A stretch of DNA of 64,000 nt, from the NCBI GenBank assembly GCA_037446255.1, contig JBBIIY010000002.1, forward strand, positions 1 through 64,000, given 5' to 3'. Below the pieces are notes generated by a model. It was not told the origin of the DNA, did not search any database, and was given only the letters and a program-made list of their open reading frames with translations. This stretch comes from Lithacetigena sp037446255 [NCBI: Coprothermobacterota bacterium]. GTDB taxonomy: Bacteria; Coprothermobacterota; HKB111. Shown here in pieces: positions 1 through 64,000 of the stretch. Every line of letters begins with the position of its first letter. The first letter of the stretch is position 1. A program made the position numbers and the translations under genes.

Positions 1-96
1 TTTTGGTATTTTTATTGAACCCAAATAATTATTATTTCCTTTAATTAGATTGTTTTGCTTGTTTATTATTATACGATATGAACAGACAGTATTACG

Positions 97-573
97 CTAA
101 CTGAAAGTCGTTCTAATCCATTCTCCAACGAAATGGGTTAAGGCTATGACTAACAACGCAATAACCAGGTGTTCTATGACTACTTTCCAGGAGTTGGTTT
201 TTTGATCTCTGGCAAGATAATAACTGAATATACAGAGCATAGATAATCCCCAAACTACGCTTATTATTATTGCTGTGGTAAGTTGGAATAATAAAATGGG
301 AACAACAAAAGTTAGCGCGAAGAGAAACTTAAATAGAAAAGTGTATATTGTTGATGCCCAAATTTCCTTTTCATGATGGTTATTCTCTGATTCTTCCGAG
401 ATATGAATACCCAAAGCGTCAGAACTGGCGTCTGCTATAGCTATAGTTAAAATACCCCCAAGGACTGCAAGTTGGGAGTTGGTACCGGAATGCAAACCCA
501 CCATTAACCCCAGAGTGGTTATAATCCCAGAAGTTAAGCCAAAGCTTAACCCTGTTTTAAGTGAATGATTCAT
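97..573 (-). CDS. VIT/CCC1-family small membrane protein
   Basis: This is a 158-residue hydrophobic protein with about five predicted membrane segments. The N-terminal region (S-G-I-I-T-T-L-G-L-M-V-G-L) and the following A-D-A-S-S-D-A-L-G-I-H-I-S-E-E-S-E stretch resemble the first helices of the VIT1/CCC1 iron/manganese transporter family. It is shorter than typical VIT proteins (about 220-250 residues) and has no visible cytoplasmic metal-binding domain. The start is supported by a GAAGGTG ribosome binding site about 10 bases upstream. It stands alone, divergent from the MetE-like gene. Transport of Fe(II)/Mn(II) is a family-level inference; the substrate is not determined. Confidence 0.7.
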   Translation of the reverse strand: MNHSLKTGLSFGLTSGIITTLGLMVGLHSGTNSQLAVLGGILTIAIADASSDALGIHISEESENNHHEKEIWASTIYTFLFKFLFALTFVVPILLFQLTTAIIISVVWGLSMLCIFSYYLARDQKTNSWKVVIEHLVIALLVIALTHFVGEWIRTTFS

Positions 574-793
574 AATTATAATACACCTTCATATATTTTA
601 TTTTTTACTTCTAATTTGAACTATCTAAGTTCTATCAATTATAGGGATGTATGAATAAAAAATCAAGCAAGTTAAGTAAAATAAACATTTTTATATAGTA
701 GATAGTTGTAGTAACTGAAATGGTAAAAAATAGAAAAGTAAATTGTAATTATTCATATGATGATAATCCAGGAAAATTGGTAAAATAAAGAAA

Positions 794-1819
794 ATGAGAA
801 TGAATAATTATAACTGTTCACCAACCGCTATTGGTAGTATGTCTTTTATTTCTCCTTCTGAAGCGATCAAGGCTATAAGTCATTACCTCCCTGCTCTTCC
901 CCATTGGCCTCAGCTTCCTAAAAAATCCATAAAAGAAAACATGTATATTCAGTTCAGCGAAGGGTTTCCTGGTATAAACATTAAGGGAGACGGTCTTATT
1001 GTTGAACAGAAAGAAATATTTTATGAAGAAGTAGAATGTTTAATTAACAAATATGAAAGCAATGATTTTAATTCCTACAGGGTAAGTTCAGATTATGCTT
1101 CTGGTCTTTACAGTTTTAAAAACCATCAGTTTCCGGACGCTTTAGCCTTGAAAGGACAGATTACCGGTCCCATAAGCTGGGGGTTATGCGTTAAAGATTC
1201 CCGAGGAATACCAATTATTTATGATAGCCTGTTTGCTGATTTAATAGGCAAATTCCTAAAATTGAAAGCTTCCTGGCAGGATAATTTCTTAAAAGAAGCT
1301 TCTTCAGAAACCATAATTTATATTGACGAACCTTATCTATCATCTATAGGTTCTGTCTTTATAACATTACCGCAAGATACAATAAAGAGTTTATTGGAAG
1401 AGGTGCTTTCAGGTATTAAAGGGTTTAAGGGTATTCATTGCTGTGGAAATACCGATTGGTCTTTGATATTAAATTCCTCAATAAATATACTCAGTTTTGA
1501 TGCTTACAATTATGGTGACTCATTATGCTTATTTGTGAACGATTTATTAGCATTTTTTAGTAGAGGAGGAGTTATAGCCTGGGGAATAGTACCAAATGAT
1601 GAAGAAATAATTGAACTGGAAAGCATTCAATCATTAAGTGAAAGGTTATTAAAGAATATTAATCCCCTTATAGAGGTTGGTTTTTCCAGAGAAGATATTT
1701 TAAAACAAAGCATACTAACTCCTTCTTGTGGTCTGGCTTCTCTTACTCCTGAGGGTGTAGTGAAGGTTTTAGCGACTTTATCTAATTTATCCAGAGAAAT
1801 TCAGGATAAATATTTATAA
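794..1819 (+). CDS. MetE-like (UROD/MetE superfamily) methyltransferase
   Basis: This 341-residue protein looks like the C-terminal catalytic barrel of cobalamin-independent methionine synthase, without the N-terminal half. The zinc-site signature is visible as G-I-H-C-C-G-N-T-D in the middle, with the second cysteine element S-C-G-L-A-S-L-T-P-E-G near the C-terminus. An A-L-K-G-Q-I-T-G-P-I motif is typical of the superfamily. Stand-alone 'core MetE' proteins of anaerobes are thought to take methyl groups from a corrinoid protein rather than from methyl-tetrahydrofolate; that role here is inference. The ribosome binding site is weak, and an alternative start lies two codons in (800). It sits 21 bases upstream of tag, so the two may be co-transcribed. 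Confidence 0.75.
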   Translation: MRMNNYNCSPTAIGSMSFISPSEAIKAISHYLPALPHWPQLPKKSIKENMYIQFSEGFPGINIKGDGLIVEQKEIFYEEVECLINKYESNDFNSYRVSSDYASGLYSFKNHQFPDALALKGQITGPISWGLCVKDSRGIPIIYDSLFADLIGKFLKLKASWQDNFLKEASSETIIYIDEPYLSSIGSVFITLPQDTIKSLLEEVLSGIKGFKGIHCCGNTDWSLILNSSINILSFDAYNYGDSLCLFVNDLLAFFSRGGVIAWGIVPNDEEIIELESIQSLSERLLKNINPLIEVGFSREDILKQSILTPSCGLASLTPEGVVKVLATLSNLSREIQDKYL

Positions 1820-1840
1820 TTACGATTTTTAGGAGGGTTT

Positions 1841-2410
1841 ATGTACAGGTGTACTTGGTGTTTGGGTGATGATTTAATGATGAGATACCACGATGAAGAA
1901 TGGGGAGTTCCAGTTCATGACGATTCTAAACAATTTGAGTTTCTGGTTTTGGAATCTTCTCAAGCTGGCTTAAGCTGGAAAACAGTTTTATATAAAAGGG
2001 AGAATTATAGAAAAGCTTTTGAAGATTTTGACCCCTGGAAAGTCTCAAACTTCACCGAAGAAAACATCAGTAATTTATTAAATAACCCGGGAATAATTAG
2101 AAATCGTAGAAAGATAGAAGCTGCTATAAACAATGCTGGGAGGTTTTTGGAAGTTCAAAAGGAATATGGTAGTTTCAGTAATTACTTGTGGAAATTTGTA
2201 AAAAATAAACCAGTAGTTAATTTCTGGGAAAATGATTCACAGATTCCTCCAAAGTGTGAGTTATCAGATTTTATAAGCCAGGACTTAAAAAAACGGGGTT
2301 TTTCTTTTGTAGGTTCCACTATAATGTATGCACACCTGCAGGCGGTAGGTATTGTAAATGACCATATAGTTAGTTGTTTCAGGTATAAAGAATTAACTCG
2401 TAGTAGGTAG
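1841..2410 (+). CDS. tag: DNA-3-methyladenine glycosylase I
   Basis: This 189-residue protein has the complete Tag family layout. It begins M-Y-R-C-T-W-C, followed by M-R-Y-H-D-E-E-W-G-V-P, and ends with N-D-H-I-V-S-C-F-R. Together these provide the Cys/His zinc 'snap' that joins the termini in this family. It excises 3-methyladenine from alkylated DNA in the cytoplasm. The length matches the family (about 185-195). An AGGAGGG ribosome binding site lies 8 bases before the ATG. Confidence 0.95.
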   Translation: MYRCTWCLGDDLMMRYHDEEWGVPVHDDSKQFEFLVLESSQAGLSWKTVLYKRENYRKAFEDFDPWKVSNFTEENISNLLNNPGIIRNRRKIEAAINNAGRFLEVQKEYGSFSNYLWKFVKNKPVVNFWENDSQIPPKCELSDFISQDLKKRGFSFVGSTIMYAHLQAVGIVNDHIVSCFRYKELTRSR

Positions 2411-2429
2411 CTAAGAGATTTTTAATATT

Positions 2430-2621
2430 TTAATCAGAAGTATATTTTTTCAGACTTTCAATTAACCTATCCAGAGTTCCATTTTGAAGCTCATCTAACC
2501 TTCCCAGGGAGGCAATGACTTTTTGTCGTACCTTACCCTTCTCTCTTCTACCTTCAACTATTTGCAGGTATATTCTTTCTGTACCATCTTTTTTCTTAAA
2601 TATTTTTGTTCTTACATACAT
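2430..2621 (-). pseudogene. IS1634-like transposase, N-terminal remnant
   Basis: The 63-residue product starts with an M-Y-V-R-T-K-I element and contains G-K-V-R-Q-K-V-I-A-S-L-G-R-L-D-E-L. These match the N-terminal few dozen residues of IS1634/IS4-type transposases, which normally run past 450 residues. No DDE catalytic core follows: the frame closes and the next gene on the other side is tag. It is either a decayed insertion sequence or a retained DNA-binding stub. A 10-base direct repeat upstream (2676 and 2720) may be leftover element ends. Confidence 0.6.
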
Positions 2622-2675
2622 ACTAATATACTAACTGTCTTAATACTCAAAAGTCAAGTAAAAGTTATCAACATG

Positions 2676-2729
2676 TGGCACAACGTTTTATTAACATTTT
2701 TTAAGTGAGAAAATATATATGGCACAACG
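2676..2729. repeat. Direct repeat TGGCACAACG, two copies
   Basis: TGGCACAACG occurs at 2676-2685 and again at 2720-2729, separated by 34 bases of AT-rich sequence. The surrounding gap (2622-2851) holds no gene. The repeat lies just upstream of the transposase remnant, so the copies could be scarred element termini, but I cannot show this from the window alone. Confidence 0.35.
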
Positions 2730-2851
2730 AGAATTAAATTAACAAACCTACTTTTACTAAATTGTGTTGAAATGGAAAAAATTATAACCATTATTTAAAA
2801 ATCAGACACATTTATAAAAAATTGAGAGACAGAATAAGAAGAAAGTAGTTA

Positions 2852-3151
2852 ATGGATTATACAAAACAGGTAAAGCAATTAGTGATAGAAAAAGGTGCTA
2901 ATTTAATCGGAATTGCCGATTTAAAACATTTCTGGGGTAATTTACCAGTTATCCCTGAAAACCTGCTGAATTCATTCAAATTTGGGGTATCTTTTGCAGT
3001 AAAATTTAACTATGAAATTATTGATCGTGTTAAAGATAAACCAACTCAGAATATACCAACCTCTTTCCCTCTGATTACAAAAAAAGTCAAATATATTATG
3101 GACGACTACACCCTCTTGACAAACTCTTTAAATCAGGTTAGTATAATCTGA
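2852..3151 (+). pseudogene. QueG-like iron-sulfur oxidoreductase, N-terminal fragment
   Basis: The first ~65 residues (E-K-G-A-N-L-I-G-I-A-D-L, then P-V-I-P-E-N-L-L and K-D-K-P-T) resemble the N-terminus of epoxyqueuosine-reductase/4Fe-4S double-cluster proteins. The resemblance stops after the P-T motif, and the last ~30 residues match nothing recognisable. None of the eight cluster cysteines of the full-length family is present. I read it as a truncated remnant next to the transposase fragment. It could still be translated, but no function can be assigned. Confidence 0.5.
3116..3147 (+). promoter_or_regulatory. Candidate promoter of the KAS III-Liv cassette
   Basis: A perfect TTGACA (3116-3121) and a perfect TATAAT (3142-3147) precede the first gene of the plus-strand cassette. 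The spacer is 20 bases, longer than the optimal 17, so strength is uncertain. A second TATAAT lies at 3165-3170. The gene start at 3194 has an AAAGGAG ribosome binding site at 3177-3183. Confidence 0.4.
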
Positions 3152-3193
3152 ATAGTGATTCATATATAATACCATAAAGGAGTATAAACCTAT

Positions 3194-4195
3194 ATGAAAA
3201 GAATTACTAAAATAATAAGCACAGGCTTAAAAGTTCCTGATAAAATCTTACCAAATCAGTATTTTAACGAATTCTTCAAGGAAGATGTTGGTACCTGGTT
3301 AGAGGGTATGGTAGGTCAAAAAGAAAGGCATGTCCTCGCAGAAAGTGAATCAGTTTCAGATTTGACTATTGAAGCAGCTTTAATGGCTTTAAATGAAGCC
3401 AAAGTTACTCCGGAAGATTTGGATTTGATTATTGTGTCTTCGGATACTCATGAATATATATCTCCTCCAACTTCTTTCGTAGTTCAGGGAAAGATAGGAG
3501 CGAAAAATGCTATGAATTTTGACTTGAACGCTTCCTGTGCTTCTTTTGTTACCGCCCTTTCTACTGCTGATAGATGGTTAAAAACTGAGAAAAATGCTAA
3601 ATACGCCTTAGTTATAGGTCAGTACGGCATGACTAAATATTTAGATTGGAACGATAAATATACTGCCACCTTATTTGCTGATGGAGCAGGAGCATTCTTG
3701 TTAAAAACTGAAGAAACTGACGAGGAAACAGGGATATTGGATTCAGTTTTTACCGCAGATGGTACTTACTTTGATTATATTGGAGTGTTTGGAGGTGGAA
3801 CCAAGTATCCGTTAGACGAAGATACTATGAGTAAAGGTTTGAACAAATTAAGAATTCTTAAAAGATACCCTCCAGATATTAACTCTAAAAACTGGCCTAT
3901 TCTTACCAGGAACCTTATGGAAAAAATTAACAAAAAACTTGATGATATAAACATGATATTTTTCACTCAGATTAATCTTACTACTATAAAAGAAGTTATG
4001 TTTAATCTAAATATTCCTCTGGAAAAGACTCACTGGGTTATGGATAAATACGGTTATACCGGTTCCGCATGTATTCCCATGGCAGTACACGATGCCAGAG
4101 TTCAGAGAAAACTAAATAAAGATGATTTAGTTATTCTGGTTGCTTCTGGGGCGGGTTATGCTATGGGTGCAATTGCATTAAAATGGAGTCTGTAA
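3194..4195 (+). CDS. KAS III (FabH)-like thiolase-fold protein A, triad altered
   Basis: This 333-residue thiolase-fold protein has the FabH domain order. The nucleophile is Cys115 (N-A-S-C-A-S-F). The positions that hold the catalytic His and Asn in FabH read F-F-T-Q-I-N (Thr258) and K-Y-G-Y-T-G-S-A (Tyr288). Without His and Asn, the usual malonyl-ACP decarboxylating condensation is unlikely. The next gene is a paralogue with the same substitutions, so a heterodimer is plausible. Downstream hydrolase, SDR and CoA-transferase genes suggest acyl-CoA or ketone metabolism rather than ordinary fatty-acid initiation; that is inference. Confidence 0.8.
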   Translation: MKRITKIISTGLKVPDKILPNQYFNEFFKEDVGTWLEGMVGQKERHVLAESESVSDLTIEAALMALNEAKVTPEDLDLIIVSSDTHEYISPPTSFVVQGKIGAKNAMNFDLNASCASFVTALSTADRWLKTEKNAKYALVIGQYGMTKYLDWNDKYTATLFADGAGAFLLKTEETDEETGILDSVFTADGTYFDYIGVFGGGTKYPLDEDTMSKGLNKLRILKRYPPDINSKNWPILTRNLMEKINKKLDDINMIFFTQINLTTIKEVMFNLNIPLEKTHWVMDKYGYTGSACIPMAVHDARVQRKLNKDDLVILVASGAGYAMGAIALKWSL

Positions 4196-4209
4196 AGAGA
4201 GGAAAAATA

Positions 4210-5193
4210 ATGTTTTCTATAAAAATTAGCGGGACTGGAATTTATACTCCATCTAAAATGATACCTACAAGCAGTATAAATGAGATGGTTGGCGAGGATA
4301 TAACTCACTGGGCAATAGACAAGATGGGAATAGAGGTTAAAAAAATTTCCGATCCAGAGGAAGCTGCTTCAGATCTGGCAGTTATAGCCAGTAGGCAAGC
4401 GTTGCAGAAAGCTGGATTAAATCCCACCGATTTGGATTTAGTAATTGTAGCAACCGATACTCCTGACTACCTATCCCCTGCTACCTCTTCTGTATTGCAA
4501 TGTAAATTGGGAGCGAAAAATGCAGGAACTTTCGATGTGAACTGTGCCTGTGCAGGTTTTGTAACTGCACTGGATACTGCAACTAAGTACCTGCTTACTG
4601 ATAAATCATATAAAAGAGCTTTAGTAGTCGGTACCTATGCTATGACTAAATTCTTGAATTGGAAGGATAAAGTAACAGCACCAATTTTTTCTGATGGATC
4701 TGGTGCGGTAATTATAGAACAAACTGAGGAAGGCCCAGGTTATTTAGCTTCCAAAATAATTGCCGATGGTTGTTTTTACGATTACTTAGGCGTATATCTT
4801 GGTTCTGGGGCTGTCCCAACCCCTGAATACATAGAGAAAGGTCTTCACTTAGTCAGGTATAACAAGAGGTATCCTGATGTTAACACCGAAAACTGGCCAA
4901 TATTAGTGAGAGATACACTAAAGAAAGCTGACCTGTATCCCGAAGATATAGACATGATACTTTACACTCAGGTAAGGAAATATACCATAGAGGAAGTTAT
5001 GAAATCTCTAAATTTGCCAATGGAGAAAACTTATATGGTTATGGGAAAGTATGGCTATACAGGGTCTGCTTGCATACCTATGGCACTTAACGATGCCTTA
5101 GAGGATGGGAAGATTAATAAAGGAGATATCGTGGTTTTTTGCTCTTCCGGGGGTGGATATGCCATGGCTGCTTACGTAATGAAATGGGTTTAA
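4210..5193 (+). CDS. KAS III (FabH)-like thiolase-fold protein B, triad altered
   Basis: This 327-residue paralogue of the preceding gene aligns end to end. The nucleophile is Cys114 (N-C-A-C-A-G-F), with Thr253 (L-Y-T-Q-V) and Tyr283 (K-Y-G-Y-T-G-S-A) replacing the FabH His and Asn. An ATG at 4183 is in frame, but I chose 4210: it follows an AGAGAGG ribosome binding site directly after the upstream stop, and its N-terminus (M-F-S-I-K-I-S-G-T-G) aligns with that of protein A. Two adjacent copies sharing the same non-canonical residues imply a conserved chemistry that does not need decarboxylation. Confidence 0.8.
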   Translation: MFSIKISGTGIYTPSKMIPTSSINEMVGEDITHWAIDKMGIEVKKISDPEEAASDLAVIASRQALQKAGLNPTDLDLVIVATDTPDYLSPATSSVLQCKLGAKNAGTFDVNCACAGFVTALDTATKYLLTDKSYKRALVVGTYAMTKFLNWKDKVTAPIFSDGSGAVIIEQTEEGPGYLASKIIADGCFYDYLGVYLGSGAVPTPEYIEKGLHLVRYNKRYPDVNTENWPILVRDTLKKADLYPEDIDMILYTQVRKYTIEEVMKSLNLPMEKTYMVMGKYGYTGSACIPMALNDALEDGKINKGDIVVFCSSGGGYAMAAYVMKWV

Positions 5194-5208
5194 AAAAGGA
5201 GGTTATTT

Positions 5209-5973
5209 ATGCCCTATTTACCTTATAAAGAAGGAAATCTTTATTATGAAGAACAAGGTTCGGGGAACAGGATTTTTATATTTGTTCATGGCAATATAGC
5301 CTCTCTTAAATATTGGATTAAATTAAGAGAGTTTTTACCAGAGGATTATAAAAGTTATTTCCTGGACTTGCCAGGATTTGGGCAGTCAGACAACATTCCA
5401 CCTTATAATATAAACGCTTTTAGTGAAGCTATTTTATATTTCCTTGACACAATGGATATTAACTCCTGTATATATGTAGGAAACTCTACTGGTGGTTTAA
5501 TAGGTATGAATACCTGTCTTAAAACCAAAAAGATTGAAAAAATAATCCTTGTTTCTACAGTATCTGGAAAAGGTTATCCTTTAACTGATGATGCGCGTGC
5601 AGCCTTTAATCTATTAATGACCAACAGGGTATTTTTAGAGCAAATAATAAGAAATAATGTACTTCCACAATTTACGGATGAGATTATGATTCAGGAGTTT
5701 ATTCAGGATGCTTTAAGAGCAATACCTCAAGGGTATATTGAGCTTCCAGAAAGTCTCGGTTCTACAAATATTATTGAAGATTTGAAGAAGGTTAATATTC
5801 CAGCTTTGTTCATTCATGGAGAGGAAGATAGGATTATTCCCCTATTTTGGATACAGGATACAGTTAGCGCTATCAGGGGTAAATTGTTGGTTATGAAGGG
5901 TCTGGGGCATACGCCACAACTGGTAGCTCCCCAGGAAGTAGCCCGTTTTATTATAAATTTCGTAAAGAGGTAA
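5209..5973 (+). CDS. Alpha/beta hydrolase
   Basis: This 254-residue cytoplasmic alpha/beta-hydrolase has a complete apparent triad: Ser in the nucleophile elbow V-G-N-S-T-G-G, Asp in H-G-E-E-D-R-I-I-P, and His in G-L-G-H-T-P. The oxyanion region is F-V-H-G-N. An AGGAGG ribosome binding site precedes the ATG. It lies between the KAS III-like pair and the SDR in one tight operon, so it may hydrolyse a thioester, lactone or beta-diketone made or used by those enzymes. The substrate cannot be read from the sequence. Confidence 0.85.
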   Translation: MPYLPYKEGNLYYEEQGSGNRIFIFVHGNIASLKYWIKLREFLPEDYKSYFLDLPGFGQSDNIPPYNINAFSEAILYFLDTMDINSCIYVGNSTGGLIGMNTCLKTKKIEKIILVSTVSGKGYPLTDDARAAFNLLMTNRVFLEQIIRNNVLPQFTDEIMIQEFIQDALRAIPQGYIELPESLGSTNIIEDLKKVNIPALFIHGEEDRIIPLFWIQDTVSAIRGKLLVMKGLGHTPQLVAPQEVARFIINFVKR

Positions 5974-5977
5974 ATAA

Positions 5978-6721
5978 ATGAAAAAACTTGATGGAAAAGT
6001 ATGCATCGTAACTGGCGGAGCCAGAGGTATTGGTAAAGAAATAAGTTGGTTATTTGCCAAGAAAGGAGCTAGAGTAGTTATTTGGGACCTGGATGTTGAA
6101 AATCTTACTGATGTTAAAAAGGAGTTTGAAAATTATAATTTTGAAATATTAACCCAGCAAGTGAATGTTACCGATAGGAATCAGGTAAAGACCGCTGTAG
6201 CAGAAGTAATAGAAAAATGGAACCAGATTGATGTTCTAATAAATAATGCCGGTATTACCAGAGATGGATATTTAACTAAAATGACCGAAGAGGACTTTGA
6301 CCTGGTGATAAATGTAAATTTGAAAGGTGTCTTCAATTGTACCCAGTTGGTACTTCCTCAAATGATTGCCCAGAATAGCGGAAGCATTATCTGTCTATCT
6401 TCTATAGTGGGCAGGGATGGAAATGTCGGGCAAACTAATTATGCTGCTTCCAAAGCAGGAGTTGTGGGTATGGTTAAAACCTGGGGAAAGGAACTGGCTC
6501 GCTTTAATATCAGGGTAAATGCTATAGCCCCAGGATATACCCTTACAGAAATGGTACAGAAAGTCCCTGAAAAAATACTGGACATCATTAAAGAAAAGAC
6601 TCCCCTGAAAAGGCTTGCTTCTACCGAGGATGTTGCTAAATTAGCTCTTTTCCTTGCTTCTGATGATTCTAATTTTATAACCGGACAGGTTATCAGCGTA
6701 GATGGAGGTTTAGTCCTTTAA
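5978..6721 (+). CDS. Short-chain dehydrogenase, FabG/3-oxoacyl reductase type
   Basis: This 247-residue classical SDR has the cofactor motif T-G-G-A-R-G-I-G-K near residue 12, N-N-A-G-I-T-R-D-G in the middle, and the catalytic S-S-I-V-G plus Y-A-A-S-K. The C-terminus D-G-G-L-V is typical of FabG. The likely reaction is reversible reduction of a 3-oxoacyl group or oxidation of a 3-hydroxyacyl group. Five bases separate it from the hydrolase. The acidic residue after the second strand (W-D-L-D) would favour NAD(H) over NADP(H), which suits a catabolic role. Confidence 0.9.
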   Translation: MKKLDGKVCIVTGGARGIGKEISWLFAKKGARVVIWDLDVENLTDVKKEFENYNFEILTQQVNVTDRNQVKTAVAEVIEKWNQIDVLINNAGITRDGYLTKMTEEDFDLVINVNLKGVFNCTQLVLPQMIAQNSGSIICLSSIVGRDGNVGQTNYAASKAGVVGMVKTWGKELARFNIRVNAIAPGYTLTEMVQKVPEKILDIIKEKTPLKRLASTEDVAKLALFLASDDSNFITGQVISVDGGLVL

Positions 6722-6739
6722 CCCCTCAAGGAATGCTTA

Positions 6740-7972
6740 ATGAACAGAATAGACCCTAAAACCAGTAAAGGTATAAAAACCCGTGATAGTCTGATAGAAA
6801 CAGCTACACACCTATTTTATAGTAATGGGTATTTCCAAACTTCCACTCATCAGATTGCTCAGGAAGCTGGAATGAGCACACCTTCTTTTTACCAGTATTT
6901 CTATAAAAAAGAGGACATTCTTTTTGAAATCATTACCACATTTGCCAGTGAGCTTTTTAGAAAATTAAAATTATCTCTTAATCCAGAAGATGGTTTGGAA
7001 ATAAATATACGAAAGTTTTATACAGAATATCTATCCTATCTGAAGCTAAACAGAAAAAATTATAAAATATTCAGGGAAACTGAATTTGTCGGCTACCCGT
7101 ATGTTAAACAGTACTATTTTGAATTGGGAGAAATACTAAAAAACCTATTAGGTAGTGATATTCCAGATTGGTTACCGGTTAACGAAATTATTAACAATTT
7201 AATCGGTTCTGTCTATTTTGTAGCCCTAAAAAAGATTGATTGGGAAGATTGCGAAGACATCAAATATCTCTCTGATGAATTAACCCAGTTTACCCTTAAA
7301 GGAATTAATAACAGGGCTGATTATAAACTTCGTCATAACATGCAAAAAACCTGGATGTTTTCAGATTTATCAAGTACACCCAAAAAATTATCTAAAAGTG
7401 AAGAAACCAAGCGAGGGCTATTGAGGGCAGCAGAAAAACTGATAGGGCAAAATGGTTATGATAAAACTCACATTTCTGATATAACCCGTGAAGCAGGTGT
7501 AGGTCAGGGAACATTTTACCTTTATTTTCAATCTAAATTGGATATATTGAAAGCATTGGTTCAGGATATAAATAAAGGATTGAGGTTTGCTGTCTATCAA
7601 TATATTGTAGGTTTATCCCATAGAAATGATATTGAGGTAGGTGCTTTATTAGCTTTTTCTGAATACATCAAAAACCACCGTAATGCTTATCGGGTGGTTA
7701 GAGAAGCAGAATTCGTTGATAGAGAAATCGGGAAATGGTATTACAATAGGATTGCTGAACCCTACGCCATAGCCTTAAAAGAAGTAATGATTAAAGGGGA
7801 AATTAACTCACTTGACCCAGAATTATTAGGGCTAGCCATTATGGGTATGGGGCATGTTTTAGGGCTTATGTGGGTGGTCTGGAATGATAGTGATAATCCT
7901 TCTATCCCTGAAGAATCCTTGAGAAATACTTTGAAAATTATACTATTTGGAGTAAAAGGTGAAGAGAGTTAA
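6740..7972 (+). CDS. Tandem double TetR-family regulator
   Basis: This 410-residue protein consists of two complete TetR-like units in one chain. The first helix-turn-helix (around residues 10-60) contains H-Q-I-A-Q-E-A-G-M-S-T-P-S-F-Y-Q-Y-F. The second (around 218-270) contains S-D-I-T-R-E-A-G-V-G-Q-G-T-F-Y-L-Y-F. Each is followed by its own ligand-binding-type helical region. Ordinary TetR proteins are about 200 residues and act as dimers; this looks like a covalent pseudo-dimer. It lies inside the cassette and overlaps the CoA-transferase gene by 14 bases, so it probably regulates this operon in response to an acyl-CoA-like ligand (inference). Confidence 0.88.
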   Translation: MNRIDPKTSKGIKTRDSLIETATHLFYSNGYFQTSTHQIAQEAGMSTPSFYQYFYKKEDILFEIITTFASELFRKLKLSLNPEDGLEINIRKFYTEYLSYLKLNRKNYKIFRETEFVGYPYVKQYYFELGEILKNLLGSDIPDWLPVNEIINNLIGSVYFVALKKIDWEDCEDIKYLSDELTQFTLKGINNRADYKLRHNMQKTWMFSDLSSTPKKLSKSEETKRGLLRAAEKLIGQNGYDKTHISDITREAGVGQGTFYLYFQSKLDILKALVQDINKGLRFAVYQYIVGLSHRNDIEVGALLAFSEYIKNHRNAYRVVREAEFVDREIGKWYYNRIAEPYAIALKEVMIKGEINSLDPELLGLAIMGMGHVLGLMWVVWNDSDNPSIPEESLRNTLKIILFGVKGEES

Positions 7973-9242
7973 TTTTCAGGAATTATTGAATTATATTCCT
8001 TCAGAAGCCACAATTGTTACTGGAATGGTTGCAGGACAACCGGGATATTTTTTGAGCAATTTGCATAAAAAAGGTAATGCGAAAAAAATATCTGTATCCT
8101 TAGCTTTACCTTTAGAACCCTATAAATTCTTTATGAACCCGGAATATAAAAACAAGTTCCTTTTAGAGTCCTGGTATCATGGTTCTTTTGCCCGAAAAAG
8201 CCAGTATCAGGGAACGGTAACTTTCATTCCCAACCAGTTAAACCGGGCGGGCCTGGACAGGCAGGAGATAAATCCACCGGATGTGATTGTTCTTACTTCT
8301 CCCCCACCGGATAGAAATGGTTTCTTTAACCTTTCTTTATCTATCACCTATGAGAAGTTTTTAGCTCTTAATAAGAAAGATGGTGCCTTGGTGGTTATGG
8401 AAGTCAATCCCAAGCTTCCGCGAGTTATGGGAGATACTTTCCTTCACCAGAGTTATGTTGATTATTATTACGAAGTTGATACTCCCTTGTTTACTTTAGG
8501 AGAACAAAAACCTCAGGAAGAGGAACAGAAAATTGGGGAATTAATATCCAAATTGGTTGAAGACGGTTCTACTATACAACTCGGTATAGGCGGAATTCCT
8601 AATGCTGTTGCTTATTTGTTGGAAGACAAAAACGACCTGGGTGTCCATACCGAAATGATAACTGAAAGTATGCAATATCTTTATAAAAAGGGGGTGATAA
8701 ATGGAAAGAAAAAAACTTTTTATCCCGCAACTATGGTAGGGACTTTCATTTATGGTTCTGATGAATTGTATAGATTTGTAAATGAAAACCCTGTGATTAA
8801 CCTTTTACCCGGGCATATAACCAATGATCCTCATTATATAGGGCAGCAGTACAAGATGGTTTCAATAAATACCGCTTTAATGGTTGATTTGACCGGTCAA
8901 GTGTGTTCGGAAAGCATTGGAATTGAACAAATTTCTGGAACAGGTGGTCAGGTTAATTTTCATACTGGAGCTCAACATTCAAAAAATGGGAAAGGTATTT
9001 TAGCCCTGAGATCAACCGCTAAAGATGGTAGTATCTCAACCATAGTTCCCGGCTTGCCTCAAGGCTCAACTGTTACTTTATCGCGTAATGATGTTGACTA
9101 CATTGTAACTGAGTTTGGTGTTGCCAGGTTGAAAGGGAAAAGCATAAAAGATAGAGTTGAAATCTTAATTTCGGTTGCACACCCGAAATTTAGAGAATAC
9201 CTCCGTGAGGAGGCAAAAAGAATTAAAATTTATAATTGGTAA
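7959..9242 (+). CDS. Acetyl-CoA hydrolase/4-hydroxybutyrate CoA-transferase family protein
   Basis: This 427-residue protein starts at GTG and overlaps the regulator gene by 14 bases. Family landmarks are G-I-G-G-I-P-N-A-V, H-T-E-M-I-T-E-S, I-S-G-T-G-G-Q-V-N-F and the C-terminal I-V-T-E-F-G-V-A-R-L-K-G-K-S. It would exchange or release CoA from short acyl-CoAs through a glutamyl-CoA intermediate. Its position between the SDR/KAS III genes and an importer suggests activation of an imported acid, or CoA recovery at the end of a degradation route. The length is typical of the family (about 430). Confidence 0.88.
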   Translation: MKRVNFQELLNYIPSEATIVTGMVAGQPGYFLSNLHKKGNAKKISVSLALPLEPYKFFMNPEYKNKFLLESWYHGSFARKSQYQGTVTFIPNQLNRAGLDRQEINPPDVIVLTSPPPDRNGFFNLSLSITYEKFLALNKKDGALVVMEVNPKLPRVMGDTFLHQSYVDYYYEVDTPLFTLGEQKPQEEEQKIGELISKLVEDGSTIQLGIGGIPNAVAYLLEDKNDLGVHTEMITESMQYLYKKGVINGKKKTFYPATMVGTFIYGSDELYRFVNENPVINLLPGHITNDPHYIGQQYKMVSINTALMVDLTGQVCSESIGIEQISGTGGQVNFHTGAQHSKNGKGILALRSTAKDGSISTIVPGLPQGSTVTLSRNDVDYIVTEFGVARLKGKSIKDRVEILISVAHPKFREYLREEAKRIKIYNW

Positions 9243-9255
9243 GGAGGAGTGTGAA

Positions 9256-10824
9256 ATGAAAAAATTTGTTAGTGTGCTTTTAGTATTATCGTTACTGGCG
9301 TGGTGTCTTCCAGCATCAATTGCTCAAACAACTGCAACTGATGGTTCTTTGTTAGTGTTACAGGTTGGTTCAAAATCATACCTGAAAAATGGAGCTCACT
9401 TAACTATGGATGTGGAACCTGAAATAGTTAAAGGCAGAACATTTGTTCCTATCAGATTCGTAAGCGAAGCGTTGGGGGCTGGGGTTAATTGGAATGAAAC
9501 CACTAAAACAGTGACCATTACTTCGGGATTAACAGTTATTGTTTTAAAAATCGGCAGCGTAGAAGCTACTGTCAGAGATAAGAAACTTGTTTTAGAAGCA
9601 GCTCCTTATATCAAAGCTGGTAGGACAATGACTCCTATTAGATTGGTCAGTGAAGGCTTGGGAATGTTTGTTCATTGGGGAAGCCAGGCCAGACAAGTAT
9701 TTATCAGAGAGAAACCAAGTGTTAGTGTTCCAGGAGTCAGTGCAGATGAAATTAAAATAGGAAGTTTTATTGCTCTGACAGGATTTTTAGCCTTTGTGGG
9801 TGTACCTTTTTATCAGGGAATGCAGTCATATTTCAACATGGTTAATGATGCAGGCGGAGTGTATGGTAAAAAGATTAAATTAATAGTTGAAGATGACCGG
9901 TTTGATCCAGCCAGAACAGTAACAGGAGTTAAGAAGTTAGTAGAAGAGGATAAAGTATTAGCTATAGTAGGTGGTCTTGGTACCCCAGGATGTCTGGCAG
10001 TAATGGATTACCTGAACAAAGGGAAAGTTCCCTTCGTTTATCAGGGTTCTGGTGTTTCTATTTTATCTGTTCCACCCCAAAGATACGTCTTTTCAGTACA
10101 ACCCAACTATTTCAACGAAGGGCAAATCTTTGTCCAGCACATTGTGAATAATATGAAACTTAAAAGAATTGCAGTAATGTATCAGGATGATGATGCTGGA
10201 AGAGAAGGCTTATTTGGTGTTAGAACTGGCATTAAGAGGTTTGGTGGAAGTATATCTTTGGAAATACCTTTCCCTGGAACTGAAACAGACTTTACTCCTT
10301 ATTTATTAAGAGTAAAAGCAAGTGGTGCAGATGCTTTAATAGTATATTCTTTAAGCGTGGGTGTTGGTGCTACGGTAGTAAAAGCTACTAAATCTCTGGG
10401 AATTACCCAAAGTGTATTTTTACCTTACCCCCATTCGGGGATTATTGGAGCAGCTGGAGATGCTGCTGAGAATGTATATGTTACAGGTTGGGTAGATTTT
10501 TCTGACCCCCAAGAACCAGGAGTAAAAAAATTCTGGGATATCTGGCTCAAATACTTCCCCAAAGGAGACCCTCTATCTTTTTCATATGCAGTCGCTGGTT
10601 ATGCTGCTGGAGAAGTATTTGTGGAAGCACTGATGAGATTAGGACCGAATCCTTCCAGAGAAGCACTGGTATGGGCTTTAGAATCTTATAGGAATTGGAA
10701 TGGTGACTTAGTAAAAGATTTAAGTTATGGTACTAAAGAAAGATCTGGTAAGTATTCAATGTTCTTTATGCAAGTTATCAATAAAGAACTGAAGAAAGTT
10801 AGCGGTTGGGTGTCTGTTTTATAA
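9256..10824 (+). CDS. Liv-type substrate-binding protein with N-terminal stalk domain
   Basis: This 522-residue exported protein starts at 9256, directly after a strong AAGGAGGAG site; an in-frame upstream ATG at 9175 lies inside the previous gene. A signal peptide of about 25 residues ends near A-S-I-A-Q and has no convincing lipobox. Residues ~30-155 form two copies resembling the copper-amine-oxidase N-terminal 'stalk' repeat (G-R-T-F-V-P-I-R-F-V-S-E and G-R-T-M-T-P-I-R-L-V-S-E). Residues ~160-522 are a periplasmic-binding-protein domain of the branched-chain amino-acid/amide type. The stalk may anchor the receptor to the cell surface in place of a lipid. Four transporter genes follow. Confidence 0.88.
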   Translation: MKKFVSVLLVLSLLAWCLPASIAQTTATDGSLLVLQVGSKSYLKNGAHLTMDVEPEIVKGRTFVPIRFVSEALGAGVNWNETTKTVTITSGLTVIVLKIGSVEATVRDKKLVLEAAPYIKAGRTMTPIRLVSEGLGMFVHWGSQARQVFIREKPSVSVPGVSADEIKIGSFIALTGFLAFVGVPFYQGMQSYFNMVNDAGGVYGKKIKLIVEDDRFDPARTVTGVKKLVEEDKVLAIVGGLGTPGCLAVMDYLNKGKVPFVYQGSGVSILSVPPQRYVFSVQPNYFNEGQIFVQHIVNNMKLKRIAVMYQDDDAGREGLFGVRTGIKRFGGSISLEIPFPGTETDFTPYLLRVKASGADALIVYSLSVGVGATVVKATKSLGITQSVFLPYPHSGIIGAAGDAAENVYVTGWVDFSDPQEPGVKKFWDIWLKYFPKGDPLSFSYAVAGYAAGEVFVEALMRLGPNPSREALVWALESYRNWNGDLVKDLSYGTKERSGKYSMFFMQVINKELKKVSGWVSVL

Positions 10825-10848
10825 AGCATAGAACTTAAACGAAATACT

Positions 10849-10875
10849 GGCAGGGGGAATTTTCTTCCCCCTGCC
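10849..10875 (+). promoter_or_regulatory. Strong intercistronic hairpin after the binding-protein gene
   Basis: GGCAGGGGGAA (10849-10859) pairs perfectly with TTCCCCCTGCC (10865-10875) around a 5-base loop. It is followed by A-rich rather than T-rich sequence, so it is a poor intrinsic terminator. In many binding-protein transporters such a hairpin stabilises the upstream message, giving more binding protein than membrane subunits; that role fits its position. Confidence 0.65.
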
Positions 10876-10901
10876 AAAAACTATTTATAAAAGGTGTGAA
10901 G

Positions 10902-11645
10902 GTGATATTAAAGGTAAAAGATTTAACAGTAAAGTTCGGCGGACTCATAGCAGTAAATAAACTATCCTTTGATGTTAATCCCTATACGATCCATGGACTG
11001 ATAGGTCCTAATGGAGCAGGTAAAACAACTGTATTTAACAGTATTTTTAAGTTAGTACCCTACCATGGAAATTTAATATATAAAAATATAGATATTGGAA
11101 GATACCCTACCTACTCTTTAGTTAATTTGGGTATATCCAGAACATTTCAAAATTTAAGCATTTTTTATTCTATGACAGTAAAAGAAAATATTCTCGTGGG
11201 TCTTCATAGTAAAAAAAGTAGTAATCTTTTTAAAGACTCGTTGGGTTTTACCATAAACTCAGAAAAAGAATTATTGGAAGTGTCTGAATTATTGAATATA
11301 CTTCCCTTTTTGAATATATATGCAATGTTTCTTCCTTATGGAGTGCTCAAAATGGTAGAACTTGCACGAGCCTTGATAAGTAAACCTCAGTTACTTCTTC
11401 TTGATGAACCTGGAGCAGGATTAAATCCCTCAGAAAAAGAAAGATTAAAAGAGATAATCAAACGAATTAAAGAAATGGGAACATCTGTTCTAATGGTGGA
11501 ACACGATATGGGAATTATTATGGATATTTCTGATGAAATAACTGTTATGAATTTTGGTGAAAAAATCTCTACTGGCACTCCAGAAATGGTAAGTCATGAC
11601 CAGAAAGTTATAGAGGCTTACTTAGGGGAGGAAATCCATGCTTAA
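10902..11645 (+). CDS. livG: Branched-chain-type ABC transporter ATP-binding protein (LivG-like)
   Basis: This ABC ATPase has Walker A G-P-N-G-A-G-K-T-T, the LivG-type degenerate signature L-P-Y-G followed by V-E-L-A-R-A-L, Walker B L-L-L-L-D-E-P-G-A-G-L and the H-loop V-E-H-D-M. I prefer the GTG at 10902 over the in-frame GTG at 10896, because AAAAGG lies 7 bases before 10902 and family members begin at this residue. The residue after L-P-Y-G is V where most LivG proteins have Q. It overlaps livF by 8 bases. Confidence 0.92.
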   Translation: MILKVKDLTVKFGGLIAVNKLSFDVNPYTIHGLIGPNGAGKTTVFNSIFKLVPYHGNLIYKNIDIGRYPTYSLVNLGISRTFQNLSIFYSMTVKENILVGLHSKKSSNLFKDSLGFTINSEKELLEVSELLNILPFLNIYAMFLPYGVLKMVELARALISKPQLLLLDEPGAGLNPSEKERLKEIIKRIKEMGTSVLMVEHDMGIIMDISDEITVMNFGEKISTGTPEMVSHDQKVIEAYLGEEIHA

Positions 11646-12339
11646 AATAGAAGGGCTGGTATCAGGTTACGGACACTTAGAAATCCTCCACAGTATTAAT
11701 TTATCTGTGGAAAAAGGAGAAATTGTGTCAGTCCTGGGTTCAAACGGTGCAGGAAAGTCAACCCTCCTGAGGACTATCTCAGGTATTTTAAAACCCTGGA
11801 AAGGAACAATTACCTTTGAAGGAAGATTATTAAACAATCTTGACCCCATACAAATCGTAAAACATGGCGTAGTGCATGTGCCAGAAGGTAGACATATCTT
11901 TCCGGGTTTAACGGTAAAAGAAAATTTATTGCTTGCTGGATATAAACTTAGGAATATTGAATTATCTGAAAGATATAATTTCGTGTACACCATGTTTCCA
12001 GTGTTGAAAGAAAGGGAAAAACAGTTAGGTGGTACTTTAAGCGGAGGAGAACAGCAAATGTTAGCATTAGCCAGAGGAATAATGCCCAAGCCAAGTCTTT
12101 TATTGCTGGATGAACCTTCATTAGGACTGGCTCCTAAACTGGTTACTTTAATATTTAAAGCTCTGAAGAGATTTAGAGACGAGGGGTTGACAATTTTACT
12201 AGTTGAGCAAAACGCTAAAAGAGCTTTGGAAATTTCCAATCGTGCCTATATTCTGGCTACTGGATATCTTGCCTTAGAAGGCAATTCCAGTGATTTAATT
12301 GCAGACCAGAATGTAAAACGACTATACCTGGGGAGGTAA
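11638..12339 (+). CDS. livF: Branched-chain-type ABC transporter ATP-binding protein (LivF-like)
   Basis: This 233-residue ABC ATPase has Walker A G-S-N-G-A-G-K-S-T, the LivF-specific H-V-P-E-G-R-H-I-F-P, signature L-S-G-G-E-Q-Q and Walker B L-L-L-L-D-E-P-S-L-G-L. It pairs with LivG to power the importer. The gene starts inside the end of livG, indicating translational coupling. All motifs are canonical. Confidence 0.93.
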   Translation: MLKIEGLVSGYGHLEILHSINLSVEKGEIVSVLGSNGAGKSTLLRTISGILKPWKGTITFEGRLLNNLDPIQIVKHGVVHVPEGRHIFPGLTVKENLLLAGYKLRNIELSERYNFVYTMFPVLKEREKQLGGTLSGGEQQMLALARGIMPKPSLLLLDEPSLGLAPKLVTLIFKALKRFRDEGLTILLVEQNAKRALEISNRAYILATGYLALEGNSSDLIADQNVKRLYLGR

Positions 12340-12344
12340 AGAAT

Positions 12345-13214
12345 ATGTTTGAAATTTATCTCAACTTAATAGCCCGAGGTTTATCAACTGGAGCTATATA
12401 TGGTCTGACAGCCATGGGTATCGTCCTGATATTCCAGACTAATAATATCTTAAACTGGTCACAGGGAAATGCAGGTATGCTAATAACTTACCTTGCCTTC
12501 TTTCTTCTCACTTTACAACTTCCCTACCCTTTAGTAATTCTTCTGGCAGTTATTGCTGGAGCTACCCTGGGAGGGACGATAGAAAAGTACCTCATAAGAC
12601 CTGTAAGAGAAAAATCGCGCATTGGGTTACTCATGATAACTTTAGGTTTGGCAATGGTTTTTGAAGGATTAGCTGCGTTTATATTTAGACCCTTCCCCCG
12701 TAATTTCGACCCTCTTCTCAAAGGTTCGGTAACCTTTGGACCAATAACGCTCGGACAGCAGGATTTTTTGGTCATAGCACTTTCTACTTTTATTTTTACA
12801 ACTCTTTTCTTAATTTTGTACCGAACTAAAATAGGTATAGGTGCCAGGGGTATTGCAGAAGATTGGTATGGAGCTAGGATTCTGGGAGTGCCTGTTTTTG
12901 CCATATACCTTTTTATCTGGTCCATAAGCTTTGCTCTCTCCGGGTTAGTAGGCATCTTAGTTGTACCCAGGTTTGCCCTTGAGCCTCATTTTATGTTGCC
13001 TATCCAGGTAAAAGCTTTTTCTGCTGCTGTGCTTGGAGGTATGAATTCTGTATTAGGTGCTATCATTGGTGGGCTGCTTTTAGGTGTTATGGAAAATATT
13101 ATTGCTTTTCATTTCCCTTTTTTAAAAGAAAGTTTTTCACTTATTTTAGTAGTAATAGTACTACTTTTTCTTCCAACTGGTCTTTTGGGTAGAAAAACCC
13201 AGAGGAGGTTTTAA
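12345..13214 (+). CDS. livH: Branched-chain-type ABC transporter permease (LivH-like)
   Basis: This 289-residue integral membrane protein has about eight hydrophobic segments. The N-terminal G-L-S-T-G-A-I-Y-G-L-T-A-M-G is the LivH family signature, and the A-V-L-G-G-M-N-S-V-L-G-A-I-I-G-G loop late in the protein is typical. It forms the translocation channel with LivM. An AGG-rich site precedes the ATG, and the stop codon overlaps the livM start by one base. Confidence 0.93.
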   Translation: MFEIYLNLIARGLSTGAIYGLTAMGIVLIFQTNNILNWSQGNAGMLITYLAFFLLTLQLPYPLVILLAVIAGATLGGTIEKYLIRPVREKSRIGLLMITLGLAMVFEGLAAFIFRPFPRNFDPLLKGSVTFGPITLGQQDFLVIALSTFIFTTLFLILYRTKIGIGARGIAEDWYGARILGVPVFAIYLFIWSISFALSGLVGILVVPRFALEPHFMLPIQVKAFSAAVLGGMNSVLGAIIGGLLLGVMENIIAFHFPFLKESFSLILVVIVLLFLPTGLLGRKTQRRF

Positions 13215-14155
13215 TGAAAAAGTCAATAATAATTTCTATTTTTATACTGCTTTTATCTTTGGCTATGCCATTTATTTTTGCTGAAAAACCTTCTCAGATA
13301 GCCTATTTAAATATAATAATGATTTATGCAATATCTGCTCAAGGGTTAAACCTCCTGCTGGGTTATGCAGGCCAGGTATCACTTGGTCATGCTGCTTTTA
13401 TGGCTATTGGCGGTTATACTTCGGCAATTCTGGTTATGCAATTTGGGTTTAATAATATATTTTCAATCATCTGTGCAATTCTATTAACCGGTTTTTGCGG
13501 TCTTTTTGTAGGGTTCCCTTCCTTAAGATTGTCTGGGTTCTATTTAGCAATTGCTACTATGGCATTAGGTACTGCAACCGCTGATATTATTAAACGATTG
13601 GTTATTACGGGAGGAGATCAAGGCTTAAGGAATATTCCACCAATAAATATTTTTGGTTACGAATTTCAATCAGAAATACAAAAATACTATTTATTTTTGT
13701 TTATCTTAATAATAGTGTTCATACTGGTAAAAAATCTTGTTAACAGCAGAAGCGGTAGAGCACTAAGAGCTATTCGTGATGCCGAGCTTACAGCTGAGAC
13801 TATGGGGATAAACATCGCCTACTATAAAGTTGTAGCCTTTGTTGCATCATCTATGATTGCTGGGTTAAGCGGAGTTTTATATGCACATTCTATATCTTAT
13901 CTACATCCGGTTAATTTCGGTCTTAGTTTTTCTATTGAACTATTAGCTATTACTATTGTTGGAGGATTAGCTACAATTTGGGGACCTCTCCTGGGTGCCT
14001 TATTCTGGGTATTATTACCAAGATTAATCGGAGTAAGGATGGAGTTTTTAGCTACTACTTTATTCGGGATAATGGTAATTTTATCAATCAGATTTTTCCC
14101 CAGAGGGCTAAGCGAGATAATTTTCAAGTTGGAAAAAAAGCTGAAACTATCTTAA
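13214..14155 (+). CDS. livM: Branched-chain-type ABC transporter permease (LivM-like)
   Basis: This 313-residue membrane protein is the partner of LivH. It contains the family motifs G-Y-A-G-Q-V-S-L-G-H-A-A-F and a late T-I-V-G-G-L-A-T-I-W-G-P-L-L-G-A. It shares one base with the livH stop (TAATG), ends the plus-strand cassette, and converges on hypE with a 19-base gap. The substrate of the importer is unknown; the neighbouring CoA-transferase and oxoacyl enzymes suggest a carboxylic or amide compound rather than amino acids. Confidence 0.92.
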   Translation: MKKSIIISIFILLLSLAMPFIFAEKPSQIAYLNIIMIYAISAQGLNLLLGYAGQVSLGHAAFMAIGGYTSAILVMQFGFNNIFSIICAILLTGFCGLFVGFPSLRLSGFYLAIATMALGTATADIIKRLVITGGDQGLRNIPPINIFGYEFQSEIQKYYLFLFILIIVFILVKNLVNSRSGRALRAIRDAELTAETMGINIAYYKVVAFVASSMIAGLSGVLYAHSISYLHPVNFGLSFSIELLAITIVGGLATIWGPLLGALFWVLLPRLIGVRMEFLATTLFGIMVILSIRFFPRGLSEIIFKLEKKLKLS

Positions 14156-14174
14156 AAATTAACTGAAAGAAATG

Positions 14175-15191
14175 TCAGCAGATTCGGGGTAAAAGCTCTC
14201 CAGCTGGTATATTAATGACTCTTTTCGCTCCATAAATAGTTTTCATCATAACTAAACCTGGATGGTGGTCAGTAACCCTGCCAATGATACTGGCATCTAC
14301 ACCTAACTCATTTTTCTTCATTTCAGTTAATATTTTTTCAGCGTTCTCTTCTGAAACAAAAGTTATGAATTTTCCCTCATTCGCCAGATAAAGCGGTTCA
14401 AGGCCCAACATTTCACAGGCATTAATAACTGCACTTTTTATGGGAATTGAATCTTCAAATATTTCAATACCTACGTTTGAGGCTAAGGCAACTTCATTAA
14501 GGGAAGTCCCTAAACCTCCTCTGGTAGGATCTTTTAAAACATGGATATCAGAAGATATTTTGAATATTGATTCAATAATCATATTTAACGGAGCGCAGTC
14601 ACTTTGTATTAATGAAGAAAACTTCATCCCATCTCTCTGGCTGAGGATAGCTATCCCGTGGTCCCCTATCGTTCCGTTTATTAGTATCAAGTCCCCTATT
14701 TTAGCGTTGGTGGTAGACACAAATCTACCTTCGGGAATAATTCCAATACCCGAGCTGTTGATAAATATTTTATCAGCAGCTCCCTTTTCAACTACCTTAG
14801 TATCACCGGTAATAATTTTTACACTGGCTTTTTGGGAATATTGAAACATTGACTTAACAATATTTTCCAAATCATTTATTAAAAACCCCTCTTCAATGAT
14901 AAAACCTACACTTAGATAAAGCGGTAGGGCTCCTCTCATAGATAGATCATTAATTGTTCCGCAAACAGCCAATTTGCCTATATCGCCACCTGGAAAAAAA
15001 ATAGGTTTAACCACATAACTATCAGTGGAAAAGCATAATTTACCAGCTGGTAAATCGGGAATAGTGCTGGCATCTTCATTATTTAGTAGCTGGGGTTCAG
15101 TAAAATATTTCAGGAAAATATCTTTTATAAGACTATGACTGAGTCTTCCCCCACTTCCATGAGCTAATAGAATCCTATCTTGATTATTCAT
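14175..15191 (-). CDS. hypE: Hydrogenase maturation protein HypE
   Basis: This 338-residue AIR-synthase-like protein dehydrates the carbamoyl group on its C-terminal cysteine to make the cyanide ligand of the NiFe site. The required C-terminal P-R-I-C is present, and the N-terminus L-A-H-G-S-G-G-R-L-S is typical. An in-frame upstream ATG at 15302 would add 37 residues out of the hypD region; I chose 15191, where the conserved sequence begins. It overlaps hypD by 8 bases and is the last gene of the hydrogenase operon. Confidence 0.95.
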   Translation of the reverse strand: MNNQDRILLAHGSGGRLSHSLIKDIFLKYFTEPQLLNNEDASTIPDLPAGKLCFSTDSYVVKPIFFPGGDIGKLAVCGTINDLSMRGALPLYLSVGFIIEEGFLINDLENIVKSMFQYSQKASVKIITGDTKVVEKGAADKIFINSSGIGIIPEGRFVSTTNAKIGDLILINGTIGDHGIAILSQRDGMKFSSLIQSDCAPLNMIIESIFKISSDIHVLKDPTRGGLGTSLNEVALASNVGIEIFEDSIPIKSAVINACEMLGLEPLYLANEGKFITFVSEENAEKILTEMKKNELGVDASIIGRVTDHHPGLVMMKTIYGAKRVINIPAGELLPRIC

Positions 15192-16278
15192 AAGAGTAAA
15201 GATAATAAGCAGAGCATGCGCCTTCAGAAGAAACCATACATGCACCCAAAGGATTATCTGGGGTGCATATATTTTTGAAGTAGCGACATTCTGGCGGTTC
15301 AATTAAACCCCGAATAACTTCGTGACACTGACAACCATCAGAGTTGAATACTTCAGACTCTGGAATTATGATATCAAATTGGTGCCTTACATCAAATTCC
15401 TTGTATGAACTCTTAATACTTAAACCACTATTTGGAATTGAACCTAAACCACGCCAGTTAGCTACATCTTCGTAAAAAATTTCATGCATGGTGCTAATTG
15501 CCCGAGTATTGCCTTCGGGTTTTACACTTCTGGAATAAGTATTGATAACCTGGGGTTTATTATCAATACATTGTCTAATCAGGCTTTCTAAACCCTTCAA
15601 AATGTCAATCGCTTCAAAACCTGATATAGCAAAAGGCATATTATACAAAGAGGGCAGAAATTCCCAGGCTAAAGAACCAATGATAGTGCTAACATGTCCG
15701 GGTCCAAGTATTCCATCAAGACTGATTTCACCAAGGTTTAGAATAGCTTTAGTTGCTGGTGGAGTTAACTTGTGCATGGAAAAAACATAATAATTAGAGA
15801 TATTCTCATTAATTGCTTTTAAAATAGACGCAGCGACCAATGGTGCAGTAGTTTCAAAACCAATACCAAGAAAAATCACTTTTTTCATTTTATTCTGTTG
15901 AGCAATAAGTATAGCATCTAGAGGTGAATATACTATTCTAATATCAGCTCCCTGTGCTCTTGCTTTTTGGAGGCTTATACCATCTTTTCCGGGGACCTTC
16001 AAAAAATCTCCAAATGTAGTAACAATTACTCCTGGTAAATATGAAAGTGATATGGAGTAATCAATCTCTCTCTGGTCGGTAACACATACCGGACATCCAG
16101 GTCCTGAAAGCATTTTAATGTTTTTAGGAAGCAATTTTCTTATACCGTGTTTAAAAATTGCTTGAGTGTGCGTACCGCAGAATTCCATAAAAGTTAAGGG
16201 TTGGACCGATAAATCAAACATATTTTTAATTATAGACTTGAATAGTGAAGGGTCTTTGTATTTAGCTATTAAATTCAT
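15184..16278 (-). CDS. hypD: Hydrogenase maturation protein HypD
   Basis: This 364-residue iron-sulfur scaffold assembles Fe(CN)2CO together with HypC. Conserved motifs are visible: F-C-G-T-H-T near residue 34, G-P-G-C-P-V-C-V-T near 69, and the C-terminal cysteine group G-C-Q-C-H-E-V, E-C and C-M-V-S-S-E-G-A-C. The length is standard. It lies between hypC and hypE with minimal spacing. Confidence 0.96.
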   Translation of the reverse strand: MNLIAKYKDPSLFKSIIKNMFDLSVQPLTFMEFCGTHTQAIFKHGIRKLLPKNIKMLSGPGCPVCVTDQREIDYSISLSYLPGVIVTTFGDFLKVPGKDGISLQKARAQGADIRIVYSPLDAILIAQQNKMKKVIFLGIGFETTAPLVAASILKAINENISNYYVFSMHKLTPPATKAILNLGEISLDGILGPGHVSTIIGSLAWEFLPSLYNMPFAISGFEAIDILKGLESLIRQCIDNKPQVINTYSRSVKPEGNTRAISTMHEIFYEDVANWRGLGSIPNSGLSIKSSYKEFDVRHQFDIIIPESEVFNSDGCQCHEVIRGLIEPPECRYFKNICTPDNPLGACMVSSEGACSAYYLYSYE

Positions 16279-16284
16279 TATTTT

Positions 16285-16494
16285 TTACTCCAGTTTGTCA
16301 AGCAAAGAAATTGTTTCCAGGGCTTCTTCTTCAGTCATCAAACTGATGGCATAACCCGCATGGACAATTACATAATCTTCTACCTTAGCCTCAGGGGTAA
16401 AAAGAAGACTGATTGTTCTGTATAGATCACCAAAGTCTACCATGGCTTCTTCTCCTGAAATGGAGACTATTTTAGCAGGAACTGCTACGCACAT
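16285..16494 (-). CDS. hypC: Hydrogenase maturation chaperone HypC
   Basis: This 69-residue protein begins M-C-V-A-V-P, which gives the essential Cys2 that carries the Fe(CN)2CO unit to the large subunit. The rest (V-D-F-G-D-L and V-I-V-H-A-G-Y-A-I) is the OB-fold core of the HypC/HupF family. Its 5' end overlaps the 3' end of hypF by 23 bases, so translation is probably coupled. Confidence 0.95.
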   Translation of the reverse strand: MCVAVPAKIVSISGEEAMVDFGDLYRTISLLFTPEAKVEDYVIVHAGYAISLMTEEEALETISLLDKLE

Positions 16495-18775
16495 AAGCTA
16501 TCACCGCCTGTCCTAAAGAAATACCACCATCGTTAGTGGGAACATTTTTATGAATATATACTTCAAAACCCTGGTTTTGAAGTTGTAGAATTGTCTTTTT
16601 TAACAGGAGTTTGTTTTGAAAACAACCTCCACTAAGAGTAACCTTGTTTAAACCATAATTCTTTCTTATCAATTCAGAAACATTTAAAGCTATTTTTGCC
16701 AGAGTATTATGAAAACGGTTACCTATCACCCCTTTATCTATGCCTTTATGATTATCATCAAGGAGGTAACTCAGTAGCGAGTCTAACTTGATAACCAGGT
16801 GATTCCCTGTTTCTTTCAGGTTAAATGGATAATAGTCTGCGTTACTATTTGATTTTCCTTCGGATAACATTTCCAGTTCAATTGCCGCCTGACCTTCGTA
16901 AGTAACCTTCTGGCAGATGTTTAATATGCTGGATACAGCATCAAACAGTCTTCCGCAAGAGGAAGTTAGAAAAGTATTATATTTATTATCAATCTGTTGA
17001 ATTATCAAGTTAATTTCCTCATTATCAGTATATTTGAAAATTTCAAGGTTTTCAGGTAATTTTCCCAGTAAAGCGTACATATAAGAAATAGCAGTCCTGT
17101 ATGGTTTTTTTACAGAAATATCTCCTCCCGGTAAAGGAAGGTACTCTAAGTGAGAAACTCTCTCAAACACATGGAAATCAGCTACCAAAAATTCACCACC
17201 CCATAAATTACCATCTAACCCATAACCAACTCCATCAAAAGATATGCCAATGACTCTTTCATTCAAACCATTATCTACCATGCAGGAGGTTGTGTGAGCA
17301 TAATGGTGTTGTATGGGGATAAGTCTGGATTTAGCAGAAAGACTTTGGCTGTACAAAGTGGAGAAATAATCCGGATGTAAATCGTAAGCTACGGTGTCAG
17401 GCTCAAGCCTAAAAAGCTTTTTATAAATATCTATGTTTCTCTGGTAGTTAGTATAAGTTTGATAATCCTCTAAATCACCATTATGCTGGCTTACAAAGGC
17501 ATACCCATCTTTGATAAAAGTGAAACTGTTTTTTAGATCTGCACCGCAAGCTAACACTACAGAAGGTGATTTAAAATTAAGTTTTAAAGCGGTAGGTGAA
17601 TATCCGCGAGCTTTTCTGATGGGGTAAGCTTTATTTTCAAACAGAGTTAAAACGCTGTCATCATAACAGGCATGGATATCCCGATTGTGCATGAGAAAGT
17701 AATCAGCCATTATATTTAACCTTTCTAGCGCTTCCTCATTAGTAAAAGCAATAGGTTCTTCAGATAAATTTCCACTGGTCATTACCAATGGGTTCTGGTA
17801 TTCATTCAGAAGAAGGTGGTGTAATGGTGTATAGGGAAGCATAACTCCCAGATAGTTGTTATTTGGAGCTATAGAAGAAGCGATAGTAGTGTTATTTTTC
17901 TTTTTTAGAAGAACTATAGGAGCCTGTGGTGAGGAAAGAAGTTTAATCTCTTCATCATTTATATAACAATATTTTTTTATATCTTCCAGATTTTTCATCA
18001 TCAGGGCAAAGGGTTTATATGGTCTATTCTTTCTTTTCCTGAGAAGCTCTACCACCTCATTATTTTGCGCATCACAGGTTAACTGAAATCCTCCAAGTCC
18101 TTTGATGGCTAAGATTTTTCCTTCTTTTAAATAATTAATGGTGTTTCTAAGTGGAACATCAGTTTTTATTTCTTCCCCATGTTTATCGGTAAGTATCAAG
18201 TTGGGGCCACAAATAGGGCAAGCATTTGGCTGAGCATGAAAACGACGGTGTAAGGGATTATGATATTCCTCATTACACTGTGGACACATGGTGAAAATAG
18301 ACATGGTAGTTTTAGCCCGGTCGTATGGTATATCCTGGATAATAGTAAAACGGGGACCACAATTTGTACAGTTAATAAAGGGATACTGGTATCTTCTATC
18401 ATCAGTGTCAAATAATTCGTCCAGGCAATCTTTACAGATAGCAATATCAGGTGAGATTAATTGATAACCATCATCATCCCTGCTTTTTCTTATTTCAAAA
18501 GTTGAATAATATTTAGTTTTCAGTTCTTGAATAGTTATTTCTTCAATTCTTGATAATGGAGGAGCTTCGGAAGTTATGGTTTTTATAAATTCATCTAAAG
18601 CTTGTTTTACAGCCTCAGCTTCAATTTCTACCCCGTTAGAAGTGTTAATTATGTATCCTTTAACCTGATATTTTTGGGCAAGCCTGTAGATGAAGGGACG
18701 AAAACCTACACCCTGCACGATTCCTTTTATCAGTATTCTTTTTAATTCAAATTGTGGTAAAGCCAATTTACCCAT
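16472..18775 (-). CDS. hypF: Carbamoyltransferase HypF
   Basis: This 767-residue protein has the full HypF order: an acylphosphatase domain (V-Q-G-V-G-F-R-P near residue 20), two zinc-finger regions (C-K-D-C, C-T-N-C, C-P-Q-C and C-P-I-C between ~105 and 190), a YrdC-like adenylation domain, and a Kae1/TobZ-like carbamoyltransferase domain with H-H-Y-A-H-T and S-G-G-C-F-Q-N. It turns carbamoyl phosphate into the carbamoyl-adenylate used to load HypE. It overlaps hypB by 34 bases. Confidence 0.96.
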   Translation of the reverse strand: MGKLALPQFELKRILIKGIVQGVGFRPFIYRLAQKYQVKGYIINTSNGVEIEAEAVKQALDEFIKTITSEAPPLSRIEEITIQELKTKYYSTFEIRKSRDDDGYQLISPDIAICKDCLDELFDTDDRRYQYPFINCTNCGPRFTIIQDIPYDRAKTTMSIFTMCPQCNEEYHNPLHRRFHAQPNACPICGPNLILTDKHGEEIKTDVPLRNTINYLKEGKILAIKGLGGFQLTCDAQNNEVVELLRKRKNRPYKPFALMMKNLEDIKKYCYINDEEIKLLSSPQAPIVLLKKKNNTTIASSIAPNNNYLGVMLPYTPLHHLLLNEYQNPLVMTSGNLSEEPIAFTNEEALERLNIMADYFLMHNRDIHACYDDSVLTLFENKAYPIRKARGYSPTALKLNFKSPSVVLACGADLKNSFTFIKDGYAFVSQHNGDLEDYQTYTNYQRNIDIYKKLFRLEPDTVAYDLHPDYFSTLYSQSLSAKSRLIPIQHHYAHTTSCMVDNGLNERVIGISFDGVGYGLDGNLWGGEFLVADFHVFERVSHLEYLPLPGGDISVKKPYRTAISYMYALLGKLPENLEIFKYTDNEEINLIIQQIDNKYNTFLTSSCGRLFDAVSSILNICQKVTYEGQAAIELEMLSEGKSNSNADYYPFNLKETGNHLVIKLDSLLSYLLDDNHKGIDKGVIGNRFHNTLAKIALNVSELIRKNYGLNKVTLSGGCFQNKLLLKKTILQLQNQGFEVYIHKNVPTNDGGISLGQAVIAYVRSSSC

Positions 18776-19389
18776 TCCTGCAGTCCTTCACCTGTTTTGC
18801 AGGAGGTTCTAATAATAGGTGCTCTGATATTTACTGCTCTAATACCTTTTTCAAAATATTCATAGTTATAATCATTTGGATTAATCAGGTCAATTTTATT
18901 TAATAGAATAACATCCGCTACAGAAAATATTTTTGGATATTTATATGGTTTATCATCGCCTTCAGGAACGCTAGAGATAATTATTTTATAGTTTTCTCCT
19001 AAATCATAAGGTGCTGGACATACCAGGTTACCAACATTTTCAATAAAAAGAAGCTTATAAGTATGGTCTTTAACTTCAGAGAGTATGTTTTTAATCATAG
19101 AAGCTGTAAGATGACAGCTTCCACCTGTGTTTATTTGCAGCGCATCAAATCCGTTTTCTTTTATTTTTTGAGTGTCAATAGAAGAAGCGATATCGCCTTC
19201 TATGACTAATACTTGATGTTTAATTAATTTAAGAGCACCCAGAATAAGACTGGTTTTTCCCGCTCCAGGAGAAGCCATAATATTAAAAGCTGTTATTCGC
19301 CATGCTGCTAAAAACTGCCTTACTTCCTGGGCATTTAAATTATTCTTAGATAAAATGTCTTTATTAAGTTTAATTTGCATCGGTTTCAT
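18742..19389 (-). CDS. hypB: Nickel-insertion GTPase HypB
   Basis: This 215-residue SIMIBI-class GTPase has P-loop S-P-G-A-G-K-T-S, and E-G-D-I-A-S-S-I-D and N-K-I-D-L further on. It lacks the histidine-rich nickel-storage tail found in some HypB proteins. It delivers nickel with HypA. The start is given at 19389; an in-frame ATG three codons in (19380) is equally possible. It overlaps hypA by 20 bases. Confidence 0.94.
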   Translation of the reverse strand: MKPMQIKLNKDILSKNNLNAQEVRQFLAAWRITAFNIMASPGAGKTSLILGALKLIKHQVLVIEGDIASSIDTQKIKENGFDALQINTGGSCHLTASMIKNILSEVKDHTYKLLFIENVGNLVCPAPYDLGENYKIIISSVPEGDDKPYKYPKIFSVADVILLNKIDLINPNDYNYEYFEKGIRAVNIRAPIIRTSCKTGEGLQEWVNWLYHNLN

Positions 19390-19714
19390 CGATTAATTCT
19401 ATGCTTTCTATCTCTAATTCTCTACCTGCTCCATATTCAGTAATAGTTTTGCCGCAAAAAGGGCATATCCAATCATCAGTTTTAAAATAAACCCCACATT
19501 TATCACATAATAGTGAAGCCTCAATAATTTCGTAATGTATTTTGGCTCCCTCCAGGCTACTATTTTGAGAAATATTATCTAAATAGAAAAGTAATGATTC
19601 TGGTGAAACACTGGAAAACTCACCTATTCGCAGGTTCAATTGTTTGATTTTTTTTCCAGTTGACTCTCTATGGCAAATTTCTATTATTTCCCTGGCTAAG
19701 GAAAGCTCATGCAT
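19370..19714 (-). CDS. hypA: Nickel metallochaperone HypA
   Basis: This 114-residue protein begins M-H-E-L-S-L-A, where His2 is the nickel ligand. It carries the structural zinc site C-D-K-C ... C-P-F-C-G in the C-terminal half. It partners with HypB in nickel insertion. The start lies just downstream of the protease stop (19718), within the same operon. Confidence 0.95.
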   Translation of the reverse strand: MHELSLAREIIEICHRESTGKKIKQLNLRIGEFSSVSPESLLFYLDNISQNSSLEGAKIHYEIIEASLLCDKCGVYFKTDDWICPFCGKTITEYGAGRELEIESIELIDETDAN

Positions 19715-19717
19715 AAT

Positions 19718-20194
19718 TTAACCGGTCCAGTTCTCTACCAGGTAAGTTATTTTTTCTGTTGCTTGTTTAGTCAGTATTTGAGTCATAGGGCTTAATCCTT
19801 CTCCTAAGTCAAAATCATATCCCTTAATGGACATAATATACCCTTTGGCAGAAGAACCGTATAGCTGTTTAGCAAGAGTCAATATGGTAGAAGGGCTAAG
19901 GGTATGAGAAAAACCAGGTCCTCTTCCTTCCTGGCTTATCTCCTTCAAAAAGATATCCGAGACATCATCTTCAACTGAAGAATCAACAAAAATAACCAGC
20001 TTATAGGCACTGACAGTTTCTATCAGCTCTAAACCGAGCTCCTGTTGTATTATAAAATCTGCAGGGAGATTACCAGGGAGAGACTCAACAGCTATAATAC
20101 CTGCTCCATCATCTCTCCTGGCTGTATTCCCATATCCAATTATTAAACAGTAGTTCTTTTTGTTTGGTATATTTTCTATGTTATTATCTGTCAG
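19718..20194 (-). CDS. NiFe hydrogenase maturation protease (HybD/HycI family), non-standard start
   Basis: The open frame runs from 20215 to 19718. It encodes G-Y-G-N-T-A-R-R-D-D-G-A-G near its start, V-I-F-V-D-S-S in the middle and F-S-H-T-L-S-P later, which are the hallmarks and nickel-sensing acidic/His residues of the hydrogenase endopeptidases. The first ATG/GTG/TTG in frame is a TTG at 19948, far inside the domain, so a naive call loses half the protein. I placed the start at a CTG (20194) after the AAGGA at 20209-20205; an ATA at 20179 is an alternative. It would cleave the C-terminal tail of the large subunit encoded immediately upstream. Confidence 0.78.
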   Translation of the reverse strand: MTDNNIENIPNKKNYCLIIGYGNTARRDDGAGIIAVESLPGNLPADFIIQQELGLELIETVSAYKLVIFVDSSVEDDVSDIFLKEISQEGRGPGFSHTLSPSTILTLAKQLYGSSAKGYIMSIKGYDFDLGEGLSPMTQILTKQATEKITYLVENWTG

Positions 20195-20201
20195 AACCCT
20201 T

Positions 20202-21629
20202 TTATCCTTCTCTCTTTACTGTATCAAGAAGTATACCGTCGGTTGATTTCAGTTCTACCAGAAGGGGCATTTTCCCTATAGCATGGGTAGAACAAGAGAA
20301 ACAGGGGTCATAACACCTTATAGCCCCTTCAACCATGTTAAGCATACCTTCTTTAAGCTTTTTACCATCTACGAAATTTTTAGCAACATCATCAACTGCC
20401 TTAGAAATTGCCCAGTTATTGTGTCCGGTAGAAACTATTAAATTCGCTTTTTGCATAACACCGTCTTCATCAATCCAGTAGTGGTGAATTAAAGTGCCTC
20501 TGGGAGCTTCTACAACACCCACTCCCTGGGTTTGAAGTTCTCCAGATATAGCAATAATGTCGCTAGATAGTACATCGGGGTCATTAAGTATTTGACCAAC
20601 TCTTTCAGCCGAGTAAAGTAATTCAATCAGCCTGGCATAATGATAGACGAGTGAACCTTCAAGTGGCTTACCATTACCTAACGATTTATAGGTTTTCAAT
20701 TCCTCGTTAGCCAGGGGCGTGGTAATCTTTTCAGCATTATTCACCCTGGCCAAGGGTCCTACACGATAAACGCCTTCCGGATAACCCAGTTTCTTATAAT
20801 AAGGGAATTTTAGATATGACCAATCTTCTACTCTTTCTTCAATATAATCAAGATAGTTAGCTGGTTTAAATCTTTCCCTAACTTTCCCTTCCGAATCTAC
20901 TAATTTTAAAGTGCCATCATAAAGCTCAAGACTATCACCCTCATTTACTAATCCAAGGTATCCACTGGGAAATTTGCCAAACTTTTCTATTGTATCCATA
21001 TTAGCTCCTATCCAGGTCTTAGCAATAGAAATGCCTTCCTGAATATAAGCAATCATGGTATCTAATTCTGAAAGAATGCTATCTCTAACTTCAGCAGAAA
21101 GCTGTGTATTTACCCCGCCTGGAACAGCAAAGGTGGGGTGGATTCTTCTTCCAGCAACTTTAGCAATGATTTCCTGTCCATATTTGCGTAGCTTGACCGC
21201 TTTTAAAGCTAATTCCGGGTTAGCTAAAACTAATCCTACCACATTTCTTAATGCAGGATCGCTGTCCCAACCTAATAAAAGGTCTGGACCTGCAAGATGA
21301 AAGAAATGCATGGCGTGAGATTGAACATATTGACCCATATGTACGAGTTCGCGTAATAATTTTGCTGGCTTTGGGGGTTCTACACCAATTAAAGCATCGC
21401 AAGCTTTAGCGGCTGCTAAATGGTGACTTACAGGGCATATCCCACAAATACGCGGTGTTATTTGAGGCATTTCAAAATAAGGTCTTCCCTGGGTGAATTT
21501 TTCAAAACCTCTAAATTGGTCAACATTTACAAAAGTTTTATCTACCTTCCCGTAATCATTTAGATAAATGGTAACTCTGGCATGGCCTTCTATTCTGGTA
21601 ACTGGTGAAATAGTTATTTTTTCGCCCAT
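20202..21629 (-). CDS. hoxH: [NiFe] hydrogenase large subunit, group 3 (HoxH/HydL-like)
   Basis: This 475-residue catalytic subunit has both Ni-Fe ligand pairs: R-I-C-G-I-C-P near residue 61 and D-P-C-F-S-C-S-T-H near residue 445. About 25 residues follow the last motif, forming the tail normally removed by the maturation protease encoded next. Both terminal ligands are Cys, not Sec. The sequence style and the HoxEFU-like partners indicate a cytoplasmic group 3 enzyme that couples H2 to NAD(P)(H), possibly with ferredoxin as in the electron-bifurcating NiFe-HydABCSL of Acetomicrobium mobile. That assignment is inference from gene content. Confidence 0.95.
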   Translation of the reverse strand: MGEKITISPVTRIEGHARVTIYLNDYGKVDKTFVNVDQFRGFEKFTQGRPYFEMPQITPRICGICPVSHHLAAAKACDALIGVEPPKPAKLLRELVHMGQYVQSHAMHFFHLAGPDLLLGWDSDPALRNVVGLVLANPELALKAVKLRKYGQEIIAKVAGRRIHPTFAVPGGVNTQLSAEVRDSILSELDTMIAYIQEGISIAKTWIGANMDTIEKFGKFPSGYLGLVNEGDSLELYDGTLKLVDSEGKVRERFKPANYLDYIEERVEDWSYLKFPYYKKLGYPEGVYRVGPLARVNNAEKITTPLANEELKTYKSLGNGKPLEGSLVYHYARLIELLYSAERVGQILNDPDVLSSDIIAISGELQTQGVGVVEAPRGTLIHHYWIDEDGVMQKANLIVSTGHNNWAISKAVDDVAKNFVDGKKLKEGMLNMVEGAIRCYDPCFSCSTHAIGKMPLLVELKSTDGILLDTVKREG

Positions 21630-21638
21630 AGGTTCCTC

Positions 21639-22184
21639 CTAATCATATTTTAGTAAATCACCCTTTAAAACAGGTACTCTTCCTTCCAGCAATTCTTTAA
21701 GAGCAGTATAGATAGAATCAGCTGGAGGTGGGCAACCAGGTATAAAGAAATCAACTTTTACAATATCTTTAACTGCTTTTACTTTGGGGAGTAATTTGCC
21801 AAGTTCATCTGAGGTGGGAATTTTACCATTTTTAGTACTTTCTGTATCAATATACCCTCTGGTAAGAAGTTCTTCTTTGCTAAAGTAGTTGCGCATGGTG
21901 GCAATTCCACCAAAAACAGCACAGTCTCCGATAGCGATTAATATTTTACATTTTTTTCTCAAATGTCTGGCTTCTTCTTCGTGAAGGTCTGTTCCAATAG
22001 CGCCTTCAATAATTCCAATATCTACCCCTTCTTCGGGTGGATGTTTTAAGTCAGTTACAGGAGTGGAGGTGAACTCCACGCCTGCCTGAATTAATTCAAC
22101 AATTCTTTCGTCCATGTCAAGTATAGACATATGACAACCTGCACATGCTTCTAACCAGGTTGATGCAAGTTTGACTTTTGCCAC
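21639..22184 (-). CDS. hoxY: [NiFe] hydrogenase small subunit (HoxY/HydS-like)
   Basis: This 181-residue protein binds the proximal 4Fe-4S cluster through E-A-C-A-G-C-H near residue 13, I-G-D-C-A-V-F-G-G and P-G-C-P-P-P. It has no Tat signal and no medial or distal cluster domain, as expected for soluble group 3 hydrogenases. It sits 9 bases upstream of hoxH. Confidence 0.95.
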   Translation of the reverse strand: MAKVKLASTWLEACAGCHMSILDMDERIVELIQAGVEFTSTPVTDLKHPPEEGVDIGIIEGAIGTDLHEEEARHLRKKCKILIAIGDCAVFGGIATMRNYFSKEELLTRGYIDTESTKNGKIPTSDELGKLLPKVKAVKDIVKVDFFIPGCPPPADSIYTALKELLEGRVPVLKGDLLKYD

Positions 22185-22195
22185 TTTATCCTCCT

Positions 22196-23902
22196 TTAAC
22201 CTAAAGCTTTAATTAGATCTTCAATAATGGCTTTGTCTGTTTTCACACCTTCGGGAGCTTCAATGATTGATGAAATAATCTGAGTTTTACCTTCTAAGTT
22301 GGTGATGGTTCCCGAGGTTTCCAGCCAGGTTGCAGAAGGAATAATTAAGTCTGCTCTTTCAGTCAGGGGTGAAACAAAATTGCTTATTACAATTAAATAA
22401 CCAATATCTTTTAAGGAAGCCAGCAGGTTAGAGTCACCGCTGGAGTCAGAAGCTACTATTAAGGATACATCACTTTTACCAAAAGTACTATTTAATCCTT
22501 GCTTAACTGCTCCCATAGAGTTTGCTGACTTATAAAGTGGAAGAAAAACGGCTTTAACTTTCTCAAGAGTTTCTAAATCTGTTGATTCAACCTGGGGATT
22601 CAGAATTACGACAACTTTATTATTATTCCCGAGGGTGTTGACTAATTTACCAGCCTCGGAGGTCTTGAAGATTTCTGAAGCATAAAAGGATAAGGAATTT
22701 TCATCATCAGTAACAATATAGAGTTTAGCATCATTGGTTACTGCTCTTTTCACCCAGGAAGCAACTACTCCGTGAGAAGTTGAGGGGTCAACTTTATAAA
22801 GTACTATAGCTTCTGCAGTAAGTATGTCTTCCAGGCAGCCATCACTGGATAGTTCAATTACCTTCTCGTTGTAATTTTCCATTAAACCAGTATTTTTAGA
22901 TTTGAGAGAAGTTGAGAAAAGTTGATTAAAGACTTCAAGAGCTTCATTGGTAGCTTTAGGGCTAATAAGTCCGCCCGGGTTTTTAGCTTCTTTAAGTTTT
23001 AAAGCAGCTTTTTTAATAACATCCTCGTAAGTTATTAGTTCTCTTTTACCTTCTTGCCTGATTATTGGATGAGATACTCTTTTTCTTTTTTCATATAAGG
23101 GTGTAAATCTACCAAGTTCACAGAGGATTCCATGATTAACAGAAGATTCCCAATCGCCCCAAATTTTTATCAAATGATTTGCTTTAGTAAAAGCTAAAAT
23201 TCCACAACCCATACTACAGTTAGCACATACAGATTTTGTTTTTGTCATTTCTGCAGTTTTGCCTAGATAAGCACCAATCTTATCAGATAAGGAACCAGTA
23301 GGACATACTTGCACACAAACACCGCAGGAAACGCACGACGAAGCTTTAAGAGGACTTTCCATATCAGGTGAAAGCATGGTATGTGCGCCACGATTAACCA
23401 TACCTAAAACATAGTGACCGGCCAAGTCTGAACAGGCACGAACGCATCTTCTACATAGAATGCAGCGGTTGTGTTCTAACAGTATATATTTGTGTCCGAA
23501 GTCGGTAGGGAATTTATTCTGGTAAGGTGAGAAGGCAAAGTGGTCTATACCATACCGATATCCCATATTTTGTAGTTCACAGTCTCCCGATACTTCGCAG
23601 TACATACAATAGTGGTTTCTTTCAGCAAATAGCAGGTTAAGAATAAACTTTCGTGTTTCTACAACCCGAGGTGATTCTGTTTCTACTTCTAAACCTTGAG
23701 TAGCTGGAAGAGTGCAAGCAGGTTGCAGTGTACCTTGCTTGGTTTCTACCACACAAAGCCTGCAGGCTCCAATAGGGTTCAATTGGTCATGATGGCATAA
23801 GGTGGGAATGTCTATACCAAAAGTCTTAGCTGCCTGCAATACTGTTAAACCTGGGTCTACTTCTATTTCATTTCCATTAATTTTTAACAATAATTTTCCC
23901 AT
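22196..23902 (-). CDS. hoxU: NuoG/HoxU-like iron-sulfur subunit with molybdopterin-type C-terminal domain
   Basis: This 568-residue electron-transfer subunit contains, in order, a 2Fe-2S ferredoxin domain (C-H-H-D ... C-R-L-C), a His-Cys 4Fe-4S segment (H-Y-C-M-Y-C), two 4Fe-4S clusters (C-I-L-C-R-R-C and C-V-S-C-G-V-C), a further C-A-N-C-S-M-G-C cluster, and a ~300-residue molybdopterin-oxidoreductase-like domain with no obvious cofactor site. It is much longer than classical HoxU (about 240). I chose the ATG at 23902, 8 bases after GGGAGG, over the one at 23920; M-G-K-L-L-L-K is the family start. It should pass electrons between the flavin subunit and HoxY. Confidence 0.85.
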   Translation of the reverse strand: MGKLLLKINGNEIEVDPGLTVLQAAKTFGIDIPTLCHHDQLNPIGACRLCVVETKQGTLQPACTLPATQGLEVETESPRVVETRKFILNLLFAERNHYCMYCEVSGDCELQNMGYRYGIDHFAFSPYQNKFPTDFGHKYILLEHNRCILCRRCVRACSDLAGHYVLGMVNRGAHTMLSPDMESPLKASSCVSCGVCVQVCPTGSLSDKIGAYLGKTAEMTKTKSVCANCSMGCGILAFTKANHLIKIWGDWESSVNHGILCELGRFTPLYEKRKRVSHPIIRQEGKRELITYEDVIKKAALKLKEAKNPGGLISPKATNEALEVFNQLFSTSLKSKNTGLMENYNEKVIELSSDGCLEDILTAEAIVLYKVDPSTSHGVVASWVKRAVTNDAKLYIVTDDENSLSFYASEIFKTSEAGKLVNTLGNNNKVVVILNPQVESTDLETLEKVKAVFLPLYKSANSMGAVKQGLNSTFGKSDVSLIVASDSSGDSNLLASLKDIGYLIVISNFVSPLTERADLIIPSATWLETSGTITNLEGKTQIISSIIEAPEGVKTDKAIIEDLIKALG

Positions 23903-23904
23903 TT

Positions 23905-25524
23905 TTATAACCTCCCACATTTATTTGCTGGGCAATATCCAGTTTCTATGTGATTTATAAATTCACTTTTAAAGTATTTTAAAGATTCAAGTATCTGGTT
24001 GGCAGCTGCCTGACCTAATCCACAAAATGAGGTATTTTTCATAACATTAGCTAAGTTTTCCATGAAATCAAGCTCATTAATTTCAACATTTCCAGAAGTA
24101 ACCCTGTTAAGTAGATCTAAAGCTTTTGGTAAACCTACTCTACAGGGAACGCACTTACCGCAGGATTCGTGATTGAAAAATGCGAGTAGATTTTTTAGGA
24201 AATCTATTACACACCTGGTTTCGTCTAAAACAAGAATTGCTCCAGAGCCCTGCCCTGCTCCGATTTTCCTTACAGAATTCCAATCAATTGGAACATCCAG
24301 GTGGTCGGGTGTGATAAAGCTTCCTGAGCTACCGCCAAGTTGAACTAATTTAAGGTTTTTACCACCTTTGATGCCGTAACCGATTTCGTATATAAGTTCT
24401 TTCAAAGTAAATCCAAAAGGTACCTCTATTACTCCTTTAGCATTTACATCTCCAAAAAGGGTGAACACTTTAGTTCCTCTTGAGCCTTCAACACCCAGAC
24501 TTCTATACCATTCAGCACCTTTTAAAATAATAAGCGGTATGTTTGCGAGAGTTTCCACATTATTTATAACTGTTGGTTTTGCCCATAAACCTTCAGTGGA
24601 AGGATAAGGTGGTTTTGAACGAGGTTCTCCTCTCTTGCCTTCCAAAGATTCCATTAAAGCAGTTTCTTCACCACATACATAAGAACCTGCACCTATTCTT
24701 ACTTCTACATCAAAATCAAAATTAGTCCCTAATATATTATTCCCCAATAATCCAATTTCTTTTGATTGTTTAATGGCCAAGTTTAATCTGTCAATAGAGA
24801 GATCGTATTCTCCGCGTACATAAATAAACCCTTTATTAGCCCCAACAGCATAGCCTGCAATACTCATAGATTCAATGATAGAATGAGGATCACCTTCCAT
24901 AATCACTCTATCTTTAAAAGTACCCGGCTCTCCTTCATCTGCGTTACAAATAATATATTTTGGTTTTGCCAGGGCTTTAGCTGTTAATTCCCACTTAAAA
25001 CCTGTAGGAAATCCCGCACCACCACGGCCTAATAGTTCTGAAGCTTTCACTTCGGCAATTACCTGCTCTGGTGTCATTGTTGATAAAACATGAGCTAAAG
25101 CTTGATAACCATCGTGGGCAATATACTCTTTAATATCTTCAGGGTTAATGAGTCCAACATTTCTTAGAATAATACGAGTTTGTTTCTTCATTATTTCTTC
25201 TTCAATTGGAACATCCATTTTCACTTTTGCTGGTAAGTCAATTTCATACATTAATTTTTTTACAGGTCTTCCTTTGAGGAAATGCTCTTCAACCAAATAA
25301 GGTATATCATCTATATTATTTATTACATAGACAAGTCCACCTGGATAAACAGTTAATTGCACTCCTTCTTCAATTCCCCAGCCACCGGTTCTAAGAATTT
25401 GCACCTCGTTTTCTAATCCTTTTTTGATGATTTCTTCCTTAAGTTTTGTTTCAACTTCAAAAGCTCCTCTAAGTATGCTTCTGGAATCGGTACTTAACAA
25501 AACATGAAGTCTATAAATTTTCAT
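23905..25524 (-). CDS. hoxF: NuoF/HoxF-like NADH-binding flavoprotein with cysteine-less N-terminal domain
   Basis: This 539-residue protein has an N-terminal thioredoxin-like domain (1-95), the FMN/NAD(H) domain (G-R-G-G-A-G-F-P-T-G and C-N-A-D-E-G-E-P-G), an SLBB region, and a C-terminal 4Fe-4S site (C-G-K-C-V-P-C plus a later Cys). Compared with the paralogue at 25982-29059, the four 2Fe-2S ligands of the thioredoxin-like domain are replaced by Ser11, Ser16, Gly48 and Glu52, so that cluster should be absent. The protein ends after the NuoF core without the extra 2x4Fe-4S tail seen in HydB. It is the probable NAD(H) site of the hydrogenase. Confidence 0.9.
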   Translation of the reverse strand: MKIYRLHVLLSTDSRSILRGAFEVETKLKEEIIKKGLENEVQILRTGGWGIEEGVQLTVYPGGLVYVINNIDDIPYLVEEHFLKGRPVKKLMYEIDLPAKVKMDVPIEEEIMKKQTRIILRNVGLINPEDIKEYIAHDGYQALAHVLSTMTPEQVIAEVKASELLGRGGAGFPTGFKWELTAKALAKPKYIICNADEGEPGTFKDRVIMEGDPHSIIESMSIAGYAVGANKGFIYVRGEYDLSIDRLNLAIKQSKEIGLLGNNILGTNFDFDVEVRIGAGSYVCGEETALMESLEGKRGEPRSKPPYPSTEGLWAKPTVINNVETLANIPLIILKGAEWYRSLGVEGSRGTKVFTLFGDVNAKGVIEVPFGFTLKELIYEIGYGIKGGKNLKLVQLGGSSGSFITPDHLDVPIDWNSVRKIGAGQGSGAILVLDETRCVIDFLKNLLAFFNHESCGKCVPCRVGLPKALDLLNRVTSGNVEINELDFMENLANVMKNTSFCGLGQAAANQILESLKYFKSEFINHIETGYCPANKCGRL

Positions 25525-25527
25525 CTT

Positions 25528-25992
25528 TTATTCCTCCATATAAGCATCAAGAATCTCAGGTAACTGTGTAACAGTAACATTTTTATAAATATCACTATCT
25601 ACCATCATGACCGAAGCTAAGCTACATAATCCAAGGCAGGATTGTTCTTCAAGAGTGAACTGACCATCACAAGTTGTTTCTCCAATACCTAAATTTAATT
25701 TCTCACTTATAGCTTCAACTAATGAATCATACTCTTCAAGTTTACAGGGAGGGCTAGAACATATTTTGATAATATGTTTTCCTCTGGGTTTTAGCGAGAA
25801 CATAGAGTAAAAGCTTGCTGTAGAGTAAAGTGAACTAACTGGTATTTTAAGTTCCTTACTTACAGTTTTTAAAACTTCAGCAGGTAAATAATTATCAGAG
25901 AATAAATTTTGAATTTTATGTAATAAAGTTAGCAAAGGTTCCCCGGTCTCTTTATATTCCCTGATCAATTGTCCTACTTCTTCATTCTTCAT
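25528..25992 (-). CDS. hoxE: NuoE/HoxE-like 2Fe-2S subunit
   Basis: This 154-residue thioredoxin-fold ferredoxin has four cluster cysteines in the NuoE spacing: C-S-S-P-P-C and, about 40 residues later, C-L-G-L-C. It overlaps the end of the NuoF-GltD fusion by 11 bases and precedes hoxF by 3 bases, forming an E-F-U-Y-H order with the genes downstream. Confidence 0.9.
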   Translation of the reverse strand: MKNEEVGQLIREYKETGEPLLTLLHKIQNLFSDNYLPAEVLKTVSKELKIPVSSLYSTASFYSMFSLKPRGKHIIKICSSPPCKLEEYDSLVEAISEKLNLGIGETTCDGQFTLEEQSCLGLCSLASVMMVDSDIYKNVTVTQLPEILDAYMEE

Positions 25993-28900
25993 CTGTAACC
26001 TCCTTTACATCACATCTTAAACATCTACCACATTCAGTTATAACCTGTTTAGAGTTAAAAGATTTAACAACTTCTTTAAAATTACTTATTCTTTTAGCAG
26101 AAGAAAGCATTTCGGGTTCTTGCCTTTTAACCGGAACTTCTTCCTCGGGTGGAATTGCAAAAGCAAAGTCGTAAACTGTTTTAAGTTGAGAAAGCCGATC
26201 TTCACCACCATTAAAGAAAGCATCAATAGTTTTAGCAAACCTCTTTCCTTGAGACATAGAACCACTGACTGTGGCTGGACCGGTTACTACATCTCCTCCA
26301 GCATAAACCATAGGAATAGAACTTTCCAAAGTGTGGTGGTTAACAATAACCTGCCCATTCTTGGCTAATTGAATTCCAATTTCCATGAGTAAGCCTTCGG
26401 TTTCTATGGATTGTCCAACAGCAAGAATGACAGTATCACAATACTTCAATATTTCCTCGTTAGTAGCAATAGGGACTCTTCTTCCGTTGTCGTCAAAATA
26501 ACCGAGTGTCATTTTTGCGTATTTGATAGCTGTTACTTTACCATTTTCACCGACTATGGAGGTGGGCGCACCTAATAAAATAAAATTAATGCCTTCATGT
26601 TCAGCTTCTTCAATTTCTCTGTGGTCAGCAGGCATATCTTCTTTTTCTCTGCGATAAAGAATGGTTACTTCCTTTGCTCCCAATCTTAGAGAAGACCTAG
26701 CTGCATCTATTGCCACATTACCTCCACCAATTACTACTACTCTTTCTCCTATAACTATGGTTTCATTGCTATTCACCTTATCTAAAAATTCCAAACCTGA
26801 CCAGACTCCATTAAGGTTACTTCCATCAATCTTCAGTGTTTGCCCCTTAGAGGCTCCTATGGCAACCAAAACTGCTGCGTATCCTTCGCGTTTTAGTTCT
26901 TCAAGGCTGATATCAATACCTATTTTGGTGTTTAGTTTAATATCTACTCCTAAATCGGTAATATTTTTTATTTCTTTCCTGAGTATTTCTTTAGGAAGTC
27001 TATATTCAGGTATAGCATACCTTAACATACCCCCAGCTTCACTTTTTGCCTCAAAAATAGTTACCTTATATCCAAGTTTAGCTAAGAAATAACCGGCTGT
27101 TAAACCTGCAGGTCCTGACCCTACGATAGCAACTCGGTGATTATTAGATGCGAGTTTCTTTACCCCTCTCTCTTTTAAATACAGCTGATACTCGTCCCAA
27201 TGGCTGTAAACATAATCAACAATATATCTTTTAACATCATCAATAGCTACAGGAGTATCAACTTGATTTCTTCTACATACATGTTCACATGGACGATGAC
27301 ATACCCTTCCACAAATTGCTGGAAGAGGGTTCTCTTCTATTATCACACTGTAAGCATCAAATATTTTACCTTCAAGACAGAGCTGTAAATAAGCAGGAAC
27401 ATTCAAGTTGATAGGACATTCGTTTTCACAGGGAGATATCATTAGAGAATCACAAACACCAGCAGGGCAACGCTTATCAATGATATGAGTTTCATATTCT
27501 TTTCGGAAATGTTTCAAAGTTGATAAAACTGGATTAGGAGCAGTTTGGCCTAATCCACATAGAGATGTCTGCTTTATCATTAAGCCAATAGATTCAATTA
27601 AATCAAGGTCTTCCAGTTTTCCTTGCCCACGTGTTATTCTATTTAATATTTTTAATAATTCACGTGTACCCACCCGACAGGGAGGGCATTTACCGCAAGA
27701 TTCATCAGCCGTAAAGGTTAGGAAAAATTTTGCTAAATCTACCATGCAACTTGAATTGTCAACGACTATTAACCCCCCTGATCCCATAATAGCCCCTATA
27801 GCTGCAAGAGATTCAAAGTCTAAGGGGGTATTTATCATATGAGAAGGAATGACACCGCCAGATGGACCCCCAGTTAAAGCTGCTTTAAATTTTTCTCCTT
27901 TGGGGATACCTCCACCGATTTCATAAATAACATCTTTTAAGGGAAGTCCCATCGGAATTTCTACCAATCCAGAGTTATTTACTTTTCCCGCAAGTGCGAA
28001 AACCTTGGTACCCGGCGATTTTTCCGTACCCATGCTCCTAAACCATTGAAACCCGTGAAATATAATCAAGGGTATATTAGCTAAGGTCTCCACATTATTT
28101 ATTACGGTTGGTTTATCCCATAGTCCTTTTTGAGCAGGATAAGGTGGTCTTGGTCTAGGCTCTCCTCTTTTACCTTCAATTGAAGCTAATAGAGCTGTTT
28201 CCTCTCCACATACAAAAGCTCCAGCTCCGATTCTAATCTCAATATCAAAGTTAAATCCACTGTTTAATATATTGCTGCCTAAAAGACCTTTATTTTTTGC
28301 TTCCTTTATAGCCCATTCCATCCTTTCTATAGCCAGAGGATATTCAGCTCTTACATATACATATCCTTTGGTAGCACCAATAGCATAGGCGGCAATAGTC
28401 ATTCCTTCAATTACGGAATAAGAACTACCTTCAAGTATACTCCTATCCATAAATGCTCCTGGATCTCCTTCGTCAGCATTACAAATTATGTATTTCGGTG
28501 AGCCTTCAGCTTTACTGCAGAATTCCCATTTTAACCCGGTGGGAAATCCTGCTCCACCACGACCTCTAAGCCCTGAAGTTTTAATTTCTTCAATGACCTG
28601 TTGAGGAGACATCTCGTAAAGAGCTTTTGCTAAAGCGAAGTAGCCATCACGAGCGATGTATTCTTCTATCTTATAAGGGTCAATAGTTCCGCAGTTTTGA
28701 AGAACAAACCTTGCCTGTTTTTTAAAGAAAGGAACCTCATCTATTGTTGGAATAACCTGGTCTTTTCCTGGTTCCGTAAAAAGCAATCTTTCAACTAATC
28801 TACCTTTCAAGAAATGCTCTTCAACGATATCTTTTATATCTTCAGTACCGACTTTTCTATAGATAACGCCTTCGGGATAAATAAGTATCAAAGGTCCCTG

Positions 28901-29059
28901 TTCACAAGCTCCGCGACATCCTGTTTCAATTACCTGAACTTCATCGCTGAGGTTATAGTTTTGTAATTGTTCATTCAAAGCCTCTTCTAATGTCTTTGAG
29001 CCTGAACTGATACAACCCGTACCAGCGCAAACCAAAGCATGTATTCTAAATAATTTCAT
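25982..29059 (-). CDS. NuoF-GltD fusion flavoprotein
   Basis: This 1025-residue protein fuses two enzymes. Residues 1-95 are a thioredoxin-like 2Fe-2S domain with ligands Cys11, Cys16, Cys48 and Cys52. Residues ~110-540 are NuoF: G-R-G-G-A-G-F-P-T-G at 166-175 for FMN/NAD(H), and a 4Fe-4S site at Cys455, 458, 461 and 501. Residues ~540-1025 are a GltD/NfnB-type module with an N-terminal iron-sulfur domain (Cys544, C-G-R-V-C-H-R-P-C-E-H-V-C near 583-595), FAD motif V-G-S-G-P-A-G at 646-652 and NAD(P) motif G-G-G-N-V-A at 778-783. It could connect NAD(H), NADP(H) and ferredoxin pools. It lies between a NuoE-HATPase-thioredoxin-fold set and the hydrogenase genes. Confidence 0.9.
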   Translation of the reverse strand: MKLFRIHALVCAGTGCISSGSKTLEEALNEQLQNYNLSDEVQVIETGCRGACEQGPLILIYPEGVIYRKVGTEDIKDIVEEHFLKGRLVERLLFTEPGKDQVIPTIDEVPFFKKQARFVLQNCGTIDPYKIEEYIARDGYFALAKALYEMSPQQVIEEIKTSGLRGRGGAGFPTGLKWEFCSKAEGSPKYIICNADEGDPGAFMDRSILEGSSYSVIEGMTIAAYAIGATKGYVYVRAEYPLAIERMEWAIKEAKNKGLLGSNILNSGFNFDIEIRIGAGAFVCGEETALLASIEGKRGEPRPRPPYPAQKGLWDKPTVINNVETLANIPLIIFHGFQWFRSMGTEKSPGTKVFALAGKVNNSGLVEIPMGLPLKDVIYEIGGGIPKGEKFKAALTGGPSGGVIPSHMINTPLDFESLAAIGAIMGSGGLIVVDNSSCMVDLAKFFLTFTADESCGKCPPCRVGTRELLKILNRITRGQGKLEDLDLIESIGLMIKQTSLCGLGQTAPNPVLSTLKHFRKEYETHIIDKRCPAGVCDSLMISPCENECPINLNVPAYLQLCLEGKIFDAYSVIIEENPLPAICGRVCHRPCEHVCRRNQVDTPVAIDDVKRYIVDYVYSHWDEYQLYLKERGVKKLASNNHRVAIVGSGPAGLTAGYFLAKLGYKVTIFEAKSEAGGMLRYAIPEYRLPKEILRKEIKNITDLGVDIKLNTKIGIDISLEELKREGYAAVLVAIGASKGQTLKIDGSNLNGVWSGLEFLDKVNSNETIVIGERVVVIGGGNVAIDAARSSLRLGAKEVTILYRREKEDMPADHREIEEAEHEGINFILLGAPTSIVGENGKVTAIKYAKMTLGYFDDNGRRVPIATNEEILKYCDTVILAVGQSIETEGLLMEIGIQLAKNGQVIVNHHTLESSIPMVYAGGDVVTGPATVSGSMSQGKRFAKTIDAFFNGGEDRLSQLKTVYDFAFAIPPEEEVPVKRQEPEMLSSAKRISNFKEVVKSFNSKQVITECGRCLRCDVKEVTDEE

Positions 29060-29081
29060 AATTACACTCCTTAAACTAAAA

Positions 29082-29444
29082 CTAAGAAGATCTGATTACC
29101 CAATCTCCGATTATCTGGCTGTTAATTACATGTTCAACAACAATTCTTTTTGCCATTTCCATAGTTACCAGTCCATAAGTAACTTTAGGAAGACCAGGTT
29201 TTTCAACCGTTAAAAGAGGCTCTTTAGCATCAAGCCCAATAGAACCGGTTTGTAAAATTTCAACATCGCTGAAGTTTCTTGTTTCTAATTCATTAACTAT
29301 TGTTTTGAGAACTTCTCGAGCTCCAGAAGCAATACCAGTTGTTCCCATGCCAATGGTTATCTTCACTCTTTCTCCTTTATCTCTGATTTTCATATCATCT
29401 CTGATCTGGTCTCTTAATTTCTTTAAATCTTCTAATGACTTCAT
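29082..29444 (-). CDS. Thioredoxin-fold ferredoxin-like subunit lacking cluster cysteines
   Basis: This 120-residue protein resembles HndB-type 2Fe-2S subunits of NAD(P)-linked hydrogenases. In the equivalent domain at 41073 the motifs are A-T-C-G-R-A-A-G-A and G-C-I-G-M-C; here they are G-T-T-G-I-A-S-G-A and G-S-I-G-L-D, with Thr36, Ser68 and Asp72 replacing all three cysteines. A 2Fe-2S cluster is therefore unlikely, and a structural role is more probable. I chose the ATG at 29444, behind GGAGGT, over an upstream in-frame ATG at 29483. It starts immediately after the HATPase stop. Confidence 0.85.
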   Translation of the reverse strand: MKSLEDLKKLRDQIRDDMKIRDKGERVKITIGMGTTGIASGAREVLKTIVNELETRNFSDVEILQTGSIGLDAKEPLLTVEKPGLPKVTYGLVTMEMAKRIVVEHVINSQIIGDWVIRSS

Positions 29445-29445
29445 T

Positions 29446-29982
29446 TCAATTACCTCCATACAGATTTTTAAGATTATTTTCAAGATAACTTTCTAACATT
29501 TTTAACACTTCAGGATGGTTAATTGGAACATCTTCAAGCAAGGCCTTATATTCTTGAGAGTCAAATACAAATAACTTTTCTTCACAAATATGCTCATATT
29601 TAAGATTAATTTCAGGGTGAAGCGTGATAAAAGTAATAATAGTAGATACGATATTCCCTAACGGTGGAAGGTCAATGCAACCTTTAGGTAGTTTAAAAGA
29701 TATTTTTGTGCCTGAATCTGGCTTGCTTTGAATGTCCATATTACCCTGACAAAGAGTTACGATTTCATTAATAAAAGGTAAGCCTAAACCGATTTTTTTA
29801 TTTTTTGAAGAATAAAAAGGGTCAAGTAATCTGTTTGGATTACCACTAATTCCTGATCCGTCATCCTTTAATTCAACATGAATTTTATTAATATTTTCAT
29901 TAATTACCAGCAAAACATTATTCGCTCTGGCAGCAGCAGAGTTTTCTAATAAGTCTAGAATATTCAGAGAAAGTTCTTTCAA
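29446..29982 (-). CDS. Stand-alone histidine-kinase-type ATPase (HATPase) in hydrogenase operon
   Basis: This 178-residue protein begins with an HATPase_c domain: N-box L-L-E-N-S-A-A-A-R-A, G1 box D-D-G-S-G-I and G2 box G-L-G-L-P-F. It has no dimerisation or phospho-acceptor domain and no sensor, so it is not a complete kinase. A C-terminal ~70 residues have no recognised domain. Similar small ATPases occur in hydABC-type operons of anaerobes, with unknown role. It overlaps the NuoE gene by 4 bases. Confidence 0.82.
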   Translation of the reverse strand: MKELSLNILDLLENSAAARANNVLLVINENINKIHVELKDDGSGISGNPNRLLDPFYSSKNKKIGLGLPFINEIVTLCQGNMDIQSKPDSGTKISFKLPKGCIDLPPLGNIVSTIITFITLHPEINLKYEHICEEKLFVFDSQEYKALLEDVPINHPEVLKMLESYLENNLKNLYGGN

Positions 29983-30467
29983 GAATAGGTTTCTATAATT
30001 GCTTTAACTTTTACAGGTGTCAGACGTCCGTAAACTTCTTTTCCAATGGTCATTACCGGAGCCAAACCACAAGCCCCCAGGCACCTAAGCAGTTCTAAAG
30101 AAAATTTACGGTCTTCTGTGGTATCACCCTCTTGAATACCTAAAGATTTCTTGATAGTATCTAGAACTAATCTGCCACCCCTCACATAACATGCGGTTCC
30201 CAGGCAGACAGCGACAGGGTATTTTCCTCTAGGCTTCATGGTAAAAAAATTATAAAAAGTTACTATGCCATAAACTTCTTTTACAGGAATATGCATTTTG
30301 TCTGATATAAATTTTATTACTTCTCTGGGTAAAAAACCAATTAAATTTTGAGTTTCATAAAGAACAGCAATTAAAGCACCCTTTCGTACTGCATATTTGT
30401 CAACAATTATCTCAATCTGGTCTTTGTATTCATCAAGCTCAGTAGTTTTTGTATCAGCTTCATTCAC
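29979..30467 (-). CDS. NuoE-like 2Fe-2S subunit, first gene of hydrogenase operon
   Basis: This 162-residue thioredoxin-fold ferredoxin has cluster cysteines C-L-G-T-A-C and C-L-G-A-C, plus the NuoE helical N-terminus. It starts with GTG behind GGAGG. It is the first of two NuoE-like genes in the operon and probably serves the NuoF-GltD fusion encoded two genes downstream. A near-consensus promoter lies immediately upstream. Confidence 0.9.
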   Translation of the reverse strand: MNEADTKTTELDEYKDQIEIIVDKYAVRKGALIAVLYETQNLIGFLPREVIKFISDKMHIPVKEVYGIVTFYNFFTMKPRGKYPVAVCLGTACYVRGGRLVLDTIKKSLGIQEGDTTEDRKFSLELLRCLGACGLAPVMTIGKEVYGRLTPVKVKAIIETYS

Positions 30468-30500
30468 TTCATGTGTCCTCCTATAATTAAATTCCTTAAA

Positions 30501-30529
30501 ATTGTAAAGATGTTATTCAAAAATGTCAA
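30501..30529 (-). promoter_or_regulatory. Near-consensus sigma70-type promoter of the hydrogenase operon
   Basis: On the minus strand TTGACA (30529-30524) is followed by exactly 17 bases and TACAAT (30506-30501), ending 33 bases before the GTG start of the first operon gene. It is the best promoter match I found in the window. It implies strong basal transcription of the roughly 16-kb hydrogenase-hyp unit. Confidence 0.75.
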
Positions 30530-30533
30530 TATT

Positions 30534-31301
30534 TTAAGAGATATTCAATATCTCTCTAACAGATACCAGGTCTTTATCTCTGTCAACATCAAGAACTATC
30601 TCTGGATGTTGGAAAAATAAAACCCGGCAATTTAGATTTGTGAGTTGCTTTATCTTATTTTCAACCTCCTTAATGGTGAGAGTTTTTATTAAATACTTAT
30701 AGGTAATTATGGGTCCGCCAATCTTTAAATATGAAATTGGCAATGAAGCCTTTCTGCTTTTTATCAAAGGAATTACCAATTTGTTAATATTATTGTATGA
30801 ATTTCTATTAAAGAAAATTAGGTTGCCATTTTTACATTCCTGCCTATCCAGGAAAAAATAACTCTTTTTAAAACGAGGAAATTTCTTTTCTACTAAATCT
30901 TTAGATACAACAAAGAGAAGGATATCAGGATGGTGTTCACGATATAGAGATAAAGCCTCTTCTAATATATGTTTTTTTATTAGGGGTATATCACCAGAAA
31001 TAATCATAAACTCATCTGAGTCGGTTACTTTCATTACTGCATCAATTTTTTCCCAGATTTCATTTCCAGTTATAAACAAATCAGCCATATTTCTGATATT
31101 TACAGGTAAAGTTGAATCACCAGTTAAAATTACCTTATTAAAATTAATCTCTTTCAGGGTAACCAGTATTTTTTCTATGATCGTTTGAGAACCAATTTTT
31201 AAAAGGGTTTTATTGTCAACACCCTCTTTGGACCAATAAGCTTCTTTACTTCCCCCTAAAACTATAACATCCAAATTAATAAGATAAAACCCAGATTTCA
31301 T
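30534..31301 (-). CDS. MobA/GlmU-type nucleotidyltransferase family protein
   Basis: This 255-residue protein has a Rossmann-like NTP-transferase fold: V-I-V-L-G-G-S-K-E near the N-terminus, M-I-I-S-G-D-I-P-L-I in the middle (metal-binding D-x-P) and V-L-D-V-D-R-D-K-D-L near the end, as in MobA-like proteins. The normal G-G-x-S-x-R-M-G-x-x-K loop is only partly conserved. It overlaps the metallo-hydrolase gene by 26 bases, at the end of the speDE operon. The substrate is unknown. Confidence 0.75.
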   Translation of the reverse strand: MKSGFYLINLDVIVLGGSKEAYWSKEGVDNKTLLKIGSQTIIEKILVTLKEINFNKVILTGDSTLPVNIRNMADLFITGNEIWEKIDAVMKVTDSDEFMIISGDIPLIKKHILEEALSLYREHHPDILLFVVSKDLVEKKFPRFKKSYFFLDRQECKNGNLIFFNRNSYNNINKLVIPLIKSRKASLPISYLKIGGPIITYKYLIKTLTIKEVENKIKQLTNLNCRVLFFQHPEIVLDVDRDKDLVSVREILNIS

Positions 31302-31917
31302 CTGAAATGTTTTTCAGGTAATCTGAAGTTATGCTAAATTCAAGTTGGTTAAGGTATTTGACTTTGTTAGAATCAAAATATTTTAGAAAGTTATCAACCT
31401 GTTCAATATTAAGTTTCACATAATCTGTTTTATAATGCATAGGAACAGTAATTTTAGGTTGAATTGCTTCTATTATTTGAAAGGCAGTTTCAGATCCTAT
31501 GGTATAAACTCCACCTACTGGAATCAAAAGGATATCCAGTCCATATAATATTTCTACTACATCTACGGGAAGGGGATGCCCGAGGTCTCCGCAGTGAGCT
31601 ATTTTTAGCCCTTCACCTTCGAGTACAAAAATTATATTATTCCCTCTTTGACTGCCCTGCGTCATATCATGATAAACTGGAATCCCGTAACAGGTTATGC
31701 CATTTACTAAAACTTTTTCGGGACCAGTTAAAACCCTGGGATTACCTTTGATTACCTGATGATTATTATGGTCAAAATGATTATGACTTATAGTTACTAT
31801 GTCTGCAATGGTATCTAAATCAGGATAACCCATACCCTCTTTATAGGGGTCCAGTACAAATCTAACTTTACTATATTCTAAATAAAAGCAGGCATGACCA
31901 AGCCATTTTAAAAGCAT
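31276..31917 (-). CDS. Metallo-beta-lactamase-fold hydrolase (UPF0173/YtkL-like)
   Basis: This 213-residue protein has the metal-binding sequence S-H-N-H-F-D-H-N and downstream H-C-G-D-L-G-H and P-M-H-Y-K-T-D, typical of the UPF0173 metal-dependent hydrolases. It begins L-L-K-W-L-G-H-A-C-F like them. The start has AAAGGAG 6 bases upstream. It follows speE by 11 bases. The family has no settled physiological substrate. Confidence 0.85.
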   Translation of the reverse strand: MLLKWLGHACFYLEYSKVRFVLDPYKEGMGYPDLDTIADIVTISHNHFDHNNHQVIKGNPRVLTGPEKVLVNGITCYGIPVYHDMTQGSQRGNNIIFVLEGEGLKIAHCGDLGHPLPVDVVEILYGLDILLIPVGGVYTIGSETAFQIIEAIQPKITVPMHYKTDYVKLNIEQVDNFLKYFDSNKVKYLNQLEFSITSDYLKNISDEIWVLSY

Positions 31918-31928
31918 CTTAGTCTCCT

Positions 31929-32855
31929 TTACTCGAAATTCCTGGGACTCAAAGTTAAGGGTTCAGAATCACTTATAATTCTACCTTCTGTTTCAATTAA
32001 GGAGCGTAATGTTTTGTCAATGCTAAAAATATGCTGGTGAGCTTCACCATCATAGAATTTCAGAATTCCCTTTACCTTTTCAGAAATATGCTCATTTACC
32101 TTGTTAACGGTTAATAATAAGGGGTCTTTTTTATTGGTGGCTAAAATAAATCCCCAATTGGTATCAAAAGATGGTACATATGCTCCAAATGAATTTACAA
32201 TAGGAAAGATGGTTTTAAGAGTTTTACTTATACTGCTATGCAGGTAATAATCAGTAATCCTGAGATGGGAAGCTTGTAAAGAAAAAACCCCTTCTTCACC
32301 TAAGGCTTTTTGAATCATATAGTAAAATTCCTTAGTAAATAGATAAGAGGCTGGACCAAGTGTGTATGGCTCAACAATGTCAGAAATTAGCACATCAAAG
32401 TAACCTTCAGGAACTTTTTCTATGTATTTTCGGGCATCCATAATAATCAGTTTAACCTTATTATCATCATATGCTCCACGGTGAAATTCACTAAGATATT
32501 TTTTGCAGGTTTTTACAATCTCGTCATCAATATCCACCATCACAATTTCTTCTACCGATTTATGCTTCAATACTTCCCTGAGGGTTGACCCTTCACCTCC
32601 GCCAATAATTCCTACACGCTGGGGATGAGGATGGAGAATCATCGCTGGATGGACAAGTGATTCGTGATAAATATATTCGTCTATTTGAGAAGATTGAACT
32701 TCTCCATCTATAACTAACATTTTACCAAAAACAGGACTTAAATAAATTTCAATTTTTTGATACTGTGTTTGCCCTGAATAAATTATCTCTTTATAGTAAT
32801 GTCTGTGAACTTCAAAGGGATTGAATATCTCATCAAACCATTTTTGTTCAGACAT
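31929..32855 (-). CDS. speE: Spermidine synthase (aminopropyltransferase)
   Basis: This 308-residue protein has the aminopropyltransferase core: G-Q-T-Q-Y-Q-K-I-E near residue 27, L-V-I-D-G-E-V-Q-S-S, Y-H-E-S-L-V-H and the nucleotide-binding I-G-G-G-E-G-S-T-L-R-E-V, then I-S-D-I-V-E-P. It transfers the aminopropyl group of decarboxylated S-adenosylmethionine to putrescine or a related amine. It overlaps speD by 8 bases, so the two steps are encoded together. Confidence 0.95.
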   Translation of the reverse strand: MSEQKWFDEIFNPFEVHRHYYKEIIYSGQTQYQKIEIYLSPVFGKMLVIDGEVQSSQIDEYIYHESLVHPAMILHPHPQRVGIIGGGEGSTLREVLKHKSVEEIVMVDIDDEIVKTCKKYLSEFHRGAYDDNKVKLIIMDARKYIEKVPEGYFDVLISDIVEPYTLGPASYLFTKEFYYMIQKALGEEGVFSLQASHLRITDYYLHSSISKTLKTIFPIVNSFGAYVPSFDTNWGFILATNKKDPLLLTVNKVNEHISEKVKGILKFYDGEAHQHIFSIDKTLRSLIETEGRIISDSEPLTLSPRNFE

Positions 32856-33261
32856 CTATAATGTCCTCTAATTCTTCAAGACCAAATGAGCCAGAATGAG
32901 TATAGCTACCTCTCCCCGAAGGAATGCCTCTATTTAATATAGATATAACTATTTTGCCTCCGAATTTTTCAGTAATATACTCAAGAGCTTTTAAGGGTTC
33001 AGCTTCTTGTCCGCAAGTATAAATATCCACAGCAGCATAGCCATACTCTGGCCAGGTGTGGATTGCCACATGCGATTCGGAAATGACCACTACCCCGGAA
33101 ATACCAAATGGACTAAATCGGTGAAATATTGCTTCTTTTACTTCAGCATTTGCTTTTAGCGCTGCTTCTAACATTATAGTTTTAATTTTTTCCATGTCAT
33201 CAAGGACATGGGGGGCACACCCAGAAACTTCAATTAAATAATGCTTACCAAGTGGTTGCAT
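32848..33261 (-). CDS. speD: S-adenosylmethionine decarboxylase proenzyme
   Basis: This 137-residue prokaryotic-type AdoMetDC should self-cleave before the serine of S-E-S-H-V-A-I-H-T-W-P-E to form the pyruvoyl cofactor. Catalytic Y-T-C-G follows. I chose the ATG at 33261, since AAAGGGG lies 8 bases before it; an in-frame ATG at 33279 would add six residues. It supplies decarboxylated AdoMet for SpeE. It ends in TGA, which shows that TGA acts as stop in this genome. Confidence 0.95.
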   Translation of the reverse strand: MQPLGKHYLIEVSGCAPHVLDDMEKIKTIMLEAALKANAEVKEAIFHRFSPFGISGVVVISESHVAIHTWPEYGYAAVDIYTCGQEAEPLKALEYITEKFGGKIVISILNRGIPSGRGSYTHSGSFGLEELEDIIDV

Positions 33262-33327
33262 CGCCCACACCCCTTTCATCTTAGTCTATAAATAATAAAG
33301 TGCTTTTGAAAACGAAGATAAAAACCG

Positions 33328-33399
33328 TTTACAAAAAGCGATTAAATATATATTATTTTATACTAAAAGTCAAATATTTGCAAACTGACTTTTAAGTCA
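33328..33399 (+). promoter_or_regulatory. Plus-strand promoter-like site and inverted repeats in the speD-htrA gap
   Basis: TTTACA (33328-33333), a 17-base spacer and TATTAT (33351-33356) resemble a plus-strand promoter, yet no plus-strand gene starts before 35803. Just downstream AAAAGTCA (33365-33372) and TGACTTTT (33386-33393) form an inverted repeat, followed by a third half-site AAGTCA (33394-33399). These could be operator sites for the divergent speD side or the start of a small RNA. The rest of the 258-base gap shows nothing else. Confidence 0.3.
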
Positions 33400-33519
33400 G
33401 ATCAAGTAAAAATGAAAATTATTTTCAACAACTCTATTCTGAAATATTTCCTAAAAATATATTTCTATTTAACATTTAATGGCTAATTTTATAAGGTTTT
33501 GGTATGACCGCTTCTATGA

Positions 33520-34722
33520 TTACGCCCTTCTCTTGGCAAGTGTTAACTTTATTTTTACTAAATCATCCCCTGTTTTATAAACTTCTAATTCAATTTCTTC
33601 GCCTACCCTGTAACTTCTTATAATTGATGTCAGAGTGTTCATATTAGTAACTCTTCTTTCATTTATAGCAATGATGACATCTCCAACTTTTAAACCCACC
33701 TGTGAAGCAGGAGTATTATTTTCAATCTGTCTTATAATAACTCCATAATTAACTTTAAGATTCTCACTTTTAGATATAGCGTCATCTACTGTTTGCCCGA
33801 AAATCCCTAACCAGGGCCAAACAGCTTCACCAAAAGTTAAAATATCTTCGGTCACTTTCTGGGCAACATTGGAGGAAACTGAAAAACCTATTCCCTGTGC
33901 TCCCTCAATAATTGCAGTATTTATACCGAGCACATTACCGTTAAGGTCTATCAAAGGCCCACCGCTATTTCCCGGATTAATTGCAGCATCTGTTTGTATT
34001 AACCCCACTATTAATCTTCCACTGTTAACCTCAATTGAGCGGTCTATAGCGCTTACTACACCAGTTGTCACTGTGTGAGAAAGTCCGTATGGGTTTCCAA
34101 TTGCTATAACCCTTTGACCAACTTTTATGGAATTGGAATCAGCCCACTTAACATAAGGAAAGGATTTAACGTCTGTAGATTTTATTTTGAGGACCGCGAT
34201 ATCCGAAATAGCATCTTTTCCTAACACCTCAACTTCATATTTTTCTCCATCAAGGGTTACCACTTCAATTAAAGTAGCTCCATCAACTACATGATTATTG
34301 GTGATCACTAAACCCTGAGGACTAATTAACACGCCTGAACCAGTCCCTCTTGTAGGTATAGCCCTGAAGAAAAAGCCTTCCTCTAACCTTACAGTTTGCA
34401 CGCTCAATATAGCTTCCTTGGTTTTAGAAATAGCATCAATAATTGCTGAGTTTTCCTCATATACTGCTCCTTCAAACTTATAAGTCGGTTGTTGGAAAAC
34501 GAATGCTGGTTGGTATTTTATTAGGTAATACCCGGTTAAAGATGTTCCAGCCAAGACTCCGCACAAGCTTGCAATAAAAAAGTATAGAATTAATCTTTTC
34601 ATCGGATCAGTTATAGTTTTTGTTGGAACAGATTTCTGGGCAACCTCAAAATTTGTTTCTTCATTGACACTAAGATTTTCATTATTTTCGTTTATAACAT
34701 TATCAGTTTCATTTTCAGTCAT
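33520..34722 (-). CDS. htrA: HtrA/DegP-family serine protease
   Basis: This 400-residue membrane-anchored protease has a cytoplasmic N-terminus of ~42 residues, one membrane segment (~43-68), and a trypsin-like domain with the triad His in I-T-N-N-H-V-V-D, Asp in S-D-I-A-V-L-K and Ser in N-P-G-N-S-G-G-P-L. A single PDZ domain follows (~305-395). It degrades misfolded exported proteins. An AGGAGG site precedes the ATG. The upstream lipoprotein gene is 22 bases away, and the two may be co-transcribed. Confidence 0.95.
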   Translation of the reverse strand: MTENETDNVINENNENLSVNEETNFEVAQKSVPTKTITDPMKRLILYFFIASLCGVLAGTSLTGYYLIKYQPAFVFQQPTYKFEGAVYEENSAIIDAISKTKEAILSVQTVRLEEGFFFRAIPTRGTGSGVLISPQGLVITNNHVVDGATLIEVVTLDGEKYEVEVLGKDAISDIAVLKIKSTDVKSFPYVKWADSNSIKVGQRVIAIGNPYGLSHTVTTGVVSAIDRSIEVNSGRLIVGLIQTDAAINPGNSGGPLIDLNGNVLGINTAIIEGAQGIGFSVSSNVAQKVTEDILTFGEAVWPWLGIFGQTVDDAISKSENLKVNYGVIIRQIENNTPASQVGLKVGDVIIAINERRVTNMNTLTSIIRSYRVGEEIELEVYKTGDDLVKIKLTLAKRRA

Positions 34723-34744
34723 TTTAATACCTCCTTAAGTTTAT

Positions 34745-35749
34745 CTAATTTATAATACGATTATTAATCTGAATTATTTCGGTTTCAGAACCTAAGACTA
34801 CCATATCCTGATTATGAACAAGAGAAATAAATTTTACTTTGTAATTTTTAATGTTAATTTTTTTATTTTTAGAAATAGATAAAACCACTGATTTATTTAC
34901 CAGAGAATTAGTGAATAATATTTTAATTGTTTCTCCATCAAAAGATTTATCATAATTCAGGTATTGATTATCTGGAGTATAAACAGGTTTGCAATTTCCT
35001 TGAAGATCCAATAAATATACTTTATTGCCTATTAACACTATCTCTTCAGGGGTAGACAGAATGTCATTAATGTTATCCTTAATACTAATAGTAGTTAGCT
35101 GGTTTGCTAAATTGTAATATAGGTTAGTTAATCTCTGGCTGCTTATGGCGAATCCCTCATGAGGATTCATGGTTAATATGTAGTTCTTTTCATCCCGGTT
35201 AATAAGAATTCCCATTTCCCTGGTAATATTAAATTCTCTATCAGTAAAATACAGGGTCTGTTTATTATCAAAAAAAACCATCTCTTCCTTATTAATATTA
35301 ATAAGGCTGAAATCTTCTGGAATAGCGATATCTTTACTTGTGTCTTCATGATAAAACCATATTTTTTGGGAAAACTGGGCAACTAAAGTATTGTTTTCCA
35401 TCAATACTATGCTGGGAGTACCTTCAGGGCATGTTAAATTAAAAACTTGTCTATTGTTCAAATTAATTCTGAGGTTATCACCAAAAATAAAGAGGTTTTC
35501 CTTTATTAAAATGGGAAATTGAGGAGGGTTTTTTAAGACAACTAACTCAAGAAAACCATCATTAATCATTTCCGTTAGTGTCCAGGTTAGGTCTCCAGAC
35601 TTGTTTTCACCAATTGCAAATATTTTACCATTGTATATATACAGATAATAAGGAACTGTATTGGTTTTATAAACTTTTCTTTCCAATTTTTCGCTACAAC
35701 CGCTTAGAAATAGAAAAGAAATCAGAAACAATAATATAATTTTCTTCAT
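34745..35749 (-). CDS. Predicted lipoprotein, unknown function
   Basis: This 334-residue protein starts with a lipoprotein signal peptide ending in the lipobox L-S-G-C (Cys18). The mature part is rich in beta-strand-like repeats (N-G-K-I-F-A-I, N-K-V-Y-L-L-D, and similar), suggesting a beta-propeller-like sensor or scaffold, but I recognise no family. It is encoded directly upstream of htrA in the same direction, so a role in envelope quality control is possible but unproven. Confidence 0.7.
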   Translation of the reverse strand: MKKIILLFLISFLFLSGCSEKLERKVYKTNTVPYYLYIYNGKIFAIGENKSGDLTWTLTEMINDGFLELVVLKNPPQFPILIKENLFIFGDNLRINLNNRQVFNLTCPEGTPSIVLMENNTLVAQFSQKIWFYHEDTSKDIAIPEDFSLININKEEMVFFDNKQTLYFTDREFNITREMGILINRDEKNYILTMNPHEGFAISSQRLTNLYYNLANQLTTISIKDNINDILSTPEEIVLIGNKVYLLDLQGNCKPVYTPDNQYLNYDKSFDGETIKILFTNSLVNKSVVLSISKNKKINIKNYKVKFISLVHNQDMVVLGSETEIIQINNRIIN

Positions 35750-35802
35750 TCTATATAATTATAATAATAAACACTATTTTATCAAAGGAGATTTAATAAT
35801 AA

Positions 35803-36219
35803 GTGAAAGAAATTACGCTTGGAATTATCAAACCAGATGCAGTAGAAAAAAAATTGATAGGAAAAATCATAAGTAAGATTGAAAATTATCCATTAACCAT
35901 TACTCATTTAAAAATGGTGTATTTACGGAGACACATTCTTGATGAACTTTATAAGGAGCATATAGGAAAATCTTTTTTAGCTGGATTGATTGAGTTTATG
36001 TCTTCCGGTCCGGTTGTTTTATTTATACTTGAAGGTGAAGACGCAGTCAAAACTTTAAGGTCTATTTGCGGAGATACCAATCCTGAAAAGGCTTTACCTG
36101 GTACCATAAGGGGGGACTTTGGAGAAGGATTACCAAACAACGCTATTCATGCCTCTGACTCTCAGGAAAGTGCAAAAAGAGAAATACAGCTTATATTTCC
36201 AGAAAACGAGTTAAATTAA
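35803..36219 (+). CDS. ndk: Nucleoside diphosphate kinase
   Basis: This 138-residue protein matches Ndk throughout: I-I-K-P-D-A-V near the start, and the phosphohistidine in N-A-I-H-A-S-D-S near residue 118, preceded by R-G-D-F-G. It balances NTP pools by phosphate transfer. It starts at GTG after AAAGGAG, and its 3' end overlaps the convergent NapH-like gene by 4 bases. Confidence 0.96.
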   Translation: MKEITLGIIKPDAVEKKLIGKIISKIENYPLTITHLKMVYLRRHILDELYKEHIGKSFLAGLIEFMSSGPVVLFILEGEDAVKTLRSICGDTNPEKALPGTIRGDFGEGLPNNAIHASDSQESAKREIQLIFPENELN

Positions 36220-36998
36220 TATAAGTTAAGGGTTATATTTTTACAGGTTGAAGTACATTTCAAACAGCGGATGCATTCAGGGGAGTTAGCTTCTTTATGG
36301 ATATCAATATGTGCGGGGCAAATTTTAATACACACTCCACAATCATTACAATTTTGTTGGTTTACTTTCATTTTAACAAGGCTGGTAGAGTTAAATAAAC
36401 CAAAAATAGCTCCAAGTGGGCATATTACCCGACACCAAAATCTTTCAATTACTATACCCGCTACAACTACAGCAACGAGTATTATAATTTTTAAATAAAA
36501 AAGCGGTCCAATTAAACTTTGTAAACTTTGGTCAAAAATTGTCAAAGGGATACCAGCCTGGATCATTCCTAAGGGACATAGTTTAGAAAACCAGGGTTCA
36601 CCAGTAATGTAGGGAATAATTATTACTAAAATTAGCAGAGAAAGATATTTTATATAAGTTAGAAAATGCTTATGTGGAAGAAAAAGCTTTTTGGATTTAA
36701 TTTTATATATCCAGTCTTGAAAATATCCAAAGGGACAAAGAAATCCACAACTAAACCTTCCTGAAAGAGCTCCAATAAAGCCTAATACTCCGATTGTATA
36801 AACAGGAAGAATCTTTAAAACAAAAAAATGTTGAATAGTTCCAATAGGACAAGCACCAGAGGCCAGGGGACAAGCATAACAATTAAAAACTGGAACAGGA
36901 ACCTGCCTTAAACAAGGAGCTAAAAAAGGAAGGTTAAAAAATATTGCGCTAATTGGTTGTATGAGATATCTGAAACGGAACAATATATTCAATTTCAA
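36216..36998 (-). CDS. NapH/YccM-like polyferredoxin membrane protein
   Basis: This 260-residue integral membrane protein has about five membrane segments, cytoplasmic cysteine motifs C-G-F-L-C-P-F-G and C-R-V-I-C-P-L-G, a periplasmic-side C-Y-A-C-P-L cluster, and C-terminal 4Fe-4S ferredoxin motifs C-N-D-C-G-V-C and C-I-R-C-L-K-C. Such proteins move electrons across the membrane. It starts at TTG, two bases after the stop of a small CxxC membrane protein and downstream of the predicted seleno-thioredoxin. It may therefore donate reducing power to that extracytoplasmic thioredoxin. Confidence 0.85.
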   Translation of the reverse strand: MKLNILFRFRYLIQPISAIFFNLPFLAPCLRQVPVPVFNCYACPLASGACPIGTIQHFFVLKILPVYTIGVLGFIGALSGRFSCGFLCPFGYFQDWIYKIKSKKLFLPHKHFLTYIKYLSLLILVIIIPYITGEPWFSKLCPLGMIQAGIPLTIFDQSLQSLIGPLFYLKIIILVAVVVAGIVIERFWCRVICPLGAIFGLFNSTSLVKMKVNQQNCNDCGVCIKICPAHIDIHKEANSPECIRCLKCTSTCKNITLNLY

Positions 36999-36999
36999 G

Positions 37000-37179
37000 T
37001 TACTTTAAACCCATACAGGATAAGCATACTAAAATGGCATTTTTAAAAACAATGACTACTTCTTCTCTACTAATACCCCAAATAATACAATAAGAAAAAG
37101 CAACTAATAGCACTACGGTTATTATTCTATATTTCCTTTTAAATATTTTTCTATCTCCTCTCTGAACTCTTGAGCCCAT
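37000..37179 (-). CDS. Small CxxC membrane protein (CD1871A-like), overlapping gene
   Basis: This 59-codon frame overlaps the last 58 bases of the thioredoxin-like gene in another frame. It encodes a basic N-terminus (R-K-I-F-K-R-K-Y-R), one membrane segment (I-I-T-V-V-L-L-V-A-F-S-Y-C-I-I-W-G), a spacer and a C-terminal V-C-L-S-C-M-G-L-K. This architecture matches the small CxxC proteins (CD1871A type) often found beside thioredoxin and 4Fe-4S membrane proteins in anaerobes. The ATG at 37179 has no clear ribosome binding site; a start closer to the membrane segment is possible. Confidence 0.6.
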   Translation of the reverse strand: MGSRVQRGDRKIFKRKYRIITVVLLVAFSYCIIWGISREEVVIVFKNAILVCLSCMGLK

Positions 37180-37673
37180 TGGATTCTGAAACCTAACCAG
37201 ATTTTTCTTATATAACCCTGGCGGTCAATTAAGAAAGTTACAGGTATGCCTTTAACATTATATTTTTTGGCAACCTTAAGGTCGTGGTCATAAAGTGATA
37301 TAAAATTAATATTTCTGATTCGTTTGAATTCTTCCATATCCGCGATTGCTTTATTGGTATCAGGGGTATCTAAATTAATTCCGATTACCTCAAAATTCAA
37401 ATCTTTATATTCTTCATAAAGGGTGGAAAAGAAGGCACCGCCTTCTATGCAGGGCCTTCAATAACTTGCCCAAAACTCTAATAAAATTACTTTTCCAAGG
37501 TAATCCTTAAGGTTATGTCTTAACCCTTCTCCATCTTTAAGTGAAAAACTTGGAGCAGAGTTCCCTTCAATAGGTGATTCTTTATCTGGCAATATAACTT
37601 TACATCCGGATAGTGTTATGGTAGTTAGAATAATTATGAAGATTAAAATATTTATTGCTTTTAATTGTTTCAA
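37122..37673 (-). CDS. Predicted selenoprotein: TlpA-like thioredoxin lipoprotein (UxxC)
   Basis: Two frames that a standard call splits (37673-37458 and 37400-37122) are one continuous frame interrupted by a single TGA at 37460-37458. Residues 1-24 are a lipoprotein signal with lipobox L-S-G-C; residues ~38-183 are a TlpA/AhpC-type thioredoxin fold. The active site reads E-F-W-A-S-Y-[TGA]-R-P-C, so the TGA falls exactly on the first Cys of the CxxC motif. A 7-bp hairpin with a GGU loop starts 11 bases after the TGA. I read the TGA as selenocysteine (Sec72). The start is TTG behind AGGAGAG. TGA is a normal stop elsewhere (speD, the NuoE gene at 40619). Confidence 0.85.
37430..37446 (-). promoter_or_regulatory. 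Candidate bacterial SECIS hairpin
   Basis: In the mRNA, AGAAGGC and GCCUUCU form a perfect 7-bp stem closed by the loop GGU. Eighteen bases separate the UGA from the loop, inside the window known for bacterial SECIS elements, and the loop begins with G as required. It lies within the coding sequence (E-G-G-A-F-F). Confidence 0.75.
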
Positions 37674-37732
37674 AAAATCTCTCTCCTAAAATATAATTAA
37701 AAAAACTTAAATAATGTTATTATATCTTAAAT

Positions 37733-38437
37733 ATGATTAGCAAAAAGATTAAATTCATCATAATTTTACTGATATTTGCATCTTTAGTGTTAATATCCTC
37801 ATTTTTTGTTATTTATTCATTCATCATAGATAAAGATACTTATATGATTATAGGAGATCAAATTGTTTCTAAAAATGAAGTTGAAGAGCAGGTTATTTTT
37901 TATAAGAAAAGATTTGAAAGTATAGGCATGACTTTTCAAGGTGAAGAAGGAGCAAGTAATCTTGAAAAAATAAAATCGATGGCCCTGAATAAAGTTATAG
38001 AAGATAAATTGATAATTCTCAAAGCAAAAGAATTAGGCATTTCCATTGACTTAAATGAAATTGATGAATCTATAAATAAATTTATATTGGAACTTTCTTC
38101 TCGAGAAAAGTACCTACAGAGTCTTCGCAACCTTGGATTAACCGAGATTGGGCATAAAAAAATGTTAACCAGTGCTTTTCTCAGGAAAAAGGTTTTAGAA
38201 ACAGAAATTGGGGTGATTACTGCTACTCCTGAGGAGGTTAAGGAATACTATTTTGAAAAAAATAATATTCAGGGTCCTCCTATTACGGAGTTTGAAAAAT
38301 GGAAAACAGAATTAGAACAGAAGTTAAAAATGGAAAAAGAACATGAACTAATTAAATTACTATCAGATAAATATCCAGTTTTTTATGGAAAAAGATGGGT
38401 AAAATATTTTAAAGATGTTATAGAATCACTGTTTTAG
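37733..38437 (+). CDS. Membrane-anchored SurA-N-like chaperone domain protein
   Basis: This 234-residue protein has an N-terminal membrane anchor (~8-32) followed by a SurA/PpiD N-terminal-like helical domain: V-S-K-N-E-V-E-E-Q-V, then N-K-V-I-E-D-K-L-I-I-L-K-A-K-E-L-G-I, then A-T-P-E-E-V-K-E-Y-Y. No parvulin peptidyl-prolyl isomerase domain follows. It is likely an extracytoplasmic folding factor. No ribosome binding site is visible; a TATTAT lies only 9 bases before the ATG, hinting at a nearly leaderless message. Its 3' end overlaps the PHP gene by 12 bases. Confidence 0.75.
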   Translation: MISKKIKFIIILLIFASLVLISSFFVIYSFIIDKDTYMIIGDQIVSKNEVEEQVIFYKKRFESIGMTFQGEEGASNLEKIKSMALNKVIEDKLIILKAKELGISIDLNEIDESINKFILELSSREKYLQSLRNLGLTEIGHKKMLTSAFLRKKVLETEIGVITATPEEVKEYYFEKNNIQGPPITEFEKWKTELEQKLKMEKEHELIKLLSDKYPVFYGKRWVKYFKDVIESLF

Positions 38438-39262
38438 CTTCTTGAGAGCATCTAAATATTTTTCAGGCAATCTAACCATTCCTAATTGAATATCAGGGGA
38501 ATACTTTCCATGGAAGTCAGAACCTCCGGTAATAGCCAGGTTTAATATATTTGCTTGATGCAAATATCTTTTTATATCTTCCAGAGTGTGCTTGGGTTGG
38601 AATACTTCCAGGCCATCTAATCCAGCATCTTTTAACATAGTTAATTCCTGTATTCCAACTCCCCCGATTCTTCCAGGTGTATTTCCTGGGTGTGCTAATA
38701 TAGCTATCCCTCCTGCGAGATGAATCGTGTTAATTACCATTGCAGGAGAAACAGGATATCCCTTCATATATGATCTGCTGGTATTTCCGATAAAGTCAGC
38801 AGTGAATGCTTCGGGTATTGACTTTATATACCCCTTATCTAAAAAGATTTCAGCAATGAGGTTTCGTGATAAAAAACCCTTTTTGGCTTTTTTTTGAACA
38901 TCATCAAATTTAAGTTCAAAACCTTGTTTTGTTAAATTCCGAACCATTATCCTTATTCTTTCATCTCTAAAAGTTGATAAACTTTGTATTAAATTTTTTA
39001 GGGCTTTATTCTCAGGAGAAAGGAAGTAACCAATTATGTGGTATTCTATCTCATTATCCATAGTTGAAATCTCTACACCCTTTATTACTTCAATACTATC
39101 TGAAGATGAGATAAATTCATCAGCAAAATGTATTAAAGTATCATGGTCAGTTATAGCAATAAAAGATAAGCCTGTCTGGAGTGAAAGATCATAAAGTGAT
39201 TTTATTGAATGTTCTCCGTCAGAATAAAAAGAATGAAGATGGAGGTCTCCAACTCTTGACAT
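38426..39262 (-). CDS. PHP-domain phosphoesterase
   Basis: This 278-residue protein has the PHP metal motifs D-L-H-L-H-S-F-Y-S-D-G near the N-terminus, I-T-D-H-D-T, a central A-H-P-G-N-T and late G-S-D-F-H-G. It is similar to the YciV/RNase AM-type nucleoside 3',5'-bisphosphate phosphatases. It abuts dcd (next base) in the same direction, consistent with nucleotide metabolism. The exact substrate is not certain. Confidence 0.88.
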   Translation of the reverse strand: MSRVGDLHLHSFYSDGEHSIKSLYDLSLQTGLSFIAITDHDTLIHFADEFISSSDSIEVIKGVEISTMDNEIEYHIIGYFLSPENKALKNLIQSLSTFRDERIRIMVRNLTKQGFELKFDDVQKKAKKGFLSRNLIAEIFLDKGYIKSIPEAFTADFIGNTSRSYMKGYPVSPAMVINTIHLAGGIAILAHPGNTPGRIGGVGIQELTMLKDAGLDGLEVFQPKHTLEDIKRYLHQANILNLAITGGSDFHGKYSPDIQLGMVRLPEKYLDALKKLKQ

Positions 39263-39829
39263 TTATTTTAATTTATTTAAAACAGAAGGAGGAGTTACTC
39301 CTTTTTGACCCATATAATGAGACTCCCTGTTCACCCCATAGGGTTTATCAACAATTCCGAGTAGAGTTTCAAAAGAAATCTGACAGATTCTCATCCCTGG
39401 ATATAGATTTATGGGCATCACATTAGCATTAGATAACTCAAGGGTTATATTTCCTTCAAATCCTGGGTCAACATACCCTGCTGTGGCATGTATGAGTACT
39501 CCCAATCTTCCGAGGGTAGAACGACCGTCTACCCTGGCTACTAAATCAGCAGGAACTCTTATCCATTCCAGAGTAGTACCTAAAACAAATGAGTGGGGCA
39601 TTAACAAAAAAGATTCATTATCAGTAATTTCTAAAATATCGTAGTATTGGGAGAAATCACTACTTTTTAAATCTAAAATATTGGTAGTGTATTTATAAAC
39701 TATAAAGCTGTTTCCTAATCTTAGATCAACTGATGAAGGTTGAATCTGGATATCCCAATCGATAATGGGTTCAATTGTGATATCTCCTGCTTTAAGCCTT
39801 TTCTTAATTTCATAATCGCTAAGGACCAT
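39263..39829 (-). CDS. dcd: dCTP deaminase
   Basis: This 188-residue trimeric dUTPase-fold enzyme shows D-I-Q-I-Q-P-S-S-V-D-L-R-L-G, R-V-D-G-R-S-T-L-G-R-L-G and the catalytic region H-A-T-A-G-Y-V-D-P-G-F-E-G-N-I-T-L-E. An upstream in-frame ATG (39892) lies inside the divergent nth gene; the conserved start is M-V-L-S-D-Y-E at 39829. There is no ribosome binding site, and the shared palindromic -10 region ends nine bases before the ATG. Deamination or bifunctional dUMP formation cannot be told apart here. Confidence 0.93.
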   Translation of the reverse strand: MVLSDYEIKKRLKAGDITIEPIIDWDIQIQPSSVDLRLGNSFIVYKYTTNILDLKSSDFSQYYDILEITDNESFLLMPHSFVLGTTLEWIRVPADLVARVDGRSTLGRLGVLIHATAGYVDPGFEGNITLELSNANVMPINLYPGMRICQISFETLLGIVDKPYGVNRESHYMGQKGVTPPSVLNKLK

Positions 39830-39836
39830 ATGTTTA

Positions 39837-39850
39837 ATATTATATAATAT
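39837..39850. promoter_or_regulatory. Palindromic bidirectional -10 region between dcd and nth
   Basis: ATATTATATAATAT is a perfect 14-base palindrome. It holds TATAAT at 39843-39848 for the plus strand and at 39844-39839 for the minus strand. The nth ATG starts 7 bases after its box and the dcd ATG 9 bases after its box, so both transcripts should be leaderless or nearly so. Neither gene has a Shine-Dalgarno sequence. The -35 positions are poor. Confidence 0.55.
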
Positions 39851-39855
39851 CTGGT

Positions 39856-40512
39856 ATGAATAAAGATGATTTAACAGGAGTTTTAGACACACTAAAAAAA
39901 CACCTTTCCGGGTTCAACCAAACGATGATTTCTTCAATTATTAAAAAAACAGATGATCCTTTTTGGGTATTAATCTCCTGTCTTCTAAGTTTAAGAACTA
40001 AAGATGCAGTTACACATGTAGCTACCAATAGTTTATATGCACTGGCGAAAAATGCTGAAGAAATAATTCAATTGCCGGTTAAAGTGATTGAGGATGCTAT
40101 TTATCCAGTTGGTTTTTATCGTAAAAAATCATTGATAATAAAAGAAGTAACCTGGATAATTATTACGAAATATCAAGGAAAAGTACCTGATAATATTGAT
40201 GAATTGCTAACAATTCCAGGTGTTGGGAGAAAAACAGCTAATATAGTGTTATCCAGAGCATACAAAATACCTGCCATAGCTGTGGATACTCATGTTCACA
40301 AAATCACTAACAGATTAGGTTTGGTTAATACTAAAAATCCCCATGATACTGAAGTTGAATTGATGAAGGTAATTCCTGAATCTTGCTGGATAGAAATTAA
40401 TGATTTACTGGTTATTTTTGGTCAAAATATATGTTTGCCTGTTAGTCCAAAATGTTCTAATTGCCCCATTTCACAATTTTGTTTAAGGGTAGGAGTAGCC
40501 TATTCAAGATAG
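39856..40512 (+). CDS. nth: Endonuclease III
   Basis: This 218-residue DNA glycosylase/AP lyase has the helix-hairpin-helix I-P-G-V-G-R-K-T-A-N with catalytic Lys, catalytic Asp in A-V-D-T-H-V, and the 4Fe-4S loop C-x6-C-x2-C-x5-C at the C-terminus. It removes oxidised pyrimidines. It is divergent from dcd with only 26 bases between start codons, and seems to be translated from a leaderless message. Confidence 0.95.
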   Translation: MNKDDLTGVLDTLKKHLSGFNQTMISSIIKKTDDPFWVLISCLLSLRTKDAVTHVATNSLYALAKNAEEIIQLPVKVIEDAIYPVGFYRKKSLIIKEVTWIIITKYQGKVPDNIDELLTIPGVGRKTANIVLSRAYKIPAIAVDTHVHKITNRLGLVNTKNPHDTEVELMKVIPESCWIEINDLLVIFGQNICLPVSPKCSNCPISQFCLRVGVAYSR

Positions 40513-40618
40513 TTAATTTATAATTCTCCAGAATAAATATCTACCAAATATGGGCATTATTTAAGATATAATATATAGGTTTTATATCTCAACTATAAGT
40601 TAATTGCGAGGATGAAAT

Positions 40619-41068
40619 ATGGATGGAGAAGTAAAAACAATTTCTGATGATTACTCTGAAAGAAGCGAATTAATACCAATTCTTCAAGAAGTTCAGGAGA
40701 AAGAAGGTTTTTTATCAGAAAAGTCGTTGGAAAAAATATCTAAAACACTTAATATATCTCAAACTGAAATTTATGCGGTAGCTACCTTTTACTCTCAATT
40801 TAAGTTTACTCCCCCTGCCCTTCATAAAATAAAAGTATGTTTGGGAACTGCCTGTCATGTTAAAGGTGGTGAAAAAGTACTGGAAGCAGTAAAAAGGTCA
40901 TTGAAGTTGGAAAATGGGGATACTACACCTGGTCTGGAATATAGCGTTGAAAGAGTTGCTTGTATCGGATGTTGTGCTTTAGCTCCCTGCGCTACCATTG
41001 ATGACAATGTCTATGCCAAACTTACCCCTAACAAAATCCAGCATATTATTGCAGAAATGGAAGGATGA
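40619..41068 (+). CDS. NuoE/HydC-like 2Fe-2S subunit
   Basis: This 149-residue thioredoxin-fold ferredoxin has cluster cysteines C-L-G-T-A-C and C-I-G-C-C, and additional C in A-L-A-P-C. It is the first gene of the second NuoEFG-like module. GCGAGGATG-type sequence precedes the ATG, and a TATAAT at 40567-40572 is a candidate -10. It ends in TGA, five bases before the next start. It should pair with the NuoF subunit encoded next. Confidence 0.92.
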   Translation: MDGEVKTISDDYSERSELIPILQEVQEKEGFLSEKSLEKISKTLNISQTEIYAVATFYSQFKFTPPALHKIKVCLGTACHVKGGEKVLEAVKRSLKLENGDTTPGLEYSVERVACIGCCALAPCATIDDNVYAKLTPNKIQHIIAEMEG

Positions 41069-41072
41069 TCTT

Positions 41073-42956
41073 ATGAACCTTGATTATTTAAGAGAAAAAG
41101 CCTTACAAGAATGGAAAGAAATTGAGGATCCCAAAATTCCAATAATTACTGTAGGTTCGGCAACCTGTGGCAGAGCTGCAGGAGCTCTAGAAGTTTTATC
41201 AGCCATAAAAACTAAATTGGTGGAGAATAATATTGAAGCTCGAGTGTTTGAGGTAGGGTGTATTGGAATGTGCTACGGAGAGGTTATTGTTGATGTAACC
41301 CTCCCTTCAGCCTCATCTATCCTATATCACGAAGTAAATTCTGATATTGCCCAAAAGATTGTAGAAGAGCATATTTCAAATAATAAAATCCTATTTAACC
41401 ATGCCCTGGGTACACGAAGCAATTTAAAGTATGAAGGTATAAATCCTTTTTCAGAACACCCCTTTTTTAAAGAGCAGGTTCGTATAGCTTTAAGAAACTG
41501 TGGAATTATAGACCCGGAAAATATAAACCACTATTTAGCTAACGATGGTTATAAGGGATTAGAAAGAACTTTATCTCTTAAGCCACCAGAAGTTATAGAA
41601 GAATTAAAAAAATCAGGTCTTAGAGGTAGAGGTGGTGGAGGATTCCCCACTGGCATGAAATGGGATTTCTGTTACAAATCTAATGGAGATAAAAAATACA
41701 TTGTATGCAATGCTGATGAAGGTGACCCCGGTGCTTTTATGGATAGATCTCTCCTGGAAGGTGACCCTCATTCAGTTCTTGAAGGTATGCTGATTGGAGC
41801 TTATGCCATAGGTGCCACTGAAGGTTATATTTATGTACGAGCCGAGTATCCCCTGGCTATCAAGCGTTTGATGATTGCAATTAAACAGATGGAAGCAATG
41901 GGGTTATTAGGAAGTTCTATATTAAATAGTAATTTTTCTTTTAAGATAAAAATTAAAGAAGGCGCAGGAGCGTTTGTTTGTGGAGAAGAAACTGCCCTTA
42001 TAGCCTCTATAGAAGGTAAAAGGGGTATGCCACGCTCACGGCCACCATTTCCAGCTCAAAAAGGTCTATGGGGAAAACCTACTATAATTAATAATGTTGA
42101 AACTTTTGCTAATGTGTCTGCCATAATGAGTAAAGGTGCAGACTGGTATTCTTCTTACGGTACCGAAAATAGTAAGGGTACAAAAACATTTGCTTTGGCA
42201 GGTAAAGTAAACCATACCGGATTAATTGAAGTTCCTATGGGGATAACTCTTAATGATATTATTTTTAAAGTTGGAGGAGGTATTCCTAATGAGAAAATAT
42301 TTAAAGCTGTACAAACCGGAGGACCTTCTGGAGGTTGTATACCCTCAACCAAGCTTGATTTACCTGTTGATTATGATTCCCTAGCCAGCGTAGGTTCAAT
42401 CATGGGATCCGGTGGTATGGTAGTTATGGATGAAGAAACATGTATGGTAGATATCGCACGCTACTTTCTCGATTTTACTCAAAAAGAATCCTGCGGAAAA
42501 TGTGTTCCCTGTAGATTAGGTACAAAACAACTTTTGATGCTGTTGGAAAAAATAACTCAGGGTAATAGTGAAATACAAGATTTAACTCTACTTCATAACC
42601 TGGCAGAAAAAGTTAAATCAGGATCTTTATGCGGTCTTGGTCAAACAGCACCTAACCCCATTATAACAACTTTAAAATACTTCAAGGACGAATATATAGC
42701 TCATATACAGGATAAGGTTTGCCCGGCAAAGGTCTGTAAAAACCTTATATATTTTAAGATTGATGCAGATAAATGCAAAGCCTGCACTATTTGCCTTAAA
42801 GCATGCCCTGTAACTGCTATTAAAGGAGCTGTAAAACAGGTACATGTTATAGAACAGGATAAGTGTATTAAATGCGGTGTATGTTTGGAGGTCTGTCCTC
42901 CAAAATTCAGTGCAGTTATAAAGCTTTCTGGAAAAGAGGAATCAAAGAATGAATAA
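41073..42956 (+). CDS. NuoF/HydB-like NAD(H)-binding flavoprotein
   Basis: This 627-residue protein has an N-terminal thioredoxin-like domain with Cys32, Cys63 and Cys67, the FMN/NAD(H) domain (G-R-G-G-G-G-F-P-T-G, C-N-A-D-E-G-D-P-G), SLBB, the 4Fe-4S site C-G-K-C-V-P-C, and a C-terminal double 4Fe-4S ferredoxin (C-K-A-C-T-I-C-L-K-A-C, C-I-K-C-G-V-C). This full layout is that of HydB in electron-bifurcating HydABC. An in-frame ATG at 40998 lies inside the NuoE gene; I chose 41073 after AAGGATGATC, where homology begins. It overlaps the next gene by 8 bases. Confidence 0.92.
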   Translation: MNLDYLREKALQEWKEIEDPKIPIITVGSATCGRAAGALEVLSAIKTKLVENNIEARVFEVGCIGMCYGEVIVDVTLPSASSILYHEVNSDIAQKIVEEHISNNKILFNHALGTRSNLKYEGINPFSEHPFFKEQVRIALRNCGIIDPENINHYLANDGYKGLERTLSLKPPEVIEELKKSGLRGRGGGGFPTGMKWDFCYKSNGDKKYIVCNADEGDPGAFMDRSLLEGDPHSVLEGMLIGAYAIGATEGYIYVRAEYPLAIKRLMIAIKQMEAMGLLGSSILNSNFSFKIKIKEGAGAFVCGEETALIASIEGKRGMPRSRPPFPAQKGLWGKPTIINNVETFANVSAIMSKGADWYSSYGTENSKGTKTFALAGKVNHTGLIEVPMGITLNDIIFKVGGGIPNEKIFKAVQTGGPSGGCIPSTKLDLPVDYDSLASVGSIMGSGGMVVMDEETCMVDIARYFLDFTQKESCGKCVPCRLGTKQLLMLLEKITQGNSEIQDLTLLHNLAEKVKSGSLCGLGQTAPNPIITTLKYFKDEYIAHIQDKVCPAKVCKNLIYFKIDADKCKACTICLKACPVTAIKGAVKQVHVIEQDKCIKCGVCLEVCPPKFSAVIKLSGKEESKNE

Positions 42957-45075
42957 TGTAAATATAACTATAAATAACAAAAAAATAATTACCAGAGACG
43001 AAGATACTATACTGAAAGCTGCTTTACGAGAAGGAATCTATATACCTAATCTATGTTACCACCCTACTCTTTCTCCTTTTGGGGCTTGTCGGCTTTGCGT
43101 TGTAGAAGTAGAAAATATGAGAGGTTACCCGACATCCTGTACGACTCCTGTTCAAGAAGGCATGAAAATTAAAACCAACACTAAAACTTTAAACGAAATT
43201 AGAAAAACTGCTATGGAGCTTATACTTTCTGAACATCCACAGGACTGTCTTACCTGTGTAAAAAACCAAAAATGTGAATTACAATCATTATCAGCTTATT
43301 TAGGTATTAACAATTTAAGTTTCTCCAGAGTACAAAAAGACCTTCCCAAAGATTTAGATACACCTTTATTTTTTAGAGACCTGGACAAGTGTATTTTATG
43401 CGGTAGATGTGTCAGGGCTTGTCAGGAGCTCAGGGGTGTAGGAGCCATTGATTTTATTTATCGTGGATACGATTCTATTGTTGGAACAAAGTTTTCCAAA
43501 CCATTGCGAGAGTCTGAGTGCCGATTCTGTACTGCCTGTGTAGAGGTGTGCCCTACTGCAGCTCTATTTGACAAAAATACCCTATGGCTTCCCAAAGAAG
43601 AAAAAGAAAAGTATGTGGTACCCTGCACTCACAACTGTCCAGCAAATATAGATGTTCCAAAATATGTAAGATTAGTAGGAGAAGGTAATTACACTGAAGC
43701 TTTAGCTGTAATCAGAGAAAAAGTTCCTTTTCCTGCAACTCTGGGGAGAGTATGTTTCCATCCCTGTGAAACAACTTGTAGAAGACAGGAAATCAACACT
43801 CCTATTTCTATTAAAAACCTAAAAAGGGTTGCTGCAGATAAAGGAGATTGGGGTTACTGGAGGTCTAAGCTAACCAAAAAACCTGCAACAAATAAATCTG
43901 TAGGAATAATTGGATCAGGACCGGCAGGATTGACGGCAGCCTATCATCTTCTAAGACTCGGTTATAATGTAACTATCTTTGAAGCACTGCCAGAACTGGG
44001 TGGTATGATGAGATATGGAATCCCTGCGTATAGACTACCCAGGGAGGTATTAGATAGCGAAATACAGGAAATAATAAACCTGGGATTACAGGTGAAAACT
44101 AATTTTAAGGTAGATAACCTTGATTCGCTGATCAATGAATATTTAGCTATTCTTATAGCTGGCGGTGCACATTTAGGTATTAAGTTAGGTATTGATGGAG
44201 AAAATCTACCAGGAGTTTACGATTGTGTTAACTTCCTCAGAGATGTTGCCTCAGGAAAAAAGTTACTCCTGGGTAATAAGGTTGGAGTAATTGGTGGAGG
44301 TAATGCAGCTATGGATACAGCTCGTACAGCTCTCAGGTCAGGTGCGAAATCAGTAACTGTATTATACAGAAGAAGCCAGGCTGAAATGCCAGCTAACCCT
44401 GAAGAAATTGTTGAGACGGAAGAAGAAGGCATCAAAATAGAGTGTCTTACTTCTCCAGTTAAAATAGTTTCTAATGGACAGCGCCTTATAATAACCTGCG
44501 CTCAAATGATGTTAGGAGAACCCGATGAATCTGGAAGAAAAAGACCGATCCCCATAAAAGGGTGTGATATAGATAGAGAGTTTGATTCCATTATATTAGC
44601 TATAGGACAATCTTCAGAAATTCCCGAAGGTTGGGGTGTTTCACAAAATAGAGGGGTTATACAGGTTAATCAGAGTACTCTTGAAACAACCAGAAAAGGA
44701 GTTTTTGCAGCAGGAGATATAGTGCTTGGACCTGCCTCGGTTATTGAAGCAATCGCTCAGGGAAGAAAGTCTGCCTCAAACATTGACCGGTTCCTGGGAG
44801 GAACTGGAATGATAGACGAGATTTTTACTATTAGCGAGGCACCTCCCTGTCAGATTGGAAGAATAGATAATTTTTCAGATTTAGACAGGGTTTACCCTGA
44901 ATATGAAGACGAACACAGCAGAATTAATAGTTTTATTGAAGTCCAAAAATGCCTGGTTGATGATTTAGCTCATTTTGAAGGAAATAGATGCTTGAAATGC
45001 GATGCAAGGTTGCTGATTGAAGAGAATATTTTTCCACCAGAAAGTGAGCGAAGTTACCTGAACGAAGTTAAATAA
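42949..45075 (+). CDS. NuoG(N-terminal)-GltD fusion protein
   Basis: This 708-residue protein has a HydA/NuoG-type electron wire followed by a GltD/NfnB-type oxidoreductase. The wire comprises 2Fe-2S (Cys36, 47, 50, 64), a His-Cys 4Fe-4S site (His96, Cys100, 103, 109) and two 4Fe-4S sites (Cys148-158 and 191-201). The GltD part has its own cysteine domain (Cys226, 230, 269, 273, 277), FAD motif G-S-G-P-A-G at 322-327 and NAD(P) motif G-G-G-N-A-A at 449-454. No H-cluster, NiFe or molybdopterin domain is present. The GltD module replaces the hydrogenase domain of HydA, suggesting an NAD/NADP/ferredoxin-linked transhydrogenase-type complex. Confidence 0.9.
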   Translation: MNNVNITINNKKIITRDEDTILKAALREGIYIPNLCYHPTLSPFGACRLCVVEVENMRGYPTSCTTPVQEGMKIKTNTKTLNEIRKTAMELILSEHPQDCLTCVKNQKCELQSLSAYLGINNLSFSRVQKDLPKDLDTPLFFRDLDKCILCGRCVRACQELRGVGAIDFIYRGYDSIVGTKFSKPLRESECRFCTACVEVCPTAALFDKNTLWLPKEEKEKYVVPCTHNCPANIDVPKYVRLVGEGNYTEALAVIREKVPFPATLGRVCFHPCETTCRRQEINTPISIKNLKRVAADKGDWGYWRSKLTKKPATNKSVGIIGSGPAGLTAAYHLLRLGYNVTIFEALPELGGMMRYGIPAYRLPREVLDSEIQEIINLGLQVKTNFKVDNLDSLINEYLAILIAGGAHLGIKLGIDGENLPGVYDCVNFLRDVASGKKLLLGNKVGVIGGGNAAMDTARTALRSGAKSVTVLYRRSQAEMPANPEEIVETEEEGIKIECLTSPVKIVSNGQRLIITCAQMMLGEPDESGRKRPIPIKGCDIDREFDSIILAIGQSSEIPEGWGVSQNRGVIQVNQSTLETTRKGVFAAGDIVLGPASVIEAIAQGRKSASNIDRFLGGTGMIDEIFTISEAPPCQIGRIDNFSDLDRVYPEYEDEHSRINSFIEVQKCLVDDLAHFEGNRCLKCDARLLIEENIFPPESERSYLNEVK

Positions 45076-45092
45076 TTATCAGTTTAGCAGTT

Positions 45093-45126
45093 AAACAGCC
45101 TGGTTTCTTACGATTCCAGGCTGTTT
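45093..45126 (+). terminator. Intrinsic terminator after the second NuoEFG-like operon
   Basis: AAACAGCCTGG (45093-45103) pairs with CCAGGCTGTTT (45116-45126) around a 12-base loop and is followed by TCTTCTC. It sits 17 bases after the stop of the NuoG-GltD gene. It may also reduce read-through from the convergent phospholipase-like gene ending at 45132. Confidence 0.8.
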
Positions 45127-45131
45127 CTTCT

Positions 45132-46103
45132 CTAAAAATTTATATCTTTCTTGGCGTATTCAATAAGACCTTTACTATATGAAGAAAATAGGTTCAAAGC
45201 TGTTAAAACGGTTCGGTCAAGTTTTACCCGGGATTCTTGTTTAGCTGGATCACTTAATAAATTCTGCAATTCATCCTGGGTTATTTTAAATCTCTTTTTA
45301 GCAGACAGCTCCGAACCAAAGAAATTCTCCATCTCTTTCCATAAATTACCTACCAGTTTGCGAGACCTGGTAGTAGCAACTAAAGCAGATTTATATGGGT
45401 TATTGATTTTTGCTGGTTTAGCCTCTCTCAAGGTTTTTATGTATTCCTCACTACTGTTTTTAATCTGAGTCGCTTGATAGTAATCTTCTAATATCGTGTG
45501 GTGATTCAGGCACATTATGGTAAAACTCCTGATATCCTTAATCTCTTTCATTACTATATTTTGGGGAGCAGGTAAGGTATGTTGGGGTTGAGTCAAATCT
45601 TGTATAAAATGAATAGAGCGTGCTAAAAATCTGAAACCCCAGTATATATCGTTATTTTTGAATGCAATACGACTTAAATTGTAAAAATGCTGAACGCGCT
45701 TATGGCCAACACCTGCTCTTAGCAGTCCTCCGAAAGCTACATATCTTTGATGCCGATAACCCTGAGAATCTCCTGTTAATAGTTGAAATTTTGATAGGTT
45801 TAAATCAGTATCCATATCCCAGTCGGGTTCATCTGAATAAATACTTAATATGGTCAGGGCATCAGTTTTTTCTCCAATAGAACCTTCCAGATATTTAATA
45901 ATAAACTTTTCGTTGTAAACTGATTTATCAAATTTCTGGTAAGTATAGGGTGTAATAGTAATATTTTTGTAATCTTTTACCCAGGATAAAGATTCCATTA
46001 CCTGTGCTGTCATTAACCCATGTTCACTCCATCCAAATACATTGGAAGGCAGAAGTATCATTATACCTAAAACAAATACAATTAATTTCTTTTTCATTTT
46101 CAA
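45132..46103 (-). CDS. Exported zinc-dependent phospholipase C/S1-P1 nuclease-like protein
   Basis: This 323-residue protein has a signal peptide of about 24 residues ending V-F-G, so the mature chain begins W-S-E-H-G. An N-terminal Trp with nearby His is the metal-binding start of the zinc phospholipase C/nuclease P1 fold. Further ligands are likely in H-F-I-Q-D-L-T-Q-P-Q-H and L-N-H-H. It acts outside the cytoplasm on phospholipid or nucleic acid; which one is not clear. It overlaps the deacetylase-like gene by 4 bases. Confidence 0.75.
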   Translation of the reverse strand: MKMKKKLIVFVLGIMILLPSNVFGWSEHGLMTAQVMESLSWVKDYKNITITPYTYQKFDKSVYNEKFIIKYLEGSIGEKTDALTILSIYSDEPDWDMDTDLNLSKFQLLTGDSQGYRHQRYVAFGGLLRAGVGHKRVQHFYNLSRIAFKNNDIYWGFRFLARSIHFIQDLTQPQHTLPAPQNIVMKEIKDIRSFTIMCLNHHTILEDYYQATQIKNSSEEYIKTLREAKPAKINNPYKSALVATTRSRKLVGNLWKEMENFFGSELSAKKRFKITQDELQNLLSDPAKQESRVKLDRTVLTALNLFSSYSKGLIEYAKKDINF

Positions 46104-47023
46104 CTCCCTATAGCAGTTTTAATCAGAGCATACCAACCCTGACTGATGTTATTAAGATTATAACCTCCCCCACCAAGAAATAGAACCTTTCCTTTACCAT
46201 AATGAAGTGACCATTCCTTAACCTTATGGATAACTCCTAAATAACCTTTCAAGGTGTATTTTAAGTGTGTTATTGGATCTCCTTCCAGACCATCTACTCC
46301 AACCTGGCATATCACGAATTCAGGCTTACTTTTGTTGAAAATACCCTCTAAAGAGGATAAATATCCTAAGAGCTCTTTATCTCCAGAGCCCGGAGGAAGG
46401 TTAATATTTACTTTTGTACCTTCGCCAGGACCTTTTCCAATTTCATTATTTTTGCCAGTTCCGGGGTACAAGTATCTGCCATCTTCATGAATATCCCATA
46501 TAAACAAACGGTTATCCATTTCAAAAGAATAGTAAACACCGTCTCCATGATGAGCATCTATATCAATATACAGTATTTTTGTATATCCCTTTTGAAATAA
46601 ATATTCAATTGCAACTCCGATATCATTAAAGATGCAAAATCCACCAGCTCTATCTCGCATAGAATGATGAAGGCCTCCAATAGGATTAAAAGCATATTTT
46701 TCTTTAGTATTTATCAATTGCTTAAGCAAATAAAGAGTAGTTCCAACTACAAACGCTGAAGCTTCGTATGCTCCCTTAAATGCTGGTGTATCTCCATGGT
46801 CCAGGTATCCTATTCCTTTAGAAGAGGCGTTAAAAACAAATTCTATATAGTCTGGAGTATGGAATAGACCTATTTCATCCCTGTTAGCCTGAATAGGTTT
46901 TATATATATAATTCCAGGAATATCTACTGTATTTTCAAAGAATACTTCTGCTCTTTTAGAATTAAAAGGATGATGTTCTCCAAAAGAATAAAACAGCAAT
47001 TCAGAACCCCGGGCTACAATCAT
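46100..47023 (-). CDS. Histone deacetylase/AcuC-like zinc amidohydrolase
   Basis: This 307-residue arginase-fold deacetylase has G-G-L-H-H-S-M (His pair), I-D-I-D-A-H-H-G-D-G (Zn ligands) and late L-G-G-G-G-Y. Substrates in bacteria include acetylated proteins, polyamines and other acetyl-amines; with speDE in the window, acetylpolyamine is one option, but this is inference. I chose the ATG at 47023 behind AAGGAGG; 47041 is an in-frame alternative. Confidence 0.88.
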   Translation of the reverse strand: MIVARGSELLFYSFGEHHPFNSKRAEVFFENTVDIPGIIYIKPIQANRDEIGLFHTPDYIEFVFNASSKGIGYLDHGDTPAFKGAYEASAFVVGTTLYLLKQLINTKEKYAFNPIGGLHHSMRDRAGGFCIFNDIGVAIEYLFQKGYTKILYIDIDAHHGDGVYYSFEMDNRLFIWDIHEDGRYLYPGTGKNNEIGKGPGEGTKVNINLPPGSGDKELLGYLSSLEGIFNKSKPEFVICQVGVDGLEGDPITHLKYTLKGYLGVIHKVKEWSLHYGKGKVLFLGGGGYNLNNISQGWYALIKTAIGS

Positions 47024-47103
47024 TTTGAACCTCCTTATCATAAAGATTTATTATTAAGGTAAATATATAAATTATATATTGATGATAATAAATAAAACAA
47101 GAA

Positions 47104-47121
47104 TAGTATAATGATATACTA
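47104..47121. promoter_or_regulatory. Inverted repeat over a -10 box upstream of the ferritin-like gene
   Basis: TAGTATA (47104-47110) and TATACTA (47115-47121) form a 7-base inverted repeat with a 4-base centre and include TATAAT (47107-47112). It is a candidate operator/promoter for the ferritin-like gene at 47258, but no good -35 accompanies it and the site is 137 bases upstream. The rest of this gap shows nothing I can name. Confidence 0.35.
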
Positions 47122-47257
47122 AACCCGTAAAATAATTTTATTCTTTTCTGCTATGTAAAGAAAATTTCATTCTTAAATAAAAAAGTGATTTGTGAAGTTA
47201 CATACTTAAAAAAGGAATACCTTATTAAATTGATTAATCTAAGGAGGTAATTGTTAG

Positions 47258-47779
47258 ATGGGTGATGAAGCAGTAGAAGCTTTTATGTTAGCTATTGAAA
47301 GTGAAAAGATATCGTTGTTGAAATATCTGGATTTTTCTATTAAAAATGATGATATCAGAGGAAAAAATGTTTTCATTATGCTTGCACGAGATGAATTTAA
47401 CCACTACGAATATCTCAATCAACTGCTAAAAAATTTTATTACTGGTGATAACCACAATTTAGTAATTACTTTTCCCTCTTCTGAAGTAGAAAAACTGATT
47501 CCAACTCTTAGAAAATATGAAGCTTCAAATAAGGTTACCTTATCTATAAAAGAAGAACAGGCAATTAATATTGCTTTAAACTTAGAGGATGAAGCAAAAA
47601 CATTTTATTTAGAACAATTCCATAAAGCAAAAGATACTCAAACAAAAAATATATGGAAAAGACTGGCAGATGTTGAAGATTCGCATTATCAATTATTGAT
47701 GTCTCAGACTTTTTATTTAAAAGAACTGTCTTATTGGCAGAACATAAAAGAATTTTCTTTAGAGATTAGTGAAGAATAA
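47258..47779 (+). CDS. Ferritin-like/rubrerythrin-type diiron domain protein
   Basis: This 173-residue four-helix bundle has paired E-x6-Y and E-x2-H motifs: E-S-E-K-I-S-L, A-R-D-E-F-N-H-Y-E, L-E-D-E-A-K-T-F-Y and A-D-V-E-D-S-H-Y. No C-terminal rubredoxin domain is present. Such proteins handle peroxide or iron in anaerobes. An AGGAGG ribosome binding site precedes the ATG. It overlaps the radical SAM gene by 11 bases, so a functional link is likely. Confidence 0.85.
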   Translation: MGDEAVEAFMLAIESEKISLLKYLDFSIKNDDIRGKNVFIMLARDEFNHYEYLNQLLKNFITGDNHNLVITFPSSEVEKLIPTLRKYEASNKVTLSIKEEQAINIALNLEDEAKTFYLEQFHKAKDTQTKNIWKRLADVEDSHYQLLMSQTFYLKELSYWQNIKEFSLEISEE

Positions 47780-49214
47780 GCCTTTAACAACTGCTCTTCT
47801 CATAAATCCTCCTACAGGTAAATACATAAGAGGTGAGGATCGTTGTCAGGTTCCAGTGGAGGATTTAACTGCTACTGTTTCCAGAATGCCTCTTGACCTT
47901 GCTTATATTGCTGCTGGGTTGGTAAAAGAAGGGTTTAGAACCTATATAAGAGATTATCCTGCAGAAGAAAAGGATGTGACAGATTTTTATTTTGATCTAC
48001 TAACTTTAAAACCAGATTTACTTTTGGTAAGTGCAACTATGTTTACTCTATATTCAGATTTATCATTTTTAAAATTGGCAAAAATTAATTTACCCGAATT
48101 GCAAACTATAATTAAAGGTGTGAGCGCTCAGCACTGGAAAGAACAACTTCTATCTACTCATCCAGAAGTTGATATGGTACTTTCTGGAGAGTATGAATTA
48201 ACCATTCCCTGGCTCTATAAAGATATTTCGTGGAATAAAATCCCAGGTCTTTCCTTTAGACTGGGAAACGAAATTTATTTAAGCGAAAACGAACCTATAA
48301 TTTCTGATCTTGATTCTTTGCCTTTTCCTGCAAGAAGTCTCCTTAACAATAAACTTTATATAAGACCTGACACTGGTGAGCCCATGACAACTATACAAAC
48401 CAGCAGGGGGTGTCCTTACCAATGTATTTACTGCCTGGCATCAATCGTATCGGGAAATAAAGTTAGATATAGATCCCCTGCAAATATTGTTGATGAAATT
48501 GAAATCTGCGTTAGGGAACACCATATATCCAACTTTTTTTTCCGGGCTGACACCTTTACCTTAAATAAAAAGTGGGTTAACGAGATAATCACCGAGCTTA
48601 ATAAGCGCCAGCTAAAAATTAACTATGCTACCAACTCCAGGGTGGACACTATAAATGAAGAGCTTATTCAATTACTTAAGGCATCTGGGTGTTTTCTTGT
48701 ATCATTAGGTATTGAAAGCGGATGTGAAAAATCACTGGAATTAATGAAGAAAGGAACAACTTTAAACCAGGGCATAGAAGCAGTGAGGCTTTTAAAAAAA
48801 TATGGAATTAAAACCTATCTTTTTTTTATGATTGGATTCCCCTGGGAAAAAAAAGAAGATATTGACAGTACCATAAAATATTCTCTCGTTCTGGATGGAG
48901 ATTTTGTTGAATTTCATATACCGGTTCCCTTTGAAAAAACTCAGTTAAGGGAAATGATGGAAAAGGAGAATCTTTTAGTAAATAATGATTCTCTTCCCTC
49001 TTCTTCTTATGCTTCCAGTCATGCAATTCCGGCTATTGCGACCAAATTCCTCTCTACCAATGAATTATTGAGAATGAGAAAAAAAGCCATCATTAAATTT
49101 TATCTAAGACCAAAATATATCTTAAGAACTTTATTTAAGTCCCGAAGTTTAAAAGAAATTATTAATTATGTAAAATATGGTTACCGTAGAATTATCATGC
49201 TATTGGTAAAATAA
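47769..49214 (+). CDS. B12-binding-like radical SAM protein
   Basis: This 481-residue protein starts at GTG. Residues ~1-190 resemble a cobalamin-binding Rossmann domain of the BchE-type radical SAM family (L-L-I-N-P-P-T-G near the start), but no clear D-x-H-x-x-G cobalamin motif is visible. The radical SAM cluster motif G-C-P-Y-Q-C-I-Y-C lies near residue 218, followed by S-L-G-I-E-S-G and I-G-F-P-W-E. It may be a methyltransferase or lipid-modifying enzyme; the substrate is unknown. Confidence 0.82.
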   Translation: MKNKPLTTALLINPPTGKYIRGEDRCQVPVEDLTATVSRMPLDLAYIAAGLVKEGFRTYIRDYPAEEKDVTDFYFDLLTLKPDLLLVSATMFTLYSDLSFLKLAKINLPELQTIIKGVSAQHWKEQLLSTHPEVDMVLSGEYELTIPWLYKDISWNKIPGLSFRLGNEIYLSENEPIISDLDSLPFPARSLLNNKLYIRPDTGEPMTTIQTSRGCPYQCIYCLASIVSGNKVRYRSPANIVDEIEICVREHHISNFFFRADTFTLNKKWVNEIITELNKRQLKINYATNSRVDTINEELIQLLKASGCFLVSLGIESGCEKSLELMKKGTTLNQGIEAVRLLKKYGIKTYLFFMIGFPWEKKEDIDSTIKYSLVLDGDFVEFHIPVPFEKTQLREMMEKENLLVNNDSLPSSSYASSHAIPAIATKFLSTNELLRMRKKAIIKFYLRPKYILRTLFKSRSLKEIINYVKYGYRRIIMLLVK

Positions 49215-49266
49215 CCTTACAATATGCATATTATGAATTTTAGTGATATTATATATAAATTAGTTT

Positions 49267-50604
49267 ATGGATTTAACAAGCAAAGTTAAAAGTAGTCTAA
49301 AACCTTACCAATTGGTTGTATTGAGTTACCTGGCTATTATTTTAGCTGGATCTCTTCTTCTTTACCTACCCATTTCCAGCCTAAAACCAACCACCTATAT
49401 TACAGCACTATGGACAGCAACTTCTGCAACCTGCGTTACAGGACTTGTTGTCGTAGACACCGGCACACACTATAGTACTTTTGGCCAAACCATCATCCTC
49501 TTGCTTATTCAAATTGGCGGATTAGGTTATATGACAGCTATGACTATGATAGCACTGCTTTTAGGAAGAAAAATTTCTATTTTTGATAGAACCATGCTAT
49601 CTGATACTTTAAATTTGTACTCTATTCAGGGTGCAGTTAAATTAGTTAAGTTAATTGCATTCTTTGTTTTAGGATTTGAAATAGCCGGTGCACTTTTATT
49701 ATCTATAAGATTTATCCCCAGGTTTGGATATATTAATGGTTTATGGAAAAGCTTATTTCACTCAGTTTCAGCCTTTAATAATGCTGGTTTTGACATAATG
49801 GGAAACTTTAAGAGCCTTACTGAGTTTGTTTCAGACCCTTTTGTAACTTTAGTGATATCTATCCTGATAATAATTGGTGGAATAGGTTTTATTACTATAT
49901 CTGAAATCATTCTCCATAGAAAAAATGGTGTTATGAGCCTTCACACTAAAATGGTAATACGAACAACGGCATTGTTGCTAATTTTGGCTACTTTGTTAGT
50001 CTTGCTATTGGAATTCAATAACCCTAAAACACTGGGAAACTTAAATATATTTGATAAAATATTAGCTTCTTTTTTTCAGGCGGTAACTCCGAGAACTGCT
50101 GGTTTTAACACTATTGATACTACGAGTTTATTACCTGCAACCTCTTTTTTAATAATTTTTTTGATGTTCATTGGTGCTTCGCCGGGAGGGACTGGTGGTG
50201 GGGTAAAAACAACTACTTTTGCTATAATGATAGCTTATATTCTGTCCATTGTAAAAAGAGAAGAAAAGACAGTAATTATGAACAGGAGCATCCCCTCTTC
50301 CACAATTAGAAAAACAATAGCAATTATATTAATTGCTTTTATTTTAGTATATATTTCTACCTTTGCCCTGCTCTCCACTTTAGAAGCCTCACTTTTAGAT
50401 ATAATATTTGAAACAACTTCAGCTTTTGGAACCGTAGGTCTATCTAGGGGGTTAACTACGAATCTTGATTTTACTGGTAAAATAATTCTAATGTTTACTA
50501 TGATTGCTGGTAGAGTAGGTCCCTTAGCTCTTTTACTTTCTCTGGTAGTTAAAGTAAAACAAACAGTAATATCTTATCCTGAAGAAAAGGTTAGTGTAGG
50601 ATAA
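49267..50604 (+). CDS. ktrB: Potassium uptake membrane subunit (KtrB/TrkH family)
   Basis: This 445-residue membrane protein has four pore-like repeats with selectivity-filter-type sequences (T-C-V-T-G-L near residue 57, N-N-A-G-F-D, R-T-A-G-F-N, G-T-V-G-L-S). It imports K+ together with the RCK protein encoded next. There is no clear ribosome binding site, and a TATTAT lies 13 bases before the ATG, suggesting a very short leader. It is followed by the partner gene after 10 bases. Confidence 0.94.
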   Translation: MDLTSKVKSSLKPYQLVVLSYLAIILAGSLLLYLPISSLKPTTYITALWTATSATCVTGLVVVDTGTHYSTFGQTIILLLIQIGGLGYMTAMTMIALLLGRKISIFDRTMLSDTLNLYSIQGAVKLVKLIAFFVLGFEIAGALLLSIRFIPRFGYINGLWKSLFHSVSAFNNAGFDIMGNFKSLTEFVSDPFVTLVISILIIIGGIGFITISEIILHRKNGVMSLHTKMVIRTTALLLILATLLVLLLEFNNPKTLGNLNIFDKILASFFQAVTPRTAGFNTIDTTSLLPATSFLIIFLMFIGASPGGTGGGVKTTTFAIMIAYILSIVKREEKTVIMNRSIPSSTIRKTIAIILIAFILVYISTFALLSTLEASLLDIIFETTSAFGTVGLSRGLTTNLDFTGKIILMFTMIAGRVGPLALLLSLVVKVKQTVISYPEEKVSVG

Positions 50605-50614
50605 AGGAGGATTA

Positions 50615-51265
50615 ATGAGTCGTTTACAATGTGGAGTGATCGGTCTGGGAAGATTTGGTACAGCAGTAGCTACAACTTTATTAAACCTTGGTGCAGATGT
50701 AATAGTACTTGATAAAACAGAAGAAAGAGCTGAAAACTTTAGAACTACCCCTGCTATAGCTATCGCTGGAGATGCAACCAATGAATTTGCTCTTAGGGAA
50801 GCTGGTATACCAAATTGCGATACAGTTATTGTAGCTATAGGAAAAGATATTGAAGCAAGCATTCTTATCACCGCTCTTTTGAAGGAGATCGGTATTCCCC
50901 TGATTATTGCCAAAGCTAATGATGAGCTTCATGGAAGAGTTTTAGCAAAAATTGGAGCTCATAAAATCATATTTCCTGAAAGAGATATGGGCATAAGAAC
51001 TGCTTATTCTTTAATTACATCAAACATATTGGATGTTCTGGAGTTGTCTAAAGATTTAAGTATCGCTGAGATTAAAACACCTAACAACATTAAAGGAAAA
51101 ACCTTAAAAGATAGTAAGTTGAGAGAAAGAGATAAGGTTAATTTATTAGCTATAAAACGGAATGGCAAAATAATCGTCAATCCTGAACCAGAAGAAACAA
51201 TTCAAACGGATGATACTCTGATAATTGTCGGTAAAGTTGGAAATATTCAGAGAATTCAAAAGTAA
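50615..51265 (+). CDS. ktrA: Potassium uptake regulatory subunit (KtrA/TrkA)
   Basis: This 216-residue cytoplasmic protein has an RCK-N Rossmann domain (G-L-G-R-F-G-T-A-V near residue 8, then G-D-A-T-N) and a C-terminal RCK-C domain. It gates KtrB in response to nucleotides. A GGAGG site precedes the ATG. A single RCK unit, as here, is typical of KtrA rather than the double TrkA of E. coli. Confidence 0.94.
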   Translation: MSRLQCGVIGLGRFGTAVATTLLNLGADVIVLDKTEERAENFRTTPAIAIAGDATNEFALREAGIPNCDTVIVAIGKDIEASILITALLKEIGIPLIIAKANDELHGRVLAKIGAHKIIFPERDMGIRTAYSLITSNILDVLELSKDLSIAEIKTPNNIKGKTLKDSKLRERDKVNLLAIKRNGKIIVNPEPEETIQTDDTLIIVGKVGNIQRIQK

Positions 51266-51299
51266 GAAGGCTGAGATGTTGCTTGTTAATTTTGATTTA

Positions 51300-51893
51300 T
51301 CAGGGCTCGGGGATACTTTCCTTTTCCCAGATTTTACCCTCTAATCTGTTAATTATCATTAACCAAGGGCTGGGAAGCGACATTACCGGTGTCAATATCC
51401 AGGTTAATCCGACATCTCCTTTAAAATACTTTTCATTACCAAAAAAAGCCCTTTTAATTTCTTGATAAGAAAGTTTCTCTTTATCATCAATAATCTCATA
51501 GAGATATTCAATCCTTTTTAATATATCAGGATCCTGCCAGCGCACTAAAGATGCTAAATATTGAATAAAATTTTCTAGCCATATTTGAAAGAATTCACTA
51601 TTCTCTTCATTTTCCAATAATTTCTTTAGAGTTTCAAAAACATCTCTGGGGTTTTTGTCAAAAAAGGATTTGATCATTCCTATGGACCATAATGGCAACT
51701 CTTTTATTTTAGGATTAAGTATTTTCCAAATACCTTCCTGGATATGTATAGAAGATTCTTCATCATTTTCAGTTAATAAATAATTTATAATATCCTGTAT
51801 TTCTTTGGTGGATACAGAGAAAAAAGTCCTCAAAAAACGGATCACATTAAATATTGAATTTATATTTTCATCAAACTCTGTTTTCACAATCAT
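51300..51893 (-). CDS. Hypothetical protein
   Basis: This 197-residue protein is acidic, mainly helical by composition, and rich in Glu, Lys, Ile and Phe. I see no signal peptide, membrane segment or known motif. It follows pyrG by 11 bases in the same direction, so it is probably the last gene of the DUF3467-argS-pyrG run. It is convergent with ktrA with a 34-base gap. Confidence 0.65.
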   Translation of the reverse strand: MIVKTEFDENINSIFNVIRFLRTFFSVSTKEIQDIINYLLTENDEESSIHIQEGIWKILNPKIKELPLWSIGMIKSFFDKNPRDVFETLKKLLENEENSEFFQIWLENFIQYLASLVRWQDPDILKRIEYLYEIIDDKEKLSYQEIKRAFFGNEKYFKGDVGLTWILTPVMSLPSPWLMIINRLEGKIWEKESIPEP

Positions 51894-51904
51894 TTTAGCC
51901 TCGT

Positions 51905-53503
51905 TTATTTATATTTATGATTAATAGCATTTTCTATAAATCCAGAAAACAAGGGGTGTGGTTGAGTAGGTCTTGAAGCAAATTCAGGGTGAAATTGAGT
52001 TGCCATAAAGAAAGGATGATCACTAATTTCTAAAATTTCAGCTAAATTATTATGCCATCCGGAAAAAATTAAGCCATTATTTTCTAGAATATTTACAAAA
52101 TCAGGATTTACCTCATACCTATGCCTATGTCTTTCTAAAACAAACTGTTTCTGGTAAAGCTGTATTGCCCGGGTATTATTTTTTAAATCAGCTCTGTAAG
52201 CACCTAATCTCATACTTCCACCTGTTCCAACTACTGTTTCCTGTCCGGGTACCAGGTCAACAACTTTGTAACTGCTATTTTCATCAAACTCGCTACTATG
52301 TGCTCCTACTAGTCCGCAGCAGGCACGAGCAAACTCAATAACAGCTAACTGCATCCCCAGACATAAGCCAAGAAAAGGTATTCGGTTTTTTCTAGCATAA
52401 CTTATAGCATTAATTTTTCCTTCAATACCTCTTGCTCCAAATCCACCAGGAACAATTATTCCGTCTGAGTTTTTCAAAATAATTTCATAATCAGGTGTAT
52501 CCAGAATTTCTGAAGGAACATATTTTATTTTTAGATTGTTTGAGAGGTGTATAGAAGCATGTTTTAAAGCTTCAACAACACTTAAATAAGCATCTTTTAT
52601 CGTAACATATTTTCCAACAAGTACAATTTCTATTTCACTTGAGGTATTCTGGGATTTATCAACAATATCTTTCCAAATTTTTAAATCAGCTGACCCGTTT
52701 GGACAGTTTAATCTTTCCTGAATTATTGCTCCGAGTCCGGTATCTTCAAGACAGATCGGCGCTCTATATATAGTGTCTAAATCAGGCACATCTATAACAG
52801 CTTCTATGGGTACATCGCAAAAAAGCGACATTTTTTCTTTATGTTCTGCTGGTATAGGTCTTTCTGAGCGAGCTATCAACACTTCAGGTTGAATCCCTAT
52901 GCTCCTGAGTTCTTTCACGCTATGTTGAGTAGGCTTTGTTTTAAATTCCTGAGCTGCTTTTAAATATGGAATATAGGTTACATGAACATTAAGGCTATTA
53001 CCGTGACCCATTTCTCTTTTTAATTGCCTGATAGCTTCAAGAAACGGAAGCCCTTCAATATCACCAACAGTACCGCCAATTTCAACCAAGACTATTTGAG
53101 CATTATCCTTTTCCGCTACCATGGTAATCCGTTTCTTAATTTCGTCTGTAATATGGGGAACAACCTGAACGGTTCCACCGAGATACTCTCCCCTTCTCTC
53201 GCGGGATATTACAGTTTCGTAAACCGTTCCTGTAGTAACATTATTATACTTATGAAGATTTATATCAATAAATCTTTCATAGTGACCTAAATCCAGGTCG
53301 GTTTCTGCTCCATCCACAGTGACAAAAACTTCACCATGCTGATAGGGGTTCATAGTTCCAGCATCAACATTTATATAGGGATCAAACTTCACTGCAGTTA
53401 CATTCAAACCACGGCTCTTTAAAATTCTACCTATTGCTGATGTAGTAATACCTTTACCTAATGATGAGGCTACTCCTCCGGTAATGAAAATATACTTAGG
53501 CAT
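51905..53503 (-). CDS. pyrG: CTP synthase
   Basis: This 532-residue enzyme has an N-terminal amidoligase domain starting K-Y-I-F-I-T-G-G-V-A-S-S-L-G-K-G and a C-terminal class I glutaminase with nucleophile Cys in L-G-L-C-L-G-M-Q and catalytic H-P-E in Q-F-H-P-E-F. It makes CTP from UTP, glutamine and ATP. It starts one base after the argS stop. Confidence 0.97.
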   Translation of the reverse strand: MPKYIFITGGVASSLGKGITTSAIGRILKSRGLNVTAVKFDPYINVDAGTMNPYQHGEVFVTVDGAETDLDLGHYERFIDINLHKYNNVTTGTVYETVISRERRGEYLGGTVQVVPHITDEIKKRITMVAEKDNAQIVLVEIGGTVGDIEGLPFLEAIRQLKREMGHGNSLNVHVTYIPYLKAAQEFKTKPTQHSVKELRSIGIQPEVLIARSERPIPAEHKEKMSLFCDVPIEAVIDVPDLDTIYRAPICLEDTGLGAIIQERLNCPNGSADLKIWKDIVDKSQNTSSEIEIVLVGKYVTIKDAYLSVVEALKHASIHLSNNLKIKYVPSEILDTPDYEIILKNSDGIIVPGGFGARGIEGKINAISYARKNRIPFLGLCLGMQLAVIEFARACCGLVGAHSSEFDENSSYKVVDLVPGQETVVGTGGSMRLGAYRADLKNNTRAIQLYQKQFVLERHRHRYEVNPDFVNILENNGLIFSGWHNNLAEILEISDHPFFMATQFHPEFASRPTQPHPLFSGFIENAINHKYK

Positions 53504-53504
53504 T

Positions 53505-55157
53505 TTACATTTCCTCTACTTTAGTGATTCCCATAAGGTTTAGTACTAATTCTAAAGCATATCTGGTACCAATAACCAAATGGAGTCTTGATTGTTCTAA
53601 TTCTGCATTTTCTCCGATTACTTTATGCAGTTGATAAAATTCATGAAAAGCTTCAGCCAACTTTCTGGAAGTTGTAGCTAAACGATGTGGAGTTCTCTTT
53701 ATTCCAGCGAGTAAAATCTCATCTTGTAAAATTGACAATAATCTCAACAACCTGAGCTCAGTATTAGAAGATAACAAATCATAATTAACATCATCTGCTT
53801 TTCTTATTCTTATGCCTTTGATAAGGGCTTGTTTTAAAATACTACCTGCTCTGACATATGCATATTGAATATAAAAAACCGGGTTATCCATTGACTCTTT
53901 AAGGGCAAGGTCAAGGTCAAAATCCAGAGGACTATTACTGCTCCTGGTAAGATAAATATATCGTGCGACATCTTTACCTACCTCTTCTATAAGTTCTCTT
54001 AAGGTTATAAATTCGCCCGACCTCTTAGACATAAGAATTTCTTTGCCTTTAGATATTAACCTTACTAGCTGAATTAAAATAACCTCAAATCTATCCGGAT
54101 CTATATTTAGACTTTTCAGAGAATTTTTAATCCTCGTAACATGATTATGATGATCTGCGCCCCATACATCAATTACAATATCAAACCCCCTTTTAACAAA
54201 TTTTTCGTAGTGGTAGGCGATATCTTTAATAAAATAAGTAAGAGACTTATCTGACTTAACCAGAACTCGATCTTTATCATCACCGAGATCAGTTGAGGTA
54301 AACCAGATAGCACCATCTTTCTCTTCAAGATAGCCATTTTTCTTAAGCATAATTAAAACCTCATCAACCAACCCAGAATCCACCAGATATTTTTCTTTGA
54401 AATAATTATCATGGTTAATATTAAGGAGAGAGAGGACTTCTTTATGATCCCTAATCATTTCTCCTACTGCATAATCCATTAAAAAGCCAACCCGTTTATT
54501 TTTAATTTGATAATCTAAAGAATGATTGTTCATAATATTTCGAGCCAAATCAATGACATAAGTACCATGATAACCATCTAAAGGAAATTCAATTTTCTTC
54601 CCCATAAGTTCATCATATCTGGCTTCTATGGATTCAGCAAACTTTTCAATTTGCCCTCCGGTATCATTAACATAGTATTCTTTTTGTACTTCATAACCAA
54701 GATGTTCCAGTATTCTCGCAGTGACATCTCCGATTACTGCGCCTCTTCCATGCGCTATATGCAAAGGACCGGTGGGGTTGGCAGAAACAAACTCCAACTG
54801 CACTTTCTTCCCTTCCCCTATCTTTAATCTGGCAAAGTAATCATTTTCTATGATTTGTTTTAAAACTTCAAAGTAGTAACTTTTTTTTAGATAGAAGTTG
54901 ATAAAACCAGGTTGAGCAACTTTAATATCCTTAAATTGCTTGGAAAATTCAGATTTAATTATAAATTCCTTGAGCATGTTTGCTAATTCTAAAGAAGAAT
55001 AAGATAAAAGAGAAGATAATTTTAAGGGGGTAGGTGTAGAAAAATCTCCATGTTCTTCTCTCAAAGGTATTTCCACCTCTATTTGCCCGGGTTCTATAGA
55101 AAAATGATTGATAAAGCAATATTTAATAAATTCTTCTATCTGTTTTCGCAATATCAA
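53505..55157 (-). CDS. argS: Arginyl-tRNA synthetase
   Basis: This 550-residue class I synthetase has N-terminal additional domain, the HIGH-type motif P-T-G-P-L-H-I-A-H-G-R-G near residue 130, the KMSKS-type L-M-S-K-R-S-G, and the C-terminal DALR anticodon-binding domain. It charges tRNA-Arg. It overlaps the disulfide oxidoreductase gene by 4 bases. Confidence 0.97.
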   Translation of the reverse strand: MILRKQIEEFIKYCFINHFSIEPGQIEVEIPLREEHGDFSTPTPLKLSSLLSYSSLELANMLKEFIIKSEFSKQFKDIKVAQPGFINFYLKKSYYFEVLKQIIENDYFARLKIGEGKKVQLEFVSANPTGPLHIAHGRGAVIGDVTARILEHLGYEVQKEYYVNDTGGQIEKFAESIEARYDELMGKKIEFPLDGYHGTYVIDLARNIMNNHSLDYQIKNKRVGFLMDYAVGEMIRDHKEVLSLLNINHDNYFKEKYLVDSGLVDEVLIMLKKNGYLEEKDGAIWFTSTDLGDDKDRVLVKSDKSLTYFIKDIAYHYEKFVKRGFDIVIDVWGADHHNHVTRIKNSLKSLNIDPDRFEVILIQLVRLISKGKEILMSKRSGEFITLRELIEEVGKDVARYIYLTRSSNSPLDFDLDLALKESMDNPVFYIQYAYVRAGSILKQALIKGIRIRKADDVNYDLLSSNTELRLLRLLSILQDEILLAGIKRTPHRLATTSRKLAEAFHEFYQLHKVIGENAELEQSRLHLVIGTRYALELVLNLMGITKVEEM

Positions 55158-55840
55158 CTCCTGGTTATTTTAAATAAATTGTCTAAAAACAACTGTTCTG
55201 AAACAGCTCCTTCAATTTCAACTTTATCATTAATTACAGTTTTAGGTACACCAAACACACTATACTTATCGGCTAGATAGGGAAATTCGGTAGCTTCAAT
55301 AATGTGTGCTGAAATTTGAGGGAACTCCATAGCAAATTGATAGGCTAAAGACACCATACGGGTGCAATAAGGGCAGGTAGGCGTTACAAAAACTTGTATC
55401 AGTATTTGTTCTTTTATCGTACCCAGAAACTCAGATAATTTCATCTTAGTTGTTTCTTGTAGCCGGGTTTTTTCTTGAGAAACCATTACTAAGGTTTCCA
55501 CAAAAGCAGAGAATTCATAACCTGAGGGTATTCCGAAAAATCTTAAACCTAAATCTTTCTCGTTTTTGATTATAGTTGCTGGGATTTTATCTATGTTATA
55601 ACTCTGGGCAATATCTGCATTTCCTAATAAATCATATATTTCTAATTGAATTTTGTCAGATAAAGAAGATATTTCTTTTAATATTTCTTCGGTTTCTCTA
55701 CAATACATGCATTCAGGTCTTCCAGGTACGATAATATTTCCCTTCCCCTGTGTGAAATATATCAGGTGAACTTTTTGTTTTAACTCTTTTTCAAATAATG
55801 TTTTTAACTGTTTTTTATCTCTTTCAGACAAAAGTTCCAT
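55154..55840 (-). CDS. Glutaredoxin-like protein disulfide oxidoreductase (PDO)
   Basis: This 228-residue protein has two thioredoxin/glutaredoxin folds, each with a redox motif: C-M-Y-C near residue 41 and C-P-Y-C near residue 152. This double-domain PDO type is typical of thermophiles and some anaerobes and handles cytoplasmic disulfides. Both motifs use cysteine, unlike the Sec-type protein at 37122. It overlaps argS by 4 bases. Confidence 0.87.
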   Translation of the reverse strand: MELLSERDKKQLKTLFEKELKQKVHLIYFTQGKGNIIVPGRPECMYCRETEEILKEISSLSDKIQLEIYDLLGNADIAQSYNIDKIPATIIKNEKDLGLRFFGIPSGYEFSAFVETLVMVSQEKTRLQETTKMKLSEFLGTIKEQILIQVFVTPTCPYCTRMVSLAYQFAMEFPQISAHIIEATEFPYLADKYSVFGVPKTVINDKVEIEGAVSEQLFLDNLFKITRS

Positions 55841-55861
55841 AGCAACTCTCCTCTATAAATT

Positions 55862-56152
55862 TTAAACTATTCCACTAAATTGAGGGTTTGTGATACCTTT
55901 AAAAGAAGGTATTGGTCCAAAACTTGACTCATATTGTTTGATGTTTTCTTCTAATACAATCAGAAAAGCTTTAGCATGGGCCGGACTCATAATGACTCTA
56001 GAAAATATTTCCATTTCGGGGTCCTCGGGTAAGGCCTGCCCAAAATCAACTAAAAAATCAAATGGAGTATGTGAAACTCTAACAAAATTTGAGTATTTAC
56101 CATTTTTAATTTCGGGATTTATTTTCATTCCTGGCATTTTGTTTTTTTCCAT
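55862..56152 (-). CDS. DUF3467-family protein
   Basis: This 96-residue protein matches the DUF3467 pattern: N-F-V-R-V-S-H-T-P-F-D-F-L-V-D-F-G near residue 22 and I-M-S-P-A-H-A-K-A-F in the second half. The function of this family is unknown. It precedes the PDO gene by 21 bases and is probably the first gene of that operon. Confidence 0.85.
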   Translation of the reverse strand: MEKNKMPGMKINPEIKNGKYSNFVRVSHTPFDFLVDFGQALPEDPEMEIFSRVIMSPAHAKAFLIVLEENIKQYESSFGPIPSFKGITNPQFSGIV

Positions 56153-56256
56153 AGAAGGGATTCCTCCATATAGTTTTAATAATATTTGTATATTACCATA
56201 AAAGGAGGGTAAAAGTTATACGTGTCTGATAGAATAATTGGAGGTTAATTAAATTA

Positions 56257-56808
56257 ATGACAGGGAAGAAAACTGAAATTACTAAACTAGAAAATGAAAA
56301 AATTGAATGCTTTAAAGAACTTAAAGACCTTAAAGATAAGTTGGTTGTTTTAGAAAAAGATTTAGAAGAACTCACATCTAAACATCATAAGGCAATTGAA
56401 GATTGGCAGTATACTTTTCAAGTTTTAAAGAGGGATTCTTCAAGGCAAAAATCTCTAGCTATAGAACAATTAATACATGATTTAATACCCTTTATAGATT
56501 CTTTAGAAGAGGCTATTAAAACTAACAAGGAAGATCATGTCAGCGTTATTGAAGGAATGACTATGATGCACAAAAACCTTCAAAATACTCTGGAAAAACA
56601 CGGTCTTATCCGTTATGGTGAAATCGGAGATACTTTTAACCCTGAAAAACATGAAGTTCTGTCAATTGACACGCAAAGTGAATACCACCCTAATTCAATT
56701 ATTAAAATATATAGAAAAGGGTATATATTAGGAAGTACTATATTAAAACCTGCACTGGTTTCAGTATCAGGAGAATACAAAAAGAATGAAAATAAGGAGG
56801 AATTATAA
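56257..56808 (+). CDS. grpE: Nucleotide exchange factor GrpE
   Basis: This 183-residue protein has an N-terminal coiled coil and the GrpE core: L-I-H-D-L-I-P-F-I-D-S-L-E near residue 70 and G-D-T-F-N-P-E-K-H-E-V-L near residue 130. It is the ADP-release factor for DnaK, encoded next with no gap. GGAGGT lies 11 bases before the ATG. I see no CIRCE operator upstream and no hrcA gene. Confidence 0.95.
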   Translation: MTGKKTEITKLENEKIECFKELKDLKDKLVVLEKDLEELTSKHHKAIEDWQYTFQVLKRDSSRQKSLAIEQLIHDLIPFIDSLEEAIKTNKEDHVSVIEGMTMMHKNLQNTLEKHGLIRYGEIGDTFNPEKHEVLSIDTQSEYHPNSIIKIYRKGYILGSTILKPALVSVSGEYKKNENKEEL

Positions 56809-58632
56809 ATGGCTAAAATAATTGGAATTGATTTAGGAACTTCAAACTCCTGCGCAGCAGTGATGCTTGGTGGAAAACCTATGGTTATCCCCAGCGCAGA
56901 AGGTGCTACCCTTTATGGAAAGACCGTACCTTCGGTGATTGCTGTTACTAAAGATGGTCAGATGTTAGTTGGAGAAGCTGCTAAAAGGCAATCTGCCTTA
57001 AATCCTGAAGGAACAGCAACAGCAGTTAAAAGAAAAATGGGTACTCGGGATAAGATTATGCTGGCTGGTAAAGAATATTCTCCAGAACAACTATCATCAT
57101 TTATACTGCAAAAAATTAAAAGAGATGCTGAAGCATATTTGGGAGAACCTGTAAGTAAAGCAGTCATTACTGTACCAGCATATTTTAATGATGCTCAAAG
57201 ACAGGCAACTAAAGATGCCGGTATGATCGCGGGATTAGAAGTGGTAAGATTAATCAACGAACCTACAGCTGCAGCTTTTGCCTATGGAATGGATAGAGTT
57301 GAAAAAGAACAAAAAATATTAGTTTATGACTTTGGCGGCGGAACTCTGGATGTAACCATCATGGATTTTGGCGGTGGAGTATTTCAAGTTATTTCTACCT
57401 CAGGAGACACCAAGCTTGGTGGAAGCGATATGGATAATCTTCTTTTGCAATATGTAATGGAAGAATTCAAAAATGAAACAGGAATTGATGTATCTCGTGA
57501 TGACATATCTATAATCAGGCTTAAAGAAATGGTAGAAAAAGCAAAAATAGAATTATCTACCACTTTATCTACTTCTATTTCACTTCCCTTCTTTACTCAG
57601 GATAAACAGGGCAATCCGGTTCATTTAGAGAAGTCCCTTACCCGCACAAAACTGGAACAGTTGATTAGACCCATAATAGAAAAAACCAGAATTTCCATTG
57701 AGCAAGCACTTAAAGATGCAAATCTTGTACCTCAAGATATAGATAAAGTAATTTTAATTGGTGGTCCAACCAGAATGCCAGCTGTACAAAAATTCGTCGT
57801 AGACTACCTGAACAAACCCGTAGAAAGGGGTGTTGATCCCATGGAGGCAGTAGCTTTAGGTGCAGCCATTCAAGCAGGTATTCTTGAAGGCACAGTTAAA
57901 GACATTGTATTGGTTGATGTAACGCCTCTTTCCTTAGGATTAGAAACACTTGGAGGAATTAGAACGGTACTTATAACACGAAACACAGCTGTCCCCTTTA
58001 GCAAATCGGAAATTTTTACTACAGCTGCAGACTTTCAAACCCAGGTAGATATTCATATTTTACAAGGAGAAAGACCTTTAGCTAAAGATAATCTTTCTTT
58101 AGGAAAATTCATACTTGATGGAATTGCTCCAGCGCCACGAGGTATCCCTCAAATTGAAGTTACTTTTTCCATTGATGCCAATGGTATATTGAACGTAACA
58201 GCTAAAGACAAGGGAACTCAAAAAGAACAGCATATTACGATCTCTCATGCAACTAAACTATCTGATGAAGAAATAAAAAAATTACGTGAAGAAGCTGAGA
58301 AATATTCTGAGGAAGACCGTATCATGAAAGAAGAAATTGAAACTAGAAATCAAGCTGATAATATCGTATACACCTCAAAGAAAGCCCTTGAAGATAATAA
58401 AGATAAATTACCAGCAGATCTTATTGACGAAGTAAAAATTAAAATTGATGAATTGGAAAAAGCTCTTAAAGAGAATGCACCTCAAGTAGAATTAAAATCT
58501 AAAATAGATGAGCTTCTTAAAACTGTTAGTAAAATTGGCGAGTCAGTGTACCAGCAATCATCCCAAAATCAGGATCAGCCCCAAAATGGTGAAACAGGCC
58601 CTACTGTCGAAGGGGAAGGAAAAGTAGAATAA
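56809..58632 (+). CDS. dnaK: Chaperone DnaK (Hsp70)
   Basis: This 607-residue Hsp70 starts [11 protein letters not shown]. ATPase landmarks are [10 protein letters not shown] and [10 protein letters not shown]; the substrate-binding domain follows V-D-V-T-P-L-S-L-G, and the tail is acidic. It begins immediately after the grpE stop. Confidence 0.98.
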
Positions 58633-58635
58633 CTT

Positions 58636-59742
58636 TTGAAAGATTATTATGCAATATTAAATACACCCCCAGATGCATCTGAAGAGATAATTAAGAAAAA
58701 TTATCGTGAATTAGTAAAACAATATCATCCGGATTTAAATAAAAATAATCCTGAAAATGCTAAGAAGATGACCGAAGTCAACGAAGCTTATGAAACTCTC
58801 TCCGATCCGGAAAAAAGACGTCGTTATGATGCCTTAAGACAGGGAGGGGTAAGTTACGGAGATGGTATTGGTATGCCCGACTTTGGGGGATTTGACTTTG
58901 GAGAAGGTATGGGGTCTATTTTTGAAGACTTTTTTGATGCATTTCGTGGCCAAACTACAACCAGAAAAAATAGACCCACTCAAAATCGTGGAGCAGACAT
59001 TGAGGTACCAGTAGAGGTTAATCTTAAAGATGTTCTAATAGGAGTAAATAAGCAAATTAATGTTGATAGGTTAGAGAACTGTGATTCCTGCAAGGGTAAG
59101 GGAACTAATTCAGACTCAGGTGTATCAACCTGCTCTAACTGCAAGGGTACGGGTTATGCTCAAAGCGAAACCCGTACACCTTTCGGAGTGATGTTCAGAA
59201 CTACCTCCTGCCCTATTTGTCAGGGGGAAGGTAAACAGGTAAAAGATCCCTGTTCAAATTGCAAAGGCACTGGAACTGAATATAAAAGAAGACAGGTAAA
59301 TGTGGAAATACCAGCTGGAATAGAAGATGGTATGAGAATCCGCTTAAGCGATGAAGGACATAAAGGCAAAAGAGGGGGCACAAAAGGTGACCTCTATATC
59401 AGGGTTAATATAAAAAGTGACCCTTTATTTGTAAGGCAGGGAAAGGACCTGATAAATATAATTCAAATACCATATTTTACTGCCATTCTTGGGGGAGAAA
59501 TCAGTGTAAATTCTCTGGAAGGTCCAAAAAAATTAAAAATTCGGCGAGGAACTCAACACAAAGAAGTATATATTATAAAAGGAAATGGACTTCCAGACAT
59601 AAAATCCTCCAAGAGAGGCGATTTAAAAATAGTTATTGAGGTGGAAATACCGAAAAATATAAGTTTAGACGAGGAAAAACTTCTCAAAGAGATTTCTCAT
59701 CAGAAGAAAGAGGCAAACTCAGGTCCTTGGTGGAAGGTTTAA
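58636..59742 (+). CDS. dnaJ: Chaperone DnaJ (Hsp40)
   Basis: This 368-residue co-chaperone starts at TTG, three bases after dnaK. It has the J-domain (Y-H-P-D-L-N carrying HPD), a Gly/Phe-rich linker, four CxxCxGxG zinc repeats (C-D-S-C-K-G-K-G to C-S-N-C-K-G-T-G) and the C-terminal substrate-binding domain. Its last 59 bases overlap the convergent rpoZ gene. Confidence 0.96.
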   Translation: MKDYYAILNTPPDASEEIIKKNYRELVKQYHPDLNKNNPENAKKMTEVNEAYETLSDPEKRRRYDALRQGGVSYGDGIGMPDFGGFDFGEGMGSIFEDFFDAFRGQTTTRKNRPTQNRGADIEVPVEVNLKDVLIGVNKQINVDRLENCDSCKGKGTNSDSGVSTCSNCKGTGYAQSETRTPFGVMFRTTSCPICQGEGKQVKDPCSNCKGTGTEYKRRQVNVEIPAGIEDGMRIRLSDEGHKGKRGGTKGDLYIRVNIKSDPLFVRQGKDLINIIQIPYFTAILGGEISVNSLEGPKKLKIRRGTQHKEVYIIKGNGLPDIKSSKRGDLKIVIEVEIPKNISLDEEKLLKEISHQKKEANSGPWWKV

Positions 59743-59935
59743 TTAAGGGTTTTTCAGTCAAAATATCTTGAATACTTTGAGAAACCGGGTCTATATATCT
59801 TGTTAACAAGGATAAATTTCCTTCATGTCCTTGTTTTTCCATTATTATAGCAGCACCCTTAGATACTAAAATTGTTAGTAAAAACCTGTTATTATTAGTT
59901 TTTTTCAATAGCTCTTCAATAGGAATTTTAATCAT
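59684..59935 (-). CDS. rpoZ: RNA polymerase omega subunit
   Basis: This 83-residue protein begins I-K-I-P-I-E-E-L-L-K-K-T-N-N-N-R-F-L-L-T, which is the omega N-terminal pattern, followed by a helix in the position of V-A-K-R-A-R-Q. Context is decisive: it directly follows gmk (overlap 8 bases), the standard bacterial arrangement. The C-terminus is divergent and overlaps dnaJ on the other strand. Confidence 0.8.
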   Translation of the reverse strand: MIKIPIEELLKKTNNNRFLLTILVSKGAAIIMEKQGHEGNLSLLTRYIDPVSQSIQDILTEKPLIKPSTKDLSLPLSSDEKSL

Positions 59936-60557
59936 TAAAAAAATCTCCTTTTATTCTTTTTATTTTATGCCTTTCAGCATTAATTATTTGGCAAATACAG
60001 GAAACTGTTTCATCGGGGGTTTTATTAATAATCCAGTAGTCATAATTTTTGATGTAGTAAAATTCTTCTTTTGCTCTACTAAGCCGTTCATTAATTTGAC
60101 AATTATTTTCAGTGCCTCTCAATTTAAGCCTGGTTTCTAATTCATACCAGGATGGAGGCAATAAAAATATTGATACTGAATCAGGTATCAATATTTTTAT
60201 TTTTTCAGCACCCTGGACATCTATATCCAATAAAACATCAAGTTGGCAATTTAAGAAATGCAGGACTTTAGACTTTAAAGTACCATAATAATTTCCATGA
60301 ACAATAGCCCACTCCATAAATTCATCATTATCTATTTTTTTTTGAAATTCATCCTGGGAAAAGAAAAAGTAGTCCTTACCTTCAACCTCATTATTTCTTT
60401 TTTTCCTGGTAGTAGCGGAAATGGAAAAAACTAGATTACTTTCTATTTTTAAAAGTTCTTTTACGATTACACCTTTTCCAACACCGGAAGGACCTGAAAT
60501 AATTATCAATATCGGTTGGTGTTCAAAGTGTGTTTTAAACTCAGGGCTTATATTCAA
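59928..60557 (-). CDS. gmk: Guanylate kinase
   Basis: This 209-residue kinase has P-loop I-S-G-P-S-G-V-G-K-G-V-I near residue 20, the GMP-binding S-A-T-T-R-K and E-G-K-D-Y-F-F, and the D-I-D-V-Q-G-A strand. It phosphorylates GMP to GDP. It overlaps tyrS by 4 bases and rpoZ by 8. Confidence 0.97.
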   Translation of the reverse strand: MNISPEFKTHFEHQPILIIISGPSGVGKGVIVKELLKIESNLVFSISATTRKKRNNEVEGKDYFFFSQDEFQKKIDNDEFMEWAIVHGNYYGTLKSKVLHFLNCQLDVLLDIDVQGAEKIKILIPDSVSIFLLPPSWYELETRLKLRGTENNCQINERLSRAKEEFYYIKNYDYWIINKTPDETVSCICQIINAERHKIKRIKGDFFND

Positions 60558-61828
60558 TTTAAGATTTTAACCAATTTATATTCTTTAGCGCCTTTCCTTA
60601 AAATCAACAGACACCCTTCTACTAAATCATTTTCGGTAATTTTATAAAATTCATTGTTAATTTTATTATTATTTAAATATAAACCATTATTTCTAATGAG
60701 TCGTTTTGCTTCATTTTTACTAATTGTAATACCAGAGTATACGCAAAAATCAACCAGAAGAGAAAGTTCGTTAAGTAATTTTTCTTTACTAACTTCTAAT
60801 GAGGGTACATCTACAAAAATTTCCATCATTTCCTTAGCTTTAAAGCCTTGAATATTTCCCCCAAACAAAACTTCGGTTGCTTTTTCGGCTTTTTCTAATT
60901 CCTTTGGTCCATGAACCAAATTAGTAATTTCTCTGGCCAATCTTTTTTGAGCTTCTCTCTTTTCAGGGTATTTTTCCAGAGATTCTTGATAACTATTTAT
61001 TTCATCAGCATTAAGATAAGTAAAATATTTGAGATATTTAATAACATCAACATCTTCAACATTTATCCAACACTGGTAAAATTGAAATGTGGAGGTTAAA
61101 TTAGGTGATAACCAAATAGTTCCCAACCCGGTTTTTCCAAATTTTACTCCACTTGCTGTAGTCAATAGTGGTAAAACCAAACCAAAGACCCTTTCATTTT
61201 TCTTCTTTCTTATAAGGTCAATACCAGCAGTTATATTCCCCCATTGATCGCTTCCTCCAATTTGGAGTTTACAGCCAAATTGCTCATAAAGAACTAAATA
61301 ATCGTAGGATTGGGCTAACATATAACTAAATTCTGTATAGGATATGCCATCATCTAAATCTAAACGTCTTTTTACTGATTCTTTGGCTAACATATAGTTA
61401 ACAGTAAAGTATTTTCCAACTGTTCTCAGGAAATCCAGCATACCTATTTTTCCAAGCCAATCAGCATTATTGAATATGGTAGCCGGATTTGTTTTAGAAT
61501 TAAAATCAAGAAAACGAGAAATTTGTTTTTTTATACTTTCGAGATTCTGCTCAATAATTTCTTTAGTTAAAAATGGCCTTTCTTCACTTTTACCGCTTGG
61601 ATCACCTATGAGTCCTGTACCACCACCAACAACTATAATTGGTTTATGTCCAAATTTCTGCATTCTGGACATAACAAGTATGGGTAATAAATGACCAACA
61701 TGGAGACTGTCAGCAGTTGGGTCAATGCCAACATAGATAGTAAATGTGTCGGATGTAATAGATTCTTTAAATCCTTCGGTTGAATCATAAATAAGTTCTC
61801 TCCACTTTAATTCGTCAAAAACATTCAT
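60554..61828 (-). CDS. tyrS: Tyrosyl-tRNA synthetase
   Basis: This 424-residue class I synthetase has the HIGH-type H-V-G-H-L-L-P near residue 45, the tyrosine-site D-Q-W-G-N-I-T, the KMSKS-type K-F-G-K-T and a C-terminal S4 RNA-binding domain. I chose the ATG at 61828, since GAGGA lies 5 bases before it; the in-frame ATG at 61840 has no ribosome binding site. It is the first gene of tyrS-gmk-rpoZ. Confidence 0.97.
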   Translation of the reverse strand: MNVFDELKWRELIYDSTEGFKESITSDTFTIYVGIDPTADSLHVGHLLPILVMSRMQKFGHKPIIVVGGGTGLIGDPSGKSEERPFLTKEIIEQNLESIKKQISRFLDFNSKTNPATIFNNADWLGKIGMLDFLRTVGKYFTVNYMLAKESVKRRLDLDDGISYTEFSYMLAQSYDYLVLYEQFGCKLQIGGSDQWGNITAGIDLIRKKKNERVFGLVLPLLTTASGVKFGKTGLGTIWLSPNLTSTFQFYQCWINVEDVDVIKYLKYFTYLNADEINSYQESLEKYPEKREAQKRLAREITNLVHGPKELEKAEKATEVLFGGNIQGFKAKEMMEIFVDVPSLEVSKEKLLNELSLLVDFCVYSGITISKNEAKRLIRNNGLYLNNNKINNEFYKITENDLVEGCLLILRKGAKEYKLVKILN

Positions 61829-62133
61829 GATATTCCTCATCTAAATATAATTAATAATTTTAACATAGTTTTTAAAATATACCTATAATTATTTAGAAGA
61901 AAAACTGGTGGTCATTAACATCATCCCTGATATAACTCCGATTATAGAAATGTGTTCTTGATTATATGATTTATCATACTCCAACTTAACTTAAATAGAA
62001 GTTAACGTATCTTCATTTATGAAAAGGTTGAATCAACATAAATATTTTATTAGCTATAAAACAAATTGTATCAAGGTAGGATATAATTATTTAATAATAT
62101 TTAATAATATAAATTAAAGGAGTTTTTAATTAT
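61829..62133. other. Intergenic region between tyrS and the PCK-like gene
   Basis: This AT-rich gap of 305 bases has no convincing gene or RNA. It holds an inverted repeat TTAACTT (61986-61992)/AAGTTAA (61999-62005), a TATAAT at 62082-62087 that could serve the downstream gene, and two direct copies of ATTTAATAAT near 62090-62109. A good ribosome binding site (AAAGGAG) begins at 62117. Confidence 0.6.
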
Positions 62134-63906
62134 ATGTTTAGCCTGGACAACATAAGCATAGATAATTTTTTAAAATTATTTGAAAATATCGTTAAAATTA
62201 AAAAAGAAGCAGGAATTATACCTATACAGGATAATCCTTCAGACCTTTTAACCCGAGCAAAATCATATGGAACAGCTTTCAAAAATGGAAGCTATGGTTG
62301 GAGTTCCAACATATGGCATAGGTCAGCTGCTGGAAGCGTGATAATTGAAGATGAGCAATCATTAACCAACGAGCATAAAAAATTAATGCTTAGAGTCTTA
62401 GAGCATATACTTGCGAGACCTATGATTGCTGTAGATGCCATAGTGGGATCTCCTGGAACTCCGTCAGCCCTACATTGCCGACTCTTTTGCGACCCCCAGT
62501 TCCCTGATATTGCTCATCGTTGGAAAAGCTTGAACTTCCCTGCTCCTCAGGATACTAAACCTGATGCTACCCTGTTTTGTATTCCTCATTACCTGGATAA
62601 CCCCAATATCCCTGGTACAGGAGAAATGCTCAAAGTTTTACGATTTCCCAACCACAACTATACTATTGTAACGGTTAGTTCCTATCAGGGAGAATGTAAA
62701 AAAGGATTTTTGACCCATTGGGTAAATCATGTTTACCAGCAAGGAGGAACTGGAGAACACGCTTCCCTTAAAGAGTTCACTATTAAAAAAATTGATGGTA
62801 CATATAAAAGAATAGTTATGAGTGTTTGGGGTCTTACCGGCAGCGGAAAATCTACCCATGGATTGTATGTATTTGATGAAAACAACATTAATTCTTATAT
62901 TGACAACTATGGAGTTAACCCCCTGGATTTTGTTTCTGACCAGGTGTTGAAAAATGATGATATCGTTGCCGTCTTTAGTGATAGAGTTTATTGTTCAGAA
63001 TCTGGAAGCTGGACAAAAACTGAAGATGTTGATGATAGGCAATCTGGGATTTTTAAAGCTGCTATGTCTTCAGAAGCATTGCACGAAAATACCGAGTGGG
63101 ACAATCAGGGAAATGTTAGTTTTGCTGGTAAAATCCTTCAGTATCATAGTAAACCCAACCAGAACGCGAGAACTGTGTTAAAACTAAGCGATACTGGATA
63201 TTATGACAACATTCCCCACTCTAGCGAACCCCTTAACATGGCTATTTTGATTAGTCCGGGTTACAATTCCGATTATGCCTGGCTTAAAATAAATGATATG
63301 TCATTTGCAGCAAAAGTGTTAGCTGATGGTCGCACTACTGGCCATCCTGCTCAAAGCTTAAAGGGTGTTGGTGAGGAAAAATATGAAAGTCGTTATTGTC
63401 TTCCCTTCACAATGGGTACAAGTAATTCCTCTCATCTGAATAGATTCTATAATTTTCTATTAGAGAGGGTTGATACCAACAATCCGATTGAAGTATATCA
63501 AATAAACACTACCGGTAGAGTTGGAACTAAATTCAATTGGGTGACAATTACCCTCGGAAATGATAATCTGGAAGTTCCTAAAACAGTTTTTGAAGAAATA
63601 CATGGCAAAGTAAAACCTGTTGGCGGTACAGGTCCCAGTATTGAGGAAACTGAGCTTTTCCTGCTTCAAGCTGCAAGAGGCGCTGTCAAATATGAACCAC
63701 ACCCTATCTGGGGTAATAAAGTTTTAGTACCAATAGAAGTTCCAGGCATATCTTTAGAAAGATTAAATGAACTTAATCCATTCAGTTACCATTCGCTGGA
63801 AGTAATGGAAAAAATGTTGAAAGCACAAATTATAATGAGTAAATACTATTTATCTATTCAATGTCCTGGTCTTGACCCTGTTATTGAAACAGCTATGGAT
63901 TTTTAG
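62134..63906 (+). CDS. PEP-carboxykinase-like P-loop protein (DUF4914-like), function uncertain
   Basis: This 590-residue protein carries a kinase-1a-type P-loop W-G-L-T-G-S-G-K-S-T-H-G near residue 232, corresponding to G-L-S-G-T-G-K-T-T of ATP-dependent PEP carboxykinase. Downstream, S-E-A-L-H-E-N-T-E-W and N-V-S-F align with the PCK segment around D-A-L-L-E-N. The PEP- and metal-site residues of true PCK are not obvious, and the N-terminal 200 residues are unlike PCK. It may be a PCK paralogue with another substrate, resembling uncharacterised proteins of about 600 residues in Clostridia and Bacteroides. It is the last gene in the window; the 94 bases after it hold nothing recognisable. 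Confidence 0.7.
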   Translation: MFSLDNISIDNFLKLFENIVKIKKEAGIIPIQDNPSDLLTRAKSYGTAFKNGSYGWSSNIWHRSAAGSVIIEDEQSLTNEHKKLMLRVLEHILARPMIAVDAIVGSPGTPSALHCRLFCDPQFPDIAHRWKSLNFPAPQDTKPDATLFCIPHYLDNPNIPGTGEMLKVLRFPNHNYTIVTVSSYQGECKKGFLTHWVNHVYQQGGTGEHASLKEFTIKKIDGTYKRIVMSVWGLTGSGKSTHGLYVFDENNINSYIDNYGVNPLDFVSDQVLKNDDIVAVFSDRVYCSESGSWTKTEDVDDRQSGIFKAAMSSEALHENTEWDNQGNVSFAGKILQYHSKPNQNARTVLKLSDTGYYDNIPHSSEPLNMAILISPGYNSDYAWLKINDMSFAAKVLADGRTTGHPAQSLKGVGEEKYESRYCLPFTMGTSNSSHLNRFYNFLLERVDTNNPIEVYQINTTGRVGTKFNWVTITLGNDNLEVPKTVFEEIHGKVKPVGGTGPSIEETELFLLQAARGAVKYEPHPIWGNKVLVPIEVPGISLERLNELNPFSYHSLEVMEKMLKAQIIMSKYYLSIQCPGLDPVIETAMDF

Positions 63907-64000
63907 AGAGTAAACCAAGTTTTGATTAGTTATTTCAAAGTGGATCTATTTGTTAGACTATCCTCCTAATAAATTATTTTCTTCAAATTTAAATAAAACG

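What the first reader, a model, noticed from the sequence alone, without database searches (positions are those of the whole stretch)
37122..37673. Probable selenoprotein: UxxC thioredoxin lipoprotein split by an in-frame TGA
One frame contains a single TGA located exactly where the first cysteine of the thioredoxin CxxC motif belongs (W-A-S-Y-[TGA]-R-P-C). Coding continues with normal TlpA-like sequence for another 111 residues. TGA is used as an ordinary stop in neighbouring genes, so whole-genome recoding is excluded. An extracytoplasmic, lipid-anchored Sec-thioredoxin would be unusual.
Basis: partly seen in the sequence, partly recalled or inferred. Interest (0 to 1): 0.9.

Follow-up and report, generated by a model that had tools for sequence, protein, structure and literature searches.

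The report
Selenium-containing TlpA/ResA-like membrane-anchored thioredoxin
A gene that looks broken by a stop codon almost certainly makes a complete exported redox protein, with selenocysteine inserted at its active site; proteins of this sort are already catalogued, so this is a well-supported new example rather than a new kind.

Summary
On the minus strand, window 37122-37673, a TlpA/ResA-like lipoprotein gene has one in-frame TGA (37460-37458) exactly at the first Cys of the thioredoxin motif (WASY-TGA-RPC), with 111 more codons open. The window belongs with Ca. Lithacetigenota (about 83% nt identity, syntenic, to two named species). Both have TGA at the same codon. Both genomes hold tRNA-Sec, selA, selB and a selD that itself has an in-frame TGA. 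A 7-bp hairpin with a GG(T/A) loop, 18 nt after the TGA, meets the published bacterial SECIS constraints and has the same loop as the selD hairpins there. dN/dS after the TGA is 0.08-0.15. So it is very probably a selenoprotein (0.93). It is not a new kind: UxxC relatives are catalogued, and 7 of 58 other genomes searched have TlpA-like genes with an in-frame TGA, 14 of 15 inspected at a UxxC/UxC motif. A NapH-like membrane iron-sulfur protein gene follows; that it feeds electrons to the protein is only a hypothesis. New member of a known kind, modest interest.

The parts
37122..37673 (-). TlpA/ResA-like thiol-disulfide oxidoreductase gene, 183 residues with Sec at 72, TTG start, TAA stop
   Evidence: Pfam AhpC-TSA 6.1e-25, Redoxin 3.7e-20, Thioredoxin_8 1.4e-12; best PDB sequence match ResA 4nmu, E 2e-18
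37458..37460 (-). in-frame TGA read as selenocysteine, at the first Cys of the CxxC motif
   Evidence: same TGA in L001 and L002
37449..37460 (-). UxxC redox motif (U-R-P-C), residues 72-75
   Evidence: Cys at position 72 in the Cys-type homologues
37430..37446 (-). SECIS-like hairpin AGAAGGC-GGT-GCCTTCT (7 bp, loop GGT; GGA in the two sisters); loop starts 18 nt after the TGA
37602..37613 (-). lipobox L-S-G-C (residues 21-24) after a hydrophobic stretch: predicted lipoprotein signal
   Evidence: read by eye from the translation; LSGC also in L001 and L002; motif knowledge recalled, no signal-peptide program run
37681..37686 (-). ribosome-binding-site-like GGAGAG 7 nt before the TTG start
   Evidence: read by eye
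36216..36998 (-). NapH-like membrane protein with C-terminal 4Fe-4S motifs, next gene downstream on the same strand (123-nt gap)
   Evidence: Fer4_5 3.4e-18; NapH/MauN family TIGR02163 1.9e-23, 83.3 bits, below its cut-off of 213.05; same order in L002

Best explanation
A selenoprotein. The mRNA hairpin 3' of the UGA recruits SelB with Sec-tRNA-Sec, so the ribosome inserts selenocysteine at codon 72 instead of stopping. The full-length product is exported, cleaved at the lipobox and lipid-anchored on the outer face of the cytoplasmic membrane, where a Sec72-Cys75 pair in a TlpA/ResA-type thioredoxin fold does thiol-disulfide (selenylsulfide) exchange, most likely as a reductase of disulfides in exported proteins. 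Shown: sequence, conservation, machinery in sister genomes, SECIS-like hairpin, homology. Inferred: Sec insertion itself, export, direction of the redox reaction and partners. The confidence is for the Sec-containing TlpA-like protein; the reductase role is less sure.
For: TGA at the same codon in the window and in two named Ca. Lithacetigenota genomes, which differ from the window's gene at 69 and 89 of 552 nt. tRNA-Sec (69.1 and 68.9 bits, gathering 47), selB, selA and selD over cut-off in 2 of 2 sister genomes, on one contig in each; selD and grdA there also carry an in-frame TGA. Purifying selection after the TGA: dN/dS 0.08, 0.11 and 0.15. SECIS-like hairpin in all three genes with loop GGT or GGA; the selD hairpins of the two sister genomes have stems of 7 and 8 bp and loops GGA and GGT. 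Published bSECIS constraints (loop 3-9 nt, upper stem 4-16 bp, G in the first two loop positions, spacing 16-37 nt, MFE at most -7.5; PMC13188914, passage seen) are met by 7 bp, GGT, 18 nt, -8.3 kcal/mol. In TlpA-like relatives, hairpins of at least 6 bp follow 9 of 10 UGA sites and 3 of 35 Cys sites as tabulated (2 further rows, L066 and L070, were set aside); two of the three (L061, L069) are UGA genes that the alignment put one or two residues out, so 11 of 12 against 1 of 33.
Against: The window's own genome is not held, so the machinery is seen only in sisters. Hairpin strength alone is not rare: 17 of 150 internal Cys codons of the window have one as strong under the same loose rule. In the window the lowest-energy fold of the stretch from the TGA on is a different one (-15.0 kcal/mol), and in L001 and L002 a different one wins at one of the four lengths folded. 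The low synonymous divergence after the TGA is not significant by permutation (p 0.056 for codons 73-90; p 0.26 for the longest unchanged run). The grdA UGAs of the sister genomes show no hairpin by my rule. No protein-level evidence.
Confidence: 0.93

Rival explanations
1. Pseudogene or sequencing error: the TGA is a broken or misread Cys codon (TGT/TGC) and the protein is truncated.
For: A TGA is one base from both Cys codons.
Against: Same TGA in genes that differ from the window's at 69 and 89 of 552 nt; dN/dS 0.08-0.15 after it; no other disruption of the frame.
Confidence: 0.02
2. The TGA is decoded, but as Cys or another amino acid by a suppressor or by Sec machinery charged otherwise; not selenium.
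For: No protein data; facultative Cys insertion at UGA is known in other systems (recalled).
Against: tRNA-Sec, selA, selB, selD all present in the sisters and a SECIS-like hairpin follows; TGA is a normal stop elsewhere.
Confidence: 0.04
3. A selenoprotein, but with a function in cytochrome c maturation, as for ResA/CcmG proper.
For: Best NCBIfam hit is ResA (1.4e-29, 103.3 bits) and best PDB hit is ResA.
Against: Below the ResA cut-off of 170 bits; the ResB family (PF05140) was found in 0 of 2 sister genomes, while 5 of 14 control genomes ring. Other maturation systems (CcmF type) were not searched.
Confidence: 0.07
4. An addition to the best explanation rather than a rival: the redox partner is the NapH-like membrane iron-sulfur protein encoded next to it, which hands electrons from inside the cell to the Sec-thioredoxin.
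For: Same order and the same 123-nt gap in the window and in L002, by alignment of NapH residue 1; in HKB111 one contig ends 42 nt into the napH-like gene and another begins at its residue 13. DsbD_TM (PF02683) found in 0 of 2 sister genomes while 10 of 14 controls ring.
Against: A CcdA-like DsbD_2 protein is over cut-off in one of the two genomes (PF13386; L130), with only a weak match holding stops in the other. Of 12 more distant NapH-like homologues inspected (the best-scoring; 41 of 117 genomes had some match) only 2 have a TlpA-like gene within about 4 kb by this query at E 0.01; a third has a CxxC-bearing gene two genes on (L120, by eye). In L002 the napH-like gene breaks off at the contig end after about 126 residues.
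Confidence: 0.25

Closest known systems
Prx-like thiol:disulfide oxidoreductase selenoproteins (PF00578, UxxC/UxxU) and Thiol-disulfide isomerase-like selenoprotein (cd02966/PF13905, UxxC)
   Same: Same Pfam domains (AhpC-TSA, Thioredoxin_8) and UxxC motif; listed in PMC9312934, PMC13188914 and, from the Sargasso Sea, PMC1088965 (passages and table rows seen)
   Different: From a candidate phylum; on a long branch with no supported sister in a tree of 51 rows; paired with a NapH-like gene. No member sequences of those listed families were aligned with it here
ResA / TlpA / CcmG (DsbE)
   Same: Domain, N-terminal anchor, position of the active-site motif, GIPVTF stretch that I take for the cis-Pro region (recalled)
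   Different: Sec instead of the first Cys; below the curated cut-offs of ResA (103.3 of 170 bits), TlpA (62.7 of 230) and dsbE (42.9 of 123.15); ResB in 0 of 2 sister genomes
ResA-like WAxxUGC motif-containing selenoprotein (NF041054)
   Same: ResA-like domain, WAxxU motif
   Different: 38.8 bits against a cut-off of 300; UxxC here, UGC in that family's name
SaoT thioredoxin-like selenoprotein (NF040730)
   Same: UxxC thioredoxin-like (table row seen)
   Different: Not among the NCBIfam hits of this protein at E 0.001

Membership tests
Bacterial selenoproteins | in-frame UGA aligned with a Cys of homologues | tested here: met
Bacterial selenoproteins | SECIS hairpin just 3' of the UGA within published constraints | tested here: met
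   controls
Bacterial selenoproteins | Sec machinery (selA, selB, selC, selD) in the organism | tested here: inconclusive
   present in 2 of 2 sister genomes; window's own genome not held, none in the window itself
Bacterial selenoproteins | selenium or Sec in the protein | not testable with these tools
   needs mass spectrometry or 75Se labelling
TlpA/ResA-like thiol-disulfide oxidoreductases | thioredoxin-fold AhpC-TSA/Redoxin domain | tested here: met
TlpA/ResA-like thiol-disulfide oxidoreductases | exported, membrane-anchored | tested here: inconclusive
   hydrophobic N-terminus and LSGC lipobox by eye in all three sequences; no signal-peptide program run
ResA proper (NF002854) | curated score cut-off 170 bits | tested here: not met
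   103.3 bits
ResA proper (NF002854) | ResB of the cytochrome c maturation system in the genome | tested here: not met
   0 of 2 sister genomes
WAxxUGC_long (NF041054) | curated cut-off 300 bits, UGC motif | tested here: not met
   38.8 bits; UxxC motif

The most novel reading that the evidence does not exclude
A two-gene system in Ca. Lithacetigenota in which a NapH-like membrane iron-sulfur protein drives a lipid-anchored selenothioredoxin on the outside of the cell, a trans-membrane electron route that stands in for DsbD/CcdA in a hydrogen-using, hyperalkaline serpentinite lineage.
Probability: 0.15. Interest if true: 0.6.

Novelty: new member of a known kind. Interest (0 to 1): 0.33.

Why it matters
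It adds a further selenoprotein to a candidate phylum for which glycine reductase is the selenoprotein named in print (passages seen), and shows a gene that a standard ORF call splits in two. The shared GGA/GGT hairpin loop of tlpA and selD suggests what this lineage's SelB recognises. If the NapH-like partner proves to be the electron donor, it would be a different way to power disulfide reduction outside the membrane.

Tried and rejected
Rejected: pseudogene or base error (conserved TGA; low dN/dS); whole-genome recoding (TGA is a normal stop in 9 of 55 long ORFs); two separate genes (one domain runs across the TGA). Tried and weak: excess synonymous conservation after the TGA was not significant; hairpin energy alone did not stand out against internal Cys codons (17 of 150), although by the same rule 6 of 7 TGA stops of ORFs of at least 180 codons have no hairpin and the seventh a weak one (-2.5 kcal/mol). 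ARAGORN and the Rfam gathering-threshold scan found nothing in the window. The tree of TlpA-like rows is poorly resolved, and its bootstrap had not settled; I do not use its U/C label counts, because rows L020 and L030 were labelled U for a TAG near the end of the match and two L066 rows for a TGA elsewhere. It does join a UxxC and a CxxC gene of one genome (L063) as close paralogues. An adjacency test for NapH-like and TlpA-like genes gave 2 of 12, which weakens the partner idea. No structure prediction was run; the sequence matches to solved ResA structures were enough for the fold. A literature search for NapH, thioredoxin and TlpA together listed one paper, on Shewanella sulfite reductase, of which I saw the listing only.

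Full report
WHAT IS THERE. Minus strand 37673-37122 encodes 183 residues with one in-frame TGA at codon 72 (37460-37458), in W-A-S-Y-U-R-P-C; 111 residues follow, then TAA. A GGAGAG stretch lies 7 nt before the TTG start (by eye). The N-terminus is hydrophobic and ends in LSGC, a lipobox (motif recalled). Read with Cys at 72, the protein matches AhpC-TSA, Redoxin and Thioredoxin_8, NCBIfam ResA at 1.4e-29 but under the cut-off, and ResA structures (best E 2e-18), whose first active-site Cys aligns with residue 72 in the three alignments shown.

WHOSE GENOME. No whole genome is held for the window. A scan of genome contigs with the protein gave 7 loci; the best two are Ca. Lithacetigena glycinireducens HKB111 (87% aa) and Ca. 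Psychracetigena formicireducens BS5B28 (82% aa); the other five are at 25-32%. DNA of the two aligns collinearly with the window over 3797 of 3797 bases at 82.8% and 9050 of 9112 bases at 83.4% identity. Both belong to Ca. Lithacetigenota, described from the Hakuba and The Cedars serpentinite sites, with selenocysteine use and glycine reductase noted by the authors (PMC9751293, passages seen). The window's exact species is not known.

IS THE TGA REAL AND KEPT. Both sister genes have TGA at the same codon, with residue 73 varying (R, I, M). dN/dS is 0.08, 0.11 and 0.15 for the part after the TGA and 0.22-0.23 before it, so the downstream part is under protein-level selection. TGA otherwise acts as a stop in the window.

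MACHINERY. In both sister genomes tRNA-Sec, selB, selA and selD are all over their curated cut-offs, on contig C183 of G001 and C124 of G002. selD carries an in-frame TGA in each and so does grdA; the GrdB family match has none. In the 14 control genomes the tRNA search passes the cut-off in 5, selB in 2, selA in 1 and selD in 2.

SECIS. AGAAGGC-GG(T/A)-GCCTTCT, 7 bp, starts 11 nt and its loop 18 nt after the TGA, in all three sequences. In the window the lowest-energy fold of the stretch from the TGA on is a different one (-15.0 kcal/mol); in L001 and L002 the hairpin is the fold at three of the four lengths tried. It meets the four published constraints (PMC13188914, passage seen). The selD hairpins of the same two genomes have the loops GGA and GGT. 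Controls: of 2314 TGA trinucleotides in the window, 4 have a GGW-loop hairpin of at least 6 bp at 15-35 nt and only this one also lies in a long open frame (the rule was set after seeing the hairpin). Of TlpA-like genes in relatives, 9 of 10 UGA sites and 3 of 35 Cys sites have a hairpin of at least 6 bp; two of the three (L061, L069) are UGA genes placed one or two residues out by the alignment, giving 11 of 12 and 1 of 33; L066 and L070 were set aside and L068 gave no alignment at E 0.001. Against: 17 of 150 internal Cys codons have a hairpin as strong under a looser rule, grdA sites have none by that rule, and synonymous conservation is not significant.

HOW UNUSUAL. A search of 60 genomes (the two sisters among them) gave matches in all 60; the printed table, cut off at its end, holds besides the sisters 15 matches with one TGA inside, in 7 of the 58 other genomes. 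I fetched all 15: in 14 the TGA is the U of a UxxC or UxC motif, in 1 (L066) it lies elsewhere. Of the 13 that a motif scan could read, 11 have an N-terminal 15-residue mean hydropathy of at least 1.8, the best of all possible starts being taken; L060, L063 and L065 were flagged for a lipobox-like Cys, L063 and L065 convincingly. Reviews list UxxC Prx-like and thiol-disulfide isomerase-like selenoproteins and a UGC-type TlpA selenoprotein (PMC9312934, PMC13188914; passages seen). A search for selenoprotein, lipoprotein, thioredoxin, selenocysteine, SECIS and extracytoplasmic together found 0 papers, and one for bacterial selenoprotein, signal peptide, selenocysteine and periplasmic found 1, on formate dehydrogenases (listing seen); neither says anything about papers outside that library. 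So the exported Sec-thioredoxin is ordinary in kind.

NEIGHBOUR AND MECHANISM. The next gene on the strand (36998-36216, 123-nt gap) is a NapH-like membrane protein with iron-sulfur motifs. The order and gap are the same in L002, where the gene breaks off near the contig end; HKB111's contig ends 42 nt into that gene with the rest, from residue 13, on another contig. DsbD_TM was found in 0 of 2 sister genomes, but a DsbD_2 protein is over cut-off in one and only a weak match with stops in the other, and 2 of 12 distant NapH-like homologues inspected have a TlpA-like gene near. I therefore hold the electron-donor idea at low probability. ResB was found in 0 of 2, so a general disulfide reductase for exported proteins is more likely than a ResA role; both are inferred.

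VERDICT. Selenoprotein reading confirmed as far as sequence can; a new member of a known kind in a candidate phylum; interest 0.33.

Noticed in passing
L073, L074 (selD of G002, G001): selD itself has an in-frame TGA (AKAAG-U-AAK) followed by a hairpin of 7 or 8 bp with loop GGA or GGT, the same loops as in the tlpA genes.
   Followed up: partly
L063 (G025:C11): A UxxC and a CxxC TlpA-like gene stand side by side and join as close paralogues in the tree, a likely recent Cys/Sec exchange.
   Followed up: no
L056, L057, L063, L067, L068; L058: The SECIS-like hairpins of these TlpA-like UGA genes share a GGAGTT(T/G)CC apex (GGAGTCTCC in L058) 16-17 nt after the TGA, although the genomes differ; shared coding sequence could be part of the reason.
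   Followed up: partly
window 20202-29059: Minus-strand cluster of NiFe hydrogenase subunits with several NuoE/NuoF/NuoG-like proteins, one 1025-aa protein looking like a fusion with a glutamate-synthase-like oxidoreductase; a second such set at 40619-45075 on the plus strand. Names recalled from the sequences, not scanned.
   Followed up: no
L131 (G001:C21): DsbD_2-family match of 21.6 bits, below cut-off, with a TGA and a TAG inside.
   Followed up: no
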